Assembly (NCBI RefSeq): GCF_014279875.1
Contig: NZ_CP047952.1
Span: 124,001 to 188,000 of the forward strand
Length of the DNA: 64,000 nt
Origin: Synechococcus sp. MEDNS5
Lineage (GTDB): Bacteria > Cyanobacteriota > Cyanobacteriia > PCC-6307 > Cyanobiaceae
Reading direction: 5' to 3'
Below the pieces are notes generated by a model, which made no database searches, had not been told where the DNA came from, and saw nothing but the letters and a program-made list of their open reading frames with translations. Both the position numbers and the translations under genes were made by a program. Below are positions 1-64,000 of this stretch, one piece after another (position 1 is the stretch's first letter; each line of letters starts with the position of its first letter).

Positions 1-332
1 TGCGCGACGTTGCCTGCGTGCGGGCCTGTGAGGGTTGCATTGATCAAGCACTGGTGGATGAAGCTCTCACCCTGCATCGCGTGGATGGTCGGGGGTTGGA
101 TGCCAGTGATCGCCGCCTGATGGAACTGCTGCTGCAGTCCCATGGCGGTGGTCCCGCCGGCCTCGATACCCTGGCGGCCGCCCTTGGTGAGGACCCGGCC
201 ACCCTGGAATCGGTGGTTGAGCCCTATTTGCTGCAGCTCGGTTTTCTGCAGCGCACCCCCCGGGGCCGGGTGGTGACTGCCGCCGGCAGGGGCCACCTGG
301 GCTGGCCAAACCTTGAGGAGCAGGTGGCATGA
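1..332 (+). CDS. ruvB: Holliday junction branch-migration helicase RuvB, C-terminal fragment
   Basis: This is the 3' end of ruvB; the gene enters from upstream and its first complete in-frame codon is at position 3, giving about 109 residues. RuvB is the hexameric AAA+ motor that drives branch migration of Holliday junctions with RuvA. The visible part is the C-terminal winged-helix DNA-binding domain. It carries the family signatures [54 protein letters not shown] and a final HLGWP. The AAA+ Walker motifs lie outside the window. The stop overlaps the next start by 4 nt (ATGA at 329-332), so the TPR gene is probably translationally coupled. Confidence 0.93.
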
Positions 333-1129
333 CGCGATTGCGCAATTGGTTGACCTTGCTGGTGCTGCTGGCCCTTCTGCTTCTGCCAGGGCCTGTGATG
401 GCGGCAGGCGATCCTGAGGCAGGGGACCTGCCGCGCCTGTTCGAGCGGGCCTTGAGCCTGAGCCGCCAGGGCGATCCGGAGGCGGCGCTGCCCCTCTGGG
501 ATCAGGTGCTGGAGCTGGCGCCGCGGGATGCCGCCGCCTGGAGCAACCGCGGCAACATCCGCTTGATGCTGGGGGATCCTGAGGGGGCGATCGCCGATCA
601 GACCCGCTCGATTGCCTTGGCACCAGAGGATGCCGATCCCCATCTCAATCGGGGCACTGCTGAGGAAGCCCTCCAGCGTTGGCCTGAGGCCGCGGCGGAT
701 TACGACTGGATCCTCCAGCGTGATCCTCTCGATGCTTCGGCGCTTTACAACCTCGGCAATGTGCGTGGCTCGGAGGGCGACTGGGCCCAAGCCCAGCGTT
801 TGTATCGCCAGGCCGCCGATGCCCGCCCCGGTTTTGCCATGGCCCGCTCCAGTGATGCCCTGGCCCTCTACCAGCTTGAGGATCTTGCGGAAGCCGAGCG
901 TCAGCTGCGCAATCTCATTCGCCGCTATCCGTTGTTTGCTGATGCCCGTGCCGCCCTCAGCGCTCTGCTCTGGCGGGAGGGCTCCCGCGGCGAAGCCGAA
1001 AGCCATTGGGCGGCGGCTGCCGGACTGGATCCCAGTTACCGGGATTCGGCCTGGCTGGCCCAGGTGCGGCGCTGGCCGCCGACACCGATCGCTGATCTCG
1101 AGCGTTTTCTCGCCCTGGAGGTGTCATGA
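329..1129 (+). CDS. Secreted or lumenal TPR-repeat protein
   Basis: A 266-residue protein with a Sec-type signal peptide: a basic start (MTRLRNW), a hydrophobic core of about 16 Leu/Val-rich residues, and a likely cleavage after PVMAA near residue 26. The remainder is helical tetratricopeptide repeats, visible as repeated patterns such as [37 protein letters not shown] and [22 protein letters not shown] proteins are protein-protein scaffolds; the partner cannot be read from the sequence. It probably acts in the periplasm or thylakoid lumen. It overlaps ruvB upstream and the amidohydrolase downstream by 4 nt each, so the run is likely one transcript. Confidence 0.8.
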
Positions 1130-2298
1130 GCTCTTCGTTGCCTTGGCCTGAGCGCCTCGAGGCGATGCTGCCGGAGTTGATCGACTTCCGCCGCCATCTG
1201 CATGCCCATCCCGAGCTCAGCGGCGAGGAGCACCAGACCGCGGCCCTGCTCGCCGGTGCTCTGCGGGAGGCCGGCTGGCGGGTGCGCGAGGGCGTGGGCC
1301 GCACCGGTGTGGTGGCGGATCTCGGGCCGGAGCAGGGCCCCAAGCTGGGGTTGCGGGTGGACATGGACGCCCTGCCGGTGGAGGAGCGCACGGACCTGCC
1401 CTACGCCTCGCGTCGTCAGGGGGTGATGCACGCCTGCGGCCATGATCTGCACAGCACCATCGGTCTGGGGGTGGCCCGGTTGCTGGCCGAAGAGCCGGAG
1501 CCGCCCGTGGGTCTGCGCTTGCTGTTCCAGCCTGCGGAGGAACTGGCCCAGGGGGCGCGCTGGATGCGCGAGGCCGGAGCCACGGATGGCCTGCAAGGGC
1601 TCTTTGGTGTGCACGTGTTCCCATCCCTGCCGGCGGGGAGCATCGGTGTGCGCAGCGGCAGCTTGACGGCCGCTGCGGGCGAGCTGGAGATCGAAGTGAT
1701 CGGGGAGGGGGGGCATGGCGCCCGTCCGCATCAATCGGTGGATGCGATCTGGATCGCTTCGCGGGTGGTGACCGGGTTGCAGGAAGCGATCAGCCGCAGG
1801 CTCGATGCCCTGCATCCGGTGGTGGTGAGTTTCGGCCTCATTGAAGGGGGGAAGGCCTTCAACGTGATCGCGGATCGGGTGCGTCTGCTCGGCACGGTGC
1901 GCTGTCTCTGCACCGATGTGCACGACCGGTTGCCCGCCTGGATCGAAGACACCGTGCAGGCTCTGTGCGCGGGCTTCGGCGCCACGGCTCGGGTGCATTA
2001 CCGCTGCATCTCGCCTCCGGTGCACAACGACGTGGCCCTCACGGCTCTGTTGGAGCGCTGCGCCATCGAGCAGCTGGGGGCGTCGCAGGTGTTGCGGCTG
2101 GAGCAGCCCTCCCTGGGAGCCGAGGATTTTGCCGAGTTGCTCAAGGGTGTGCCTGGCACGATGTTCCGCTTGGGGGTGGCCGGGCCTGAGGGCTGTGCAC
2201 CGCTGCACAACGGTCATTTTCTGCCGGATGAAGCCTGTCTGGCTGTGGGAATCCGGGTGCTGACTTCGACGCTTCTGGCCTGGGAGCCTCCGGCATGA
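1126..2298 (+). CDS. M20-family metal-dependent amidohydrolase / amidase
   Basis: A 390-residue protein of the M20D peptidase family (N-acyl-amino-acid, hippurate and IAA-amino-acid amidohydrolases), which hydrolyses amide bonds with a di-metal centre. Family marks in order are IDFRRHLHAHPELSGEE near the N-terminus, MHACGHDLH (metal Cys/His/Asp, about residues 102-109), FQPAEE with the catalytic Glu, HGARPHQSVDAIWIAS in the lid domain, and APLHNGHF with the last metal His. Full length for the family, no signal peptide, so cytoplasmic. The start ATG overlaps the TPR gene stop (ATGA) and the stop overlaps the next gene in the same way. The natural substrate cannot be deduced. Confidence 0.88.
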   Translation: MSSSLPWPERLEAMLPELIDFRRHLHAHPELSGEEHQTAALLAGALREAGWRVREGVGRTGVVADLGPEQGPKLGLRVDMDALPVEERTDLPYASRRQGVMHACGHDLHSTIGLGVARLLAEEPEPPVGLRLLFQPAEELAQGARWMREAGATDGLQGLFGVHVFPSLPAGSIGVRSGSLTAAAGELEIEVIGEGGHGARPHQSVDAIWIASRVVTGLQEAISRRLDALHPVVVSFGLIEGGKAFNVIADRVRLLGTVRCLCTDVHDRLPAWIEDTVQALCAGFGATARVHYRCISPPVHNDVALTALLERCAIEQLGASQVLRLEQPSLGAEDFAELLKGVPGTMFRLGVAGPEGCAPLHNGHFLPDEACLAVGIRVLTSTLLAWEPPA

Positions 2299-2525
2299 AC
2301 CGGCCACCCCGCACCCGCCTGCATGTGCTGCTGTCGCTGGCAGCTCCGCTGTTGGTGTTGCTGGGTGTGGTGGCCCTGCTGCAACGGGAGGGTGCCGACA
2401 AATTGCAGTCTCTCCCTGCCATTCTGGTGGGCGCAGGCCTGGTGATCCATGCCGTGGTGGGCCGGCGGCGGCGGCGTCATCGGCTGTTGGTGGCCCTGCG
2501 CAGCAATCGTTTCGAGGAGTCCTGA
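2295..2525 (+). CDS. Small two-helix membrane protein
   Basis: A 76-residue protein with two predicted membrane helices (LLSLAAPLLVLLGVVALL and the LPAILVGAGLVIHAVV stretch), followed by a strongly basic cytoplasmic segment (GRRRRRHR). It resembles the small cyanobacterial DUF3188-type proteins, an assignment made from memory and only tentative. It starts on an ATGA overlap with the amidohydrolase and ends 4 nt before the HEAT-repeat gene, so it sits inside an apparent operon. No function can be assigned. Confidence 0.7.
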   Translation: MNRPPRTRLHVLLSLAAPLLVLLGVVALLQREGADKLQSLPAILVGAGLVIHAVVGRRRRRHRLLVALRSNRFEES

Positions 2526-2529
2526 CCCA

Positions 2530-3156
2530 ATGGCATCCAGCCCCCAGACCCCCCCGGGGGACGCCCCGGATCTCGACGCCCTCAGGGAGGCCATTGCCTC
2601 CGGGGATCCAACCCGGGCGATGCCCGCTCTCACCCAGCTGCGCTTCTGCAGCGATGAGGAGGCCGTGCCCCTGCTGGTGCTTGGAACGCAGCAGCAAGCG
2701 TTTCTGGTGCGCTCTCTGAGTTGCAGTGGCTTGGGCTACAAACGCACTGACCAGGGCTGGACCGTGCTGGAGCAGCTGCTCGGCAGTGATGAGGACGCCA
2801 ATGTGAGAGCCGAGGCCGCCAATGCCCTGGTGAGCTACGGCGTGGTTCGTTCCTGGCCGTTGCTGCGCGCTGCGTTTGCAGCCGACGGCGCCTGGCTGGT
2901 GCGCTGCAGCATTCTGTCCGGCCTTGCGGAACAACCGGAGATCAACCTGGCCTGGCTGTTGGAGCTGGCCGAGATCGCTATCGCCGATGGCGACGGCACC
3001 GTGCGGGTGAGCGGGGCTGAAATTCTGGGGCGGATCGTGCGGGAGTCCCAGGGCATCCCCATCGGCGAGCAGGCCCGCGCTCTGCTCCAGCCCTTGCAGC
3101 AGGACCAGGACCACAGGGTGGTAGCTGCGGCGCTTAATGGTCTTCAAGGGGGATGA
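2530..3156 (+). CDS. HEAT-repeat protein, NblB / phycobilin lyase-like
   Basis: A 208-residue alpha-solenoid protein, with start taken at the ATG at 2530 just after the preceding stop. A further upstream in-frame start at 2449 would overlap the membrane-protein gene heavily. Helical HEAT/PBS-lyase repeats are visible, for example NVRAEAANALVSYG, AWLVRCSILSGLAEQ, TVRVSGAEILGRIV and HRVVAAALNGLQ. The length and composition fit cyanobacterial NblB-like proteins related to the CpcE/F bilin lyases, some of which take part in phycobilisome turnover. NblB identity is an inference; a generic HEAT scaffold is the alternative. Its stop precedes the thiC riboswitch by about 40 nt. Confidence 0.72.
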   Translation: MASSPQTPPGDAPDLDALREAIASGDPTRAMPALTQLRFCSDEEAVPLLVLGTQQQAFLVRSLSCSGLGYKRTDQGWTVLEQLLGSDEDANVRAEAANALVSYGVVRSWPLLRAAFAADGAWLVRCSILSGLAEQPEINLAWLLELAEIAIADGDGTVRVSGAEILGRIVRESQGIPIGEQARALLQPLQQDQDHRVVAAALNGLQGG

Positions 3157-3192
3157 CCCCCAGCTTTCCCTAACGATTGCTACCTTTTGAGA

Positions 3193-3289
3193 ACCACTAG
3201 GGGTGCCTGTGGTCTTCTTCATTGGAGGCCTGGGCTGAGATCACACCCTCCGAACCTGATCCGGGTCATGCCGGCGCAAGGGAAGTGAA
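3193..3289 (+). promoter_or_regulatory. TPP riboswitch (THI element) of thiC
   Basis: The RNA contains the conserved thi-box blocks in order: CACTAGGGGTGCC near 3194-3207, GGGCTGAGATCACACCC near 3232-3248, GAACCTGATCCGGGTCATG near 3252-3270 and CCGGCGCAAGGGAAGTG near 3271-3287. The first and last blocks can pair as the closing stem. The block between GGGTGCC and GGGCTGAGA is a variable helix. The element ends about 58 nt before the thiC start, so thiamine pyrophosphate should repress thiC, probably by hiding the ribosome site or by termination. A 67-codon open frame starting at 3222 lies on top of it and is not a gene. Confidence 0.95.
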
Positions 3290-3346
3290 TACGCGTGATC
3301 TGCGGCTTTTGGGTCGGCTCCTGGCAGTTCTCTTGCTGAACGAATC

Positions 3347-4750
3347 ATGCGCGCTTCCTGGGTTGAGTCCCGCCGCGGACAGGGCAATGTGTCTCAGATG
3401 CACTTCGCCCGCCAGGGCGTGGTGACGGAAGAGATGGCCTATGTGGCCAAGCGTGAGAATCTGCCCGAGTCGCTGGTGATGGAGGAGGTGGCGCGGGGCC
3501 GCATGATCATCCCGGCCAATATCAATCACACCGGTTTGGAGCCGATGGCGATCGGCATCGCCAGCAAGTGCAAGGTGAACGCCAACATCGGCGCTTCCCC
3601 CAATGCCTCGGATGCGGCCGAGGAGGTGAACAAGCTGAAGTTGGCGGTGAAGTACGGCGCCGACACCGTGATGGATCTCTCCACCGGTGGTGTGAACCTT
3701 GATGAGGTGCGCACGGCGATCATCGAGGCCTCACCGGTTCCGATCGGCACGGTGCCTGTGTATCAGGCTCTGGAGAGCGTGCACGGCTCGATCGAGAAGC
3801 TCGATGAGGACGATTTCCTGCACATCATCGAGAAGCACTGTCAGCAGGGGGTGGACTACCAGACCATCCACGCGGGTTTGCTGATCGAACACCTGCCCAA
3901 GGTGAAGGGACGTCTCACCGGCATCGTGAGCCGGGGCGGCGGGATCCTGGCCCAATGGATGCTGTATCACCACCGCCAGAACCCTTTGTTCACGCGCTTT
4001 GACGACATCTGCGAGATCTTCAAGCGTTACGACTGCACCTTCTCTCTCGGGGATTCCCTGCGCCCTGGCTGCCAGCACGATGCCTCGGATGCGGCGCAGC
4101 TGGCTGAGTTGAAAACCCTGGGTGAACTCACGCGCCGGGCCTGGGCCCACGACGTGCAGGTGATGGTGGAGGGTCCAGGTCATGTGCCCCTCGACCAAAT
4201 CGAGTTCAACGTGAAAAAGCAGATGGAGGAGTGCAACGAGGCACCCTTCTATGTGCTCGGCCCCCTGGTCACCGATATCGCCCCTGGTTACGACCACATC
4301 ACCTCAGCGATCGGCGCGGCCATGGCTGGCTGGCATGGCACGGCGATGCTCTGCTACGTCACCCCCAAGGAACACCTCGGTCTGCCCAACGCGGAAGACG
4401 TGCGTGAAGGCCTGATCGCTTACAAGATCGCAGCCCACGCTGCAGATATCGCCCGTCACCGTCCCGGTGCCCGCGACCGCGACGATGAACTCAGCCGCGC
4501 GCGTTACAACTTCGACTGGAACAAGCAGTTTGAGTTGTCACTCGACCCTGAGCGCGCCAAGGAGTATCACGACGAAACCCTGCCGGCAGACATCTACAAG
4601 CAGGCAGAGTTCTGCTCGATGTGTGGTCCCAAGCATTGCCCGATGCAGACCAAGATCACCGATGAGGACATCGAGGGCCTCGAGAAGGCTCTGGAGGCCA
4701 AGAGCGGGGCCGGTGATCTGGCGGGAGTGAAGATGGAGAAGGCTGATTGA
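3347..4750 (+). CDS. thiC: Phosphomethylpyrimidine synthase ThiC
   Basis: A 467-residue radical-SAM enzyme that rearranges aminoimidazole ribotide into HMP-phosphate, the pyrimidine half of thiamine. Near-invariant family segments are present: [91 protein letters not shown] and [10 protein letters not shown]. The C-terminal [12 protein letters not shown] (about 4613-4650) supplies the CxxCx4C ligands of the [4Fe-4S] cluster. Length and N-terminus ([12 protein letters not shown]) match cyanobacterial ThiC, supporting the ATG at 3347. It is controlled by the TPP riboswitch just upstream and is convergent with the UXS gene 8 nt downstream. Confidence 0.97.
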
Positions 4751-4758
4751 TCGTCTGC

Positions 4759-5721
4759 TCAGTTCTTCAAATGAGACGCTTCTTTTTTGTTGTCTCCTTT
4801 GATTCGCGATTGAAAATCGGCGATGGTCCGCTTAAGGCCAACTGAGAGAGAAACCGTTGGTTTCCATTGAAGCGTTTGCTTGGCCAGACTGATAACAGGT
4901 TGACGCTGCAGAGGGTCGTCTTCTGGCAAAGGCTTTTTGACGATTTCTAGTTCTGGGTTGATGCGATCGCGAATCATCCTGGCGAGCTCTTCAATGGTGA
5001 ATTCGTCTGGATTGCCAATGTTCATTGGTCCAGTGTGCTCGCTGTTCATTAAGCGGATCATTCCTTCGATGAGGTCATCGACATAGCAGAATGAACGAGT
5101 CTGTGATCCGTCACCAAAGAGTGTTAGCGGCATGCCTTTGAGGGCCTGAACGATGAAGTTGCTCACGACGCGACCATCATCGGGAAGCATGCGAGGCCCA
5201 TAGGTGTTGAAAATGCGCATCACCCGCACTTCCGTGTTGTGCATGCGTTTGTAGTCAAAACAGAGTGTTTCGGCAATACGCTTGCCTTCGTCATAACAGC
5301 TGCGAATTCCAATGGGATTCACGGAACCCCGGTAGCTTTCGGGTTGAGGGTGCACCTCTGGATCGCCATACACTTCGCTGGTGCTGGCTAATAAAAGCCT
5401 GGCTCCGACCCGTCTTGCCAAGCCCAGCATGTTGTAAGTGCCCAAAAAACTCGTCTTGGCGGTTTTGATTGGGTTGAACTGATAGTGGATGGGTGATGCA
5501 GGGCAGGCTAGGTGCCAGATCCGGTCAACTTCAAGCTTGATCGGTTCAGTGACATCGTGACGGATCAGTTCGAAATTAGGGTGGCCAATCCAATGGGCGA
5601 TATTGCTTTTCCTTCCGGTGAAATAATTGTCAAGACAGATCACGTCCTCTCCGGCCTGCATGAGGCGGTCGACCAAATGAGAACCAAGAAAGCCGGCACC
5701 GCCGGTGATCAGATTGCGCAT
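4759..5721 (-). CDS. UDP-glucuronate decarboxylase (UDP-xylose synthase), SDR family
   Basis: A 320-residue extended short-chain dehydrogenase/reductase. It has the NAD-binding [16 protein letters not shown] start, the segment [16 protein letters not shown] typical of UXS enzymes, a catalytic STSEVYGDP segment, and the Tyr/Lys pair in [11 protein letters not shown]. Late motifs are [24 protein letters not shown] and [16 protein letters not shown] oxidises and decarboxylates UDP-glucuronate to UDP-xylose for surface glycans. The gene is clearly AT-richer than thiC and tkt on either side. It stands alone between the thiC stop and the tkt terminator, which suggests an insertion into a housekeeping block. 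Other NDP-sugar epimerases are possible but fit less well. Confidence 0.88.
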
Positions 5722-5759
5722 AAGGCCATGATCGCGTAAGCAAGCGATGACTGCTCAAT

Positions 5760-5786
5760 AAAAAAGCGGGAGATCAGCTCTCCCGC
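5760..5786 (-). terminator. Rho-independent terminator of the acpP-fabF-tkt operon
   Basis: On the minus strand an 8-bp perfect stem (GCGGGAGA / TCTCCCGC, 5 nt loop) is followed at once by six T residues. It lies 30 nt beyond the tkt stop and upstream of the UXS start, separating the two transcription units. Confidence 0.9.
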
Positions 5787-5816
5787 CAGTGCGATTGATT
5801 CAACTTGAATGTTGGA

Positions 5817-7826
5817 TCAGCCAAGCAAAGCCTTGGCTTTGGCCACCACGTTGTCCACGGTGAAGCCGAACTTCTCCATGCAGGTGCCGCCGGGGGCAGA
5901 GGCGCCGAAGCGATCCATCGTGACGCTGTCGCCGTCGAGGCCGATGAAGCGGTGCCAGCCGAAGCTTTCAGCCGCTTCCACCACGATGCGCTTGCGCACT
6001 GCAGCGGGGAGGACCTGCTCCTTGTAGGCGTCGCTTTGCTCGTCGAACAGTTCGACGCAGGGCATGGACACCACGCGCACGTTCTTACCTTCAGTTGTGA
6101 GCTGTTTGGCCGCCTGCACGCAGAGGTCGAGTTCGGTGCCGGTGCCGATCAGGATCAGATCGGGGGTGCCGGCGCAGTCCTCGAGGATGTAACCGCCCTG
6201 AGCCACCTTCTCGATTGAGGAGTTGGCCTGGTTGGCCATGCCTTGACGGCTGAGGCAGAGGGCGCTGGGGCGGTGGCGGTTCTCGATCGCCAGCTTGTAG
6301 GCACCACTGGTTTCGTTGCCGTCGCCAGGACGGAACACCATCAGGTTGGGCATCGCCCGCAGGGAGGGGATCGTTTCGATCGGCTGGTGGGTGGGACCGT
6401 CTTCGCCGACGCCGATGGAGTCGTGGGTGAGCACGTAGATCACACCCAGTTCACTCAGTGCCGACAGGCGCATGGAGCCGCGCATGTAGTCGGCGAACAC
6501 CAGGAAGGTGCCGCCATAGGGGATTAACCCACTGTTGTGATATGCGATGCCGTTGAGCACGGCAGCCATGGCGTGCTCGCGCACACCGAAGTGCAGGTAG
6601 CGCTTCTCAGGGGTTTCCGGCTGATAAGAACCTGTTTCACCCTTGATGTCGGTGTAGTTGGAGTGGGTGAGGTCGGCGGATCCCCCAATCAGCTCCGGCA
6701 GGTTGGGGCCCAGGGCACCCAGACAGATCTGGGAATGCTTGCGGGTGGCCAGGCCCTTGTCGTCGGGTGTGTAGGTGGGGAGGTCTTTGTCCCAGCCCTG
6801 GGGGAGTTCACCGCGCAGCATGCGCTCGAACTCAGCCGCCTCGGTGGGGTATTGGCTGCGGTACGCGGCGAGGGTTTGATTCCACTCGGCTTCCTGGCTG
6901 GCGCCCCGCTCGATCGCCTGGCGGTACTGGTCGTAGGCCTCCTGGGGAACCTCGAAGGGGCCATAGCTCCAACCCAGCTGTTTGCGGGTGAGTTCGGCTT
7001 CTTCCTCACCCAGGGGAGCACCGTGTACACCAGCGGTGTCGCCCTTGTTGGGGGAGCCGTAGCCGATGGTGGTGGTCACCTTGATGATCGACGGCTTGTC
7101 GGTAACGGCCTTGGCCGCTTCGATTGCTTTGGCGATGGCGTCCACATCGGTGTTGCCATCGGCCACATGCTGCACATGCCAGCCGTAGGCCTCGTAGCGC
7201 TTGAGCACGTCCTCGGTGAAGGACACGTCCGTGCGGCCGTCGATGGTGATGTGGTTGTCGTCGTACAGCGCGATCAGCTTGCCCAGCTTCAGGTGACCGG
7301 CCAGGGAGCAGGCCTCAGAGGCCACACCTTCCTGATTGCAGCCGTCGCCCATGATCACGTAGGTGTAGTGATCCACGACCTTGGCGTCGGCCTTGTTGAA
7401 CTTGGCCGCCAGGTGGGACTCAGCAATGGCCAGACCCACCGCGTTGGAGATGCCGGCGCCGAGGGGGCCGGTGGTCACTTCCACGCCGGGGGTCTCGAAG
7501 GTTTCGGGGTGACCGGGCGTCTTGGATCCCCACTGGCGGAACTGCTTGATGTCGTCGATCGACACCGAGTCGTAGCCGGTGAGGTGCAGCAGGGAATACA
7601 CCAGCATGCAGCCGTGACCGGCGGAGAGCACAAAGCGGTCGCGGTTGAACCACTTGGGGTTCTTGGGGTTGTGGCGCAGGAACTTGTCCCAGAGGGTGTA
7701 ACCCATCGGGGCGCAACCCATGGGCAGGCCAGGGTGGCCGCTCTTGGATTTGTTGACGGCGTCAACAGCGAGAAAGCGAATGCTGTTGATGCAGAGCGTG
7801 TCGAGAGAGGCGGGCGCTGCGACCAT
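5817..7826 (-). CDS. tkt: Transketolase
   Basis: A 669-residue thiamine-diphosphate enzyme of the Calvin cycle and pentose-phosphate pathway; it moves two-carbon ketol units between sugar phosphates. The start is taken at the ATG at 7826 ([20 protein letters not shown]), where homologues begin. A GTG or ATG further upstream would extend the protein by 18 unusual residues and overlap fabF. Motifs: [48 protein letters not shown] (ThDP/Mg site), [37 protein letters not shown]. It is last in the acpP-fabF-tkt operon, about 50 nt after fabF. It needs ThDP, whose pyrimidine is made by the neighbouring thiC product. Confidence 0.97.
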
Positions 7827-7876
7827 GGTGAAAAGTGCGTTGCGGACAGTTTGAAGGAGGGGTGCGGTGTCGCCGC

Positions 7877-9124
7877 TCACCCCATCGAGCGGAAAGCCAG
7901 GCAGACGTTATGACCGCCGAAGCCAAAGGAGTTGGAAAGCACCGTCTCCAGTTTGTGGTCTCGAGCTGTGTTGGGAACGACATCCAGATCACAGTCGGGA
8001 TCGGGATTGGCGTAGTTGATCGTGGGAGGGACCACGTTGTGCCGCAGTGCCAGCACGCAGGCCACGGCTTCGATCCCCCCTGAACCACCTAGCAGATGAC
8101 CGGTCATCGACTTGGTGGAGCTCACCGGGATCTGCAGGGCACGGTCACCCAGAGCGCTCTTGATGGCAGCGGTTTCGTTGCTGTCGTTGGCGGGTGTGCT
8201 GGTGCCGTGGGCGTTCACATAATCCACACCGGCCGCTGAAAGACCACCGTCTTCCAGGGCGAGGCGCATGGCGGCAGCGCCGCCGACACCTCCGGGCGTA
8301 GGCGAGGTGATGTGATGGGCATCGCAGGTGGTGCCGTAACCGACCACCTCAGCCAGGATGGTGGCGCCGCGAGCTTCGGCATGGCTCAGGGTTTCGAGCA
8401 CCAGCATGCCGGACCCTTCGCCGATCACAAAGCCGTCCCGTTCGCGGTCGAAGGGGCGGCTGGCCGTGGCCGGGTCATCGTTGCGGAAAGACAGGGCCTT
8501 GGCGCTGGCAAATCCGGCCACCCCCAGGGGGGTGATCGCCGATTCCGCTCCGCCGCAGAGCATGGCGTCAGCCTTGCCCAACTGAAGCAAGCGGAAGGCA
8601 TCACCGATGGCATTGGATCCGGCAGCACAGGCGGTGGCCACCGCTGAACTGGGACCCTTGGCGCCCACGGCGATCGCCGCCAGGCCTGTGGCCATGTTCG
8701 GGATCATCATCGGCACGGTGAAGGGACTCACGCGGCCGGGCCCCTTGCCTTCCAAGACATGGGCCTGGGTCTCCATGGTGAGCAGACCACCCACACCAGA
8801 GCCAATGATGATGCCGATGCGATCGGCATTGTCTGGAGTGATCTCCAGGCCGGCATCGGCTAGGGCTTGTTTCGTCGCCACCACCCCGAATTTGCTGAAG
8901 CGATCCCAGCGCTTGGCGTCCTTGGGCTCGATGAACCCTGAGGGATCGAAAGCCTTCACCTCCGCGGCAAAGCGACAGGCGTGCTCGGAGGCGTCGAACA
9001 GGGTGATGCCTGCGACGCCGTTGCGGCCGGACGTGAGTGCGTCCCAGTAGTCGGCAACGCTGTTGCCGATCGGTGTCACCGCGCCAAGGCCGGTGACCAC
9101 GACGCGTTGGAGACCCTCCACCAT
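7877..9124 (-). CDS. fabF: 3-oxoacyl-[ACP] synthase II (FabF)
   Basis: A 415-residue thiolase-fold condensing enzyme that elongates acyl-ACP with malonyl-ACP. The Cys-His-His triad is visible: the nucleophile Cys in [13 protein letters not shown], His in [15 protein letters not shown] and His in [15 protein letters not shown]. The N-terminus ([14 protein letters not shown]) and C-terminus ([14 protein letters not shown]) are typical. It lies 11 nt downstream of acpP, which encodes its carrier substrate, and about 50 nt upstream of tkt. Full length and no anomalies. Confidence 0.97.
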
Positions 9125-9135
9125 GCTGCGGAACC

Positions 9136-9378
9136 TCAGGCCTGCTTGTCTTCGATGTACTTGACGGCGTCGCCGACGGTGGCAATACCTTCGGCGGCCT
9201 CGTCGGGAATCTCGATGTCGAACGCTTCTTCCAGGGCCATCACCAGCTCGACGGTGTCGAGAGAATCGGCGCCCAGATCGTTCTGGAAATTGGACTCCGG
9301 CTTGACTTCGCCGGCGTCGACGCTGAGCTGCTCCGCCACGATCGAACGGACTTTTTCGAGGATCGCTTCCTGAGACAT
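9136..9378 (-). CDS. acpP: Acyl carrier protein
   Basis: An 80-residue acidic four-helix protein. The Ser in [16 protein letters not shown] carries the 4'-phosphopantetheine arm. The start is the ATG at 9378 ([14 protein letters not shown]), the normal ACP N-terminus; a longer frame back to 9426 adds 16 residues unlike any ACP. It is first of the acpP-fabF-tkt operon and divergent from psaC, with about 150 nt of shared upstream DNA. Confidence 0.97.
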
Positions 9379-9520
9379 GGCCGTGAAGACGGGACGCCGC
9401 ATCTTACGGGCTGGCGCCGGCAGCACCAGCCACGGGCGTTAACAACAGTGACGGCGAAGCGCGAGCACGATCTCAGAGGCGGCCGTGGCAGGTACGTTGA
9501 CGCCAAGTCAATTGCACTGA

Positions 9521-9775
<255 letters not shown>

Positions 9776-9815
9776 GGCATTCAGCGGTCTTTCCTCTCCT
9801 GACCCCATAAGCTCG

Positions 9816-9838
9816 GCCCGGCAGTGCCGGGCTTTTTT
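9816..9838 (+). terminator. Rho-independent terminator after psaC, abutting glmS
   Basis: A 7-bp GC-only stem (GCCCGGC / GCCGGGC, 3 nt loop) is followed by six T residues at 9833-9838. The next gene's ATG is at 9841, only two bases after the T-run. That leaves no room between terminator and start codon for a normal ribosome binding site. Confidence 0.9.
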
Positions 9839-9840
9839 GT

Positions 9841-11713
<1,873 letters not shown>

Positions 11714-11727
<14 letters not shown>

Positions 11728-13180
11728 GGGCGACCCTGGCCGACGCGTCGCTGCGGCCATATACGTCATCGAAGCGCACGATGTCGTCTTCGCCCAGATA
11801 TTCACCGCTTTGGACTTCGATGAGCTCCACGGCAATTCGCCCAGGGTTGCTCAGGCGGTGGCGGCACCCCATGGGGATGTAAGTGCTCTGGTTTTCGCCA
11901 ACGAGTTGCTTCTCTCCGTCACGCTCCACGAGGGCAGTGCCGCGGACGACGACCCAGTGTTCTGCTCTGTGGTGATGCATCTGTAGCGAGAGGCTGGCGC
12001 CGGGCTTCACGGAGATGCGCTTCACCTGCCAGCGGCTGTCTTCCACCACGCCGGTGTAATGGCCCCAGGGTCGATAGATCTTGCGGTGGGCCTTGCCCTC
12101 CGGGCTGCCGTCCGCCTCCAGCTGCTTCACGATCGTCTTCACTTTCTGAGCTTGGCTGCGATCGGCGATCAACACGGCGTCGTCGGTTTCGACCACCACC
12201 AGGTTCTCCACGCCCAGGCCCACCACCAGGCGGTGTTCGCTGCGTAGATAACAGTTGCGGCTGCCCTCGCTGATCACGCGTCCGCGCAGCACGTTGCCGT
12301 CGTCATCGCGATCGGCGGTGTCCCACAGAGCACTCCAGCTGCCCACATCACTCCAGCCGGCGGCCAGGGGAAGCACGGTACCCAGCGCTGTTTGTTCCAT
12401 CACGGCAACATCGATGGCCACACTGGGGCACTTGGCGAAGGCTTCCCGCTCGAGGCGGAGGAAATCAAGATCGGCCACGTCCTGCTCCAGGGCGGCTCGG
12501 CAGCAGCTCACCACCTCCGGTACCAGACGCTCCAGTTCCGCCAGCATGGCGCTGGCCTTGAACAGAAACATGCCGCTGTTCCAGGTGAAGCGGCCGCTGG
12601 CAAGGAACTGCTCTGCCGTTGTGCGGTCGGGCTTCTCGACGAAGCGTGCGATCGGCACGGGGGTGAGGGCTCCGGGCTGCAGCGGTTCGGCCGCTTCGAT
12701 GTAGCCGTAGCCCGTTTCCGGTGCGGTGGGCACGATGCCGAAGGTCACCAGGCGCCCCGCTTCGGCAGCGCTGCGGCCTGCTTGGATGGCGGTGCGGAAG
12801 TGGGCGGCATCACGGATCACGTGGTCGGCGGCCAGCACCAGCAGCAATGGATCCTCACCGTGGGTCGTGGCTTGCAGAGCGGCCACCGCCACGGCGGGGG
12901 CCGTGTTGCGGCCCATGGGCTCCAGCAGGATTGCGCCAGGCTCCACGCCGATCTGGCGCATCTGCTCGGCCACGATGAAGCGGTGGTCGTCGTTGCAGAT
13001 CAACAGCGGCGCGCCGAGGGCTTCGATCCCCTCCAGGCGCTGCTGGGTCTGCTGCAGCAGGGTTTCGTCGCCGCTGCCCCCCAGGGGCCAGTACTGCTTG
13101 GGATAGCTGGCGCGGGAGAGGGGCCAGAGGCGCGTGCCGGTGCCGCCGCAGAGGATCACCGGAATCAGGGGGGTGGTCAC
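11714..13180 (-). CDS. manC: Mannose-1-phosphate guanylyltransferase / mannose-6-phosphate isomerase (ManC type)
   Basis: A 488-residue bifunctional-type enzyme. The N-terminal nucleotidyltransferase has ILCGGTGTRLWPLSRASYPK and FVEKPD, and LVLAADHVI is the nucleotide-binding strand. The C-terminal cupin domain (about residues 350-480) has RPWGHYTGVVEDSRWQVKRI and SLQMHHHRAEHWVVV with the metal-binding His/Glu residues. It makes GDP-mannose for surface polysaccharides. The start is GTG at 13180. It is convergent with glmS (14 nt overlap), and rimM lies upstream on the same strand about 67 nt away. Whether the isomerase half is active cannot be judged from sequence alone. Confidence 0.92.
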
Positions 13181-13247
13181 TGGGGGCGCGTGACGAAGTG
13201 GCGGTGATTGTCGCGCAGGTGCTCCGTTGCTGTCACCTGGGCGGGAT

Positions 13248-13796
13248 TCAGAGCTCGAGCAGACCTGGCGGTGGGGTAAGCAGTAGCCAGCCCTGCTCCA
13301 GATGCACTTCGGGCACGATCGCTTCCACGAACGGCACCATCAGCGTGCGTCCGTCAGGTCGCTCCAGCACCAGCAGGTCGTTGCCGCCGCTGATCAGATC
13401 CTTCACGGTGCCGATGGCCTCCCCATCGGTGCTCAACCGGGCTTCCAGGCCCACCAGATCCAGCAGGTGGAATTCCCCTTCTGCCAGCGCCGGCCGGTCA
13501 TCAGCCGGCACCAGCAGGGTCTGGCCCACCAACGCCTCTGCGGCGTCTCTGCTTTCAATTCCTGCAAAGCGCACCACAAACACGCTCTTGCCGGGCAGTT
13601 GCCGGCCACTTTTCAGCTCGATTTCTCTCGGTGCTTGGCCCCGCGCTTTGAGCCAGCGGGTGCCGGGCTCGGTGAATCGCTCCGGGAAGTCGCTTGCCGG
13701 GTTCACCCGCAGTTCGCCTTTCAGCCCCTGCACGGCCACCACCTTGCCCACGGGCAGCCAGTCGTCAGCAGTCATGGGAGCAGAAGCAGTCGACAC
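13248..13796 (-). CDS. rimM: Ribosome maturation factor RimM
   Basis: A 182-residue 30S assembly factor that binds ribosomal protein S19. It has the N-terminal RimM beta-barrel ([16 protein letters not shown], with [20 protein letters not shown]) and a C-terminal PRC-barrel ([42 protein letters not shown]). The first eight residues (MSTASAPM) may be untranslated, since a second ATG lies in frame. It is divergent from the ndhS-like gene, with fewer than 50 nt between starts. Confidence 0.93.
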
Positions 13797-13843
13797 GTCA
13801 TCATCCTTCCGCGCAATACTGAATGCCTGACCGTTCTCACGCC

Positions 13844-14026
13844 ATGGCTTCCGCTGCTCCGATCCTTCCCGGCGCCACGGTGACGGTGGTAGATCAGCGT
13901 TCGATTTACAACGGCTACACCGGCTTTGTGCAGCGCATCAGTGGTGACCGGGCTGCCGTGCTCTTTGAAGGAGGCAACTGGGACAAGTTGGTGACGATGC
14001 GTCTGCGTGATCTCAGCGCCGACTGA
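13844..14026 (+). CDS. ndhS: NAD(P)H dehydrogenase-like complex subunit NdhS (SH3-like)
   Basis: A 60-residue protein with the core [11 protein letters not shown], followed by [10 protein letters not shown] and [18 protein letters not shown]. This matches the small cyanobacterial SH3-fold NdhS (DUF3252) family, the ferredoxin-docking subunit of photosynthetic NDH-1. The start is placed at the ATG at 13844; the ATG at 13823 would add seven residues not expected in the family. It ends 5 nt before the ion-channel gene, so the two may be cotranscribed. Identification is by recognised sequence pattern, not a search. Confidence 0.82.
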
Positions 14027-14031
14027 CAGCT

Positions 14032-14853
14032 ATGGAGCTCGCCCTGCGCCAGCGGCTACGGCGGGTTGTGCTCGATTCCGACACCCGTGCGGGCCGGATC
14101 TACAACCTGATGATCTTCGGCACGATCCTGCTCAGCGTGGCTGGCTTGCTGGTGGAGCCCCATCCGATGCGGGTGGCCACACCGGGGGAGATTCCGGCCT
14201 GGGTGGCCGAACTGGAGCGGGGCTGCCTGCTGGTGTTCATGGCCGATTACCTGCTGCACCTCTGGGTCTCCCCGAAGCCGCTGGTCTATGCCCGCAGCTT
14301 TTTTGGGCTGATCGACCTTTCGGCGGTTCTGTTTTTCTTTGTGCCGCAAATCAGCAGTGGCCTGATTCTCTGGATTTTCAAATTCGGCCGGGTGCTGCGG
14401 GTGTTCAAGCTGCTGCGCTTCATGGATGAGGCCCAGCTGCTGGGCCGGGCGCTCAAGGCCAGTGCCCGCCGCATCGGCGTGTTCTTGTTTTTTGTGGTGA
14501 TGGCCCAGGTGGTGCTGGGCTATCTGATGGTGGTGTTTGAAAGCGGTCACCCCAACACCCAGTTCCAGACAGTGGGCCAGGGGGTGTATTGGGCGATCGT
14601 GACCATGACCACCGTGGGCTACGGCGATTTCGTGCCCCAGACCGTGCTCGGTCAGGTGCTGGCGGCCGTGGTGATGCTGCTCGGTTTCGGGATCATTGCC
14701 ATCCCCACCGGCATCGTCACCGTTGAAACGATGCAGCAGGTGCGCCAGGACCAGCGCGTCTGCACCCACTGCAGCCATCCTGATCACCGCCGCGAGGCGT
14801 CCCATTGCGATCGCTGCGGGGCGCCGTTGCCCGTTGCGGGTGGACAGTCCTAA
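14032..14853 (+). CDS. Six-TM voltage-gated-type potassium channel with C-terminal zinc-ribbon tail
   Basis: A 273-residue inner-membrane channel. Six hydrophobic helices are visible. The fourth (FKFGRVLRVFKLLRF) has the spaced basic residues of an S4-like sensor, though with fewer charges than classic Kv channels. The pore loop has the K+ filter in MTTVGYGDFVP (about 14605-14635), followed by the S6 helix VVMLLGFGIIAIPTGIV. After S6 is a short soluble tail with two Cys pairs (CTHCSHP and CDRCGAPL) that should bind zinc. It follows ndhS by 5 nt and overlaps the end of convergent rnc by 4 nt. Confidence 0.88.
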   Translation: MELALRQRLRRVVLDSDTRAGRIYNLMIFGTILLSVAGLLVEPHPMRVATPGEIPAWVAELERGCLLVFMADYLLHLWVSPKPLVYARSFFGLIDLSAVLFFFVPQISSGLILWIFKFGRVLRVFKLLRFMDEAQLLGRALKASARRIGVFLFFVVMAQVVLGYLMVVFESGHPNTQFQTVGQGVYWAIVTMTTVGYGDFVPQTVLGQVLAAVVMLLGFGIIAIPTGIVTVETMQQVRQDQRVCTHCSHPDHRREASHCDRCGAPLPVAGGQS

Positions 14854-15572
14854 GCACGATCTGCGCTGGATGCTTTGAGCTGCGCCATCAGGGCCTCCGC
14901 TGCCTGCTGTTCGGCCTCGCGCCGCGACCCGCCCCAGCCTGAGGACATTAAATTGGGCGGCAGCGTCACCGAGGCCTGAAAGCGTTTGGGGTCGCCATGG
15001 CGCTGGCTCACTTCGCTGCAGGTGTACTGGGGCAGACCCAGACCCTGGCCTTGGCTCCATTCCTGCAGGGCTGACTTGCTGTTGCCGCGATAGGGATCGG
15101 CGAGCACCGCCTCAGCACTCGTCTGCCAATGGGGCTTCAGCCAGGCTTGCACTGTTTGCAGCCCGGCAATCCGGTACACCGCACCGATCAGCGCTTCACT
15201 GAGCTCGGCGCGGATCGTGGCGGCCGCGGTGGGATCAGCGCTGGCCTTTGGGCCGATCCGCCACCACTGCGCGATTGTGATCGTCTCTCCCAGCTGCGCC
15301 AGCCAGCGATCACTCACCAGTTGGGCCCGCAGGCTGGAGCGTTCCCCCACCGGCATCTGGGGATAGGCCGCAGCGATGAATTCACTCGCTGCCAGGCGCA
15401 ACACCGCATCACCGAGAAACTCCAGCTGCTCGTGATGGGGATGCAGACCGCAGGAGGTGTGGGTGAGGGCTTCATTCAGGCAGTCGAGCTCTTCGCGCTG
15501 TAGCCGTTCAGGGTGGTTTCCCAGTTCGCTCCAGAGCGAATTCAGTTGTTGATCGCGGTTTGCTTCCTGCAT
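14850..15572 (-). CDS. rnc: Ribonuclease III
   Basis: A 240-residue double-strand-specific RNase. The catalytic domain has NEALTHTSCGLHPHHEQLEF and the signature LEFLGDAVLRLAASEF; later acidic metal ligands lie in RAELSEALIGAVY. The C-terminal dsRNA-binding domain is recognisable by SALQEWSQGQGLGLPQYTC, followed by GWGGSRREAEQQAAEALM. The start is taken at the ATG at 15572 (MQEANRDQQL). A further upstream start would read through rnpB sequence. rnpB lies 31 nt upstream on the same strand with no visible terminator between. The 3' end overlaps the convergent channel gene by 4 nt. Confidence 0.93.
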   Translation of the reverse strand: MQEANRDQQLNSLWSELGNHPERLQREELDCLNEALTHTSCGLHPHHEQLEFLGDAVLRLAASEFIAAAYPQMPVGERSSLRAQLVSDRWLAQLGETITIAQWWRIGPKASADPTAAATIRAELSEALIGAVYRIAGLQTVQAWLKPHWQTSAEAVLADPYRGNSKSALQEWSQGQGLGLPQYTCSEVSQRHGDPKRFQASVTLPPNLMSSGWGGSRREAEQQAAEALMAQLKASSADRA

Positions 15573-15603
15573 CACAGTGATGTTCCTGCGCCTTGAAAGG
15601 GGT

Positions 15604-15997
15604 GAAAGCAGGACATAAGCCGGGTTCTGTTCTCCCTTCCGCAAAAGGGGGGTGATCATCTATCTGGGATCGCCGTTGCCGACGACCTCGAGCGGCTCAC
15701 AAAGGCGGAACGGGGAAGATGGCCACCCGTCGTTCCTGGGCCTTGCTCCCGGCCGGGGTTTACCGAGCCAGCACCTCTCGATGCTGCTGGTGCGCTCTTA
15801 CCGCACCTTTGCACCCTTGCCTGTGCCAAAGGGATTGCTCCCATGGGGCCATCGGCGGTGTGTTTCTGTGGCACTCTCCTCACGGTCACCCGCACTGGGC
15901 GTTACCCAGCAAGCCTGGCCATCGGGGAGCCCGGACTTTCCTCAACCTCGCCTGCGCACGAAGCTCAGGGTTGGTCGCGATCACCTCGCCTGCTTTC
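15604..15997 (-). ncRNA. rnpB: RNase P RNA (bacterial type A)
   Basis: Read on the minus strand, the ends pair perfectly as helix P1 (GAAAGCAGG at the 5' end with CCTGCTTTC at the 3' end). Diagnostic conserved blocks are present: GAGGAAAGTCCGGGCTCCC near the 5' end and AGAACCCGGCTTAT near the 3' end (its complement lies at 15613-15626), with GGTAAACCCCGGCCGGGAG in the middle region. Length about 394 nt is normal. It is the catalytic RNA that matures the 5' ends of tRNAs. tRNA-Arg(CCU) begins on the opposite strand only about 20 nt beyond its 5' end, and rnc follows it downstream. Confidence 0.96.
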
Positions 15998-16019
15998 AAA
16001 CCCCATAATGAAGCGTGAT

Positions 16020-16093
<74 letters not shown>

Positions 16094-16188
16094 TGAGTGT
16101 GAACACTGGTGCCGGTAGTCACTACTACATTTAGTGGGGTGGCCAGACGGCACGCTCCCGCTAGCGTTGCTGCAACGAATCCGGATCC

Positions 16189-16512
16189 ATGACCCAGCTT
16201 CACGATCTGCGGTTAAGGCTTCTTGTTCAGCAGGAGAGCGAGCGCATCGCCGACTCCCAACCTGCTGACCTTGATCTCTCGGTGGTTCAGGCCCGTTGCC
16301 TCTGCTGGCTGGCCCTGCTCGCTGAGGCCCATGAGGATCAGGCCAGCGACGCTGAGCGCCGGGGTGACACGGAGCAGGCCATGGGCTGGTTTGCCGACTC
16401 CATGCGCTTGCGTGATGTGATCCAGGTGGTGACCTCCATTGAGATTCCTTTGCCAGGAGTTGTGGATGGTGATGACAGCGGGTTTTCCTCCGAACCACCA
16501 CTCGCCGCCTGA
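16189..16512 (+). CDS. Conserved-looking small hypothetical protein
   Basis: A 107-residue, mostly helical acidic protein with no membrane segment or signal peptide. The middle (ARCLCWLALLAEAHEDQAS and later AMGWFADSMRLRDVIQVV) reads like a small helical bundle. I do not recognise the family. Coding potential is supported by a plausible ATG, a full-length open frame, and its position between the tRNA and another same-strand gene. It may be cotranscribed with the 151-residue protein 37 nt downstream. Confidence 0.6.
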   Translation: MTQLHDLRLRLLVQQESERIADSQPADLDLSVVQARCLCWLALLAEAHEDQASDAERRGDTEQAMGWFADSMRLRDVIQVVTSIEIPLPGVVDGDDSGFSSEPPLAA

Positions 16513-16549
16513 TCAAGTGTCATGATGAGATCTGAGCTGTGGGTCGTCG

Positions 16550-17005
16550 GTGCCAGAAGAGCCCTGTCAATGCCCGGATTGTCAACGCTTCTACCGGGAG
16601 CATGACCGGCTGATCCGGGAGAATCCAACCCTGCGTCAACAACAGGAATTGAGCTGGGCTGCTCTCCAGTCGTTCCGCACCCTGTCGGGTCGGGTTCTTG
16701 AGGATCTCCAGAAGCAACATGGGCCGCGTAACAGCGACGGTCAGGTGCATGCCACCCCGGTGGGTGGTGTCGATGAACCCACTGATGCACTCCAGCAAGC
16801 CATGGCTGATCTGGAGAACATCAACGCCCACCTGTTCTCGATTGAGGCCTTGATGGAGCGCATTTTTGATGTGCGCGTACCGGAAGACATCGAGCAGAAA
16901 TTCCGTGAATTGGCTGGCGAGCTGGCCCCTGATCCTTTGAATGCCGATCGGCTGCGCCTGAACCGGCTGCTGCACCAAACCCCGGATCTACCCGACCGCG
17001 GCTGA
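16550..17005 (+). CDS. Hypothetical protein with N-terminal Cys cluster
   Basis: A 151-residue acidic, largely helical protein starting at GTG 16550. The first residues, PEEPCQCPDCQRFYREHD, contain three Cys residues that could form part of a metal site. The central segment is polar and long-helical, and the region ALQQAMADLENINAHLFSIE could form a coiled coil. I do not recognise the family. It overlaps the 3' end of convergent ackA by 18 nt. Confidence 0.6.
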   Translation: MPEEPCQCPDCQRFYREHDRLIRENPTLRQQQELSWAALQSFRTLSGRVLEDLQKQHGPRNSDGQVHATPVGGVDEPTDALQQAMADLENINAHLFSIEALMERIFDVRVPEDIEQKFRELAGELAPDPLNADRLRLNRLLHQTPDLPDRG

Positions 17006-18046
17006 GCGCCGGCAGAGTCGGGCGATCATGCCCTCCTCATCGGCTTGCACGATCACCATCTCCAGATTGGGCAGCCACGCCAAGGCTTCTTCAAGTTCCG
17101 ACCTCAATGCTTGGTCGTGTTCACCGATTCCTCCAGTGAGCGCCAGCACATCAACGCCCTGCAGGCTGGCGGCCATGGCGCCGATCAGCTGCAGCAATCG
17201 CTGCCGAAACACATCCAGCGCCAGCTGAGCCCCCTGGTGGCCTGCAGCCGCCTGCTCGCGGATGTCACGCATGTCCCCGCTCAGACCGGATAACCCCTTC
17301 AGGCCTGCTTGTTGTTGCAGCAGATCCGCCAGCTGGGCTGCGCCTATGCCTTCACGCATCAGTTCCAGCAGCAGGCCTGGATCCACGCTGCCGCAGCGGC
17401 TGGCCATCACCAGCCCCTCCAGCGGTGTGTAGCCCATGGTGGTGTCGATGCAGCGGCCGCCCTGGATCGCTGCCAAGGATGCCCCTGCCCCCAGGTGGGC
17501 GCTGATCAGACGCAGCTTTTTGGGATCTCGGCCCTGTTGCTGCCACTGGCCTGCCACGGTTTCGGCCACATGCTGGTGGTTGATGCCATGGAAGCCGAAG
17601 CGCCGGAATCCCCGCTGGCGCAACTCCGCTGGCAAGGCATAGGTGCTGGCCGCCGCCGGCAGGGTGCTGTGGAAGGCGGTATCAAAGCAGGCCCATTGGG
17701 GCAGGTCCGGTGCCCAGTCACGGGCCCAGGCCAGACCCTTCAGGGCAGGAGGATTGTGCAGCGGAGCGAGGGGCACCAGCTCCTGCAGAGTGGTTTCTAC
17801 CTGGTCATCAATGCGTGTGGGGGCGGTGAAGTGTTCGCCGCCATGCACCACCCGGTGGCCCACCAGGATGATGCTCTTGCGATAAGGCTCAAGCGCTGGC
17901 GCCAGCCATCTCTCCAGCACCTCTTCGAGGCTTTCGTCAGGTTGCAGACTGCGTCCGCCATGCCATGGAATGGCCCCGGTGGAGTCCACCAGGGCTGCCT
18001 TCAGGCTGGAGCTGCCGAGGTTGATGGTCAGCGCCAGGTCCTGCAT
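16988..18046 (-). CDS. ackA: Acetate kinase
   Basis: A 352-residue ASKHA-fold enzyme that converts acetyl phosphate and ADP to acetate and ATP. Motifs: LTINLGSSSLKAAL at the N-terminus, GHRVVHGGEHFTAP, FDTAFHSTLP, FGFHGINHQHVAE, SAHLGAGASLAAIQGG, DTTMGYTPLEGLVMASRCG and TGGIGEHDQALR. It is about 50 residues shorter than the usual roughly 400, but all these motifs are kept. It lies 10 nt downstream of glycogen phosphorylase and in the same direction as phosphoketolase, which makes its substrate acetyl phosphate. No phosphotransacetylase gene is seen nearby. Confidence 0.93.
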   Translation of the reverse strand: MQDLALTINLGSSSLKAALVDSTGAIPWHGGRSLQPDESLEEVLERWLAPALEPYRKSIILVGHRVVHGGEHFTAPTRIDDQVETTLQELVPLAPLHNPPALKGLAWARDWAPDLPQWACFDTAFHSTLPAAASTYALPAELRQRGFRRFGFHGINHQHVAETVAGQWQQQGRDPKKLRLISAHLGAGASLAAIQGGRCIDTTMGYTPLEGLVMASRCGSVDPGLLLELMREGIGAAQLADLLQQQAGLKGLSGLSGDMRDIREQAAAGHQGAQLALDVFRQRLLQLIGAMAASLQGVDVLALTGGIGEHDQALRSELEEALAWLPNLEMVIVQADEEGMIARLCRRSAAVG

Positions 18047-18056
18047 CCCTGGAGCC

Positions 18057-20579
18057 TCAACGCACGTCGCAGGTGATCTCCACCGGCATCGCCTCCACCT
18101 TCCAAATGTCGCGGCAGTAGTCGTGGATGGAGCGGTCGGAGGAGAAGAAGCCGCTGCGGGCTGAGTTCAGCAGGCTCATGCGGTTCCAGTGCATGCGATC
18201 GGTCCAAGCCAGGCTCACCGCATCCTGCGCCCGCAGGTAATCGGCGAAGTCGGCCATCACGAAGAAGGGATCGCTGCCTGTGAGGTTGTCGAGCAGCGGC
18301 CGGAACAGCTCGCTGTCGCCGTTGCTGAAGTGGCCGATCTCCACCAGGTGGATGGCTTCCGCCAACTCTGGGATCGACTGAATCACCTCCCAGGGGCGGT
18401 AGCCGCCCTGCTTAAGCGCCGCGATCTCCTCCACGGTCTTGCCGAACAGGAAGAAGTTCTCACCGCCAACCTGTTCGCGGATCTCCACATTGGCGCCATC
18501 GAGTGTGCCGATGGTGAGGGCTCCGTTCATGGCGAACTTCATGTTGCCGGTGCCCGACGCTTCCTTGCCGGCGGTGGAGATCTGCTCAGAGAGGTCAGAA
18601 GCGGGATACACCTGCTCGCCCAGCTTCACGTTGTAATCCGGCAGGAACACCACCCGCAGGCGGCCGTCCATGTCGGGATCGGCATTGATCGTTTCGGCGA
18701 TGCCGTTAATGAAGCGGATGATCAATTTGGCCATGTAGTAGCCAGGAGCGGCCTTGCCGCCAAAGATCACCGTGCGCGGGGCCATGCCATCCGCGCGGCC
18801 GTTCTTGATGCGCAGGTACTGGGTGATCACCTGCAGGGCATTGAGGTGCTGGCGCTTGTATTCGTGAATGCGCTTCACCTGCACGTCGAACAGGCTGGAG
18901 GGATCCACCAGCACGCCGGTGTTGCGGTGGATGTAGCCGGAGAGTTTGCGCTTCACCGAGAGCTTGGTGTTACCCCAGTGCTCAAGGAAGCCGTGGTCAT
19001 GCTGACGCTCCTCGATGCGGCGCAGCTGCTCCATGTCGGTGATCCAGCCCGGTCCCACATGCTCATCAAGCAGGGTGGCCAGCTCAGGGTTGGACAAGGC
19101 CACCCAGCGGCGCGGGGTGACGCCATTGGTCACGTTGGTGAACTTCTCTGGCCAAAGCGCCGCGAACTCGGGCATCAGCTGTTCACGCACCAGATCGGAG
19201 TGCAGCGCTGCCACCCCGTTCACGTGGTGAGCGCCGATGGTGGCCAGATGCGCCATGCGCACGGCCTTGCCGCCGTCTTCATCAATGATCGAAAGCTTGC
19301 GCTGGATGGCATCATTGCCCGGATAGCGCAGACGCACCTGCTGCAGGAAGCGGCGGTTGATCTCGTAGATCAGCTCCAGGTGCCGAGGAAGCAGGCTGCT
19401 GAACAGGTTCAGGTCCCACTTCTCCAGGGCTTCCGGCAGCAGGGTGTGGTTGGTGTACGCCACTGAGCGGGTGGTGATGTCCCAGGCCTTCTCCCACTCC
19501 AGGTGGCGGTCGTCGATCAGCAGGCGCATCAGCTCTGCCACGGCGATGGCGGGGTGGGTGTCGTTCAGCTGGACGGTCCAGTGCTCAGGGAAGTTCTCCA
19601 CGGACAGGCCGCGGCTGTCGAGGCTGCGCAGCATGTCCTGCAGGGAGCAGCTCACGAAGAAGTGCTGCTGCTTGAGGCGCAGGCGGCGTCCCTCATCGGT
19701 GCCGTCGTTGGGGTAGAGCACCTTGGAGAGGGTTTCGCTGCCCACCTTCTGTTCCACAGCGCCGTAGTAGTCGCCGATATTGAAGGCGTAGAAATCAAAG
19801 CTCTCCGTGGCATCCGCCCGCCAGAGGCGCAGGCGGTCGCAGGTGTTCACGCGGTAGCCCAGCACAGGCACGTCGTGGGGGACGCCGATGGCGTGTTCGG
19901 AGGGGATCCAGCGGGAGCGGTAGTTGCCCTTGTCATCGATGTAGCTCTCGGTGCGGCCGCCGAAGCCCACGAAGCAGGCCTGATCGGGTTGGGGCAGCTC
20001 CCAGGGCCAGCCGCCCTTAAGCCACTTGTCTGTGACCTCAACTTGCCAGCCGTCACGGATGAGCTGGTCGAAGATGCCGAATTCGTAGCGGATGCCATAG
20101 CCGGTGGCTGGGATTTCCAGGCTGGCCAGCGACTCCATGTAGCAAGCCGCCAGACGGCCCAGGCCGCCATTGCCCAGTCCGGGCTCTTCCTCGACCTCGA
20201 GGATCTGCTGCAGGGATTCAATGCCAAAGCGTTTGAGCGCTTCTTCGGCTTCCTTCTGAATACCCAGATTCAGCAGGTTGTTGGCCAGCTGTGGACCGAT
20301 CAGGAATTCAGCTGAGAGATAGGCCACCGTGCGCTGAGGCCTGGCGCGGATCGCTTCCTTGCTGGCGAGGAAGCGGGTCATCAAACGGTCGCGCACTGCG
20401 TAGCTCAGGGCCATGTAGAGGTCATGGCGGCTGGCGGAAGGAGCGAGTTTTCCCAGGGTGAAGAACAGGTGCTCGGTCATGCCGTCGAACACGGACTCGG
20501 CATCCAGGCCGGCACGTTCGGGGTCGGCATAACAGCCGGGGGTGGGCAGACGCAGATCGAGGGGCTGGGAGGAGCTCAT
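18057..20579 (-). CDS. glgP: Glycogen phosphorylase
   Basis: An 840-residue PLP enzyme (GT35) that releases glucose-1-phosphate from glycogen. Typical segments: AYLSAEFLIGPQLANNLLNL, EEEPGLGNGGLGRLAACY, GYGIRYEFGIFDQ, QLNDTHPAIAVAELMR, TNHTLLPEALEKW, TNGVTPRRWV, VKRIHEYKRQHLNAL and the PLP-lysine region EASGTGNMKFAMNGALTIGT. Full length. It sits between phosphoketolase (57 nt upstream) and acetate kinase (10 nt downstream), all on the minus strand. The arrangement suggests night-time or fermentative breakdown of glycogen to acetate with ATP gain. Confidence 0.96.
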   Translation of the reverse strand: MSSSQPLDLRLPTPGCYADPERAGLDAESVFDGMTEHLFFTLGKLAPSASRHDLYMALSYAVRDRLMTRFLASKEAIRARPQRTVAYLSAEFLIGPQLANNLLNLGIQKEAEEALKRFGIESLQQILEVEEEPGLGNGGLGRLAACYMESLASLEIPATGYGIRYEFGIFDQLIRDGWQVEVTDKWLKGGWPWELPQPDQACFVGFGGRTESYIDDKGNYRSRWIPSEHAIGVPHDVPVLGYRVNTCDRLRLWRADATESFDFYAFNIGDYYGAVEQKVGSETLSKVLYPNDGTDEGRRLRLKQQHFFVSCSLQDMLRSLDSRGLSVENFPEHWTVQLNDTHPAIAVAELMRLLIDDRHLEWEKAWDITTRSVAYTNHTLLPEALEKWDLNLFSSLLPRHLELIYEINRRFLQQVRLRYPGNDAIQRKLSIIDEDGGKAVRMAHLATIGAHHVNGVAALHSDLVREQLMPEFAALWPEKFTNVTNGVTPRRWVALSNPELATLLDEHVGPGWITDMEQLRRIEERQHDHGFLEHWGNTKLSVKRKLSGYIHRNTGVLVDPSSLFDVQVKRIHEYKRQHLNALQVITQYLRIKNGRADGMAPRTVIFGGKAAPGYYMAKLIIRFINGIAETINADPDMDGRLRVVFLPDYNVKLGEQVYPASDLSEQISTAGKEASGTGNMKFAMNGALTIGTLDGANVEIREQVGGENFFLFGKTVEEIAALKQGGYRPWEVIQSIPELAEAIHLVEIGHFSNGDSELFRPLLDNLTGSDPFFVMADFADYLRAQDAVSLAWTDRMHWNRMSLLNSARSGFFSSDRSIHDYCRDIWKVEAMPVEITCDVR

Positions 20580-20636
20580 GGGAGGTCGGGAAAGGGGGTG
20601 AAAACGTGGAATTGAGGTCTGGATCAGCGCTGTGGT

Positions 20637-23072
20637 TCAGACAGCACAGGAGCTGCGGCCCAGGCTCCAGCGCCAGTTGTTGATCTCAGGTGCATCGGTG
20701 CCGTGCTCATGGGCGTAAGCGCGGTGCTTGTGGATTTCGTCCTTCATTTGCTCTTTCACGTGGGCGGCCCGTGAGCCGAGAGAGTCCACGCGGTCGATCA
20801 CATCGATCACCAGGTTGAAGCGGTCGATCTGGTTGCAGATGGCCAGTTCCAGAGGCGTATTGATGTTGCCCTGTTCTTTGTAACCACGCACGTGGAAGTT
20901 GCTGTGGTTCGGACGGTTGTAGGTAAGGCGGTGAATCAGCCAGGGATAGCCGTGGAAGTTGAAAATCACCGGTTTGTCTGGAGTGAACAGGCTTTCGAAG
21001 TCCCGGTCGCTGAGGCCATGGGGATGGTCTTTGGGGTTACCCAGGGAGAACAGCTTCACCACATTCACGTAGCGGATCTTGAGATGGGGAGTTTGTGAAC
21101 GCAGGATTTCGATCGCTGCCAGGCATTCCTTGGTGGGGATGTCGCCAGCGGAGGCCAGCACCACATCGGGTTCATCAGGATCAACGCCGCAGTTGTCGTT
21201 GCAGGCCCACTCCCAGATGCCGGCGCCTTTGGCGACATGGCGGCGGGCCTCATCAAGGGTGAGGTACTGCAGGTGCTTCTGCTTGTCCGACACGATGATG
21301 TTGGCCACATCGGTTTCGGTGAGGGCCTTTTCGGCCACTGCCAGCAGGCTGTTGGCATCGGCCGGCAAATACACGCGGGTGATGCTGCCCTTCTTGTTGC
21401 CCGCCAGATCCATGAAGCCAGGATCCTGGTGGGTGAAGCCGTTGTGGTCTTGACGCCACACGGTGGAGGAGATCAAGCAATTCCAGGGGGCGATCGGAGC
21501 TCGCCAGGGAATCTCCTCGCAGTGCTCCAGCCACTTGCAGTGCTGGTTGTACATCGAGGCCACCACGTGGGCGAAGGCCTCGTAGGTGTGGAAGAAGCCA
21601 TACCGGCCTGTGAGCAGGTAGCCATCCATCATCCCCACCAGGGTGTGCTCGGAGAGCATCTCCACCACGGCGCCGTCGCGGGCCAGCTCGCTGCCGTTGA
21701 GGTCTTCGGGCAGGAAATTCGCCATCCAGGCCTTCTTGGTCGTCTCGTACACAGCCTGGAGGCGGTTAGAGGCCGTTTCGTCCGGGCCGAAGAGGCGATA
21801 GGCACCGGGGTTGTGACTGATCAGATCGCGGATCAGTTCACCCAGGGGGTAGGTGTTCTCCTTTTCGGTGGTACCGGGGGTCTCCACCGGGACTTCGTAG
21901 TTGCGCAGCTCCGGGAAGCGCAGATCTTTGCGCAGCACCCCACCGTTGGTGTGGGGGTTGGAGCCCATGCGGCGATCACCCTTGGGAGACAGCGCCCGGA
22001 TCTCCTCGCGCACGGCGCCGTTGTTATCGAAGAGCTCCCAGGGGCGATAGCTCTTCATCCAGTCCTCCAGCAGCTGCAGGTGATCTGGGTTGGCTTTCAC
22101 ATCACCGATCGGCACCTGGTGAGCGCGCCAGAAGTTTTCGATCTTCTTGCCATCAAGTTCCTGCGGACCGGTCCAGCCCTTGGGGGAGCGCAGCACGACC
22201 ATCGGCCAGCGGGGGCGGAAGGCTTCACCACTGCCGCGGGCCTGCTCCTGGATCGCCCGGATTTCGAGCACGGCCTGCTCCATGGCCACAGCCATCTTGC
22301 GGTGCATCTCCATCGGATCGGAGCCCTCCACGAAGATCGGCGTCCAGCCCAGTCCGCGGAACAGGCTTTCCAGCTCCTCGTGATCGATGCGGCTGAGGAT
22401 CGTGGGGTTGGCGATCTTGTAGCCGTTGAGGTGCAGCACCGGCAGCACGGCACCGTCTTTGATCGGGTTGATGAATTTGTTGATGTGCCAGCTGGTGGCC
22501 AGAGGCCCGGTCTCCGCCTCGCCATCACCCACGCAGGCGACCGTGATCAGTTCGGGGTTGTCGAACACCGATCCCGCGGCGTGGGAGAGCACGTAGCCGA
22601 GTTCACCACCCTCATGGATCGATCCGGGCATCTCCGCAGTGCAGTGGCTGCCGATGTGTCCTGGGAAGGAGAACATCTTGAAGAACTTCTTCAGGCCGGC
22701 TTCATCCAGCGACTTGTCGGGATAGCGCTCGGTGTAGCTGCCGTCGATGTACACCGGCCCGCGGGCGCCAGGGGCCCCATGGCCAGGACCGGACATGTAG
22801 ATCATGTCCAGGTCGTAGGTGTTGATCAGCCGATTGGCGTGGGTCCAGATGAAGGCCTGGCCTGGGCTGGAGCCCCAGTGGCCCAGAAGACGGTTCTTGA
22901 TGTGCTCGGGCTGCAGAGGCTCCCGCAGCAGCGGATTGTCCTGCAGATAAATCATTCCCACCGCCAGATAGTTGGCGGCCCGCCAGTAGGCATCGAGGCG
23001 CTGAAGGTCGTCGTCCGCCGGTGCCTGAAGGTGTTCAGAGCCTGAGAGATGCAGGAAGGGAGTGACCGTCAT
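20637..23072 (-). CDS. xfp: Phosphoketolase (xylulose-5-P / fructose-6-P)
   Basis: An 811-residue ThDP enzyme that splits xylulose-5-phosphate or fructose-6-phosphate with phosphate into acetyl phosphate and a shorter sugar phosphate. Motifs: GHWGSSPGQAFIWTHANRLI, MIYMSGPGHGAPG, SFPGHIGSHC, ELGYVLSHAAGSVFDNPEL, VGDGEAETGPLATSWH (ThDP site), FHTYEAFAHVVASMYNQH and WRQDHNGFTHQDPGF. Full length. It heads the xfp-glgP-ackA run. A 10-bp inverted repeat lies just upstream of its start, and the antiporter gene is divergent. Confidence 0.95.
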   Translation of the reverse strand: MTVTPFLHLSGSEHLQAPADDDLQRLDAYWRAANYLAVGMIYLQDNPLLREPLQPEHIKNRLLGHWGSSPGQAFIWTHANRLINTYDLDMIYMSGPGHGAPGARGPVYIDGSYTERYPDKSLDEAGLKKFFKMFSFPGHIGSHCTAEMPGSIHEGGELGYVLSHAAGSVFDNPELITVACVGDGEAETGPLATSWHINKFINPIKDGAVLPVLHLNGYKIANPTILSRIDHEELESLFRGLGWTPIFVEGSDPMEMHRKMAVAMEQAVLEIRAIQEQARGSGEAFRPRWPMVVLRSPKGWTGPQELDGKKIENFWRAHQVPIGDVKANPDHLQLLEDWMKSYRPWELFDNNGAVREEIRALSPKGDRRMGSNPHTNGGVLRKDLRFPELRNYEVPVETPGTTEKENTYPLGELIRDLISHNPGAYRLFGPDETASNRLQAVYETTKKAWMANFLPEDLNGSELARDGAVVEMLSEHTLVGMMDGYLLTGRYGFFHTYEAFAHVVASMYNQHCKWLEHCEEIPWRAPIAPWNCLISSTVWRQDHNGFTHQDPGFMDLAGNKKGSITRVYLPADANSLLAVAEKALTETDVANIIVSDKQKHLQYLTLDEARRHVAKGAGIWEWACNDNCGVDPDEPDVVLASAGDIPTKECLAAIEILRSQTPHLKIRYVNVVKLFSLGNPKDHPHGLSDRDFESLFTPDKPVIFNFHGYPWLIHRLTYNRPNHSNFHVRGYKEQGNINTPLELAICNQIDRFNLVIDVIDRVDSLGSRAAHVKEQMKDEIHKHRAYAHEHGTDAPEINNWRWSLGRSSCAV

Positions 23073-23088
23073 GCGAAACCCGAAGATC

Positions 23089-23115
23089 AGCTGGCTACGC
23101 GGAAGGTAGCCAGCT
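23089..23115. promoter_or_regulatory. 10-bp inverted repeat between xfp and the antiporter gene
   Basis: AGCTGGCTAC (23089-23098) and GTAGCCAGCT (23106-23115) are perfect inverted copies separated by 7 nt. The repeat is 17 nt upstream of the xfp ATG and has no T-run on either side, so it is not an obvious terminator. It could be an operator for a dimeric regulator or a 5'-UTR hairpin of xfp. Confidence 0.55.
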
Positions 23116-23244
23116 CAAACGGGTGCGTTCGTTAAGAACCGCACATCCGCATCGTGGCCCGATCCACAGCGTTTCTGCATGGATGCCTGCGGTGCAAAAA
23201 CTCATTTACAGATAAGGTCCGCGGGAGAGGCTTTCACGATTCCG

Positions 23245-24639
23245 ATGCTCGCTGCTGCGATGCCGCCCCTGCTCATGCCCCTGCTGGCCGAAATCTCCTC
23301 CCACGACCTTGAAATGGCCGAAACCCTGATTGGGGTGGCCCGTTTCGCCCTGATCTTCGTGGCTGCGCGCCTGCTGGCGGAGGTGCTGGTGCGCCTCCAG
23401 CTGCCCACGATCCTTGGGGAACTGCTCGCTGGGGTGCTGATCGGTGCCTCCGGCTTGCACCTATTGGTTCCGCCGGAAACGCAAGTGGAGCTCAGCAATG
23501 GGGTGATCAGCCTGGTGAGCGGCCTGGTGAATGTCCCCCCGGATGCCGTGCCGGAGATTTACAACGAGAGTTTCCCCTCGCTGGAAGCGGTGGCGGAGCT
23601 CGGGCTCTACGCCCTGCTGTTTCTCACCGGCCTGGAGAGTGAGCTGGAAGAACTGATCGCCGTCGGCGCCCAGGCGTTCACCGTGGCTGTGGCCGGTGTG
23701 GTGCTCCCCTTTGCTCTTGGCACCTGGGGACTCATGGCCATCTTCCATGTGGATGCCATCCCGGCGATCTTTGCCGGTGCCTCAATGACAGCCACGAGCA
23801 TCGGCATCACCGCCAGCGTGTTCAGTGAATTGGGCTTTCTCAAGACCCGTGAGGGGCAGATCGTGATCGGCGCCGCCGTACTCGACGACATCCTCGGCAT
23901 CGTGATCCTGGCGGTGGTGGTGGCTCTGGCCTCAGGCGGCAACCTGGAAATCGGCCCGATCGTGAAGCTGGTGGCTGCTGCTGCAGTGTTCGTGGTGGCT
24001 GCCATTGGCCTCAGCCGCACCGCTGCTCCGGCCTTCGACTGGATGATCGACAAGCTCAAGGCACCCGGTGAAGTGTTGGTGGCGTCCTTTGTGATCCTGG
24101 CCCTGAGCTGCTTCACCGCCACGGCCATCGGTCTTGAAGCTGCTCTTGGAGCGTTCGCGGCTGGTCTGATTCTCAGCAGCTCCAAGCACAACCACGCCAT
24201 TCAGCAGGCGGTGCTGCCGATCGTGACCCTGTTCGCCACCATCTTCTTCGTGCTGGTGGGCGCCGGGATGGATCTCTCAGTGATCAATCCGTCTGACCCC
24301 TCCAGCCGCACGGCGCTGGTGGTCGCTGGCTTCCTGTTCGTGGTTGCCGTGATCGGCAAAATTGCCGCCGGCTGGGCCTTCATCAGCAAGCAGCCCACCC
24401 GCCGGTTGGTGGTGGGTCTGGGAATGATGCCCCGCGGCGAAGTGGGACTGATCTTCCTGGGCCTCGGTACAAGCGCCAAGCTGCTGTCCCCCTCGCTTGA
24501 AGCCGCGATTCTCTTAATGGTGATCGGCACCACCTTCCTGGCGCCGGTGCTGCTGCGCCTCGTGCTCGGGGGCAACAAGCCGGACGACGGCGACAGCGTC
24601 AGCGACGACGTGGCAGCCGAACCGGTGGGGCTGCTTTAA
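23245..24639 (+). CDS. CPA2-family Na+(K+)/H+ antiporter (NapA/KefB type)
   Basis: A 464-residue polytopic membrane protein with about 12-13 hydrophobic helices. The start is taken at ATG 23245 (MLAAAMPPLL); an upstream in-frame ATG at 23179 adds residues that look untranslated. CPA2 marks: LPTILGELLAGVLIGASGL near the N-terminus, the helix with TGLESELEEL, and the ion-binding pair of acidic residues in AAVLDDILGIVILAVV. GLGMMPRGEVGLIFLGLG is the conserved late helix. No TrkA-N/RCK domain follows, unlike KefB/C proper, so a NapA-like antiporter is the best reading. It should exchange protons for sodium or potassium and help in salt and pH balance. It is divergent from xfp. Confidence 0.88.
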   Translation: MLAAAMPPLLMPLLAEISSHDLEMAETLIGVARFALIFVAARLLAEVLVRLQLPTILGELLAGVLIGASGLHLLVPPETQVELSNGVISLVSGLVNVPPDAVPEIYNESFPSLEAVAELGLYALLFLTGLESELEELIAVGAQAFTVAVAGVVLPFALGTWGLMAIFHVDAIPAIFAGASMTATSIGITASVFSELGFLKTREGQIVIGAAVLDDILGIVILAVVVALASGGNLEIGPIVKLVAAAAVFVVAAIGLSRTAAPAFDWMIDKLKAPGEVLVASFVILALSCFTATAIGLEAALGAFAAGLILSSSKHNHAIQQAVLPIVTLFATIFFVLVGAGMDLSVINPSDPSSRTALVVAGFLFVVAVIGKIAAGWAFISKQPTRRLVVGLGMMPRGEVGLIFLGLGTSAKLLSPSLEAAILLMVIGTTFLAPVLLRLVLGGNKPDDGDSVSDDVAAEPVGLL

Positions 24640-24941
24640 CGCCGGGCCAGGCTGATGAATAAACCCCATCCGATGCTGATCAGCGCCAGGCTGGAGGCCC
24701 AGCCTGGTCCGAGGGCCCACGCCAGGATCAGCTGCACCACCACACCCACGGCCAAGGCCAGCAGCAAGCTGCTGATCACCAGGGCGGCCTGACGCCACGA
24801 CTCATTCAGTGGGCCGCCTTCCAGGCTCGCTTCGAACCGGCTCAATGGCCCGCTGAGCGGCAGGTAGAGGGCTAACGCCCAGAACAATCCTCCGCTGAGG
24901 GTGGCTCCCTGAAGCAATGGGCTGACGCTGTCGTCGAACAT
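24636..24941 (-). CDS. Small membrane protein, function unknown
   Basis: A 101-residue protein with three hydrophobic segments: GATLSGGLFWALALYLPL, a central helix around VISSLLLALAVGVVVQLIL, and SSLALISIGWGLFISLA. The start is placed at ATG 24941 (MFDDSVSPLLQG), because the longer frame back to 25154 runs through the coding region of the divergent hydrolase and has no membrane-protein character. It is convergent with the antiporter (4 nt overlap). The family is not recognised. Confidence 0.65.
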   Translation of the reverse strand: MFDDSVSPLLQGATLSGGLFWALALYLPLSGPLSRFEASLEGGPLNESWRQAALVISSLLLALAVGVVVQLILAWALGPGWASSLALISIGWGLFISLARR

Positions 24942-25014
24942 CGCGGTGTTGGCGGCCCGGTGGACCACCGGAGGAACGGGATGCCTAGCATCGCGGGCCC
25001 AAGCGGTAGGTGTG

Positions 25015-25944
25015 GTGAGCAACGACCAGGCAGCGTGGTGGCAGTTCCGTGGCCATGCCGTGCACGGTCTGTGCGCAGCGCCAGAACCGGCCCAGAACCC
25101 CCAGTCGCTGGAGCGCCCTGCCCTCCTGCTGGTGCATGGATTTGGTGCGTCCACGGATCACTGGCGGCACAACATCCCTGTGCTGGCCCAAACCCACGAG
25201 GTGCACGCTGTGGATCTTCTCGGTTTCGGACGCAGCGCCAAACCCGCAGGACTCAGCTACGGCGGTGCGCTCTGGCGCGATCAGCTGGTGGCTTACGTGC
25301 AGGAGCGCATCGGCCGCCCCACGGTGATCGCCGGCAACTCTCTTGGCGGTTTCGCCGCCTTGGCAGCAGGTGCCGAACTGGGGGACCGGGCGGCTGGGGT
25401 GGTGCTGCTCAATGCTGCGGGTCCCTTCAGCGATGAACAGACCGCCAGCCCGGGGGGATGGGGGGCAATCGCCCGGCGCTCCATCGGTTCCGCTTTGCTG
25501 AAGAGCCCGGTGCTGCAGCGGTTGCTGTTTGAAAACCTGCGCAGGCCCGCCACCATTCGCCGCACCCTGCGGCAGGTGTACATCGACAAGACGAATGTCG
25601 ATGACTGGCTTGTGGAGTCGATTCGACGCCCGTCGCTGGACCCTGGAGCCTTCGGGGTGTTCCGCACCGTGTTCGATATCCCCCGCGGCCAACCCCTTGA
25701 TGAGCTGTTTGCCCACCTGCAGGCGCCGTTGCTGCTGCTCTGGGGGATCCGCGATCCCTGGATCAATGCCGCCGGACGGCGATCCAGCTTTCAGCGCCAT
25801 GCTCCGGAGAACACCACCGAAGTGGTCCTCGACGCTGGCCACTGCCCCCACGATGAGGTTCCCGATCAGGTGAACCGGGCCTTGCAGGACTGGCTGGAAG
25901 GGCGTGTTGGCCAGAACACCTTGGATCCGCAGCCATCCCGGTAA
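25015..25944 (+). CDS. Alpha/beta-fold hydrolase
   Basis: A hydrolase of about 309 residues. The oxyanion segment is LLLVHGFGASTDHWR, the nucleophile elbow is AGNSLGG, the acid is probably Asp in WGIRDPW and the catalytic His is in AGHCPHDE. The serine nucleophile is unambiguous; the substrate is not. The start is uncertain: GTG at 25015 or 25012 gives a normal N-terminus (SNDQAAWWQFRG), while an upstream in-frame start at 24946 is only 4 nt from the divergent membrane-protein start. Similar proteins in cyanobacteria and plastids are annotated only as hydrolases. Confidence 0.85.
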   Translation: MSNDQAAWWQFRGHAVHGLCAAPEPAQNPQSLERPALLLVHGFGASTDHWRHNIPVLAQTHEVHAVDLLGFGRSAKPAGLSYGGALWRDQLVAYVQERIGRPTVIAGNSLGGFAALAAGAELGDRAAGVVLLNAAGPFSDEQTASPGGWGAIARRSIGSALLKSPVLQRLLFENLRRPATIRRTLRQVYIDKTNVDDWLVESIRRPSLDPGAFGVFRTVFDIPRGQPLDELFAHLQAPLLLLWGIRDPWINAAGRRSSFQRHAPENTTEVVLDAGHCPHDEVPDQVNRALQDWLEGRVGQNTLDPQPSR

Positions 25945-25980
25945 TTTCCGGCCACTCTTGGGTGTCCCAGTCCTGTGGCT

Positions 25981-26838
25981 ATGACCTTCCGCCAGCAGTC
26001 AGCTCCCTACGCCCACTGGGAATACGTGCATCCCAGCAGTGGTGACCGTTTGAGGATTGTTCCGGAGCGCGGTGGTTTGGTGAGCGAATGGCTCTGTAAC
26101 GGCCGTGAAGTGCTCTACTTCGACCAGGAACGCTATGCCGACCCTGCCAAGAGCATCCGCGGTGGCATTCCCGTGTTGTTTCCGATTTGCGGCAACCTGC
26201 CTGGCGACAGCCTGCCCCTGGCCAGTGGCACCTACACCCTGAAGCAGCACGGCTTTGCCCGCAATCTTCCCTGGACGATCGAACTGCTCGAGGATCAGGG
26301 CGGTGTGCGGCTCTGCCTGGTCGATACGGCTGACACCCAGGCGGCCTATCCCTTCGCGTTCCGGGTGCAGATGGACATGCGCCCTGTGGCCTCAGCACTG
26401 GAGATCGTGACGACGGTCACCAACACCTCGAAGGAAGGCGGGGAGGCCATGCCTTTCAGCTTCGGTCTGCACCCGTATTTCAATGTGACCGATCTGGCCC
26501 GCACCGAGCTCGAGGGACTCGCCCCCCGCTGCCTCAATCACCTGGAGATGGCTGATGCTGAAACGGCCTCCCAGCTCAGTCGTCTGCCAGACGGCGTCGA
26601 CTTCCTCACCCGTCCCGCTGGGCCTGTGACGCTTGTGGACAAGGCGGCTGGTACGCGTCTGCAGTTGCAGCATCACGACCCGATGGATCTCACGGTGGTC
26701 TGGACCGAACCTCCCCGCCCGATGGTGTGCCTCGAACCCTGGACGGGACCACGGCAATCGCTGATCAGTGGCGATCGCAAGCTGGAACTGAGCGCCGGCC
26801 AGAGCACCACCCTCACCTGTCGCTATTCGGTGAGCTGA
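25981..26838 (+). CDS. Aldose 1-epimerase / D-hexose-6-phosphate mutarotase family protein
   Basis: A 285-residue galactose-mutarotase-fold protein. Motifs: RGGIPVLFPICGNLPGD, LKQHGFARNLPW with the active-site His and Arg, FGLHPYFNV with the second catalytic His, and VCLEPWTGPR with the catalytic Glu. It catalyses interconversion of sugar anomers; the RGGIPVLFP and GFAR blocks are typical of the hexose-6-phosphate branch, so glucose-6-phosphate is plausible. The ATG at 25981 is used. It starts 36 nt after the hydrolase and is convergent with glcE. Confidence 0.88.
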   Translation: MTFRQQSAPYAHWEYVHPSSGDRLRIVPERGGLVSEWLCNGREVLYFDQERYADPAKSIRGGIPVLFPICGNLPGDSLPLASGTYTLKQHGFARNLPWTIELLEDQGGVRLCLVDTADTQAAYPFAFRVQMDMRPVASALEIVTTVTNTSKEGGEAMPFSFGLHPYFNVTDLARTELEGLAPRCLNHLEMADAETASQLSRLPDGVDFLTRPAGPVTLVDKAAGTRLQLQHHDPMDLTVVWTEPPRPMVCLEPWTGPRQSLISGDRKLELSAGQSTTLTCRYSVS

Positions 26839-26845
26839 GCACGTC

Positions 26846-28090
26846 TCAGCTGAAGGGTGCGGCCACGCCTGGCAGTCGTCCCCGGGCCAGTTGCAGCCTG
26901 GGGTCAAACTGCCGCTTCACCGCTTCGATCAGGGGTCTGGAGGGAGCATCCAACCAGGCGTCCAGTGCCTCCTGGCTCTCCGGCGCTGACGGTTGGATCA
27001 GCACCGTGAGCTCACCTCCCAGATCCGCTACCCGCCTGCGCAACGCTGCGATCGCGTAGGCGGGAGTGGCTGGACCCTGCACCTGCCAGGCATCGCCGCT
27101 GCCTGCTCCCGCGGCCAGTTGCCAGCTCCAGCCTTGCAACCGCTGGAAGGTTTCATCCTTCAGCAGGTCGATACACCGCGCCGGCGGCAGGTTTAAGCGC
27201 AGCAACCAGGCCGGGTCTGACGCTTGAGGGATCGGGGCTGGGAGGGGATGGCTCCATGCTTGCCGTTCCGTCTTCAGTCGCAGGTCATCGGCCAGGGCTT
27301 GGATTTGACTCAGCTGTGCGTCAACGGCGGCATCGCTGATGCTGGCCACCCCCAGCCTGAGGCTGCAGCCCCGGTCGGGTGTCGTTTCCCAGTTGATCCA
27401 CTCTGGGGTGAAACCGCCGCGGATCACCGCCTGGCGCAGGGGCTCCAGGCCGGAGGGCTCTCCGTGCACCAGCAGCAGGCGACGGGCCTTGCGGATGGGC
27501 TGCACTCGCAGGGTGACTTCGGTAATCAGGGCCAGGCTGCCCCAGCTGCCGCAGAGCAGCCGCATCAGGTCGTAGCCGGCTACGTTTTTCACGACCCGAC
27601 CGCCGGCCTTGGCGGCAACGCCATCACTGCGCATCAGGCCGATGCCGATCAGTTGATCACGCACCCCCAGATGCCGCTGGCGCAGGCTGCCGGAGAGCCC
27701 TCGGGCCACCAGCCCTCCCACTGTGCCGGCGCTGGTTCCGAGATCCGTCGCGGTGCCCCAGGGCCAGTCCACCGGTAGCCACTGATGCCGTTCGGCCAGG
27801 GCGTGTTGTAGATCGGCCAGGGGTAGCCCGGCCTCCACGGTGATGGTGAGGTCATCCACGGCGTGGTCGATGATCCGGTTGAATCGACGAGTGCTCACGG
27901 CTGGACCTGCCTGCTGAAGCAGTGGCCCCCAGTGCAGGCGACTTCCCAGCCCTGCCGGCGTCCAGGGACGGCCATTGCTATGCAGGTCGCGCACCAGCGC
28001 GCTCAGCTCAGCTTCGCTGTGCGGCTGCAGCAGCGTCTCGGAGAAGGCCTCAGTGATGGTTGGACTGAATGCGCGAGATGATCGTGCCAT
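26846..28090 (-). CDS. glcE: Glycolate dehydrogenase FAD-binding subunit GlcE
   Basis: A 414-residue FAD-linked oxidoreductase subunit of the GlcD/GlcE/GlcF complex, which oxidises photorespiratory glycolate to glyoxylate. The PCMH-type FAD domain has PWTPAGLGSRLHWG, then TVEAGLPLADLQHALA, GTSAGTVGGLVARGLSGSLR, VKNVAGYDLMRLLCGSWGSL and ITEVTLRVQP. The frame stays open far upstream to 29164, but that part lies opposite the kinase gene and has Ser/Arg-rich, non-homologous content. The start is therefore placed at ATG 28090. That ATG shares a CATG palindrome with the kinase start on the other strand. Confidence 0.88.
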   Translation of the reverse strand: MARSSRAFSPTITEAFSETLLQPHSEAELSALVRDLHSNGRPWTPAGLGSRLHWGPLLQQAGPAVSTRRFNRIIDHAVDDLTITVEAGLPLADLQHALAERHQWLPVDWPWGTATDLGTSAGTVGGLVARGLSGSLRQRHLGVRDQLIGIGLMRSDGVAAKAGGRVVKNVAGYDLMRLLCGSWGSLALITEVTLRVQPIRKARRLLLVHGEPSGLEPLRQAVIRGGFTPEWINWETTPDRGCSLRLGVASISDAAVDAQLSQIQALADDLRLKTERQAWSHPLPAPIPQASDPAWLLRLNLPPARCIDLLKDETFQRLQGWSWQLAAGAGSGDAWQVQGPATPAYAIAALRRRVADLGGELTVLIQPSAPESQEALDAWLDAPSRPLIEAVKRQFDPRLQLARGRLPGVAAPFS

Positions 28091-29492
28091 GACCATTGTC
28101 GTGATCGACGACGACCCCACCGGGTCCCAGACGGTGCACAGCTGTCCGTTGTTGCTGCGCTGGGATGTGGACAGTCTGCGCCGAGGCCTGCGCCATCCCT
28201 CGCCGCTCCTGTTTGTACTGGCCAATACCCGTGCTCTCTCGGCTGATGCGGCGGCGGAGCGCAACCGGGAGATCATCGACGCCCTCCAACAGGCTCTTGA
28301 GGCGGAGGGCATCCCCGAATCCCAGCTGCTGCTGGTGAGTCGGGGCGATTCCACATTGCGCGGGCACGGCGTGCTCGAACCGGCCGTAATCGCTGAAGAG
28401 CTGGACGCTCGTTTCGGGCCGGTGGCTGCCACCCTGCATGTGCCGGCCTTTCTGCCTGGGGGGCGCACCACTGTGGACGGGGTGCACCTGCTGCATGGCG
28501 AACCGGTGCACACCACGGCCTTCGCCAAAGATCGAAGCTTCGGCTTCAGCACCAGTGCTCTCGATGCCTGGCTGGAAGAAAAGAGTGGGGGAACGATTCC
28601 GGCGCACGCGGTGCTGCGGCTGGGGAGAGACCTGCTCGATCGGGCGGCAGATGAGCGCTCCGAAGGGAGTGAGGAGTTGCTGGCTTGGTTGCAGGCGCTG
28701 CAGGGCAATGCGCCGGTGGTGGTGGACGCCGAGCGCCCGCAGCAGCTGGATTCCCTCGGGGCGGCCGTTCGCCGGTTGCAGGGTCGCAAGCGTTTGCTGT
28801 TCCGCGCCGCCGCCAGCCTGATCAATGGGCTGGTGAATGCTGGCGAGGCGCCCCTCGGACCCCAACCCCTTTCTGCGCCTGCTCTGGCAAGCCTGCGTCG
28901 CCGGGATTTAACGGGCGTGGCCTTGCCCGGATTGGTGCTGGTGGGCTCCCATGTGCCCCTGGCCGATGCGCAATTGGCAGAGCTGCTGGCGGATGGCCGT
29001 TGTGCTGGTCTGGAACTGCCGGTGGCGCGGATCGCGCGGGTGCTGGAGGGAGGGACGCCTGACCTGCTGCTGGCTGATCTCGAGCGCGAGTGGGGGGAGC
29101 ACCTGCAGACATGCCTGGCCCAGGGACGCACACCGGTGCTGTTCACCAGTCGCGGAGAACTCACGTTCGGCGAGGGCGCTTCGGCTCAGCGCCGGCGCCT
29201 GCAGTTCGGCCTGGCCCTGGCCCAGCTCACGGCCAGGCTGGTGGCGGCACTTGCACCGCAGCTGGGTTACGTGATCAGCAAGGGAGGCATCACCACGGGC
29301 ACGCTGCTGGCGGAGGGTCTGGAGCTGGAGGCCGTGCAGCTTGAAGGGCAGCTGCTGCCGGGCCTGTCCCTGGTGCGGCCTTTGGCGCCTGAAGGGTTGC
29401 CTTGGGATGGGCTGCCGATCGTGACCTTCCCTGGGAACCTGGGGGATCGAAGCACCCTGGCGGAGGCTTGGAGGCTGATGGAGGCGGGCTGA
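28089..29492 (+). CDS. Four-carbon acid sugar kinase family protein (OtnK/DUF1537)
   Basis: A 467-residue two-domain kinase. The N-terminal domain begins TIVVIDDDPTGSQTVH, with the family DDxTG motif, and has VSRGDSTLRGHGVLEP and PAFLPGGRTTVDGVHLLHG. The C-terminal nucleotide-binding domain has LVLVGSHVPLADAQLA, then VISKGGITTGTLLAEGL and VTFPGNLGD. Characterised members phosphorylate four-carbon sugar acids such as D-threonate or D-erythronate; the substrate here is unknown. It starts at ATG 28089, overlapping the glcE start codon on the opposite strand, and ends 12 nt before the convergent glcF stop. It therefore lies inverted between two glycolate dehydrogenase subunit genes. Confidence 0.88.
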   Translation: MTIVVIDDDPTGSQTVHSCPLLLRWDVDSLRRGLRHPSPLLFVLANTRALSADAAAERNREIIDALQQALEAEGIPESQLLLVSRGDSTLRGHGVLEPAVIAEELDARFGPVAATLHVPAFLPGGRTTVDGVHLLHGEPVHTTAFAKDRSFGFSTSALDAWLEEKSGGTIPAHAVLRLGRDLLDRAADERSEGSEELLAWLQALQGNAPVVVDAERPQQLDSLGAAVRRLQGRKRLLFRAAASLINGLVNAGEAPLGPQPLSAPALASLRRRDLTGVALPGLVLVGSHVPLADAQLAELLADGRCAGLELPVARIARVLEGGTPDLLLADLEREWGEHLQTCLAQGRTPVLFTSRGELTFGEGASAQRRRLQFGLALAQLTARLVAALAPQLGYVISKGGITTGTLLAEGLELEAVQLEGQLLPGLSLVRPLAPEGLPWDGLPIVTFPGNLGDRSTLAEAWRLMEAG

Positions 29493-29504
29493 GTCGGCGT
29501 CGGT

Positions 29505-30830
29505 TCAGATCGTTGAATCGATGGTTAAGCCGGCGGCGCGGGCCAGCAGCTCCATCGGATGCCGCACCTCCGGTCCGTCCTCCTGCAAATGACGGCGCAA
29601 TTGCAGGCTGCAGCCGATGTTGGCGCTGGCGATCACGCTGGCGCCGGTGCGGCTCAGATCCTCCACCTTGAGCTGTCCCAGTTCGGCTGCTTCCTGCGGC
29701 TGCACCAGGTTGTAGATGCCGGCGCTACCGCAACACACACCGGCTTCGGTGGCCTCGCGCAGTTTCAGCTCCGGGATCGCCCCCAGCAGCTGGCGTGGCT
29801 GGGTGGTGATGCCCTGGCCGTGGATCATGTGGCATGCATCGTGATAAGCCACGGTGATCGGCAGGGGCTGCAGGGCGGCGCGGAAAGCCTCCGAGAGGCC
29901 ACGTGCCGCCAGAAATTCATGCACGTCGAGCACGGGGCAGGCAAAGCCTCTTTGCTCCTCGTTCAGCAGCTCGTCGTAGGCCTTCATCGTGTGACCGCAG
30001 CCGGATGCGGCCACCAGCACCGCGTCAAGAGCGTCCTCGCCGGTGGCGGCGCGGAAGCGCTGCACCAGATCACTGGCCAGCTCCCGCGTCTGCTCCATCT
30101 GTCCTTGGTGATGGCTCACCGCACCGCAGCAGCCCTGGTCGGCCGGGATCACCACCTCGAAGCCGTTGGCCTGCAAGACCGCCAGGGTGGCTGCATTCAC
30201 CTGGGGGTCAAAGCAGCGCTGCACGCAGCCCAACACCAGGCCCACCCTGCCGCGGCGTTGGCCGGTCGCCGGATTCACCTCAGCGAAGTGATCCTTGAAG
30301 CCTTCGGGGGCCAGCGGCGGCAGCAGCGCTTCCATCGCTTCGAGTTGGGGGCCGAGCAGGCGGACGAGGCCACTGCGCCGGATCAGGGTCTGCAGCGGAC
30401 CTCCCGCATAGGCCCGCAAGGGCTGCAGCAAAGCACGCAGGCGATTGGGATAGGGCAGCACCGCCAGCAGCAGCTGCCGAAAGGTCTGTTGCCAGGGGCT
30501 GCGCAGCTCCGCCGTGTTCAGTTTCGGCCTGGTGGCTTCGATCAGCTGGTCGTAGCGCACGCCTGATGGACAGGCGGTCACGCAGGCGAAGCACCCCAGG
30601 CAACTGTCGAAATGGGAGGCCACGGTGGCATCGAGCACGAGCTCACCGGCTTCGATCGCTTTGAGGGTATGGATGCGCCCACGGGGGGAATCCATCTCTG
30701 TGCCCAACACCCGGTAACTGGCGCAGGTGGGCAGGCAGAAGCCGCAGTGCACGCAGGGGTCGGTGGCACCCTCAGGCAATCCGGGGAGTCGTGAGGGTGT
30801 GGGGGATTCGGAGCTGGACCGGGAGCTCAT
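29505..30830 (-). CDS. glcF: Glycolate dehydrogenase iron-sulfur subunit GlcF
   Basis: A 441-residue protein with two N-terminal [4Fe-4S] motifs (CVHCGFCLPTCASY and CLGCFACVTACPSG), followed by two Cys-rich CCG-type domains. These include LGCVQRCFDPQVNAAT, ADQGCCGAVSHHQG, VAASGCGHTM, AYHDACHMIHGQ and GVCCGSAGIYNL. It transfers electrons from the GlcD/GlcE flavins towards quinone. The glcD gene is not in the window. It lies 33 nt downstream of icd on the same strand and is convergent with the kinase gene. Confidence 0.92.
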   Translation of the reverse strand: MSSRSSSESPTPSRLPGLPEGATDPCVHCGFCLPTCASYRVLGTEMDSPRGRIHTLKAIEAGELVLDATVASHFDSCLGCFACVTACPSGVRYDQLIEATRPKLNTAELRSPWQQTFRQLLLAVLPYPNRLRALLQPLRAYAGGPLQTLIRRSGLVRLLGPQLEAMEALLPPLAPEGFKDHFAEVNPATGQRRGRVGLVLGCVQRCFDPQVNAATLAVLQANGFEVVIPADQGCCGAVSHHQGQMEQTRELASDLVQRFRAATGEDALDAVLVAASGCGHTMKAYDELLNEEQRGFACPVLDVHEFLAARGLSEAFRAALQPLPITVAYHDACHMIHGQGITTQPRQLLGAIPELKLREATEAGVCCGSAGIYNLVQPQEAAELGQLKVEDLSRTGASVIASANIGCSLQLRRHLQEDGPEVRHPMELLARAAGLTIDSTI

Positions 30831-30863
30831 GCCGGCAGTCTGGCGGCTTTCGTGCCGTGCGGT

Positions 30864-32288
<1,425 letters not shown>

Positions 32289-32379
32289 GGCTGATTCGCC
32301 GCCTCGCGGCATCACGTTGCGGCGAGCCTATGACTCGAGGAGCGATCTCTAAAGTTCACCAGATTCTGCCGTCCGTCCA

Positions 32380-33330
32380 ATGACGACCCGTGATGGTGTG
32401 TGGGTGGTGGCGGCCTGTTTCAACGAAGAGGCCGTGATCGTCCGCTTCATCGAGCGGGTGCTGGCTGTGCCTGGGGTGGACCAGCTGGTGTTGATCGACG
32501 ATGGCTCCAGGGATGCCACCGTGAATCAGATCCGCGGTTTTTTAACGCAGCGCCGCAACCTGGGCGTAGGGGTCCCGGTCACCCTGCTGGAACTCACCCG
32601 CAATTTCGGCAAGGAAGCCGCCATGCTCGCGGGGTTGGATCACGTGCGCGAGCGCTGTTCCGCCGCCGTGTTGATTGACTCCGACCTTCAGCATCCGCCC
32701 GAGTTGATCGAGGCCATGGTGGCGGAATGGCGTGCTGGGGCCGAGGTGGTGACGGCGGTGCGCGATGACCGCGACCAGGAGTCGCGCTTGAAGGTGCTGA
32801 GCGCCTCTTGGTTTTATCGAGTGTTCAATAAGGTTGTTGACTCCATCCAGCTGCAGGAAGGGGCTGGTGATTTCCGTTTGCTTGATGCCCCGGTTGTGGA
32901 GGCCTTCACGCAATTGCGCGAATCAAGCCGCTTTTCCAAAGGGTTATTGCCCTGGACGGGCTATCGCAGTGTGGAGTTGCCCTATCAACGGGTGAGCCGG
33001 GTTGGAGGTTCCACCTCCTGGAGCCCGCTCAAATTGTTTGGCTATGCCTTTGATGGCATCTTCTCTTTCTCAGTGCTGCCCCTGAAGGTCTGGACCGGAC
33101 TTGGTGTTTTGGTGTCCGGTTTCAGCCTTCTCTATGCCTTGATTCTGTCCCTGCGCACGGCTTTGGTGGGCCGCGACGTGCCGGGTTATGCCTCACTGAT
33201 GGTCGCCGTGTTGTTTCTCGGCGGAATTCAGTTGATCGGCATTGGGGTGCTCGGCGACTACATCGGCCGCATTTATGTGGAGTCGAAAGCCCGGCCCCAC
33301 TACTTCATTCGCTCCATTGATCAGGGATGA
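32380..33330 (+). CDS. GT2 glycosyltransferase with two C-terminal TM helices (ArnC/GtrB/DPM1-like)
   Basis: A 316-residue membrane-anchored GT-A enzyme. The catalytic domain has VVAACFNEEAVIVRFIERVL, LVLIDDGSRDAT, LTRNFGKEAAMLAGLDH and the metal-binding VLIDSDLQHPPELIE. DFRLLDAPVVEAF and RFSKGLLPWTGYRS match the ArnC/GtrB subgroup. Two hydrophobic helices follow (about residues 228-255 and 270-292), then IGRIYVESKARPHY, the usual tail of this subgroup. Family members move a sugar from a nucleotide to undecaprenyl phosphate on the cytoplasmic face. It is convergent with, and overlaps by 26 nt, a GtrA-YdjC fusion likely to act on its product. The sugar is not readable from sequence. Confidence 0.9.
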   Translation: MTTRDGVWVVAACFNEEAVIVRFIERVLAVPGVDQLVLIDDGSRDATVNQIRGFLTQRRNLGVGVPVTLLELTRNFGKEAAMLAGLDHVRERCSAAVLIDSDLQHPPELIEAMVAEWRAGAEVVTAVRDDRDQESRLKVLSASWFYRVFNKVVDSIQLQEGAGDFRLLDAPVVEAFTQLRESSRFSKGLLPWTGYRSVELPYQRVSRVGGSTSWSPLKLFGYAFDGIFSFSVLPLKVWTGLGVLVSGFSLLYALILSLRTALVGRDVPGYASLMVAVLFLGGIQLIGIGVLGDYIGRIYVESKARPHYFIRSIDQG

Positions 33331-34609
33331 TCGTGAGTGCTTCAAGCGCACGCCACTCTTTCTGCCTCCAGGCGGATCGCGCAAACGCTTGGGAAACCGT
33401 GAAGCCCGCATCGGCGAGATCTTGATTCAGAGGAGCACTGGGATGGGCGAGCAATAGTGGTGCTGTGTTTTGGGCTTTGGCTTCCAGGCTGCTGAGTTCC
33501 CTCCAGGCAGCCAGAAGCGTTGCATCTGCCATGTGCCCGGTGAAGAGCACGCCAGCAAACCCCCCGTTGGTGGTCAGTCCGCACCGCTGAATCTTTCTCT
33601 GAGCTCGCCAGCTGAGCAGCTGCAAAATCAGCCATTTGAGCAGCCCTGCATCACGGCAGGCTTGCCACCAGCAACGCAAGGGAAGTCCGGTGGGCAAGGA
33701 CTCATCGGTGCTGCGCAGCCAGGTGATGCCAGCGGTGCCTGCCCGGTCGAGAACAGCGTCGAGCACCACAGGCACAAGGTGGATGTGTTGATGGCCATCC
33801 AGGGCGATGGAACTGTTCCCCCGCAAGGCCTGGAACTGTTGGATCTGTGCATCGATCTCGAGTTCCAGCTGGGAGACAACCCTCACCCGTCTGGGATGTC
33901 GGCGCGGCAGCAGAGACAGCAGCAGCCATTGTCCGAAGGAACAGTGGAGATGTCCTTGGCGATCCACCAGATCGGGAATCAGCTCGGGGGCAGCGCTGGG
34001 TGGTCCTTCGGTGAGGCAGAGATGGAGACAGAGCTGCAGGGTTGGTCTGTGCTCAGCCAGTGAAAGCCAGGCTTCGGCGCCTTCCGAGGCGGCCGGACCA
34101 TTCACCAATAGGCTGGTGCCATCCAGCTGTCCTGCCTCAGCCAGGGCCACGATTGCAGTGTTCGCGGCGTGGCTGAGGCCAAGATCATCGGCATGTCGGA
34201 GCGGCGCAACACGTCCGCGTTGGCGCCGGCGCAGACTGAAGCGAGCGGCTCGCGACCAGATCAGGGCATTGAGCACAGTTGGCGTGAAGACCAGCACACC
34301 AACCTCAGCGCTCGTGGGGAGCCATGCGGGTAATGCCAGCGGAAGCACACTGCAGACGGCGAGGTTGATCGTGTACTGGAGAATCAACCAACGGCGGGCG
34401 AAATGCTGGCCGCCTGTTTCGGTGCGGAATGTGAAGCGGGAGTGGCCGAGATAGCTAGCGAAGGACGCGGCAAGAAAAGCCAAGGGATTGGCGATCCACA
34501 ACGGCATTCCCAATCCCAAAACCAGGAGTGTTATTGCGTGTACGGCTGCAGCTCCAACACCGACCAGTCCGTACAGGCTGAGACGGGTACTGAAAGACCT
34601 CAGGATCAT
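33305..34609 (-). CDS. GtrA-type flippase fused to a YdjC/ChbG-type deacetylase
   Basis: A 434-residue two-domain protein. Residues 1 to about 127 form a GtrA-like domain with four hydrophobic helices (RLSLYGLVGVGAAAVHAITL, NPLAFLAASFASYLGHSRFT, a third near 78-95, and FTPTVLNALIWSRAARFSLR). A short basic linker leads to a YdjC/ChbG domain from about residue 138. It contains HADDLGLSHAANTA (Asp141-Asp142), LQLCLHLCLTEGP (His196) and DGHQHIHLVPVV (His273-His277), the metal and catalytic positions of this carbohydrate deacetylase family. GtrA proteins flip polyprenyl-phosphate sugars; YdjC proteins N-deacetylate amino sugars, including, for Francisella NaxD, an undecaprenyl-phosphate GalNAc. 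The fusion suggests deacetylation coupled to flipping. The partner GT2 is convergent. Confidence 0.86.
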   Translation of the reverse strand: MILRSFSTRLSLYGLVGVGAAAVHAITLLVLGLGMPLWIANPLAFLAASFASYLGHSRFTFRTETGGQHFARRWLILQYTINLAVCSVLPLALPAWLPTSAEVGVLVFTPTVLNALIWSRAARFSLRRRQRGRVAPLRHADDLGLSHAANTAIVALAEAGQLDGTSLLVNGPAASEGAEAWLSLAEHRPTLQLCLHLCLTEGPPSAAPELIPDLVDRQGHLHCSFGQWLLLSLLPRRHPRRVRVVSQLELEIDAQIQQFQALRGNSSIALDGHQHIHLVPVVLDAVLDRAGTAGITWLRSTDESLPTGLPLRCWWQACRDAGLLKWLILQLLSWRAQRKIQRCGLTTNGGFAGVLFTGHMADATLLAAWRELSSLEAKAQNTAPLLLAHPSAPLNQDLADAGFTVSQAFARSAWRQKEWRALEALTIIPDQWSE

Positions 34610-34680
34610 GGTCGCAACCGTAACGGCTTCTGGCGCAAGTCATCATCAACATTCACCCTGTCAGCAGTGATGGAAGGCGG

Positions 34681-35133
34681 GTGAACGCAGCGGACGCCGT
34701 GAACAGCGTGGCATTGGTTCAGGCTCTCGCCTCGACGGTGACGCTTGTGAAGCAGCGTTTCCCTGCCGCTCGCGCCAATCTCAGCCCCTGGAGGGACGAC
34801 CCTCAGACCCGCGATTGGCTCGAGGAGGAAACCCTTGATCTCTCCTTTCATTTCCCTGGCTGGAGCCCACGCCTGGAGTGCCGCAGTTTGTTGTTGCAGC
34901 TGCGTCTGAAGGGTGTTGCCAAAGGCAACTCCCAGTCACCGCCCGAGCTTCTCGGAATATTGATGCGCGGCATGACCTTCGATGGTGAACGCTGGCGCTT
35001 GGCCACGATGGGTGAGTGGCAGCCGGAAGGGTCCCATTTGCCTCAGCGAGAGCAGGTGCGTCAGTTGCGCGAGATCTGTCGTGATCTTTTTGCTCTTTTT
35101 GAGGTTTCCCAGGCGTCCGACACGGCGGCGTAA
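34681..35133 (+). CDS. Hypothetical protein upstream of heme oxygenase
   Basis: A 150-residue soluble protein, GTG start at 34681, with no signal peptide or membrane helix. It looks like an alpha/beta protein: PWRDDPQTRDWLEEETLD, LDLSFHFPGWSPRLECRSL, LEC.. LLLQLRLKG and GMTFDGERWRLATMGEW. I recognise it only as the kind of conserved cyanobacterial hypothetical often found in such housekeeping blocks. It is divergent from the GtrA-YdjC gene and 79 nt upstream of ho1 on the same strand. Confidence 0.65.
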   Translation: MNAADAVNSVALVQALASTVTLVKQRFPAARANLSPWRDDPQTRDWLEEETLDLSFHFPGWSPRLECRSLLLQLRLKGVAKGNSQSPPELLGILMRGMTFDGERWRLATMGEWQPEGSHLPQREQVRQLREICRDLFALFEVSQASDTAA

Positions 35134-35212
35134 GTAACCCTTCGCAACCCTTTGGGCCTTGATCACGGAATTCGCTTTTAAGGTTACTTCCACTGATCAC
35201 GTGCTTCTTCCC

Positions 35213-35926
35213 ATGCCCGTCGCTCTCGCTTCCCAGCTCCGTGAAGGAACGAAGAAGTCGCACACCATGGCTGAAAACACCGGGTTTGTGAGTTGCTTCC
35301 TGAAAGGAGTTGTGGACAAGGGCAGTTACCGCACGCTGGTGGCTGATCTCTACTTCGTGTATGCCGCCATGGAAGAAGAGATGGCAGGTCTGGCCGAGCA
35401 CCCCGTGATCGCACCCATCGCATTCAGCGAACTCAACCGCCGTGAGGCCCTCGAGCAGGATCTGGCGTTCTATTACGGAGCTGATTGGCTCCAGCAGATC
35501 AAGGCCACCCCTGCGGCTGAGGTTTATGTGGAGCGAATCCGCCAGGTCGCCAAGGAGTCTCCCGAGCTGCTGGTGGGCCATCACTACACCCGCTACCTGG
35601 GTGATCTCTCCGGTGGGCAGATTCTCAAGAATATTGCTCAAAAGGCGATGAACCTTGGCGAAAACGATGGGCTGCACTTTTATTCGTTCCCTGAGATTGC
35701 CGACGAGAAAGCCTTCAAAACCACCTACCGTGCCGCGATGGACCAGTTGCCGATTGACCAGCCCATGGCCGATCGGATGGTGGAGGAGGCCAACCATGCC
35801 TTCCACCTCAACATGAAGATGTTCCAGGAGCTTGAGGGCAACCTGGTGGCAGCGATCGGCAAGGTTCTTTTCGGCTTCCTCACCCGCCGTCAGCGCGCCG
35901 GCAGTACTGAGGCTGTGGCGGCTTGA
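35213..35926 (+). CDS. ho1: Heme oxygenase (biliverdin-forming)
   Basis: A 237-residue enzyme that opens heme to biliverdin using reduced ferredoxin, the first step to phycobilin pigments. The N-terminus ALASQLREGTKKSHTMAENT contains the proximal heme ligand His; LVADLYFVYAAMEEEM is a conserved helix and HHYTRYLGDLSGGQILKN is the distal-helix signature with its flexible glycines. The start is placed at ATG 35213 (MPVALASQL), the normal cyanobacterial start; the longer frame from 35159 adds 18 non-conserved residues. It supports a phycobilisome or phytochrome-bearing phototroph. The stop overlaps a TTG start of the next gene. Confidence 0.95.
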   Translation: MPVALASQLREGTKKSHTMAENTGFVSCFLKGVVDKGSYRTLVADLYFVYAAMEEEMAGLAEHPVIAPIAFSELNRREALEQDLAFYYGADWLQQIKATPAAEVYVERIRQVAKESPELLVGHHYTRYLGDLSGGQILKNIAQKAMNLGENDGLHFYSFPEIADEKAFKTTYRAAMDQLPIDQPMADRMVEEANHAFHLNMKMFQELEGNLVAAIGKVLFGFLTRRQRAGSTEAVAA

Positions 35927-36996
35927 CCGCATCAGGAGCGACCTCTCAATGCATACGGGTTCTGGTGCCAGGCACCGGGACCCGTTTTCGTTGTGGTGGA
36001 TTGAGCGTTGCTCTGCAAACCGCCCGGCTGTTATCGCAGCTGCGGCCCACGCAGGTGGTGACTTACCGCCAGCGTCAGGCCGACCAGCCGTTTCTCGACG
36101 ACCTGTTGCGACAGGAGAAGGCTCCAGCCGATGCGCTCTGGCTGGTGAGCTGGGGGTTTGATGTGCCCATGCTGATGCGCCGGTTGCGCGGTCGTTCTGT
36201 GATCTACCAGGCCCATAGCACTGGTTATGGCTTTGACCTTCCTCCCGGTGTGCCCGTGGCGGCCGTCAGCCGAAACACCCTTGGGTACTGGGGGAATCAT
36301 GCTCCACGCAATCCCCTGTTTCTGCTTCCCAATGCCTTGGAACCCCAGTGGTTTGAACGCGGGGCGCGAGCGTCGTCTCTACAGGCGCCACGGCCGATTG
36401 ATGTGCTGGTGCAGCGGCGTAAAAGCAGTGACTACGTGCTTCGGCAGCTCGTGCCTGCTCTACGGGCCAGGGGCCTGAACGTTGAGGTGCAGGACGGCTG
36501 GGTCGATGACCTCGTGGATCTGTTCAATCACGCCAGCGTGTATCTCTACGACTCCGCTGATCACTGGCGTTGTGCCGGTGTGAGTGAGGGGTTCGGTCTG
36601 CCGCCGCTTGAGGCCAGTGCCTGCGGATGTGTGGTGTTCAGCAGCTTGAACCATGCTCTTGCCGACATCCTCACGCCCGGGGTGATGGGGCATCAGCTCG
36701 GTTGTGGGTCGTTGCAGCACGATGCAGCCCGTATTGCTGCTGCCGTTGCCCGACCTGCGGACTGGCGCCCTTCTGAACAAGAGATCGAACGCTTGCTGGC
36801 TCCCTACAGCGAAAAGGCGTTGATGGAGGGCTGGCACCGCGTGCTGAACGAACTGGATGATTTGCTCCCCCGACTTCAGGCGGACGGTGCATTGCGAGCA
36901 CTTCCCCTTGGAGCACTGCGCCGTCGTCGCTGGCTGCGCGCGGCTCAACGGGTGGTCAATCGGTTGCCTGGCTGGCCGACTCGGGGAAAACCCTGA
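35923..36996 (+). CDS. GT4-like glycosyltransferase
   Basis: A 357-residue GT-B type enzyme. The N-terminal half has CIRVLVPGTGTRFRCGGLSV and a Rossmann-like region ALWLVSWGFDVPMLMRR. The C-terminal half has VLVQRRKSSDYVLRQLVPAL and CAGVSEGFGLPPLEASACGC, the nucleotide-sugar-binding EX7E-type region. The only start consistent with the open frame is TTG at 35923, whose last two bases overlap the ho1 stop (TTGA). It begins the surface-glycan region. Donor and acceptor are unknown. Confidence 0.82.
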   Translation: MTASGATSQCIRVLVPGTGTRFRCGGLSVALQTARLLSQLRPTQVVTYRQRQADQPFLDDLLRQEKAPADALWLVSWGFDVPMLMRRLRGRSVIYQAHSTGYGFDLPPGVPVAAVSRNTLGYWGNHAPRNPLFLLPNALEPQWFERGARASSLQAPRPIDVLVQRRKSSDYVLRQLVPALRARGLNVEVQDGWVDDLVDLFNHASVYLYDSADHWRCAGVSEGFGLPPLEASACGCVVFSSLNHALADILTPGVMGHQLGCGSLQHDAARIAAAVARPADWRPSEQEIERLLAPYSEKALMEGWHRVLNELDDLLPRLQADGALRALPLGALRRRRWLRAAQRVVNRLPGWPTRGKP

Positions 36997-37106
36997 GGGA
37001 TCAGTCGGTCTAAGGTCTGTGGAATGGAAGTGGAGGCCATTGTGTTGCGTGACAAATGCCTAGTCCTCTTTGTTTTGCATCCCACGGTTGAGCTCTGAAG
37101 GCCTTC

Positions 37107-38924
37107 ATGCCCCTGCAAAGCCAGACCTGGAGCAACCTCAGTCAGCTTCTTCGTGAGTTGCCCCGCAGGCGAGTCCGTCTTCTGATTTTGGTGCTGATTG
37201 CATCCCTGTTTCAGGGGTTGTTAGACGTTTTTTTGGTGGCTTTGTTGGCCCGCCTGGTGGGGCTGTTGGCTGGGGCCAAAGTTGATGATTACCTACCAGG
37301 CATTCGTGTGTTTGGTGGTGACTTTCTCGATCAGTCGGGATGGTTAGTGGCCCTGCTGATTGCTTCTTTCTGGTTGGCCTCTGGTATCCGCTTTGGGGTA
37401 GCCCTGATGCAGAGCCTGCTGAGTGCTGAAGTTTGGAATGATCTTGTGAACAAGGTGTATGACAATCTCATGCGCCAAAAATATGATTTTTTTATTCGTC
37501 AGCGCACCGCTAATTTGTCTGAAAAGTTTAATCGTATCCTCAATAGTGTTTCGACAGGAGTCATTAGCCCAATCATCTTAATTGCGGGCAATGTTGTGTC
37601 TGTTGCGTCGCTTCTTGTAGGCGTCGTGCTTGTGTTGGGCGTGAAAGCGCTTCTGGTGTTTTTGTTGATGCTGTTGGCTTATGTGCTTGCTTCGCGAATT
37701 ATTACTCCGTATCTTCGGCTGTCGACGAAGCAGCGTATTCGATATGGCAGGCGTATTAATTTATTGCTCATGGAATCGTTGCGCTCTATGCGAGAAGTGC
37801 AGCTTTATTCTGCTGAACAATATTTTGTTTCTCGCTTTGCTCGCGATGGTGTCATTGCCAAGCGCTATGACCGCATTGGCCGGCTGTTGCCAGATGTGCC
37901 CCGTCTGGTGATTGAGCCAGCTGGCATCACCATTCTTTTCGCCGTTGGCATCGGTCCTGCCTTGCTCAGCGGAGAGCCCGGCCAGGTTAAAAATGCAATC
38001 CCAGCTCTTTCTGCAGTATTGGTTGCTTTGTTGCGAATTTCTGGTCCACTGCAGTCGATGTTTCGCAGCATCAATCGTTTGCGCGGCGGGTTGCCCGAGA
38101 TCGCCGATGCTCTGCAGCTGCTGAGCCTCAAGCCTGAGCGGTATCTGCTCGGTGCGGATGGTGTTCCGACTGCGGATGGGGTAATGCCCAGGCGTTTCAT
38201 TCAATTAAAAGATGTCTGCTTTGCTTATACGCAGGAAGGGCCACGAGTGATCAATAATGTCAATCTTTCGATTCCCATTGGCTCTCGGATTGCCTTGGTT
38301 GGTCGTACGGGGAGCGGTAAAACAACACTGGCGCATTTGCTGCTTGGCCTGTTCCAGCCAACTTCAGGCGAGCTGATGCTCGATGGGATTGAAGTGAGTG
38401 ATCAGGAAGTGCCGGCTTGGCAGGCCAACTGCGCGTTCGTGCCGCAGACCATCCGTTTGATCGACGGCAGCATTCGTGACAATGTTGCCTTTGGTTGTGA
38501 TCCAGAAGCGATTGACGACGATCAGGTTTGGGCGGCTCTTGAGGCCGCTCAATTTGATGACTATGTCGCTCGAATGACTTACGGCCTCTACACCATGATT
38601 GGTGAGAATGGTATTAAGCTGTCTGGAGGCCAGCGGCAGCGTTTGTCGCTTGCGAGGGCTTTTTTCCGGGGTGCCAAGGTGTTGGTGTTGGATGAAGCCA
38701 CCAGTGCTCTTGATAACAAAACAGAGCATGATGTGATGCAGGCCCTCGACATTGTTGGTCGCCGCTGCACCACGATTGTGATCGCCCACCGTCTTTCCAC
38801 GGTGAAAAAGTGTGACCTCATTTATGAGATGGCCAATGGTGAAATTATCGCCAGTGGTGATTTTCAGCAGTTGCAGGAACGCTCGCCCTCGTTCCGTGAG
38901 ATGGCCTTGATCGAGGGCGACTGA
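37107..38924 (+). CDS. ABC exporter half-transporter, fused permease and ATPase (lipid-linked glycan flippase type)
   Basis: A 605-residue type IV ABC exporter. The N-terminal six-helix permease covers about residues 1-330. The nucleotide-binding domain has Walker A LVGRTGSGKTTLAHLLL, Q-loop CAFVPQTIRLIDGSI, signature LSGGQRQRLSLARAFF, Walker B VLVLDEATSALDN and H-loop TIVIAHRLSTVKKCD. MsbA/PglK-like proteins of this layout flip lipid A or oligosaccharide-diphospholipids. The gene is visibly AT-richer than its surroundings (many ATT, TTT, AAT codons), which hints at transfer or slower amelioration. A glycosyltransferase gene starts 7 nt downstream. Confidence 0.9.
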   Translation: MPLQSQTWSNLSQLLRELPRRRVRLLILVLIASLFQGLLDVFLVALLARLVGLLAGAKVDDYLPGIRVFGGDFLDQSGWLVALLIASFWLASGIRFGVALMQSLLSAEVWNDLVNKVYDNLMRQKYDFFIRQRTANLSEKFNRILNSVSTGVISPIILIAGNVVSVASLLVGVVLVLGVKALLVFLLMLLAYVLASRIITPYLRLSTKQRIRYGRRINLLLMESLRSMREVQLYSAEQYFVSRFARDGVIAKRYDRIGRLLPDVPRLVIEPAGITILFAVGIGPALLSGEPGQVKNAIPALSAVLVALLRISGPLQSMFRSINRLRGGLPEIADALQLLSLKPERYLLGADGVPTADGVMPRRFIQLKDVCFAYTQEGPRVINNVNLSIPIGSRIALVGRTGSGKTTLAHLLLGLFQPTSGELMLDGIEVSDQEVPAWQANCAFVPQTIRLIDGSIRDNVAFGCDPEAIDDDQVWAALEAAQFDDYVARMTYGLYTMIGENGIKLSGGQRQRLSLARAFFRGAKVLVLDEATSALDNKTEHDVMQALDIVGRRCTTIVIAHRLSTVKKCDLIYEMANGEIIASGDFQQLQERSPSFREMALIEGD

Positions 38925-38931
38925 GAGTGCG

Positions 38932-41205
38932 ATGGCCGATTTCATTGTTCTCGCCACCGCCGACTGGGATCATCCGCTTTGGACCAACAAACAGCACACG
39001 GCCTTGACCCTCGCTGCGGCTGGGCACAGGGTGCTTTATGTGGAGTCTTTGGGAATCCGTCCGCCGCGGGTGGGTGCAGCCGATCGCATGCGCATTCTTC
39101 GGCGTTTTCGGCGGTTGCTTCAGCTTCCTCGTCAACGGCGGGAAGGGCTGTGGGTGTGGTCACCTCCTGTGTTGCCGGGTGGCCACAGCGGAAAGGCTCT
39201 TCAATTCAATCGCCGGCTTCTTCAGGGCGGGCTCGAGCTGGCCTGTCGTTGGCTGGGTTTTAGCAATCCGATCCTCTGGACCTACAACCCGCTCACCACT
39301 CTGTATCTCGACCCAGAGAGCTTCTCGGGCAGTGTCTATCACTGTGTGGACCGCATCCAGGATCAGCCGGGGATGCCCGTGGATCGCATCGAAGCCAGTG
39401 AGCAAGCGCTGTCGCGGGCAGTGGATGTGGTGTTTGCCACTTCGCCCAAACTGCAGATCAGCCATCTCCAGTGGAACCACCACACCCAGTTGTTCGGGAA
39501 CGTGGCGGATCACGGCCATTTCAGTCGTGCCCGCCTGGGGGATGACTTGGGTCCCTTGCGTTGCCCTGAGCGACTTGAGCCACTGCCCCGGCCAAGGTTG
39601 CTGTTCATGGGGGCCATCGATGCTTACAAGCTTGATCTGGGCTTGTTGCTTTCGTTGGCCAAGCGCAATTCCGCATGGAGCTTTGTGCTGATCGGGCCAG
39701 TGGGTGAGTGTGATCCCTCCACCGACGTTGCCGCGCTGATGGCCTGCGCGAATGTGGAGTTGATGGGACCTGTCGCCTATGGCGATTTGCCTGGCTGGCT
39801 CGCCCATGCCGACCTGGCGTTGCTGCCGTTACAGGTGAACGGCTACACCCGCCACATGTTCCCGATGAAGTTCTTTGAGTACCTCTCGGCTGGATTGCCA
39901 GTGGTGGCCACGGCCATTCCTGCCTTGGAGGCCCACGCTGATGTGGCGTGGCTGTGTCCGCCGGAGACGGAGGCCTTTGAGCGTGCGATTCAGGCAGCCC
40001 TGGAAGGGGCAGGCCCGAGTCTCCAGCAGCGCCTCGAGCGGGCTGCAACGCAGACCTATGAAGTGCGCACGGCAACAATGCTGGCCTATCTCGACCGCGT
40101 GGGTCTGCTGGCGGAGGCCCAGCGCAATCAAGCTGACGCATTTCACCGTTGTCCTACACGGTTTGAGCGCTTCAGGCATGCATGCATCAGCTTGAAGTCC
40201 CAGGTTTTCGTTTGCATCAGCCATTGGTTGATGTGGCAAGACCAGCCGCGCTTGGGTCTTGCGCTTTTGCGGTCTGTTGAACCCGCTGGGGCTGCAGATC
40301 GGGTGTTGCTCGGCGGTAAGGTTTTACCGCTTGTGCGTCTTGGTTCTTATCGGGAAGCCCGAGAGGTTATGGAAGAGCTATGGCTGCGTTTCGGCCATTT
40401 GGGAGAACTTAAACAGTTGTTGTTTCGTCGAGGAAATCGCCCTTCAGATCGAGGCGAACAAGTGCTGTTGTTTGAAGAGTTGGCTGATAGTGCTGTGCTT
40501 CCACTGCATGCCCGCAACTATTGCTTGGTGGTGTTGGGTCATCGTTGCGCAGACCTGAATGATCAGCTGCGTATGCGTCGCTGTGTTACTCAGATTGAAT
40601 TGATGGCCACACGCTTGGAAGATGATCCAGGGACGCGGCTTTGTCGACGGGCGAACCGGCGAAATCGAACCAAATTGCTTATTTCCTGTTATGCAACCTT
40701 GCAACGCCTTCAACTTGGTCTTCAGGATTTTGATGCGTTCGCGGCTTTGGGACGGCGTGCCTTGGTCTTCTTTGAGTCTCTCAATCTCAACTGCCTCGAT
40801 CCCGATACGTCCTATCGGCTCACACGAAACAGTCTGCGTGTGTTGGTGATCAATGTGATTGAAGGCTGGCGATGTATGGATCTTGAATTGATTCGCCGAG
40901 TGATTCCCCTGATGGAAAGCTTGCGCTTCCATTGCCGACAGGAGTATTTCGATGGTCAGTCAGCGCAGGAGAACCATCGTGGTTTTGCCGATGCCATGTT
41001 GAAAATCTGCAATGATCTGGAGCTCAGTCTCACGCATGAACGAGCGCGAGAGGATGGAAAGCAGTCTCTCGAAAGTTTGTTGGTTTTGATGACCCGAAGT
41101 GAAAGGGAACTCAGCAGTCTTGAACGCCGGCAGCGTTTTGTTGACCAGCTTGTTCCCCATTACCACCTGTATCTGCCTCAGTTGCAGCCTTCCCATGGGG
41201 CATGA
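38932..41205 (+). CDS. GT4-like glycosyltransferase with long helical C-terminal extension
   Basis: A 757-residue protein. Residues 1 to about 395 are a GT-B glycosyltransferase of TuaH-like type: DWDHPLWTNKQHTALTLAAA, YVESLGIRPPR, WTYNPLTTLYL, YHCVDRIQDQPG, LLFMGAIDAYKLDLGLL and MKFFEYLSAGLPVVATAIPA. About 360 further residues have no obvious catalytic motifs; they are mostly amphipathic helices with Leu/Arg-rich patterns (GLALLRSVEPAGAADRVLL, YREAREVMEELWLRFG), reminiscent of TPR/SEL-like solenoids. The extension may bind a partner or the acceptor polymer. The gene begins 7 nt after the ABC exporter and its stop overlaps the next start by 11 nt. Confidence 0.82.
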   Translation: MADFIVLATADWDHPLWTNKQHTALTLAAAGHRVLYVESLGIRPPRVGAADRMRILRRFRRLLQLPRQRREGLWVWSPPVLPGGHSGKALQFNRRLLQGGLELACRWLGFSNPILWTYNPLTTLYLDPESFSGSVYHCVDRIQDQPGMPVDRIEASEQALSRAVDVVFATSPKLQISHLQWNHHTQLFGNVADHGHFSRARLGDDLGPLRCPERLEPLPRPRLLFMGAIDAYKLDLGLLLSLAKRNSAWSFVLIGPVGECDPSTDVAALMACANVELMGPVAYGDLPGWLAHADLALLPLQVNGYTRHMFPMKFFEYLSAGLPVVATAIPALEAHADVAWLCPPETEAFERAIQAALEGAGPSLQQRLERAATQTYEVRTATMLAYLDRVGLLAEAQRNQADAFHRCPTRFERFRHACISLKSQVFVCISHWLMWQDQPRLGLALLRSVEPAGAADRVLLGGKVLPLVRLGSYREAREVMEELWLRFGHLGELKQLLFRRGNRPSDRGEQVLLFEELADSAVLPLHARNYCLVVLGHRCADLNDQLRMRRCVTQIELMATRLEDDPGTRLCRRANRRNRTKLLISCYATLQRLQLGLQDFDAFAALGRRALVFFESLNLNCLDPDTSYRLTRNSLRVLVINVIEGWRCMDLELIRRVIPLMESLRFHCRQEYFDGQSAQENHRGFADAMLKICNDLELSLTHERAREDGKQSLESLLVLMTRSERELSSLERRQRFVDQLVPHYHLYLPQLQPSHGA

Positions 41206-42385
41206 ACCGAAGCGAGTCGTCCTGTATATCGATAGCCTCAAGCTCGGGGGAGCAGAACGTGTGACGTTGTCTTGGGCCCAATGGCTGTCTGAGGCAGGTT
41301 GGAAGCCGTTGGTGCTTACCCGTCAGCCCAGATCTTGGGATTTTTACCCCTTGCCTGAAGGTGTGATACGCGTGGTTGAGCCAGAGGATCCAGGTTGGAT
41401 GCGCCGGCTCGGCCCCATGGCCTTTCCGTTGCGAATTCGACGCTTGCGCCACTGGTTAATTGAGGAGCGCATCGATCTCGCCATTGGTGTGACTTCCTTG
41501 CCTGCAATCAAGTTGTTGTTCGCGTGTCGATCGCTTGGTTTGCCTTGCGTAGTATCTGAGCGGAATTACCCCCCGTTAAAACGGATTGGCAGGATCTGGA
41601 GCCTTTTGCGCCGCTGGAGTTATCCGTGGGCTGATTTACACCTTGTCCAAACCAAGGCTGTTGGCGAGTGGCTTGCACAAAAGTTGGGTGCTAAACGCCA
41701 GTTGTTATTGCCCAATCCTGTGAAATGGCCACTGCCAGCATTCAATCCACATGTTGAGCCAGAGCTATGGTTCGCGAACAATGGGGTCACCGTCAATGAT
41801 CCTGTCCTTCTTGCCGTTGGCACCAAATCTGATCAAAAGGGTTTCGATCGTCTGGTGCGTTGGTGGATTCCTCTCGCCGAGCGAGACCAGCGCTTGCAAT
41901 TGGTGATTGTTGGACTCGATGAGCGCATATATCACGGGCGTGATCAACAGGCAGAGTTGCGCTCCCTTCTCAACAATTGGTCTCATCTGCAACCACGCCT
42001 TCACTTCCCTGGTCGCGTGGGCAATTTGCACAATTGGTATTCCCGCTGTCAGGTCTTTGTGCTCTCGTCTCGCTATGAGGGTTTCCCAAATGTGTTGTTG
42101 GAGGCGATGGCCGCAGGGTGCTGTTGTGTGGCGGCTGATTGTCCACAGGGACCGGCTGATCTCGTGGCGTCTGGCGTCAATGGAATCTTGATGCCATCAA
42201 CAACCGATGATCAGGGTTGGGTCAACACCTTGAGCCGGGTGTTGAAGGATCCATCCGAGCGGGCCCGTTTAGGGCAAGCAGCAACGCTTGTACGCGACCG
42301 TTACAACTCCAGCAACCTGGCAGGAATCCTGGTGGGGGCCCTCGCTTCGCTCACGCCGAAGCAGTCTTTGAAGTCGGGGCACTGA
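41195..42385 (+). CDS. GT4 glycosyltransferase
   Basis: A 396-residue GT-B enzyme. The start is placed at ATG 41195 (MGHEPKRVVLYIDSL), overlapping the preceding stop by 11 nt; a start at 41099 would lie deep in the upstream gene. Motifs: LKLGGAERVTLSWAQWLSEA near the N-terminus, VVSERNYPPL, VGTKSDQKGFDRLVR and VLSSRYEGFPNVLLEAMAAG, the retaining-GT nucleotide-binding block. It belongs to the same overlapping run as its neighbours and so probably adds one sugar to the same glycan. Confidence 0.9.
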   Translation: MGHEPKRVVLYIDSLKLGGAERVTLSWAQWLSEAGWKPLVLTRQPRSWDFYPLPEGVIRVVEPEDPGWMRRLGPMAFPLRIRRLRHWLIEERIDLAIGVTSLPAIKLLFACRSLGLPCVVSERNYPPLKRIGRIWSLLRRWSYPWADLHLVQTKAVGEWLAQKLGAKRQLLLPNPVKWPLPAFNPHVEPELWFANNGVTVNDPVLLAVGTKSDQKGFDRLVRWWIPLAERDQRLQLVIVGLDERIYHGRDQQAELRSLLNNWSHLQPRLHFPGRVGNLHNWYSRCQVFVLSSRYEGFPNVLLEAMAAGCCCVAADCPQGPADLVASGVNGILMPSTTDDQGWVNTLSRVLKDPSERARLGQAATLVRDRYNSSNLAGILVGALASLTPKQSLKSGH

Positions 42386-42389
42386 GAAA

Positions 42390-43640
42390 GTGGTGTCTTC
42401 CCAAGATGATCTGTGGATTGTGCTTCCCCATCTCGGGCCGGGTGGGGCTCAGAAAGTTGCTTTGCTGGCAGCGGCTCATTTCATGGCGAGAGGCTGGCGC
42501 GTGCGCGTGGTCACTTTGTTGGCGGAACCCTCCCTGGCGCATCGCCTTCCAGAGGGGTTGCCCTGGTCAGATTTAAGTCCGGAGGTGGTGGCTTTATGGA
42601 CGGAGACTAAGAAGAGGCCTTACGAGCATCGGCTGCATCGGGTACTTGCAAAGTTGGTGATGTCAGTCAGCCCCTGGTTGTTGGAACCGGTGCAGCCTGG
42701 AGTGTCGTCGTGGAGATCCACTCTGCTTCTGTGGTGCATTGAAGGCATCAGTGGCCCTCCGTCTCATGTGATTGGTAAGTATTTGAAGCGCCATTCGCCG
42801 CGGAGGGTGTTGGCCATGCTGAGCCGTACCAACATGCTCTGTTGCAGCGCTCTTTGGAATCAGAGTGGTCGTTTGGTGGTTTCGGAGCGCAACGACCTTC
42901 GCCTGCAACGATTGCCCTTCCCTTGGCCAGGTTTCCGACGGCTGTTGTATCGCAGAGCAGACGTGATCACTGCTAACACAGTTGGCGTGCTTGAAAGTTT
43001 GAAGCCCCTGTTTGGTGACAGGCAGTTATCTCTTCTTCCCAATCCTCTGCCTCTGCCAAAACAGGTGCGTGAGGCTGCGCAGGTTGCAACGCCATCGAAC
43101 CAATCGGGTGCAGGGCTTGTCACTGTTTCCCGGCTGGTGCATCAAAAGGGTCTTGATGTGTTGATTGAAGCCTTGGCTTTGGCTTCTGGGGCAGCCTCGT
43201 CATGGAGCCTCACCCTGGTTGGTGATGGGCCTGAGCGTCGGGCGTTAGAGCACCAGGTGTCTCAACTAGAGCTGGCTGGTCGGGTGAGTTTCATGGGTTT
43301 TCGCTCCGACCCTGAGACATTTCTGCAAGCGTCATCGGTTTTTGTTTTGCCGTCACGCTTCGAGGGAATGCCTAATGCCTTACTTGAGGCCATGGGAGCA
43401 GGGATGGCAGTTGTCGTTAGCGATGCTTCGCCGGGGCCTTTGGAAGTTGTGGAGCATGACGTGACCGGGTTGGTGGTCACAAAGGAGGATCCATCAGCGT
43501 TGGCCACTGCCTTGGATCGGTTAGCAGGAGATGCTGATTTGCGTGCTCGCCTTGGTCAATCGGCTCGATCTCGCCTGAGGAAAATGGACTGGTCAGTGGT
43601 GGGTCCGATCTGGGACGCCTTGGTGGAAGGGCCGGGATGA
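42390..43640 (+). CDS. GT4 glycosyltransferase
   Basis: A 416-residue GT-B enzyme with a GTG start (42390 or 42393). Motifs: IVLPHLGPGGAQKVALLAA, VVSERNDLRLQRLPFPW, TVSRLVHQKGLDVLIEAL, LVGDGPERRALEHQV and VLPSRFEGMPNALLEAMGAG. The middle part (SVSPWLLEPVQPG and onward) appears to be a divergent insert relative to the neighbouring enzyme. It lies 4 nt after the preceding gene and overlaps the next by 4 nt (ATGA). It is probably a paralogue of the preceding enzyme. Confidence 0.9.
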   Translation: MVSSQDDLWIVLPHLGPGGAQKVALLAAAHFMARGWRVRVVTLLAEPSLAHRLPEGLPWSDLSPEVVALWTETKKRPYEHRLHRVLAKLVMSVSPWLLEPVQPGVSSWRSTLLLWCIEGISGPPSHVIGKYLKRHSPRRVLAMLSRTNMLCCSALWNQSGRLVVSERNDLRLQRLPFPWPGFRRLLYRRADVITANTVGVLESLKPLFGDRQLSLLPNPLPLPKQVREAAQVATPSNQSGAGLVTVSRLVHQKGLDVLIEALALASGAASSWSLTLVGDGPERRALEHQVSQLELAGRVSFMGFRSDPETFLQASSVFVLPSRFEGMPNALLEAMGAGMAVVVSDASPGPLEVVEHDVTGLVVTKEDPSALATALDRLAGDADLRARLGQSARSRLRKMDWSVVGPIWDALVEGPG

Positions 43641-44746
43641 TCAATCGATTATTGGTTTTCGCACCAACGCGCCGGGCGGCCTCTGAAACGTTTGTGCGCG
43701 CCAATCTGGAGGGACTTCCCTGTGAAGTTATTGCCTACTTCGGGGATGAACGACCTTTGATGGAGCCCCGTCGCTTGGCCTATGGCTTAGCGGTGTTGCT
43801 CAGCAAGGTGCTGACCCGTTTCGGTTGCCTGCGTTTAGCTGGATGGCCTGCCGCAACAGTTGCACAGAGGTTGATTCAGCGCCATCAGCCAGATTTGGTG
43901 ATGGCCGAATTCGGTTTCCATGCGGTGCGGGTGATGGAGGCTTGTCCCCGCGGCCGAGTGCCACTGGTGGTGCATTTCCGTGGATCAGATCTTTCAGCGG
44001 CGGGAAAGCTAGGTGTCTTGAAGGGGCGTTATCTGCGCCTGATGCAGCTCGCGTCCGGTTTGATTTGTAAGTCCAAGCCCATGGCCCGTACTCTCCAGGA
44101 TCTGGGAGCTGAGCCGTCTTCCATCCTCATCAGTGCATCTGGGGCGAATCCCGCCCTCTTCAGTGCTGGTGATCCTGCGTTGGCTCCACCCGTTTGTCTT
44201 GCGGTTGGCCGATTTGTGGAGAAGAAGGGGCCTCTCCATACGATTCGAGCCTTTTCCCGTGTGCCGAGTGGGGAGCTCTGGATGGTGGGGAATGGGCCGT
44301 TGCGTGACTCTGCCTGCAGGCTTGTGGCAGAGCTGGATTTAGGAGGCCGAGTGCGGTTTCTTGGGACCCGCACTCAAGCTCAGGTGGCGGAGTTGATGCG
44401 CCAGGTTCGTGTTTTTGTTCAGCATTCCCTCGTGGCACCTGATGGGGACAGTGAAGGGAATCCGGTTGCGGTCATGGAAGCGCAGTTGAGTGGTCTACCT
44501 GTTGTGGCGACACGCCATGGAGGAATCCCGGAGGTTGTGTTGGACGGCGTGACTGGGGTGTTGGTTGATGAAGGTGATGAGCAAGGGATGGCGCATGCGA
44601 TGGAGCGGTTCCTGGATGACCCCGATCTGGCGGCCAGGCTGGGTGCATCAGGGCGGGACAGAGTGTTGGCCGGTTTCACGCTTGACCATCACCTTCGCGA
44701 TTTGATGGGTTTTTTAGACAACATTGTTATTGGGAGAGCCAAGTGA
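43637..44746 (+). CDS. GT4 glycosyltransferase (colanic-acid/AmsK-like)
   Basis: A 369-residue GT-B enzyme. Motifs: VFAPTRRAASETFVRANLEG at the N-terminus, VVHFRGSDLSAAGK, LAVGRFVEKKGPLHTIRAF, MVGNGPLRDSACRLV and GNPVAVMEAQLSGLPVVAT with GGIPEVVLDG. The opening SETF motif and the FVEKKG and SLVAPDGDSEGNPVA blocks are characteristic of the WcaL/AmsK-type subgroup. It overlaps the preceding gene by 4 nt, and its stop overlaps the sulfotransferase start (TGATG). Confidence 0.9.
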   Translation: MINRLLVFAPTRRAASETFVRANLEGLPCEVIAYFGDERPLMEPRRLAYGLAVLLSKVLTRFGCLRLAGWPAATVAQRLIQRHQPDLVMAEFGFHAVRVMEACPRGRVPLVVHFRGSDLSAAGKLGVLKGRYLRLMQLASGLICKSKPMARTLQDLGAEPSSILISASGANPALFSAGDPALAPPVCLAVGRFVEKKGPLHTIRAFSRVPSGELWMVGNGPLRDSACRLVAELDLGGRVRFLGTRTQAQVAELMRQVRVFVQHSLVAPDGDSEGNPVAVMEAQLSGLPVVATRHGGIPEVVLDGVTGVLVDEGDEQGMAHAMERFLDDPDLAARLGASGRDRVLAGFTLDHHLRDLMGFLDNIVIGRAK

Positions 44747-45615
44747 TGGCTGCTCGCAAATTGCTGCTGATTCGAGGCTTGGGCCACAGCGGCACAACGA
44801 TTCTGGATCTGGCTCTGGGGGCTCATCCTCAGATCACGGGCCTTGGCGAGGCGGTGCGGTTGCTTGAAAAGCCTGCCCCAGAAGATGGTCATCGTGGTCC
44901 GGCTCAGTTGCGAGGCGATCTGCGTCATCAGCGCCACTGCACCTGCGGTTTGGTTGCTGATGCTTGTCCGGTGTGGGGGCCCATGCTGCGTTGGCTGCCG
45001 GATCATGACGATCAACCGTTGCCGCAGAAGCTCAAGCGCTTGGTGTCAGAACTTGAACCTACCGGTGTTCTCTCAAGTCAAGAGTCCTGGGTGGTGGAGT
45101 CTTATCAAGACGATTTCGTGTTGCCCTTTCTTGAGGATCCCGCTCTGGAGATTCGGGTTCTTCATCTCACTCGCGATGTGCGCAGTTGGGTTCATTCCCG
45201 ATCTCGCGATGGCCGTGAACGGGGCCGTTGGCTTCCGGGATTACAGCCTCTATTTCGCTGGTGGCGTCTCAGTGCCCGCCATGAACGACAATTAAAGCGT
45301 TGCGGAAAGCCTGTGTTTCGGCTCGGTTATGAGGAGCTAGCACTGGAGCCAGAGGCCAGTTTGCGAAGGCTCTGTGCCTGGCTGGGTCTCGACTTTGCCC
45401 CCGAAATGTTGCAACCGGTGCTGCAATCAGGAAGTCATATTTTGGCCGGTAATCGGGTGCGTTTTGATCTTGATCGTGGTCGTGCCATCCAGTACGACTC
45501 TGCTTGGATGCAGGTGGGGAGTGGGGTGGCCCAATTGGCCCTTGCCTGGCCTGCACTGGCCGATCTCAATCAGCGGTTGGTTTATTCCGGTCGAGCCAGC
45601 AGAGGCCAGCGATAA
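44746..45615 (+). CDS. Sulfotransferase
   Basis: A 289-residue P-loop sulfotransferase. The 5'-phosphosulfate-binding loop is IRGLGHSGTTILDLAL, and the 3'-phosphate site is LHLTRDVRSWVHSRS; GYEELALEPEASLRRL is the conserved late helix. Such enzymes transfer sulfate from PAPS to a carbohydrate. It starts on the stop of the preceding glycosyltransferase (TGATG), so the product is probably a sulfated glycan. Its 3' end overlaps a convergent membrane-protein gene by 34 nt. Confidence 0.85.
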   Translation: MAARKLLLIRGLGHSGTTILDLALGAHPQITGLGEAVRLLEKPAPEDGHRGPAQLRGDLRHQRHCTCGLVADACPVWGPMLRWLPDHDDQPLPQKLKRLVSELEPTGVLSSQESWVVESYQDDFVLPFLEDPALEIRVLHLTRDVRSWVHSRSRDGRERGRWLPGLQPLFRWWRLSARHERQLKRCGKPVFRLGYEELALEPEASLRRLCAWLGLDFAPEMLQPVLQSGSHILAGNRVRFDLDRGRAIQYDSAWMQVGSGVAQLALAWPALADLNQRLVYSGRASRGQR

Positions 45616-47396
45616 ATTCTCCCATTGCTGACTCTGGGGTTGAAGGTGTAGAGGAGCTCAAGACGGCTGACGTCAACCCCATATTTTTTTAGTTTGTTGC
45701 CGGACCCAATGTCTAGAAAAAAGTCGCCTGGTTGCGGTTTATAAATTTGCTTTCGATTGCGACCTTCTAGAATTTTGTATTCTTTTTTTTCTGGGTCAAG
45801 ATAAACAAGGCGGTCGAACGGCAGCTTCTTGATTGTGTCTGAATGTTTGAACCAGGACTTAGTGAAAATCAGGTTGACGGGCTCACCTTTGCGGCGTGCC
45901 TTGCGTGCGAATGCGTCAGCTTGATCGAGCGTGGCTCGCCACGAATTCTGGGTTTCGTGGATGTCGCTCCAGCGGCTGATGAATGTTTGGGCAAAGCGAT
46001 GCTCGATGGCCAGGATCAGGCCGCTGGTAAAAATGGCTAGGCCGTTAATCGCTGCTTGTGGCCAGTGCTTCTGAAGTCGTGGCTCTAGCCAAGTGCTCCA
46101 CAGAAAAAGAAGATCCAGTAGGGCAACCCACTGCACTGGTAAGGCCATATAACTGGTGCTCTTGAAGCCCACCAAGGCGAAGAGGGCGAAGCTGTAGAGC
46201 AAGGCTGAAATGTTGAGGGAGTCGATCAGGTGCAGTCGGATTGTTCTGCGGCCCAACAACACTGCGCGGCCAAGGATGAAGGCCGAGAGCCAGGCGGTGC
46301 GCAGATCAAACTCGAAGGTGGAGAAGCGCAGGCTGGCGTCGTAGCTAGCTTCGCCGAGATACAGGCTGGGCAGCACGCTTAGCGCAAGTAATGACGCGAT
46401 CCAAAGCGGTATGAGGCCGATCAGCATCGTTTCCAGCTGATAGCTGTCCCACCATGGTTCTGGGACTTTTTGTGGCCCGTGATTGTTGGTGGGCTGATTG
46501 CCCAGTGAGCCTGCAAGCAGCGTCACGACTGCTGGAGTAACGAAGAGAAGAATGGCGGTGTCTTTGGTGAAGGATCCCAGCAGGGCAGCTGCTAAGGCAA
46601 TGAGCCCGTCGCGCTGTTGACGGTCGTGTTGGTAGCGGTCGTAAGACAGTGCAAAAACAGCCAGCAACAGGGTGAGCAGCCGCTCGCTGTAGATGAACTG
46701 GAAATAGTTGTATGCGGCTGAAGGAGTGAACAGATAGATCAGGCAAGCGATCCAGGTCAGGCTGGTGGTGTTGACCCTGATGGCGAACCTCTTGATGAGT
46801 TGAATCGCGATCGCAATGGTTGCAAACAGCTCAACAGCACTGACGGCAGACCAGACCTTCACGTATGGCGTCAGCCAGCTGAGGATATGCAGGTCTTGAT
46901 GGGAGAGAGGGAAGAATCGAAAATCGTTGCGTCCCATGGACTCGCTGATGAACGAGTCCCGCAATGAAAAATTGGAGAGAAGATGCCCTTGGTTGACGTC
47001 GTCGTACCAGGTCAGGATTTCTTTGTAGAACCAGCTGCTTTCATGGATCATCACCAGTGCATAGCTGACCAGTAATGCACTGGGCAGGGGGTGGCGACGT
47101 ATAGCCCGGAGGGTTGTTTTTAATGGGCTTCCCCACTGGAAGGGAGCTGATTTGGCTAGAAAGGCAATGCTGACGAGGAGAACGGCGATGAACAGGCCGT
47201 GTCCCCAGTCGTTGTAAGTCTCAAGGAGTTGAGATCCCTGAGATGAGAGTGGAGCTGGCAGAAGTTCTCTGTTTTGGCTGACCCAGTAGATCGCGATCAG
47301 GGTCAGGAGGCAGACGATCCCGGAGGCGATGCAGAGGTTGAGCCAATAGCGCTTGATCAGGGCAGGCAGTTTCGGGGGACGTAAGGCAGCATCCAT
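45582..47396 (-). CDS. Polytopic membrane protein, GT-C-like, paralogue of the next gene upstream
   Basis: A 604-residue protein with about 11 hydrophobic helices and a soluble C-terminal part of about 120 residues. The start is placed at ATG 47396 (MDAALRPPKLP), one base after the upstream gene's stop. The first large external loop contains HESSWFYKEILTWYDDVN, then SLRDSFISESMGRNDFRFFP and HQDLHILSW; the acidic pair and aromatic residues recall GT-C glycosyltransferases that use polyprenyl-linked donors. The C-terminal segment has NLIFTKSWF and ends VSNGRIYRW. It shares these blocks with the adjacent 598-residue protein. The family is not recognised; GT-C activity is inferred. Confidence 0.72.
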   Translation of the reverse strand: MDAALRPPKLPALIKRYWLNLCIASGIVCLLTLIAIYWVSQNRELLPAPLSSQGSQLLETYNDWGHGLFIAVLLVSIAFLAKSAPFQWGSPLKTTLRAIRRHPLPSALLVSYALVMIHESSWFYKEILTWYDDVNQGHLLSNFSLRDSFISESMGRNDFRFFPLSHQDLHILSWLTPYVKVWSAVSAVELFATIAIAIQLIKRFAIRVNTTSLTWIACLIYLFTPSAAYNYFQFIYSERLLTLLLAVFALSYDRYQHDRQQRDGLIALAAALLGSFTKDTAILLFVTPAVVTLLAGSLGNQPTNNHGPQKVPEPWWDSYQLETMLIGLIPLWIASLLALSVLPSLYLGEASYDASLRFSTFEFDLRTAWLSAFILGRAVLLGRRTIRLHLIDSLNISALLYSFALFALVGFKSTSYMALPVQWVALLDLLFLWSTWLEPRLQKHWPQAAINGLAIFTSGLILAIEHRFAQTFISRWSDIHETQNSWRATLDQADAFARKARRKGEPVNLIFTKSWFKHSDTIKKLPFDRLVYLDPEKKEYKILEGRNRKQIYKPQPGDFFLDIGSGNKLKKYGVDVSRLELLYTFNPRVSNGRIYRWPLLARPE

Positions 47397-47397
47397 G

Positions 47398-50102
<2,705 letters not shown>

Positions 50103-50123
50103 TCACAGCCGAGATGCAGGCGA

Positions 50124-50828
50124 ATGGCCGTCGCTCCGATCCCGATTTTTATCGGATACGACCCGCGGGAGCGGGCGGCTACCAATGTGCTGATCGACAG
50201 CCTTTATCAACACAGCTCTGTGCCCCTGGCGATCACGCCGTTGGTGACGCCCCAGTTGGAGGCCCAGGGGTTGTACCAGCGCGAGCGCGATCCAAAACAA
50301 AGCACGGCCTTTTCCTTCACCCGCTTCTTGGTGCCCCACCTAATGGGCTATCAGGGTTGGGCGCTGTTCATGGATTGCGACATGCTCTGCCGCGCCGACG
50401 TCAAAGCTCTGTGGGATCAGCGCGATGAGCGCTATGGCGCCATGTGCGTGCAGCACGAGCATGTGCCCGGCGAGACGGTGAAATTCCTTGGCGAAGTGCA
50501 GAGCGCTTACCCCAAGAAGAACTGGAGTTCGCTGATGCTGCTCAACTGCAGCCGCTGCACCAAGCTCACCGTGGACTACGTGAACACCGCCACCGGCTTG
50601 GAGCTGCATCGCTTCCACTGGTTGGAGGGCGACCACGAGATCGGTGCGATTCAGGGGGGATGGAACCATCTGGTGGATGTGCAGGTCCCTCCAGAGACGC
50701 AGGACGCATCCCCGATGCTCCATTGGACGCTCGGCGGCCCTTGGTTCCGGGAGCAGCGCACGATGGGTGGCCCCTTGGCGGCGGAATGGTTTTCCGCCCG
50801 CGATGACGCCATGAAGCTGTGGGACTGA
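50124..50828 (+). CDS. GT8-like glycosyltransferase
   Basis: A 234-residue GT-A enzyme. The N-terminus IPIFIGYDPRERAATNVLID and the metal-binding motif WALFMDCDMLC (DxD) fit GT8-type enzymes. HWTLGGPWF near the C-terminus is the usual late His/Gly block. It overlaps kdsB by 1 nt (TGATG), so the two are translated together; the pairing suggests it works on a Kdo-containing or adjacent glycan. Sugar specificity is unknown. Confidence 0.78.
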   Translation: MAVAPIPIFIGYDPRERAATNVLIDSLYQHSSVPLAITPLVTPQLEAQGLYQRERDPKQSTAFSFTRFLVPHLMGYQGWALFMDCDMLCRADVKALWDQRDERYGAMCVQHEHVPGETVKFLGEVQSAYPKKNWSSLMLLNCSRCTKLTVDYVNTATGLELHRFHWLEGDHEIGAIQGGWNHLVDVQVPPETQDASPMLHWTLGGPWFREQRTMGGPLAAEWFSARDDAMKLWD

Positions 50829-51646
50829 TGAGGATTCAGCGGTCTGTGGTGGCGGTACCGGCCCGCCTGGCGTCCTCGCGTCTGCCCGACAAGGTGCTGG
50901 CGGAGATCGGCGGCAAGCCGATGATTCAGCGGGTGCTGGAGCAATGCGCCAAGGCCCAGGGGCCTGCGGCAGTGGTGTTGTGCACCGACAGCACGGACCT
51001 GCAAGAGATGGCGGAAGGCTGGGGCTTCCCTGTGCTGATGACTTCGGCGGACTGCACTTCCGGCAGTGAACGGATTGCCTCGGTGGCCGATCAGCTGGTG
51101 GCCCGTGCCTGGGATGAGTCTGCGGACCGCTGGGAGGCAGGTGCCCGCGCGCAGCGCTTGGCCAGCACGGCGGTGATCAATGTGCAGGGGGACCAGCCGT
51201 TTTTGGAGCCGGATGTGGTCAGCGCGATGGTGGAGGAATTCGGTCGGCGTGATCCGGTGCCAGCGGTGGTGACACCGGTGTATCGGCTCAAGCCCAACAC
51301 CATTCACAACCCCGCCGTGGTGAAGACGCTGCTGGCCCATGACGGGCGGGCGCTCTATTTTTCCCGCTCCGCCATCCCCCATGTGCGCGATGTGGACCCT
51401 GCCCAGTGGCATGAGCACACCGATTACTGGGGTCATGTGGGTATGTATGGCTTTCGGGGCGATGTGCTCGCGGCTTGGGATCAGCTCCCGGCGTCGCCGC
51501 TGGAGCATCTGGAGCGGCTGGAGCAGTTGCGCCTGATTGAGGCGGGGCACACGATTGCGACGTTTCAGGTGGAGGGCACTTCGCTGTCGGTGGATACCGC
51601 AGAGCAGCTGGAGCAGGCCCGCCAGATGGCGCTGGCTCAGGCTTGA
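50828..51646 (+). CDS. kdsB: CMP-Kdo synthetase (KdsB)
   Basis: A 272-residue nucleotidyltransferase that activates Kdo with CTP. Motifs: VVAVPARLASSRLPDKVLAE, VVLCTDSTDLQEMAEGWGF, LMTSADCTSGSERIASVA, VINVQGDQPFLEPDVV, ALYFSRSAIPHVRD and HVGMYGFRGDVLAAW, ending with SLSVDTAEQLEQARQM. It contains an extra loop around residues 95-110 (SADRWEAGARAQRLA) relative to the usual family. It overlaps the GT8 stop by 1 nt and is convergent with a sulfotransferase gene (10 nt overlap). Confidence 0.94.
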   Translation: MRIQRSVVAVPARLASSRLPDKVLAEIGGKPMIQRVLEQCAKAQGPAAVVLCTDSTDLQEMAEGWGFPVLMTSADCTSGSERIASVADQLVARAWDESADRWEAGARAQRLASTAVINVQGDQPFLEPDVVSAMVEEFGRRDPVPAVVTPVYRLKPNTIHNPAVVKTLLAHDGRALYFSRSAIPHVRDVDPAQWHEHTDYWGHVGMYGFRGDVLAAWDQLPASPLEHLERLEQLRLIEAGHTIATFQVEGTSLSVDTAEQLEQARQMALAQA

Positions 51647-52506
51647 GCCCAGCGGCTGGTGGTGGGCCACAGCTGTTGAAGATCAAGGTTGGGTAGAGCC
51701 TGCTGTGCCCGCTTGAGATCGTCGGCGTGCTGGCGGCCCATCTCCGCCAGCAGGTCAGCGGGAATCACCGTTTTGGTGGCGCTCACATTCACTTTCTCGC
51801 CCCAGGCGGGTTCTCGGTAGGGGATGTCAAGGAAGTGGCAGAGCTCTGAGTAGGTGGGCCTTGTGAAAAGGGTTTCGAACAGGCCAACAAAGCAGTGCTT
51901 CAATCCAAAGGCCTGATCGAGCGCCTCGAGGGTCTGGCCGTAGTCGCTGCGCAGCCCGCGGCCTTTAGCCACCCGTTTGCGCAGGGTGGCCACTTCCGTG
52001 GCGGCATCCCGCAGACCCTGCTTGCGCAGTTTCATGCGCTGGCTGGAGATCAGTCGTTCGATCGGATCGCGCATCAGAAACACCGGTTTCACGGGGATGC
52101 CGCGGGCCTGGAAGCTGGTGTTGATGCTCGTCAGGGTGACCGAACTGAGCAGCGCGTAGGAGGGGGTGATGTCGCCTGTCAAGCGGATTTGAGCTCCCCT
52201 CAGGTGGGGGCGCTGCAACAGCCAGGCGAAATAGTCGGTGTAATGCTCTGGGTTGCGAATGAACCACTGGCGCAGCCAGCTGCGGGGCTGAATCCAGCTG
52301 CCGGGACGGCGGATGTCGACGTCGAGGCGGCGGAAGCGGGCGAGTTCGGGCACCGTGCGCGCGTCATACACGTGATACTCCTTCAGGCAGCCGAAATCGG
52401 CATCGGGGCGGTTGTGCAGTTGCTGATGCAGCCAGGAGGTGCCTGCTTTCTGGGCCCCCACCCCCAGCAGGAAAACGCCTGAAGGGTTGCGGCTGGACTT
52501 AGTCAT
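51637..52506 (-). CDS. Sulfotransferase domain protein
   Basis: A 289-residue PAPS-dependent sulfotransferase. The 5'-phosphosulfate loop is LGVGAQKAGTSWLHQQL, the LTGDITPSYALL block lies in the middle and the 3'-phosphate site is FLMRDPIERLISSQ, typical of carbohydrate sulfotransferases. Late sequence has FETLFTRPTYSELCHFL. It is the last gene of the kdsD-kdsC-sulfotransferase run (8 nt overlap with kdsC), and its 3' end overlaps kdsB. The acceptor may be a Kdo-containing glycan; this is only positional inference. Confidence 0.85.
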   Translation of the reverse strand: MTKSSRNPSGVFLLGVGAQKAGTSWLHQQLHNRPDADFGCLKEYHVYDARTVPELARFRRLDVDIRRPGSWIQPRSWLRQWFIRNPEHYTDYFAWLLQRPHLRGAQIRLTGDITPSYALLSSVTLTSINTSFQARGIPVKPVFLMRDPIERLISSQRMKLRKQGLRDAATEVATLRKRVAKGRGLRSDYGQTLEALDQAFGLKHCFVGLFETLFTRPTYSELCHFLDIPYREPAWGEKVNVSATKTVIPADLLAEMGRQHADDLKRAQQALPNLDLQQLWPTTSRWAQA

Positions 52507-53062
52507 TGCTGTCTTTCCAGCCGTTGCGGCTTAGGTCAGTCCAGAGGCCTCGGGCTTTGAGGATGTGTTCCGCCAGCTCGCGGACGGCGCCATGGCCACC
52601 CCGCCGGCGCAGCACTCCGTCGGCCTGCCGGCGCACGGCAGGGCAGGCATCGGCTGGGGTGATCAGCAGCCTCACCTGATGGCGCACGGCCAGATCGTTG
52701 AGGTCGTCGCCGATGAAGGCTGTGCTGGATGATGTCACCCCCAGCTGTTGTTGAAGCTGGGTCAGTGCAGTGGGTTTGTCCTTGATCCCCACCAGGCAGT
52801 GGTCAATGCCCAGTTGCCTGGCCCGCACTTCGGTGGCTCCACCTTTGCCGCCGCTCAGGAAGGCGAGCTGCAGGCCGGCCTGTTGCAGCAGGCGGATGCC
52901 CAGTCCATCGCGCACATCAAAGCGTTTCTGGAGCAGCCCGTTGGGGTCGAACCAGAGGCCGCCGTCGGTGAGCACGCCATCCACATCCAGCACCAACAAC
53001 TCGATCTGGCGCAATGTGGGGCGTTGGCGTTGCCAGCGGAGGGCGTTGAGCAGACGTCTCAT
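52499..53062 (-). CDS. kdsC: Kdo-8-phosphate phosphatase (KdsC, HAD family)
   Basis: A 187-residue HAD phosphatase of the C0 capless type. The nucleophile motif is LLVLDVDGVLTDGGLWF; LAFLSGGKGGATEVRARQLG is motif II, and AFIGDDLNDLAV is motif IV. It removes phosphate from Kdo-8-phosphate. It overlaps kdsD by 1 nt upstream and a sulfotransferase by 8 nt downstream. YrbI-type phosphatases for other nonulosonates are an alternative, but the adjacent kdsD supports KdsC. Confidence 0.92.
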   Translation of the reverse strand: MRRLLNALRWQRQRPTLRQIELLVLDVDGVLTDGGLWFDPNGLLQKRFDVRDGLGIRLLQQAGLQLAFLSGGKGGATEVRARQLGIDHCLVGIKDKPTALTQLQQQLGVTSSSTAFIGDDLNDLAVRHQVRLLITPADACPAVRRQADGVLRRRGGHGAVRELAEHILKARGLWTDLSRNGWKDSND

Positions 53063-54108
53063 CAGGCCAGACCTGCCTGCACCAGGTCATGGAGTCGCAG
53101 TAGACCGTCCAGCTCGCCAGCGGCATTCACCACGGGCAGCACGGAAATCGGTTTGCGGCGGTTGTGTTCCATTCGTTGGATGGCATCCACAGCCATCAGC
53201 TCGGCCGTCACGGTGATCGGATCCGCGGTCATCAAGTGTTTGGCCTGCAATGTGGCCCAACGCTCAGGATTGTGGTCCCGCAGGGCCCGCCTGAGATCAC
53301 CATCGGTGATCAGTCCCACCAGGCGGCCTGCATGGTCTGGATCTTCCACCCAACCACTGCCAATCGCCCCTTGGGTGAGCTGGCTGATGACTTCCGGTAA
53401 GGGCGTCTCGGGCCTGAGGGCTGGCAGCTGCTGGGCGGGCACCATCAGGTCGGCCACGGTCATGGTGAGCTGTTTGCCCAGAGAGCCGGCCGGGTGATTG
53501 ATGGCGAAATCAGCAGGGGAGATGCCGCGCCGTTCCATCCATACCGCCGCCAGGGCATCGCCGATGGCCATGGCCACTGCCGTGCTGGCGGTGGGGGCGA
53601 GGTTGAGCGGGCAGACCTCCCGATCGACGGAGGCTTCCAGCACCACATCGCTGCCCCGGGCCAGGGAGGATTCCGCCCGACCCACCAGGGCAATGCGACT
53701 GGTGCCCCGACGTTTGAGGTGGGGCAGCACCTCAAGGAGCTCGCCTGTCTCGCCACTGTTGGAGAGCAGCAGGCAGACGTCATCGGCAGCGACGACCCCC
53801 AGATCCCCGTGCAGGGCATCGAGGGGATTGAGGTACAAGGCCATTAAGCCGATGGATGAAAAGGTGGCGGCGATTTTGCGGGCGACGATGCCGCTTTTGC
53901 CCACGCCGGTGATCACCAGCTTGGCTTTGCGATCTGCGCAGCGTTCCAGCAGGGCCAGCGCCCCTTCCACTTGATCAGCGTTCAGACGATCAGCCGCGGC
54001 AGCGATGGCGGCCGCTTCCTCCTGCAGGCAGCGGGTGAGGGCAGACAAGGCAGAGGACGTCGCGCGTTTGCCGATTCTGAGCCCTTGCCCTGCCCGTAGG
54101 CTTTGCAA
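53062..54108 (-). CDS. kdsD: D-arabinose-5-phosphate isomerase (KdsD/KpsF) with CBS pair
   Basis: A 348-residue enzyme converting ribulose-5-phosphate to arabinose-5-phosphate, the KdsA substrate. The N-terminal SIS domain has VITGVGKSGIVARKIAATFS, YLNPLDALHGDLGVV and LLSNSGETGELLEVL; PTASTAVAMAIGDALAA follows. The C-terminal part is two CBS motifs (LMVPAQQLPAL and LMTADPITVTAEL). The start is uncertain: the open frame begins with a TTG at 54108, and other weak starts lie further in. It is divergent from the TPR-glycosyltransferase gene and overlaps kdsC by 1 nt. Confidence 0.93.
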   Translation of the reverse strand: MQSLRAGQGLRIGKRATSSALSALTRCLQEEAAAIAAAADRLNADQVEGALALLERCADRKAKLVITGVGKSGIVARKIAATFSSIGLMALYLNPLDALHGDLGVVAADDVCLLLSNSGETGELLEVLPHLKRRGTSRIALVGRAESSLARGSDVVLEASVDREVCPLNLAPTASTAVAMAIGDALAAVWMERRGISPADFAINHPAGSLGKQLTMTVADLMVPAQQLPALRPETPLPEVISQLTQGAIGSGWVEDPDHAGRLVGLITDGDLRRALRDHNPERWATLQAKHLMTADPITVTAELMAVDAIQRMEHNRRKPISVLPVVNAAGELDGLLRLHDLVQAGLA

Positions 54109-54123
54109 AGGTCAGGCAGGTTC

Positions 54124-55395
54124 GTGAACAAGGCGCTCAAGGCTCTGGTGCTGGTGGCGGAACGCCTTGGTGGCACTGGCTTCGCGCAGACACTCCTGCG
54201 GGTTCTTGTGACCTGCACTCCCCATTGGCGGCGGGGGCCATTGCTGGTGGCCCGGCTCTGCACCAAGCGGCGCTGGTTTGCCGCGGCGACGCAGATCGGG
54301 GAAATCGGCCTCCAACGCGATTCAAGCTTCACAGGCTTGCGCCTGGTGGTGGCGGATTCCTATCTCGCAGGCCGTCAGTTCGATGCCGCGCTGCACCATG
54401 CCCAGCAGCTGATTGCGGCTGCACCCGATAGTTTCGATGGTTATCACCTCGCCAGCGAAAGCCTGCAGCAACTGGGGCGGTCCGAGGAGGCGATCAGGCT
54501 TTTGGAACAAGGGCTGGATCGCTGTGTCGCCAATGGGTCGACGGCTGACCAGGGGCGGTCGCGCCATGTGCAGAGGCACCTGCAGGCCTATGAGAAGCGT
54601 GAGTGGTTTCCCCTTTACAGCCTTTGGCGCGCGGCGGTTTTGGCGCCAGAACAAGTACAGGATTTGGCGCTTCCTGGTGATCTGCGCTGCAGGCCTCAGG
54701 CGATTCAGTACTGGAGTCAGGGCACCCCACCGGCTGATGTGCAGGTCCTCACCGCCCGCTGGAACCAGCTGTTGAAGGGCCTTGGGCTGCCGCCAGTGCA
54801 GGTGTTCAGCCAGCAGGCGGCCCGCGCCTGGATCGCTGCCCATCAGCCCGATTTTCTGGTGGCCTTTGATTCAGCTCCTCACTACGCCGCTGAATCAGAT
54901 GTTTTTCGCCTCGCCTATGCGATGGGCGGCGACACCTTCTGGATTGATAGTGATCTGCTTCCGGCAGCCCAGGCCTCTGCTGTGCTTGCTCTGGCGCTGC
55001 GCCAAGACGCCAGCCTGCTGTTCCTCAAGCGCAAGGTGCCCTATTTGCAGAGCAGTGCCTTTGTGGCCAGGGCGGGATGCCCCTATTTCCAGGCCATGGC
55101 GGAGCCCTTGCGGGGATTTGATTACGCCGATCCGCAGTGGGCCGGCGTCAGTCGCTTGCATCTGATCCACGACTTCTCCTTCGGGCCCGCCACCTATGCC
55201 AAGACGTTGGAGCAGGTCTGTTCAGACCGACGGCCTGCTCTGGCCTGCCATGAGCATTTGCCGTTGCTTCAGCAGATTCAGTTTCCAACGTTTCGCTTGT
55301 CGCTCTTCAGTGGGGAGCGCTTAGTGGTCGGCGCCGGCAAAGATTTGGCCTACAAACGCTCCAGCGATAACTGGAAGGTGTGGGCCCGCAGCTGA
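54124..55395 (+). CDS. TPR-domain protein with a glycosyltransferase-like C-terminal half
   Basis: A 423-residue protein from the GTG at 54124. The N-terminal part (to about residue 165) is helical and TPR-like: RLVVADSYLAGRQFDAALHH, DGYHLASESLQQLGRSEEAI. The second half contains PDFLVAFDSAPHYAAESDVF and GDTFWIDSDLLPA, where the DSD resembles the metal-binding DXD of GT-A enzymes, then VSRLHLIHDFSFG. This suggests a TPR-fused sugar transferase. The next glycosyltransferase gene starts directly after its stop. It is divergent from kdsD, with about 15 nt between starts. Confidence 0.65.
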   Translation: MNKALKALVLVAERLGGTGFAQTLLRVLVTCTPHWRRGPLLVARLCTKRRWFAAATQIGEIGLQRDSSFTGLRLVVADSYLAGRQFDAALHHAQQLIAAAPDSFDGYHLASESLQQLGRSEEAIRLLEQGLDRCVANGSTADQGRSRHVQRHLQAYEKREWFPLYSLWRAAVLAPEQVQDLALPGDLRCRPQAIQYWSQGTPPADVQVLTARWNQLLKGLGLPPVQVFSQQAARAWIAAHQPDFLVAFDSAPHYAAESDVFRLAYAMGGDTFWIDSDLLPAAQASAVLALALRQDASLLFLKRKVPYLQSSAFVARAGCPYFQAMAEPLRGFDYADPQWAGVSRLHLIHDFSFGPATYAKTLEQVCSDRRPALACHEHLPLLQQIQFPTFRLSLFSGERLVVGAGKDLAYKRSSDNWKVWARS

Positions 55396-56478
55396 ATGGG
55401 GATCCGTGCCCAACTGCGCCTCGCTCTCGGTCTGCCGGCCCCCCCGCGCCGGCCACCACCAGTGCGCTGTTCAGCAAACGGGCCTCGCCGTCTGATCGCT
55501 TATCTCACCGGAGGTTCCCAGGGCTGGATTCTTGAGTTCCTCTGGCGGGATCTCACGGCGACGGCGGTGTGGGGCGAACAGGACGCGCCTGAACTGCTGG
55601 TGGCGTCGGATCGCGACAGCCTGGCTGCAGCCATGGATGGTGCCAATGCTCTGGTGTTGGTGATGTTCCAGGGTCATCTCCAGCGCTTGTTGCGCGATGG
55701 CATCCCGGCGGAGCGCGTGATCCTTTATCTCAGCCATACGCGCATTGGATTGGCGCTTCCCGATCTCAACCGGCTCCATGCGGTGCTGGCGCTGAATGGC
55801 CAGGAACAGGCGCTGTTGCGTATTGCGGGGGTGGAGGCGCAGCGGTTGCACTGGTTCCCTGCGGGCTATGACCCCGGCAAGTTTTTCCCAGGTCCTGCTC
55901 TGGCCCAACGCGCGATCGATGTGCTGCTCGTGGGGCGTTATGTGCCGATCGCGAACCCGAGTTATCACGAGCGCAAGCGTTTTGCCTTGGTGTGTGAGCT
56001 CGCTGGGCTACTGATTGGGCAGGGTCTGCGGGTGGTGATGCTTGGCAGCGGCTGGCAGGGCTGTGAGTACCCCCTGCCCACAGCGGTGGAACGGAGGGAT
56101 GTTCCCCATCGCGACTACGGCGCGATCTATCGGCAGGCCCGGTTGGTGTGCTCCGTCTCAGCCCAGGAGGGTGGACCGGTGTCGTTCCTGGAAGGCTTGG
56201 CCAGTGGTTGCCTGATGCTGTCGGTGGCCACTGGGTTTGCCGCCGACTTTCAGTGCGGGGTGGATGGCATCTGGCATCTACCGCTGTCGGCTGAAGCTGC
56301 TCAGTGGTGTGAGCAGATTCAGCAGTGCCTGCAGATCGCTCAGAAGGATGCCGAGTTGGCGGGAGGTGGAGGTTCATCCACACGGCAGGCCTATCTTCAG
56401 TGCGCGCAATTCGAGCCGTTGGCAGGGCAATTGCGCCAGCTCTGTGATCAGCCGGTGGCAGCCGGCAGCATGGAGTGA
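55396..56478 (+). CDS. GT-B glycosyltransferase (GT1/CgeB-like)
   Basis: A 360-residue protein, ATG immediately after the preceding stop. The N-terminus RRLIAYLTGGSQGWILEFLW precedes a Rossmann region; LHWFPAGYDPGKFFPG, IDVLLVGRYVPIANPSYHER and VVMLGSGWQGCE follow. QEGGPVSFLEGLASGCLML is the nucleotide-sugar-binding block of CgeB-type and related GT-B enzymes. Its role in the glycan is not defined. The gene ends 4 nt before the cca ATG. Confidence 0.78.
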   Translation: MGIRAQLRLALGLPAPPRRPPPVRCSANGPRRLIAYLTGGSQGWILEFLWRDLTATAVWGEQDAPELLVASDRDSLAAAMDGANALVLVMFQGHLQRLLRDGIPAERVILYLSHTRIGLALPDLNRLHAVLALNGQEQALLRIAGVEAQRLHWFPAGYDPGKFFPGPALAQRAIDVLLVGRYVPIANPSYHERKRFALVCELAGLLIGQGLRVVMLGSGWQGCEYPLPTAVERRDVPHRDYGAIYRQARLVCSVSAQEGGPVSFLEGLASGCLMLSVATGFAADFQCGVDGIWHLPLSAEAAQWCEQIQQCLQIAQKDAELAGGGGSSTRQAYLQCAQFEPLAGQLRQLCDQPVAAGSME

Positions 56479-56482
56479 CCTC

Positions 56483-57733
56483 ATGGCTGATGGTCCCCCT
56501 GTGCAGCTGCCAGGCATCCCAGACAGTGTGTTGCTGGCCTTGCAGGCCGAGGCGCGTCTTCAGGGTGGGGTGCGACTGGCCTTGGTGGGGGGCGCGGTGC
56601 GCGATGCCCTGCTGCATCACAACCACCGGGATCCCTGGCGTGATCTTCCGGATCTGGATCTCGTGGTGGAGGGAAGCACAGAAGCCCTGGCCCAGGGGTT
56701 ACGCCAACGGCTAGGGGCTGAACGGGTGCCGGAGCTGCGGGTGCACGGCAGCTTCGGCACGGTGGAGATGATGGTGGATGGCGTGCTGCTGGATCTGGCC
56801 CAGTCCCGCCAGGAGCGTTACCTCTCCCCTGGAGACAATCCCGTGGTGGAGCCAGGCCCGTTAAAGAATGACCTGGCGCGGCGCGACTTCACGGTGAATG
56901 CCATGGCGCTGTTGCTTGACGTTGGAGAGGCCGAGCCTGAGTTGTTGGATCTGCATAGGGGGCAGGACGACCTGGCGGCACGTCAGCTGAACTTCCTGCA
57001 CGTGGGAAGTGTGCAGGACGATCCCACCCGCGTCGTGCGCGGCGCCCGTTATGCCGCTCGGCTTGGGTTTGAGCTGGCGCCCCAAGCCTTGGAGCAAGTG
57101 CAATCCACGGTGGGGGCCTGGCCATGGCCCTGGCGTCATGGAGATGCTCTCGACGGGGTGCCGCCTGCTCTGGGCACCCGTTTGCGCATGGAGATGGAGT
57201 TGTTGTTTGGCCGGGAGCCCTGGCGGCAGGCGGTGGGTCATTGGCAGGCCTGGGGTGCTTTGCCCTTGCTGGACCCATCGCTGCAGAACGATCGCTTGTT
57301 GTTGCGTCGTTTGCACTGGGCCGAGCGGTTGGGTGTTCCTCTGCTCTGCGCCCTGGTGGCGGCCTCCGCGTCGCCTCTGGCCTTAGCCCAGCGGTTGCAG
57401 TTGCCCCTGCAGCAGCAACGGTGGATTGATGAGCGGATGGGGTTTCAGGCCTGGTTAGCGGAGCAGGTCTTGCCCGATTCCTGGCAAGGCTGGTCTGCGG
57501 CCCGATGGACGGAAGCCCTGGAAACGCGCCCTTGGAGCGCGGAGGTGGTGGCGCTAGAGGTGGCCTTGATGAGCCCCTGCTGGCGGCCTTTGTTGCGTTG
57601 GTGGGGGCGTTGGCGCCACGTGAAACCGCCGCAGTCGGCGCGTGATTTGATCGCCAATGGCCTGCAGCCCGGTCCTCAGCTCGGGGAGGCCTTGCGCCAA
57701 TCCCGGCTGCAACGACTGGAGTCGATGCGATGA
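56483..57733 (+). CDS. cca: CCA tRNA nucleotidyltransferase / poly(A) polymerase family
   Basis: A 416-residue class II nucleotidyltransferase that adds or repairs the tRNA 3' CCA. Since the tRNA-Arg in the window lacks an encoded CCA, such an enzyme is needed. Motifs: LALVGGAVRDALLHH, the metal-binding DLPDLDLVVEGSTEAL, LARRDFTVNAMALLLD and VQDDPTRVVRGARYAARLG. The start is ATG 56483 (MADGPPVQLPGIP); a longer in-frame stretch back to 56237 overlaps the glycosyltransferase gene. A split of the CC and A activities between two enzymes is possible and cannot be excluded. It overlaps the next gene by 4 nt. Confidence 0.92.
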   Translation: MADGPPVQLPGIPDSVLLALQAEARLQGGVRLALVGGAVRDALLHHNHRDPWRDLPDLDLVVEGSTEALAQGLRQRLGAERVPELRVHGSFGTVEMMVDGVLLDLAQSRQERYLSPGDNPVVEPGPLKNDLARRDFTVNAMALLLDVGEAEPELLDLHRGQDDLAARQLNFLHVGSVQDDPTRVVRGARYAARLGFELAPQALEQVQSTVGAWPWPWRHGDALDGVPPALGTRLRMEMELLFGREPWRQAVGHWQAWGALPLLDPSLQNDRLLLRRLHWAERLGVPLLCALVAASASPLALAQRLQLPLQQQRWIDERMGFQAWLAEQVLPDSWQGWSAARWTEALETRPWSAEVVALEVALMSPCWRPLLRWWGRWRHVKPPQSARDLIANGLQPGPQLGEALRQSRLQRLESMR

Positions 57734-59226
57734 GTGCTGAGGCGGGGGGTTGGCGAGGCCGCTGGGGAGGGGCCGTTGTGGTGCTGGTGTGCAGCGCCTT
57801 CGCGCTGCGGGCCCTGCTGCTGCTGGATGCCACCGGCCTGTGGAGCGATGAGCTCTACACCGTGGGCAAGAGTTTTCAGCCCAGTTACGCGGCGCTGCTG
57901 GCAATGTTGCGGCTGGATACCCATCCGCCGCTCTATTACTCGCTGGTGTGGCTCTGGGGGCAGCTGCTGCCTGCGTCGGCCGTCACGCTCAGGCTGTTCT
58001 CCTGGATTGTTTATCTGGCGGGAGGTCTGCTGATCACGGCGCAGGCTGGTGCCCTGGCCAGCCGGTGGTCTTCGGCCAGACCGCGGCTGGCGGTAGCCGC
58101 CGCAGCGCTGATGGCCTTTTGCTCGCCTTACCCCGTGCGCTTCGCGATCGAGGGCAAGGGCTATGCCCTGTTGGTGTTGCTGGTGGCATTGGCCTGGTGG
58201 TGGCGGCAGCGCCAGCAGTGGCTGGGCTATAGCGCAAGTGTGGTGCTGGCGGCGCTCACCCATTACTACGGGCTCTTTCTGTTTGCGGCCGCCGCTGTGT
58301 GGGACTGCTGGCGCAGACGGCGTCGCGCTTCCCTCATCGCTGCTGTTGGGCTGATTCCTGCTCTGATTTGGATGGCGCAAGCCTCGGCCTATCTGATGCG
58401 CAGTGGAACCGGCGCCTGGATCGGTCGCCCGGATTTCGCCCTGCTGGAAGACACCCTGGCCAGAGCTCTGGGTCTTTGGCCGCTGCCCAAGTTGGGCTTG
58501 CTGCTGCTGGTAGCGGTGGTGGTTGCGCGGGCGGGTTTGCAGGCGAGCCAACCGGATTGCAAGTCTTCCGCAGAGTTTCCTGCTTTGGCTGAGCTCAGCG
58601 GGCTGACGCCCAGCTTGTTGATGGTTGGCGGCGTGGTGGTGATTTCGTTCTGGAAACCGCTGGCTTTCAGTCGTTATTTCGTGGTGCTGCTGCCAGCGTT
58701 GATTCCCTGGTTGGCGGTGCGCCTGTCGGCATTGCCGTTGACGCAGCATGGCCGTGGTGTGGTGACCTTGGCGGCTGCAGCGCTGGTGATTACTTGGTGG
58801 TGGCATAGCTTCCGCGAGTTGGATCCGGCCGTGAATGGCCATGGGGCTCGGGAGGCGGATCAGTTCCAATTGGTGAGCCGCGCCCTGGCGGCGGAGCCCC
58901 ACCGCTTTTCGCGGCGAGAACGGCTGTTCAACCTCAGCGACCGCATGGAGGTGGCGGCCGGTCGGATGACAGAGCCCTTGTACCCCTGGGGCGGGGCTTC
59001 CGCGTTGGATCAACTGCTGGCTTCGTCTGCCTTGCCTGTCCAGCTCTGGCTGGCCGATAGCGGTGATGTTGAGGGAACTCGGCCGCGGCTGAAGGCGCTG
59101 CGGCGGCGAGCGGAAGCGGCGGGTTACCGCTGCCAAAAGGCTGAAATCGCAGGCTCTGAAGCTGCTCCCTATGCCCAGGTGCAGCAGTGCCAACTGGAGG
59201 CACCCCTACATTCAGAGCACCGCTGA
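57730..59226 (+). CDS. GT-C membrane glycosyltransferase (ArnT/PMT-like)
   Basis: A 498-residue polytopic protein with about 9-10 hydrophobic helices. The first external loop has LWSDELYTVGK and MLRLDTHPPLYYSLVWLWG, the Asp-Glu and HPPLYY marks of GT39/83 (PMT/ArnT) proteins that use a polyprenyl-phosphate sugar donor. Later helices include WWHSFREL. The C-terminus is soluble with two Cys residues. It is ATGA-coupled to cca. It is a candidate acceptor transferase for the lipid-linked sugar made by the GT2/GtrA-YdjC pair, though the two loci are 23 kb apart. Confidence 0.83.
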   Translation: MSAEAGGWRGRWGGAVVVLVCSAFALRALLLLDATGLWSDELYTVGKSFQPSYAALLAMLRLDTHPPLYYSLVWLWGQLLPASAVTLRLFSWIVYLAGGLLITAQAGALASRWSSARPRLAVAAAALMAFCSPYPVRFAIEGKGYALLVLLVALAWWWRQRQQWLGYSASVVLAALTHYYGLFLFAAAAVWDCWRRRRRASLIAAVGLIPALIWMAQASAYLMRSGTGAWIGRPDFALLEDTLARALGLWPLPKLGLLLLVAVVVARAGLQASQPDCKSSAEFPALAELSGLTPSLLMVGGVVVISFWKPLAFSRYFVVLLPALIPWLAVRLSALPLTQHGRGVVTLAAAALVITWWWHSFRELDPAVNGHGAREADQFQLVSRALAAEPHRFSRRERLFNLSDRMEVAAGRMTEPLYPWGGASALDQLLASSALPVQLWLADSGDVEGTRPRLKALRRRAEAAGYRCQKAEIAGSEAAPYAQVQQCQLEAPLHSEHR

Positions 59227-59228
59227 CC

Positions 59229-60119
59229 ATGCCCGGACTGATGCCGCTGCAGAGCCAGCAGACGATCAAACCACGGGTGCTTTACATCACCAGTCGGGGC
59301 CACAGTGGCTCCACCCTGCTGTCGCTGCTGGTGAGTGGCCACAGCCAGGTGGTGAGCGCCGGTGAGTTGAAGATGCTCTCCAATCCCGACCCGCAGCGGC
59401 GCCTCTGCAGTTGTCACCGGCTGGTTCCATCGCAGTGCCCCTTCTGGGGGGCCGTGGAACAGCGCGTGAAAGAGCAGGTGGGCTGTTCCCTTGATCAACT
59501 GCTGCTGGTGGACGGCGGCGATGACACCACCTTCATGCGCCACAACGAGGCCTTGTTCACAGCGATCGCTCAGGTGAGCGGCAGTGCCTTGATCGTCGAT
59601 TCTTCGAAATCCCTGCCCCGGCTGTCTCGGCTGCTTTTGGTTGAGACCCAAGGGGCTGCGTTTGCGTTGCACCCTGTGCATCTGCACCGCGGCCCATTCG
59701 GCTCCATGAACAGTGCCCGTAAACGAGGGGAGATGATCCGCCGGTCAGCTTTCAACTACACCCGTCTGTTTTTCCTCACCCGTGAGCGACTGCAGGGTGT
59801 CGACGCGTTGCGGGTGTACTACGAGCGGCTGGCAGCTGACCCTCGAGCGGAGATGGCGCGGGTGATGGCCTGGCTTCAATTGCCTCTTGAGGACGGGCAA
59901 TTTCACTGGCGCGATGGCGTCCGCCGTGACATTCATGGCAATGAGATGCGCTTTGGCAGTTCAGATCAGATCCGGGTGGATCAGAGCTGGCGCCAGCAAC
60001 TCACCTGGGCCCAGAAGCTGGGGGTGCTCGTTTGGACCTTGCCAGTGCGATTGCGGTCACGCTGGGTGTTCGAGCGCACCAAGCGTTTGATTGAGCCGGG
60101 GTTGCGGCCATTCCCCTGA
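59229..60119 (+). CDS. Sulfotransferase-like protein
   Basis: A 296-residue P-loop sulfotransferase-type protein. The 5'-phosphosulfate loop is YITSRGHSGSTLLSLLVSGH; a Cys-rich insert follows (RLCSCHRLVPSQCPFWG), then IVDSSKSLPRLSRLL and a conserved YYERLAADPRAEMARVMAW helix. ATG 59229 is chosen, 2 nt after the previous stop; a frame extension back to 59187 overlaps the GT-C gene. It is the third sulfotransferase in the window and differs in its loops from the other two. The acceptor is unknown. Confidence 0.8.
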   Translation: MPGLMPLQSQQTIKPRVLYITSRGHSGSTLLSLLVSGHSQVVSAGELKMLSNPDPQRRLCSCHRLVPSQCPFWGAVEQRVKEQVGCSLDQLLLVDGGDDTTFMRHNEALFTAIAQVSGSALIVDSSKSLPRLSRLLLVETQGAAFALHPVHLHRGPFGSMNSARKRGEMIRRSAFNYTRLFFLTRERLQGVDALRVYYERLAADPRAEMARVMAWLQLPLEDGQFHWRDGVRRDIHGNEMRFGSSDQIRVDQSWRQQLTWAQKLGVLVWTLPVRLRSRWVFERTKRLIEPGLRPFP

Positions 60120-60144
60120 GGATCGTGAGCGATAGCCTCATTCC

Positions 60145-62532
60145 ATGAGCTTTCTTGCCGGCCTCAACGACGCCCAGCGACGGGCGGTTGATCACCACGA
60201 GGGTCCGTTGTTGGTGGTTGCTGGTGCAGGCAGCGGCAAAACTCGCGCGCTCACGCACCGGATTGCCCATCTGATCGGCGAGCACGGTGCTGATCCAGCC
60301 CAGATCCTGGCGGTGACCTTCACCAACAAGGCCGCCCGCGAGATGAAGGAGCGTCTGGAGCTCCTGCTCGCCCAGCGACTGGCTCAGAGCCAGTACGGCC
60401 AGCCCTGGAGCACCCTGCCGGCGGTGGAGCAGCGGCAGCTGCGCTCACGCATTTACCGGGAGGTGACCAAGGAGCTGTGGATCGGCACCTTCCACGCCTT
60501 GTTTGCGCGGATGCTGCGTTACGACATCGATAAGTTCAAGGACAGCGAGGGCTTGTCCTGGACCAAGCAGTTCTCGATCTATGACGAGGCCGATGCCCAG
60601 AGCCTGGTGAAGGAGATCGTGACCCAGGAGCTGCAGCTCGATCCCAAGCGCTTTGAGCCGAAAAAAACCCGTTGGGCGATCAGCAACGCCAAGAATCAGG
60701 GGTGGCTGCCCGATCAGCTCGAGGCCAATGCCGAGGGGCAGCGGGGCAAGCTCACCGCCGATGTGTACCGGCGCTATCGCAAGGCCCTGGCGGCGAACAA
60801 CGCGCTCGATTTTGATGACCTGCTGTTGCTGCCGGTGCAGCTGCTGCAGCAGAACGAGCAGGTGCGCGGCTACTGGCACCGCCGTTTCGCCCATGTGCTG
60901 GTGGATGAATATCAAGACACCAACCGCACCCAGTACGACCTGATCAAGTTGCTGGTCACCGACGGTAAGGATCCCCAGAACTACGACAACTGGAGCGGCC
61001 GTTCGGTGTTTGTGGTGGGCGATGCCGATCAGAGCATCTACAGCTTCCGGGCGGCGGACTTCACGATCCTGATGGGCTTTCAGGACGATTTCGGCGACCA
61101 GGAGCCCGATGAGGCCACCCGCACGATGGTGAAGCTGGAGGAGAACTACCGCTCCACCGCCACCATCCTCGAGGCTGCCAATGCCTTGATCGCGAACAAC
61201 AGCGAGCGCATAGACAAGGTGCTGCGTCCCACCCGCGGAGAGGGGGAGTTGATTTCACTCACCCGCTGTGATGACGAGATCGCCGAGGCCGAAGCGGTGG
61301 TGCATCGGCTGCGGATGATGGAAGCGGCCAACCCTGAGCTCACCTGGGGGGATATGGCTTGCCTTTACCGCACCAATGCCCAGTCACGGGCGCTGGAGGA
61401 ATCCCTGGTGCGTTGGCGGATCCCCTACGTGGTGGTGGGCGGTCTGCGCTTCTACGACCGGCGGGAAATCAAGGACGTGCTCGGCTACCTGCGCCTGCTG
61501 ATCAACCCGGCCGACACCGTCAGCCTGCTGCGGGTGATCAATGTGCCCAAGCGCGGCATCGGCAAGACCACGATTCAGCGGCTCACCGATGCCGCCAACC
61601 AGCTGGGGATTCCCCTCTGGGATGTGGTGAGTGATCCCGAGGCAGTGCGCTCCCTGGGCGGCCGTTCCGCTAAGGGCTTGCTGCAGTTCTGTGAGCTGAT
61701 CAATGGTTTGCGGGAGCGTCTGACGAGCGCAGCGCCCTCGGAGCTGATTCAGCAGGTGATGGAGCAGAGCGGTTATGTGAGTGAACTGATCACGGAAGGC
61801 ACCGATGAGGCGGAAGAACGCCGGCGCAACCTGCAGGAGCTTGTGAATGCTGGACTCCAATACCAGGAGGAAAACGAGGAGGGGGATCTCGAAGGGTTTC
61901 TGGCTTCCGCGGCTCTCGCCAGCGATGCCGACAGCAAGGACACGGCGGCTGATCGCGTGACTTTGATGACCCTGCACAGCAGCAAGGGGCTTGAGTTCCC
62001 GGTGGTGTGTCTGGTGGGGCTGGAGCAGGGTCTGTTCCCCAGTTACCGCTCTTTAGATGACCCGGCGTCGCTGGAGGAGGAGCGGCGGCTCTGTTACGTG
62101 GGCATCACCCGCGCCAAGGAGCGCCTGTTCCTCTCCCATGCCAGCGAGCGGCGGCTGTGGGGTGGCATGCGCGAGCCAGCTGTGCCCAGTGTGTTTCTCT
62201 CTGAGCTGCCGGAGGCGCTGGTGCAAGGGGACATCCCTCGCAGTGGCGGTGCAGCGATCCGTCGGGAGCAGCGGCTCGATCGTCTCACCCGTGTTGATCG
62301 GGAACAACCCAGCAGTGCCCCGGCCAATGCCGTGCGTCGCCGTCAGGCCGGTCCGGCCCCAGGCAAGAGCTGGAGCGTGGGCGATCGGGTGCTGCACAGC
62401 AGCTTCGGGGAAGGGGAGGTCACCCACACCTTCGGCAGTGGCGAGAAGGTGTCGATTGCAGTGAAGTTTCCTGGGATGGGACCGAAAATTCTTGATCCGC
62501 GCCTGGCGCCGATTGAGCCGCTGGGGGGTTGA
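60145..62532 (+). CDS. pcrA: ATP-dependent DNA helicase UvrD/PcrA
   Basis: A 795-residue superfamily 1A 3'-5' helicase used in repair and replication restart. Motifs: Q-motif region GLNDAQRRAVDHHEGP, Walker A VVAGAGSGKTRALT, TFTNKAAREMKERL, DFDDLLLLPVQLL, Walker B VLVDEYQDTNRTQYDL, VGDADQSIYSFRAADF, LEENYRSTATIL, TLMTLHSSKGLEFPVV and LCYVGITRAKERLFL. The C-terminal tail (VGDRVLHSSFGEGEVT) is the Tudor-like domain of PcrA that contacts RNA polymerase. Full length. It sits as a housekeeping gene among glycan genes. Confidence 0.95.
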   Translation: MSFLAGLNDAQRRAVDHHEGPLLVVAGAGSGKTRALTHRIAHLIGEHGADPAQILAVTFTNKAAREMKERLELLLAQRLAQSQYGQPWSTLPAVEQRQLRSRIYREVTKELWIGTFHALFARMLRYDIDKFKDSEGLSWTKQFSIYDEADAQSLVKEIVTQELQLDPKRFEPKKTRWAISNAKNQGWLPDQLEANAEGQRGKLTADVYRRYRKALAANNALDFDDLLLLPVQLLQQNEQVRGYWHRRFAHVLVDEYQDTNRTQYDLIKLLVTDGKDPQNYDNWSGRSVFVVGDADQSIYSFRAADFTILMGFQDDFGDQEPDEATRTMVKLEENYRSTATILEAANALIANNSERIDKVLRPTRGEGELISLTRCDDEIAEAEAVVHRLRMMEAANPELTWGDMACLYRTNAQSRALEESLVRWRIPYVVVGGLRFYDRREIKDVLGYLRLLINPADTVSLLRVINVPKRGIGKTTIQRLTDAANQLGIPLWDVVSDPEAVRSLGGRSAKGLLQFCELINGLRERLTSAAPSELIQQVMEQSGYVSELITEGTDEAEERRRNLQELVNAGLQYQEENEEGDLEGFLASAALASDADSKDTAADRVTLMTLHSSKGLEFPVVCLVGLEQGLFPSYRSLDDPASLEEERRLCYVGITRAKERLFLSHASERRLWGGMREPAVPSVFLSELPEALVQGDIPRSGGAAIRREQRLDRLTRVDREQPSSAPANAVRRRQAGPAPGKSWSVGDRVLHSSFGEGEVTHTFGSGEKVSIAVKFPGMGPKILDPRLAPIEPLGG

Positions 62533-62536
62533 GCGG

Positions 62537-63688
62537 ATGTGGAAACGCAGAATCCGCGCAATGTTTGGTCGTAGGCAGCTTGATGCCTGCCGCGAAGAGG
62601 CGCGGGTCCAGAACCGTGACCTCAAACTGCTGAACACCATCAACGGCTTTGGGGCCAAGGGTCTGCTGCGATCCATCAGCCATCGCGCCATGCCGCCGGT
62701 GGACGATCGCCTTCATGGAGAGGGGGATGCCCCCATGGCTGGGGTGCAGGTGTTGACCCGCTACTGCGGCATTGAAGCGCCCTACTGGGGCCTGTTTGTG
62801 AACCACTATCACCGGATCGGCGTTCGTCGGCTGCAGGTGTGCGTACAGAACGACCGGGATGCGGAGGAGGTGGAGGCTTGGGATTATCCCGAACCAATGA
62901 CGATCCAGGTGCAGCGCCTGCGCTCTGATCTGCCCCCCGATGAGGGCCTGCGCGAGCTGGATCCGAGCAGTTACCGCCACGATGCGCCCTTCACGTTGCT
63001 GGCCGATTGTGATGAGTATCTCCAGCCACTCCGCTCGGACCTGAGCATCCGCCGCCTGTTCGAGCTCTTCCCGGAGCGAGCCCAGTGTTCCATTCCCTGG
63101 GTGATGTGTCCGGTGCTGAACCCGCTGCAGGAGCAGCCGCGGGGGTTTTGGGGCAATCATGGCAAGCCGATTGCCCGCTCCGATCAGATTGAGGCTGTGG
63201 CGTCAGACCATCACTTTCAGGTGCCACCGGTGAAGCCCGGGGGGCGGATCCTCTCCACACCGATGGCCTCGATGGGATGGGTGTTGGTGCACTGCCTTTC
63301 GCGCAGCTTTGAAGACACCCTGCTGCGGCAGTTGCACACCCGCTTCACCTGCGTGAAGAACACCGACCGTGGCGAGATCGTGTCGCGGGTGCGATCCGGT
63401 GATCTGCCGATCCGCTTGCGGGTGTTGGCGTATTTCAGTCTTCAGGAGCGGTATCTCGATGTGCCGGTGCCCTCGCTGCGGGCGATTGATCTTGCGGCGC
63501 AGACCCGTCTTCTGCAGAGCTGTCTGGGCGAATCGGATCTGCGCCTGGCGCGGGAGGTGTTTGAGGAGTACCGGCGCCTGTTGGGCCGTTGCGTGCGGCG
63601 TTTGCCGACCTATCCGGCCACGACGTTTCCCGACATCGTTGCGGCGCTGCCGTCCCCCGATGAGCTGAGGCAGCTGTATGACGCCTGA
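62537..63688 (+). CDS. Glycosyltransferase, GT92/GT2-like (Glyco_tranf_2_4 type)
   Basis: A 383-residue protein, start ATG 62537 (MWKRRIRAMFGRR), 4 nt after the pcrA stop. It has VLTRYCGIEAPYWGLFVNHY near the N-terminus, the metal-binding block FTLLADCDEYLQPLRS (DCDE), and later AQCSIPWVMCPVLNP and LVHCLSRSFEDTLLRQLHT. The DxDEY/F-L motif and the opening E-A-P-Y-W-x-x-F-V-N-H-Y segment fit the family of GT92/2-like enzymes common in marine cyanobacteria. It overlaps the next gene by 11 nt, continuing the glycan run beyond the window. Confidence 0.75.
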   Translation: MWKRRIRAMFGRRQLDACREEARVQNRDLKLLNTINGFGAKGLLRSISHRAMPPVDDRLHGEGDAPMAGVQVLTRYCGIEAPYWGLFVNHYHRIGVRRLQVCVQNDRDAEEVEAWDYPEPMTIQVQRLRSDLPPDEGLRELDPSSYRHDAPFTLLADCDEYLQPLRSDLSIRRLFELFPERAQCSIPWVMCPVLNPLQEQPRGFWGNHGKPIARSDQIEAVASDHHFQVPPVKPGGRILSTPMASMGWVLVHCLSRSFEDTLLRQLHTRFTCVKNTDRGEIVSRVRSGDLPIRLRVLAYFSLQERYLDVPVPSLRAIDLAAQTRLLQSCLGESDLRLAREVFEEYRRLLGRCVRRLPTYPATTFPDIVAALPSPDELRQLYDA

Positions 63689-64000
63689 GGCCCGGTTGTA
63701 TGTGTCGGGCTATTGGCCCTTGCCTGGGAACGGCAAACGTGGCCTCTCTTACTACCAGGCCCTGCTGCCCCAGACGCTGGCGCTGCTACGCGGGCAGCAG
63801 CTGCTCTTTTTTGCCGGTGATGCCCAGACCCTGGTGTTGGTGCAGGAGCACTGCAGAACCTGGCAGATCACCCTGGAGGGCCAGGTGATGCCTGTTGAGC
63901 AGCTACCGCAATGGGATCGGGCAGAGGCTCTGGTAGCCAGTTGTGGACGCATGGGCCTGGATGCCTGGCCGCAGCCCAAACGCTCCGCTGGAGAGAAAGG
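63678..64000 (+). CDS. Truncated 5' end of an unidentified gene of the glycan region
   Basis: An open frame from ATG 63678 runs to the window edge without a stop, giving about 107 residues. It begins MTPEARLYVSGYWPLPGN and contains SYYQALLPQTLALLRGQQLL. The fragment has no membrane helix. It overlaps the preceding glycosyltransferase by 11 nt, so it is likely coupled to it. It resembles HtrL/YibB-like or nucleotide-sugar-related cyanobacterial proteins only vaguely; no function is assigned. Confidence 0.6.
   Translation, partial: MTPEARLYVSGYWPLPGNGKRGLSYYQALLPQTLALLRGQQLLFFAGDAQTLVLVQEHCRTWQITLEGQVMPVEQLPQWDRAEALVASCGRMGLDAWPQPKRSAGEK

Follow-up and report, generated by a model that had tools for sequence, protein, structure and literature searches.

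A transporter–deacetylase fusion and its convergent glycosyltransferase suggest a compact route to cell-surface amino-sugar decorations in ocean cyanobacteria

The window, a 64,000-nucleotide stretch of contig NZ_CP047952.1 of Synechococcus sp. MEDNS5, contains two convergent genes whose ends overlap by 26 nt (33305..33330). The plus-strand gene (32380..33330) encodes a 316-aa GT2 of the GtrB type, a polyprenyl-phosphate glycosyltransferase (Pfam PF00535, 83 bits), and the minus-strand gene (33305..34609) a 434-aa protein that joins, in a single ORF, a GtrA-like domain with four proposed membrane helices (residues 1-127; 34229..34609, minus strand) and a YdjC/ChbG-type deacetylase domain (residues 138-424; 33338..34198, minus strand). 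Both Pfam matches on this fusion are well above their cut-offs (PF04138, GtrA_DPMS_TM, residues 12-105, 44 bits versus 26.1; PF04794, YdjC, residues 138-422, 143 bits versus a curated 29.7) and the chain runs uninterrupted across them, confirming the two intact domains and the 26-nt convergent overlap described in an earlier, sequence-only reading of this DNA. To the left lies an isocitrate dehydrogenase-family gene (30864..32315, minus strand; PF00180). We compared 22 neighbourhoods and found it next to the module, or to what is left of it, in 16, including those of WH7803 and Prochlorococcus AG-363-O06. Pfam scanning and gene order place two plus-strand genes to the right, encoding a 150-aa protein without Pfam match (34681-35133) and a heme oxygenase (35159-35926).

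Both domains of the fusion were matched in 46 of the 201 genomes of the family. The fusion is therefore not an assembly join, and a frameshift or join of two genes at about residue 127-138, which the sequence-only reading had raised as its own possible undoing, is ruled out. One of these 46 genomes (G120) carries three stops inside the gene; in six others, a single TGA proved from the ORF list to be the gene's own end. A pattern scan of genome contigs, which detects close relatives only and was our sole coverage of phyla beyond this one, recovered the fusion in WH7803 (84% identity) and in Prochlorococcus AG-363-O06 (44%). Among the matches listed in the phylum search (386 genomes), those outside the family start at residue 109 or later, with the exception of one genome (G528, see below). 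Spread of the fusion by plasmids or phages was rejected, since none of the 26 plasmid and 2 phage records that matched the fusion query covered 80% of it; viral contigs contained 2 partial YdjC relatives. In a YdjC tree made of 15 fused domains, 10 domains from the distant family f31 and 7 from family f7, the fused domains form one group (100/99).

The active site of the YdjC domain is intact. We aligned 36 fusions with identities down to 42%, namely those of 35 of the 46 fusion genomes plus Synechococcus WH7803, which left 11 of the 47 known fusions outside this residue comparison. D141, D142, H196, D271, H273, H277, and H389 are invariant (36/36) and H275 is kept in 35 of the 36. The metal residues claimed earlier for this domain (D141, D142, H196, and H273-H277) are thus present in the MEDNS5 protein, and their loss in close homologues, another outcome that had been named as fatal to the proposal, is not observed. 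The first six active-site motifs line up with those of ChbG (7vi8), and the conserved residues correspond to the metal-binding and catalytic residues of this family. An AlphaFold model of the fusion, built from three sequences, was too poor to superpose the metal site or to search for related folds (mean pLDDT 55).

The best solved relative of the GT2 is the Synechocystis GtrB sll0501 (270 bits, residues 16-311), so that, of the "ArnC/GtrB subgroup" to which the GT2 had been assigned, the GtrB affiliation holds whereas ArnC, at only 119 bits, is a much poorer match. A GT2 orthologue (at least 55% identity) occurs in 46 of the 201 family genomes, and the fusion and the GT2 are common to 45 genomes, with one exception each way. 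They are convergent neighbours in all 47 cases (the 46 fusion genomes and G131). Their match ends overlap or are separated by no more than 141 nt in 46 of these cases, and by 1.2 kb in the remaining one. In G052 the fusion is paired with a non-orthologous GT2; in G123 both the fusion and an intact GT2 are absent and a GT2 fragment alone is left. We inferred a GT2 tree from 29 fusion-linked rows, 19 others, 10 from f31, and sll0501 (L108, L111, and L112 were left out). The GT2s found beside the fusion, that of G052 excepted, group there with the GT2 of G131 (28 rows plus G131; 100/100), outside of which fall sll0501 and the GtrA-only systems. Co-occurrence and gene order therefore support that the fusion is tied to this GT2 gene.

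In G131, an in-frame loss has removed the YdjC part, and the GT2 ORF and the GtrA domain remain. Together with the sll0501-type GT2, this would fit an ordinary GtrAB glucosylation system in which the YdjC tail is an inactive leftover, an explanation that we consider very improbable because the seven active-site residues are invariant over the 36 aligned sequences and YdjC is retained in 46 genomes. Moreover, of 59 GT2 rows, 58 keep the (F/Y)R(L/M) motif and only that of G131 lacks it, so that G131 looks like a case of decay.

The charge pattern of the GtrA domain fits four helices: across the 36 sequences, the five successive non-membrane segments of the fusion, with borders set by hand, contain on average 3.1, 0, 4.4, 0.2, and 5.1 lysines plus arginines. 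From this bias, both ends of the GtrA domain are predicted to be cytosolic, which would place the YdjC domain in the cytosol, the side that deacetylation before flipping requires. Nine residues of the GtrA domain (Y13, G17, N41, H56, W74, Q78, N82, N114, and W118) are invariant in all 36 sequences and R73 is conserved in 35.

The distant family f31 has the same three parts as the fusion pair, GtrA, YdjC, and GT2, in unfused form. The unfused YdjC gene adjoins a GT2 in 22 of the 23 f31 loci read, the remaining one being cut by a contig end, and a separate GtrA gene adjoins YdjC in two of them (G528 and G290). In G528, the GtrA gene, confirmed by Pfam, lies 3 nt before YdjC; in G290, it is convergent with YdjC. 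The match of the fusion query in G528 (residues 22-373, 25% identity) contains a stop, and we rejected its interpretation as a broken fusion since it corresponds to two separate adjacent genes, GtrA and then YdjC. A GtrA profile built from the fusions found none in f31 and missed that of G528 as well; a search near YdjC with the G528 GtrA sequence found the one in G290 (locus L121) and none in the other 21 f31 loci. No GT2 was present within ~1.5 kb of the seven free YdjC genes of family f7.

These loci bear on an alternative role of the GtrA domain: it might tether or dock the YdjC domain next to the GT2 at the membrane, with the flipping of the product left to another protein. The absence of a GtrA gene from the stretch read for 21 of the 23 f31 YdjC-GT2 loci, where another flipping protein would be needed, speaks for it, as does the name of PF04138, which covers the membrane domain of DPM synthase (DPMS) in addition to GtrA. 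Nevertheless, we regard this alternative as unlikely, since the GtrA residues are as invariant as catalytic ones, beyond what a plain anchor would need, and relatives of the GT2 (L066, L099, L101, and L102) come with GtrA on a gene of its own, as is usual for GtrAB systems. In addition, the free-standing GtrA of the two f31 loci implies that no covalent anchor operates there.

As to the sugar handled by the GT2, the nearest characterised enzyme, sll0501, is called glucose-specific, and its Asp99 is predicted to contact the sugar O3 (PMC5526996). At the place of Asp99, the MEDNS5 GT2 has His105 (32692..32694, plus strand, from the alignment of GT2 rows) and consequently lacks the DADLQD motif of the glucose-specific GtrB. 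All 29 fusion-linked rows, the unrelated G052 GT2 among them, carry His at position 105, as does the GT2 of G131; all 18 other family rows and sll0501 carry Asp. Further changes relative to sll0501 in the fusion-linked GT2s include Pro191 in place of Ala and Ser197 in place of Gln. The YdjC-linked GT2s of f31 have Gln (9/10) or Asp (1/10) at position 105, so we rejected His105 as a general mark of deacetylase-linked GT2s. Neither does it point to an N-acetyl sugar, because PfDPMS, a mannose enzyme, also has His there (DADLQH; PMC5526996). The YdjC partner of the GT2 is the only pointer to an acetylated donor. The NCBIfam model of PpgS matches the GT2 weakly, at 39.9 bits, far under its cut-off of 370; mycobacterial PpgS belongs to a polyprenyl-phosphate-GalNAc pathway.

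Like HpnK or ChbG, the YdjC domain might instead act on another substrate, for instance an amino sugar of the cell wall or one linked to a hopanoid, with GtrA serving only as anchor and the GT2 using a neutral sugar. The proximity of the GT2 to a glucose-specific enzyme would agree with this, and so would the NCBIfam matches of the YdjC part to HpnK (101.3 bits) and ChbG (66.1 bits), although both fall below the respective cut-offs of 232.6 and 227, for which reason we rejected an ordinary HpnK or ChbG. The fusion shares the YdjC fold family and the metal residues with these enzymes and differs from them by its sub-cut-off scores, its link to the membrane, and its GT2 partner. The near one-to-one co-inheritance with the GT2, their conserved pairing, and the YdjC-GT2 pairing in f31 all connect the deacetylase with what the GT2 makes and render this other-substrate explanation improbable.

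The module has both a GtrB-type GT2 and a GtrA-type small membrane protein, the pair that characterises the GtrA-GtrB-Gtr(type) systems of Shigella and Salmonella serotype conversion; here, in contrast, GtrA is fused to a deacetylase, the two genes converge, and within the window they have no recognised GT-C gene beside them. Deacetylation of a lipid-linked sugar of this kind is reported from Francisella, where undecaprenyl-phosphate-GalNAc is said to be converted to GalN by the NaxD/FlmF system and NaxD, a YdjC-family deacetylase, reportedly acts on the polyprenyl-phosphate-HexNAc produced by a GT2. Those are separate proteins, whereas here YdjC is fused to GtrA. In the open-licence literature we found no paper on GtrA together with YdjC or on GtrA and a polyprenyl flippase in cyanobacteria; GtrA with ChbG gave only a Brucella regulator, unrelated by its title, and YdjC deacetylase in Synechococcus a single match, off-topic by title.

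Our preferred reading, held with moderate confidence, is that the two genes form a polyprenyl-phosphate amino-sugar module in which the GT2 loads, YdjC deacetylates, and GtrA flips. The sequence-only reading had proposed the same three steps, which our results support in part. As judged from family chemistry, the GT2 would use a nucleotide-activated N-acetyl sugar to load polyprenyl phosphate at the cytosolic face of the membrane. Kept at the membrane by GtrA and predicted to face the cytosol, the YdjC domain would use its intact active site to remove the acetyl group, generating a polyprenyl-phosphate-linked amino sugar that the GtrA domain would move to the periplasmic side. In the fusion, acetyl removal and delivery to the flippase would thereby become a single step. 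Finally, a GT-C transferase encoded elsewhere, perhaps of the DUF2079 or PMT type given their genome association, may attach the amino sugar to a glycan or a lipid of the cell surface. Weighing against this reading are the glucose specificity ascribed to sll0501, the occurrence of His105 in PfDPMS and its replacement in the f31 GT2s, the loss of YdjC in G131, the non-orthologous GT2 of G052, the f7 YdjC genes with no GT2 nearby, the f31 loci with no GtrA nearby, the lack of a GT-C match in the window, and the genomes that have DUF2079 and no fusion. A more elaborate version is tentative and rather doubtful as a whole: a coupled machine in which GtrA accepts only the free amino sugar made by its own YdjC, such that a cationic polyprenyl-phosphate-hexosamine is exported in Prochlorococcus and marine Synechococcus and used by DUF2079 GT-Cs to decorate the surface, the f31 sets representing an older three-gene form.

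Taken together, the fused transporter-deacetylase and its sugar-loading GT2 suggest a compact route to amino-sugar decorations on the cell surface of ocean cyanobacteria. Marine picocyanobacteria are among the most abundant photosynthetic cells and, if this is true, they make such a decoration with a deacetylase built into the flippase. The attached enzyme would then offer a handle on the function of the small GtrA proteins, reporting the membrane face and the lipid that they see, and the module one on the role of DUF2079 proteins. The presence, decay, and domain loss of the module among close relatives could be tested against surface chemistry and phage sensitivity.

GtrA-GtrB-Gtr(type) systems are expected to be completed by a GT-C transferase (PMC11127046). 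No GT-C gene was found beside the gtrA and gtrB counterparts within the window, and a scan of 17 further window proteins gave no match to a GT-C family; two multi-helix proteins encoded at 45585-49194 had no family match. The MEDNS5 genome does contain PMT-type and DUF2079 genes away from the module, with a DUF2079 gene near C1:2128922-2130181. PMT_2 and PMT are present in all 31 genomes of the genus, with or without the fusion, and their co-occurrence is therefore uninformative for identifying them as the GT-C partner. A search of the open-licence literature for DUF2079 returned no paper. DUF2079 is nonetheless a candidate for the final transferase from its genome association: it occurs in 44 of the 46 fusion genomes versus 62 of the 155 others, as raw counts that ignore kinship, and at least nine of the 46 have it no more than ~3 kb from the fusion.

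The fusion protein joining GtrA and YdjC (434 aa) is encoded on the minus strand at 33305-34609 and its GtrB-type polyprenyl-phosphate glycosyltransferase partner (GT2, 316 aa) on the plus strand at 32380-33330, positions that agree with the sequence-only reading, their 3′ ends overlapping by 26 nt; the surrounding 2.44-Mb genome lies on one contig. The claim that both domains belong to one uninterrupted protein also held, as Pfam assigns residues 12-105 to GtrA_DPMS_TM and 138-422 to YdjC. Among solved structures, the YdjC half has its best relative in ChbG (7vi8), with which the ADD, histidine, and DxHxHxH motifs align, and the GT2 in Synechocystis GtrB sll0501 (270 bits, versus 119 bits for ArnC). 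The nearest named relative of the fusion comes from Synechococcus WH7803 (84% identity), and we found no description of a GtrA-YdjC fusion in the literature searched. Matches of some kind occur in 56 of the 201 genomes of the strain's family, covering one domain only in 10 and both in 46, so that the architecture, which the sequence-only reading had proposed to search for, is conserved; these 46 include G120, whose match stops at residue 358 and contains three stop codons, while the single TGA in six other rows marks where the gene itself ends. Outside the family, the matches listed in a phylum-wide search (386 genomes, 172 matching) start at residue 109 or later, G528 excepted. Among 36 aligned fusions, the metal residues D141, D142, H196, H273, and H277, checked for loss in homologues, are invariant, as are D271 and H389, and H275 is retained in 35. 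Many GtrA residues are also invariant (e.g., Y13, G17, N41, H56, W74, Q78, N82, N114, and W118). The GtrA-YdjC protein is a real, conserved domain fusion.

Averaged over 36 sequences, with helix borders placed by hand, the segment preceding helix 1 has 3.1 lysines plus arginines and the one following helix 4 has 5.1, while loops 1, 2, and 3 have 0, 4.4, and 0.2, respectively. The positive-inside rule thus predicts that the fusion has its two ends in the cytosol, where the YdjC domain would face the newly made lipid. A poor AlphaFold model (mean pLDDT 55, three sequences only) has four long helices ahead of the YdjC part. Deacetylation followed by flipping is the best available reading of the module, and one that we modestly favor, with putative sugar, deacetylation, and flipping steps.

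Orthologues of the GT2 (at least 55% identity) are present in 46 of the 201 genomes, 45 of which also have the fusion, in line with the co-occurrence that the earlier reading had suggested examining (Fisher p ~1e-42, ancestry ignored). The two genes are convergent in 47 of 47 genomes (the 46 with the fusion plus G131), with match ends, which understate overlaps such as the 26 nt of the window, lying between an overlap of 20 nt and a gap of 141 nt in 46 genomes and separated by 1.2 kb in one. This association argues that the fusion works with a GtrB-type GT2. Among the informative exceptions, G052 has kept the fusion, and its adjoining GT2 is a different one (29% identical); in this genome (L057:6261-13628), the fusion lies beside the very divergent GT2, a DUF2079 protein, and a 454-aa protein weakly similar, below cut-off, to PIG-V mannosyltransferase. 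In G131 (L061:7024-8370), the GtrA protein is 132 aa long and its last residues, KKEWTSAQQL, match the QKEWTSAQQL at the end of its relatives' fusions, so the YdjC part was lost in frame. Its GT2, alone among 59 aligned rows, is devoid of the (F/Y)R(L/M) motif, which looks like decay; by eye, this gene resembles a hybrid, with a window-like first part and a tail like that of its own genus. All that is left between the same two neighbors in G123 is a decayed GT2 fragment containing stops (L063:7982-8280), with no fusion gene at the locus and no DUF2079 match in the genome.

Unfused counterparts occur in f31, a distant family of the phylum, where we examined 23 YdjC loci, mostly the higher-scoring of more than 100 matches. 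A GT2 ~30% identical to that of the window adjoins YdjC in 22 of them (one gene away in G528), and the contig ends at the remaining one (L126); at L119 the YdjC ORF, known from the phylum-wide search, extends past the stretch examined. In G528 (L137:883-3186), a separate GtrA gene (57 bits) ends 3 nt before YdjC, with the GT2 divergent from both, and in G290 (L121:1538-3659) YdjC is flanked on one side by a GtrA-like gene related to that of G528 (E 2e-38), which overlaps its end, and on the other by the GT2. No GtrA gene was found close by in the other 21 loci. GtrA, YdjC, and GT2 thus come together in two lineages, one with the fusion and one with separate genes, and no other observation here argues as strongly that the three work together. 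Seven free YdjC loci of a further family, f7 (L038-L043 and L045), have no GT2 match within ~1.5 kb. In the YdjC tree, the fused domains and those of f31 each make up a group of their own, so one fusion event is enough for the 15 fused domains included.

In the GT2 tree, 28 fusion-linked GT2s and that of G131 form a single group (100/100), outside which fall GtrA-only relatives and sll0501, which its structure paper (PMC4728340) describes as glucose-specific; a very long branch sets the G052 GT2 well apart. GT2 relatives accompanied by an ordinary, unfused GtrA gene but by no neighboring YdjC (L066:558-2045, L099, L101, and L102) are the GtrAB counterpart within the same family. The DADLQD motif becomes D(S/A)DLQHPP in fusion-linked GT2s, with His at residue 105 in 29 of 29 rows, G052 included, and in G131, versus Asp in sll0501 and 18 of 18 other family rows. 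The equivalent GtrB residue, Asp99, is predicted to contact the sugar O3 (PMC5526996), and the mannose enzyme PfDPMS also has His at this place. Of 10 YdjC-linked f31 GT2s, nine carry Gln at this position and one carries Asp. His105 points to a changed sugar site without indicating which sugar, since PfDPMS shares it and the f31 enzymes have Gln or Asp. The case for an N-acetyl sugar is based mainly on the deacetylase. Because glucosamine is a component of lipid A itself, its presence in LPS neither supports nor weakens the model. In marine Synechococcus WH8102 and CC9311, according to a review (PMC4515613), the LPS contains largely glucose, along with some glucosamine and galacturonic acid.

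An isocitrate dehydrogenase gene adjoins the pair or its remains in 16 of 22 neighborhoods compared, including those of WH7803 and Prochlorococcus AG-363-O06, most of the 16 having a 150-aa protein and heme oxygenase on the other side (neither in L050, heme oxygenase only in part in L051). The glycan genes to the right of the module in the window (GT4s, an ABC transporter, and a sulfotransferase) were not found in L002 (Prochlorococcus) or L053-L055 (relatives with genomes of 1.4-1.9 Mb), so the module is independent of that cluster. It lies elsewhere in G024, G052, G064, and G081, with DUF2079 or PMT family membrane proteins adjoining or near.

DUF2079 proteins, which we take to be of the GT-C kind, are candidates for the final transfer. 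They occur in 44 of 46 fusion genomes versus 62 of 155 others (ancestry ignored); the two fusion genomes lacking them are G019 (65% complete) and G081, where two PMT-type genes adjoin the fusion. DUF2079 is within ~3 kb of the fusion in at least nine genomes of three genera (G024, G097, G119, G154, G064, G134, G165, G177, and G052) and adjoins related GT2s in five of 19 such regions (L097, L105, L106, L109, and L110), where no YdjC was seen. Other last-step candidates in the window are two adjacent, similar-looking proteins of ~600 aa (45582-49194, minus strand). Both have six or more hydrophobic stretches, match no Pfam family, and are possibly membrane glycosyltransferases of a new kind. The strain's single DUF2079 gene adjoins a PMT-type gene; near these genes are three successive large ORFs (603-671 aa, L114:8809-14895), presumably porins, with MKLFQQ near their starts and MKLFQQLLVAPAALGLLAP in two of them.
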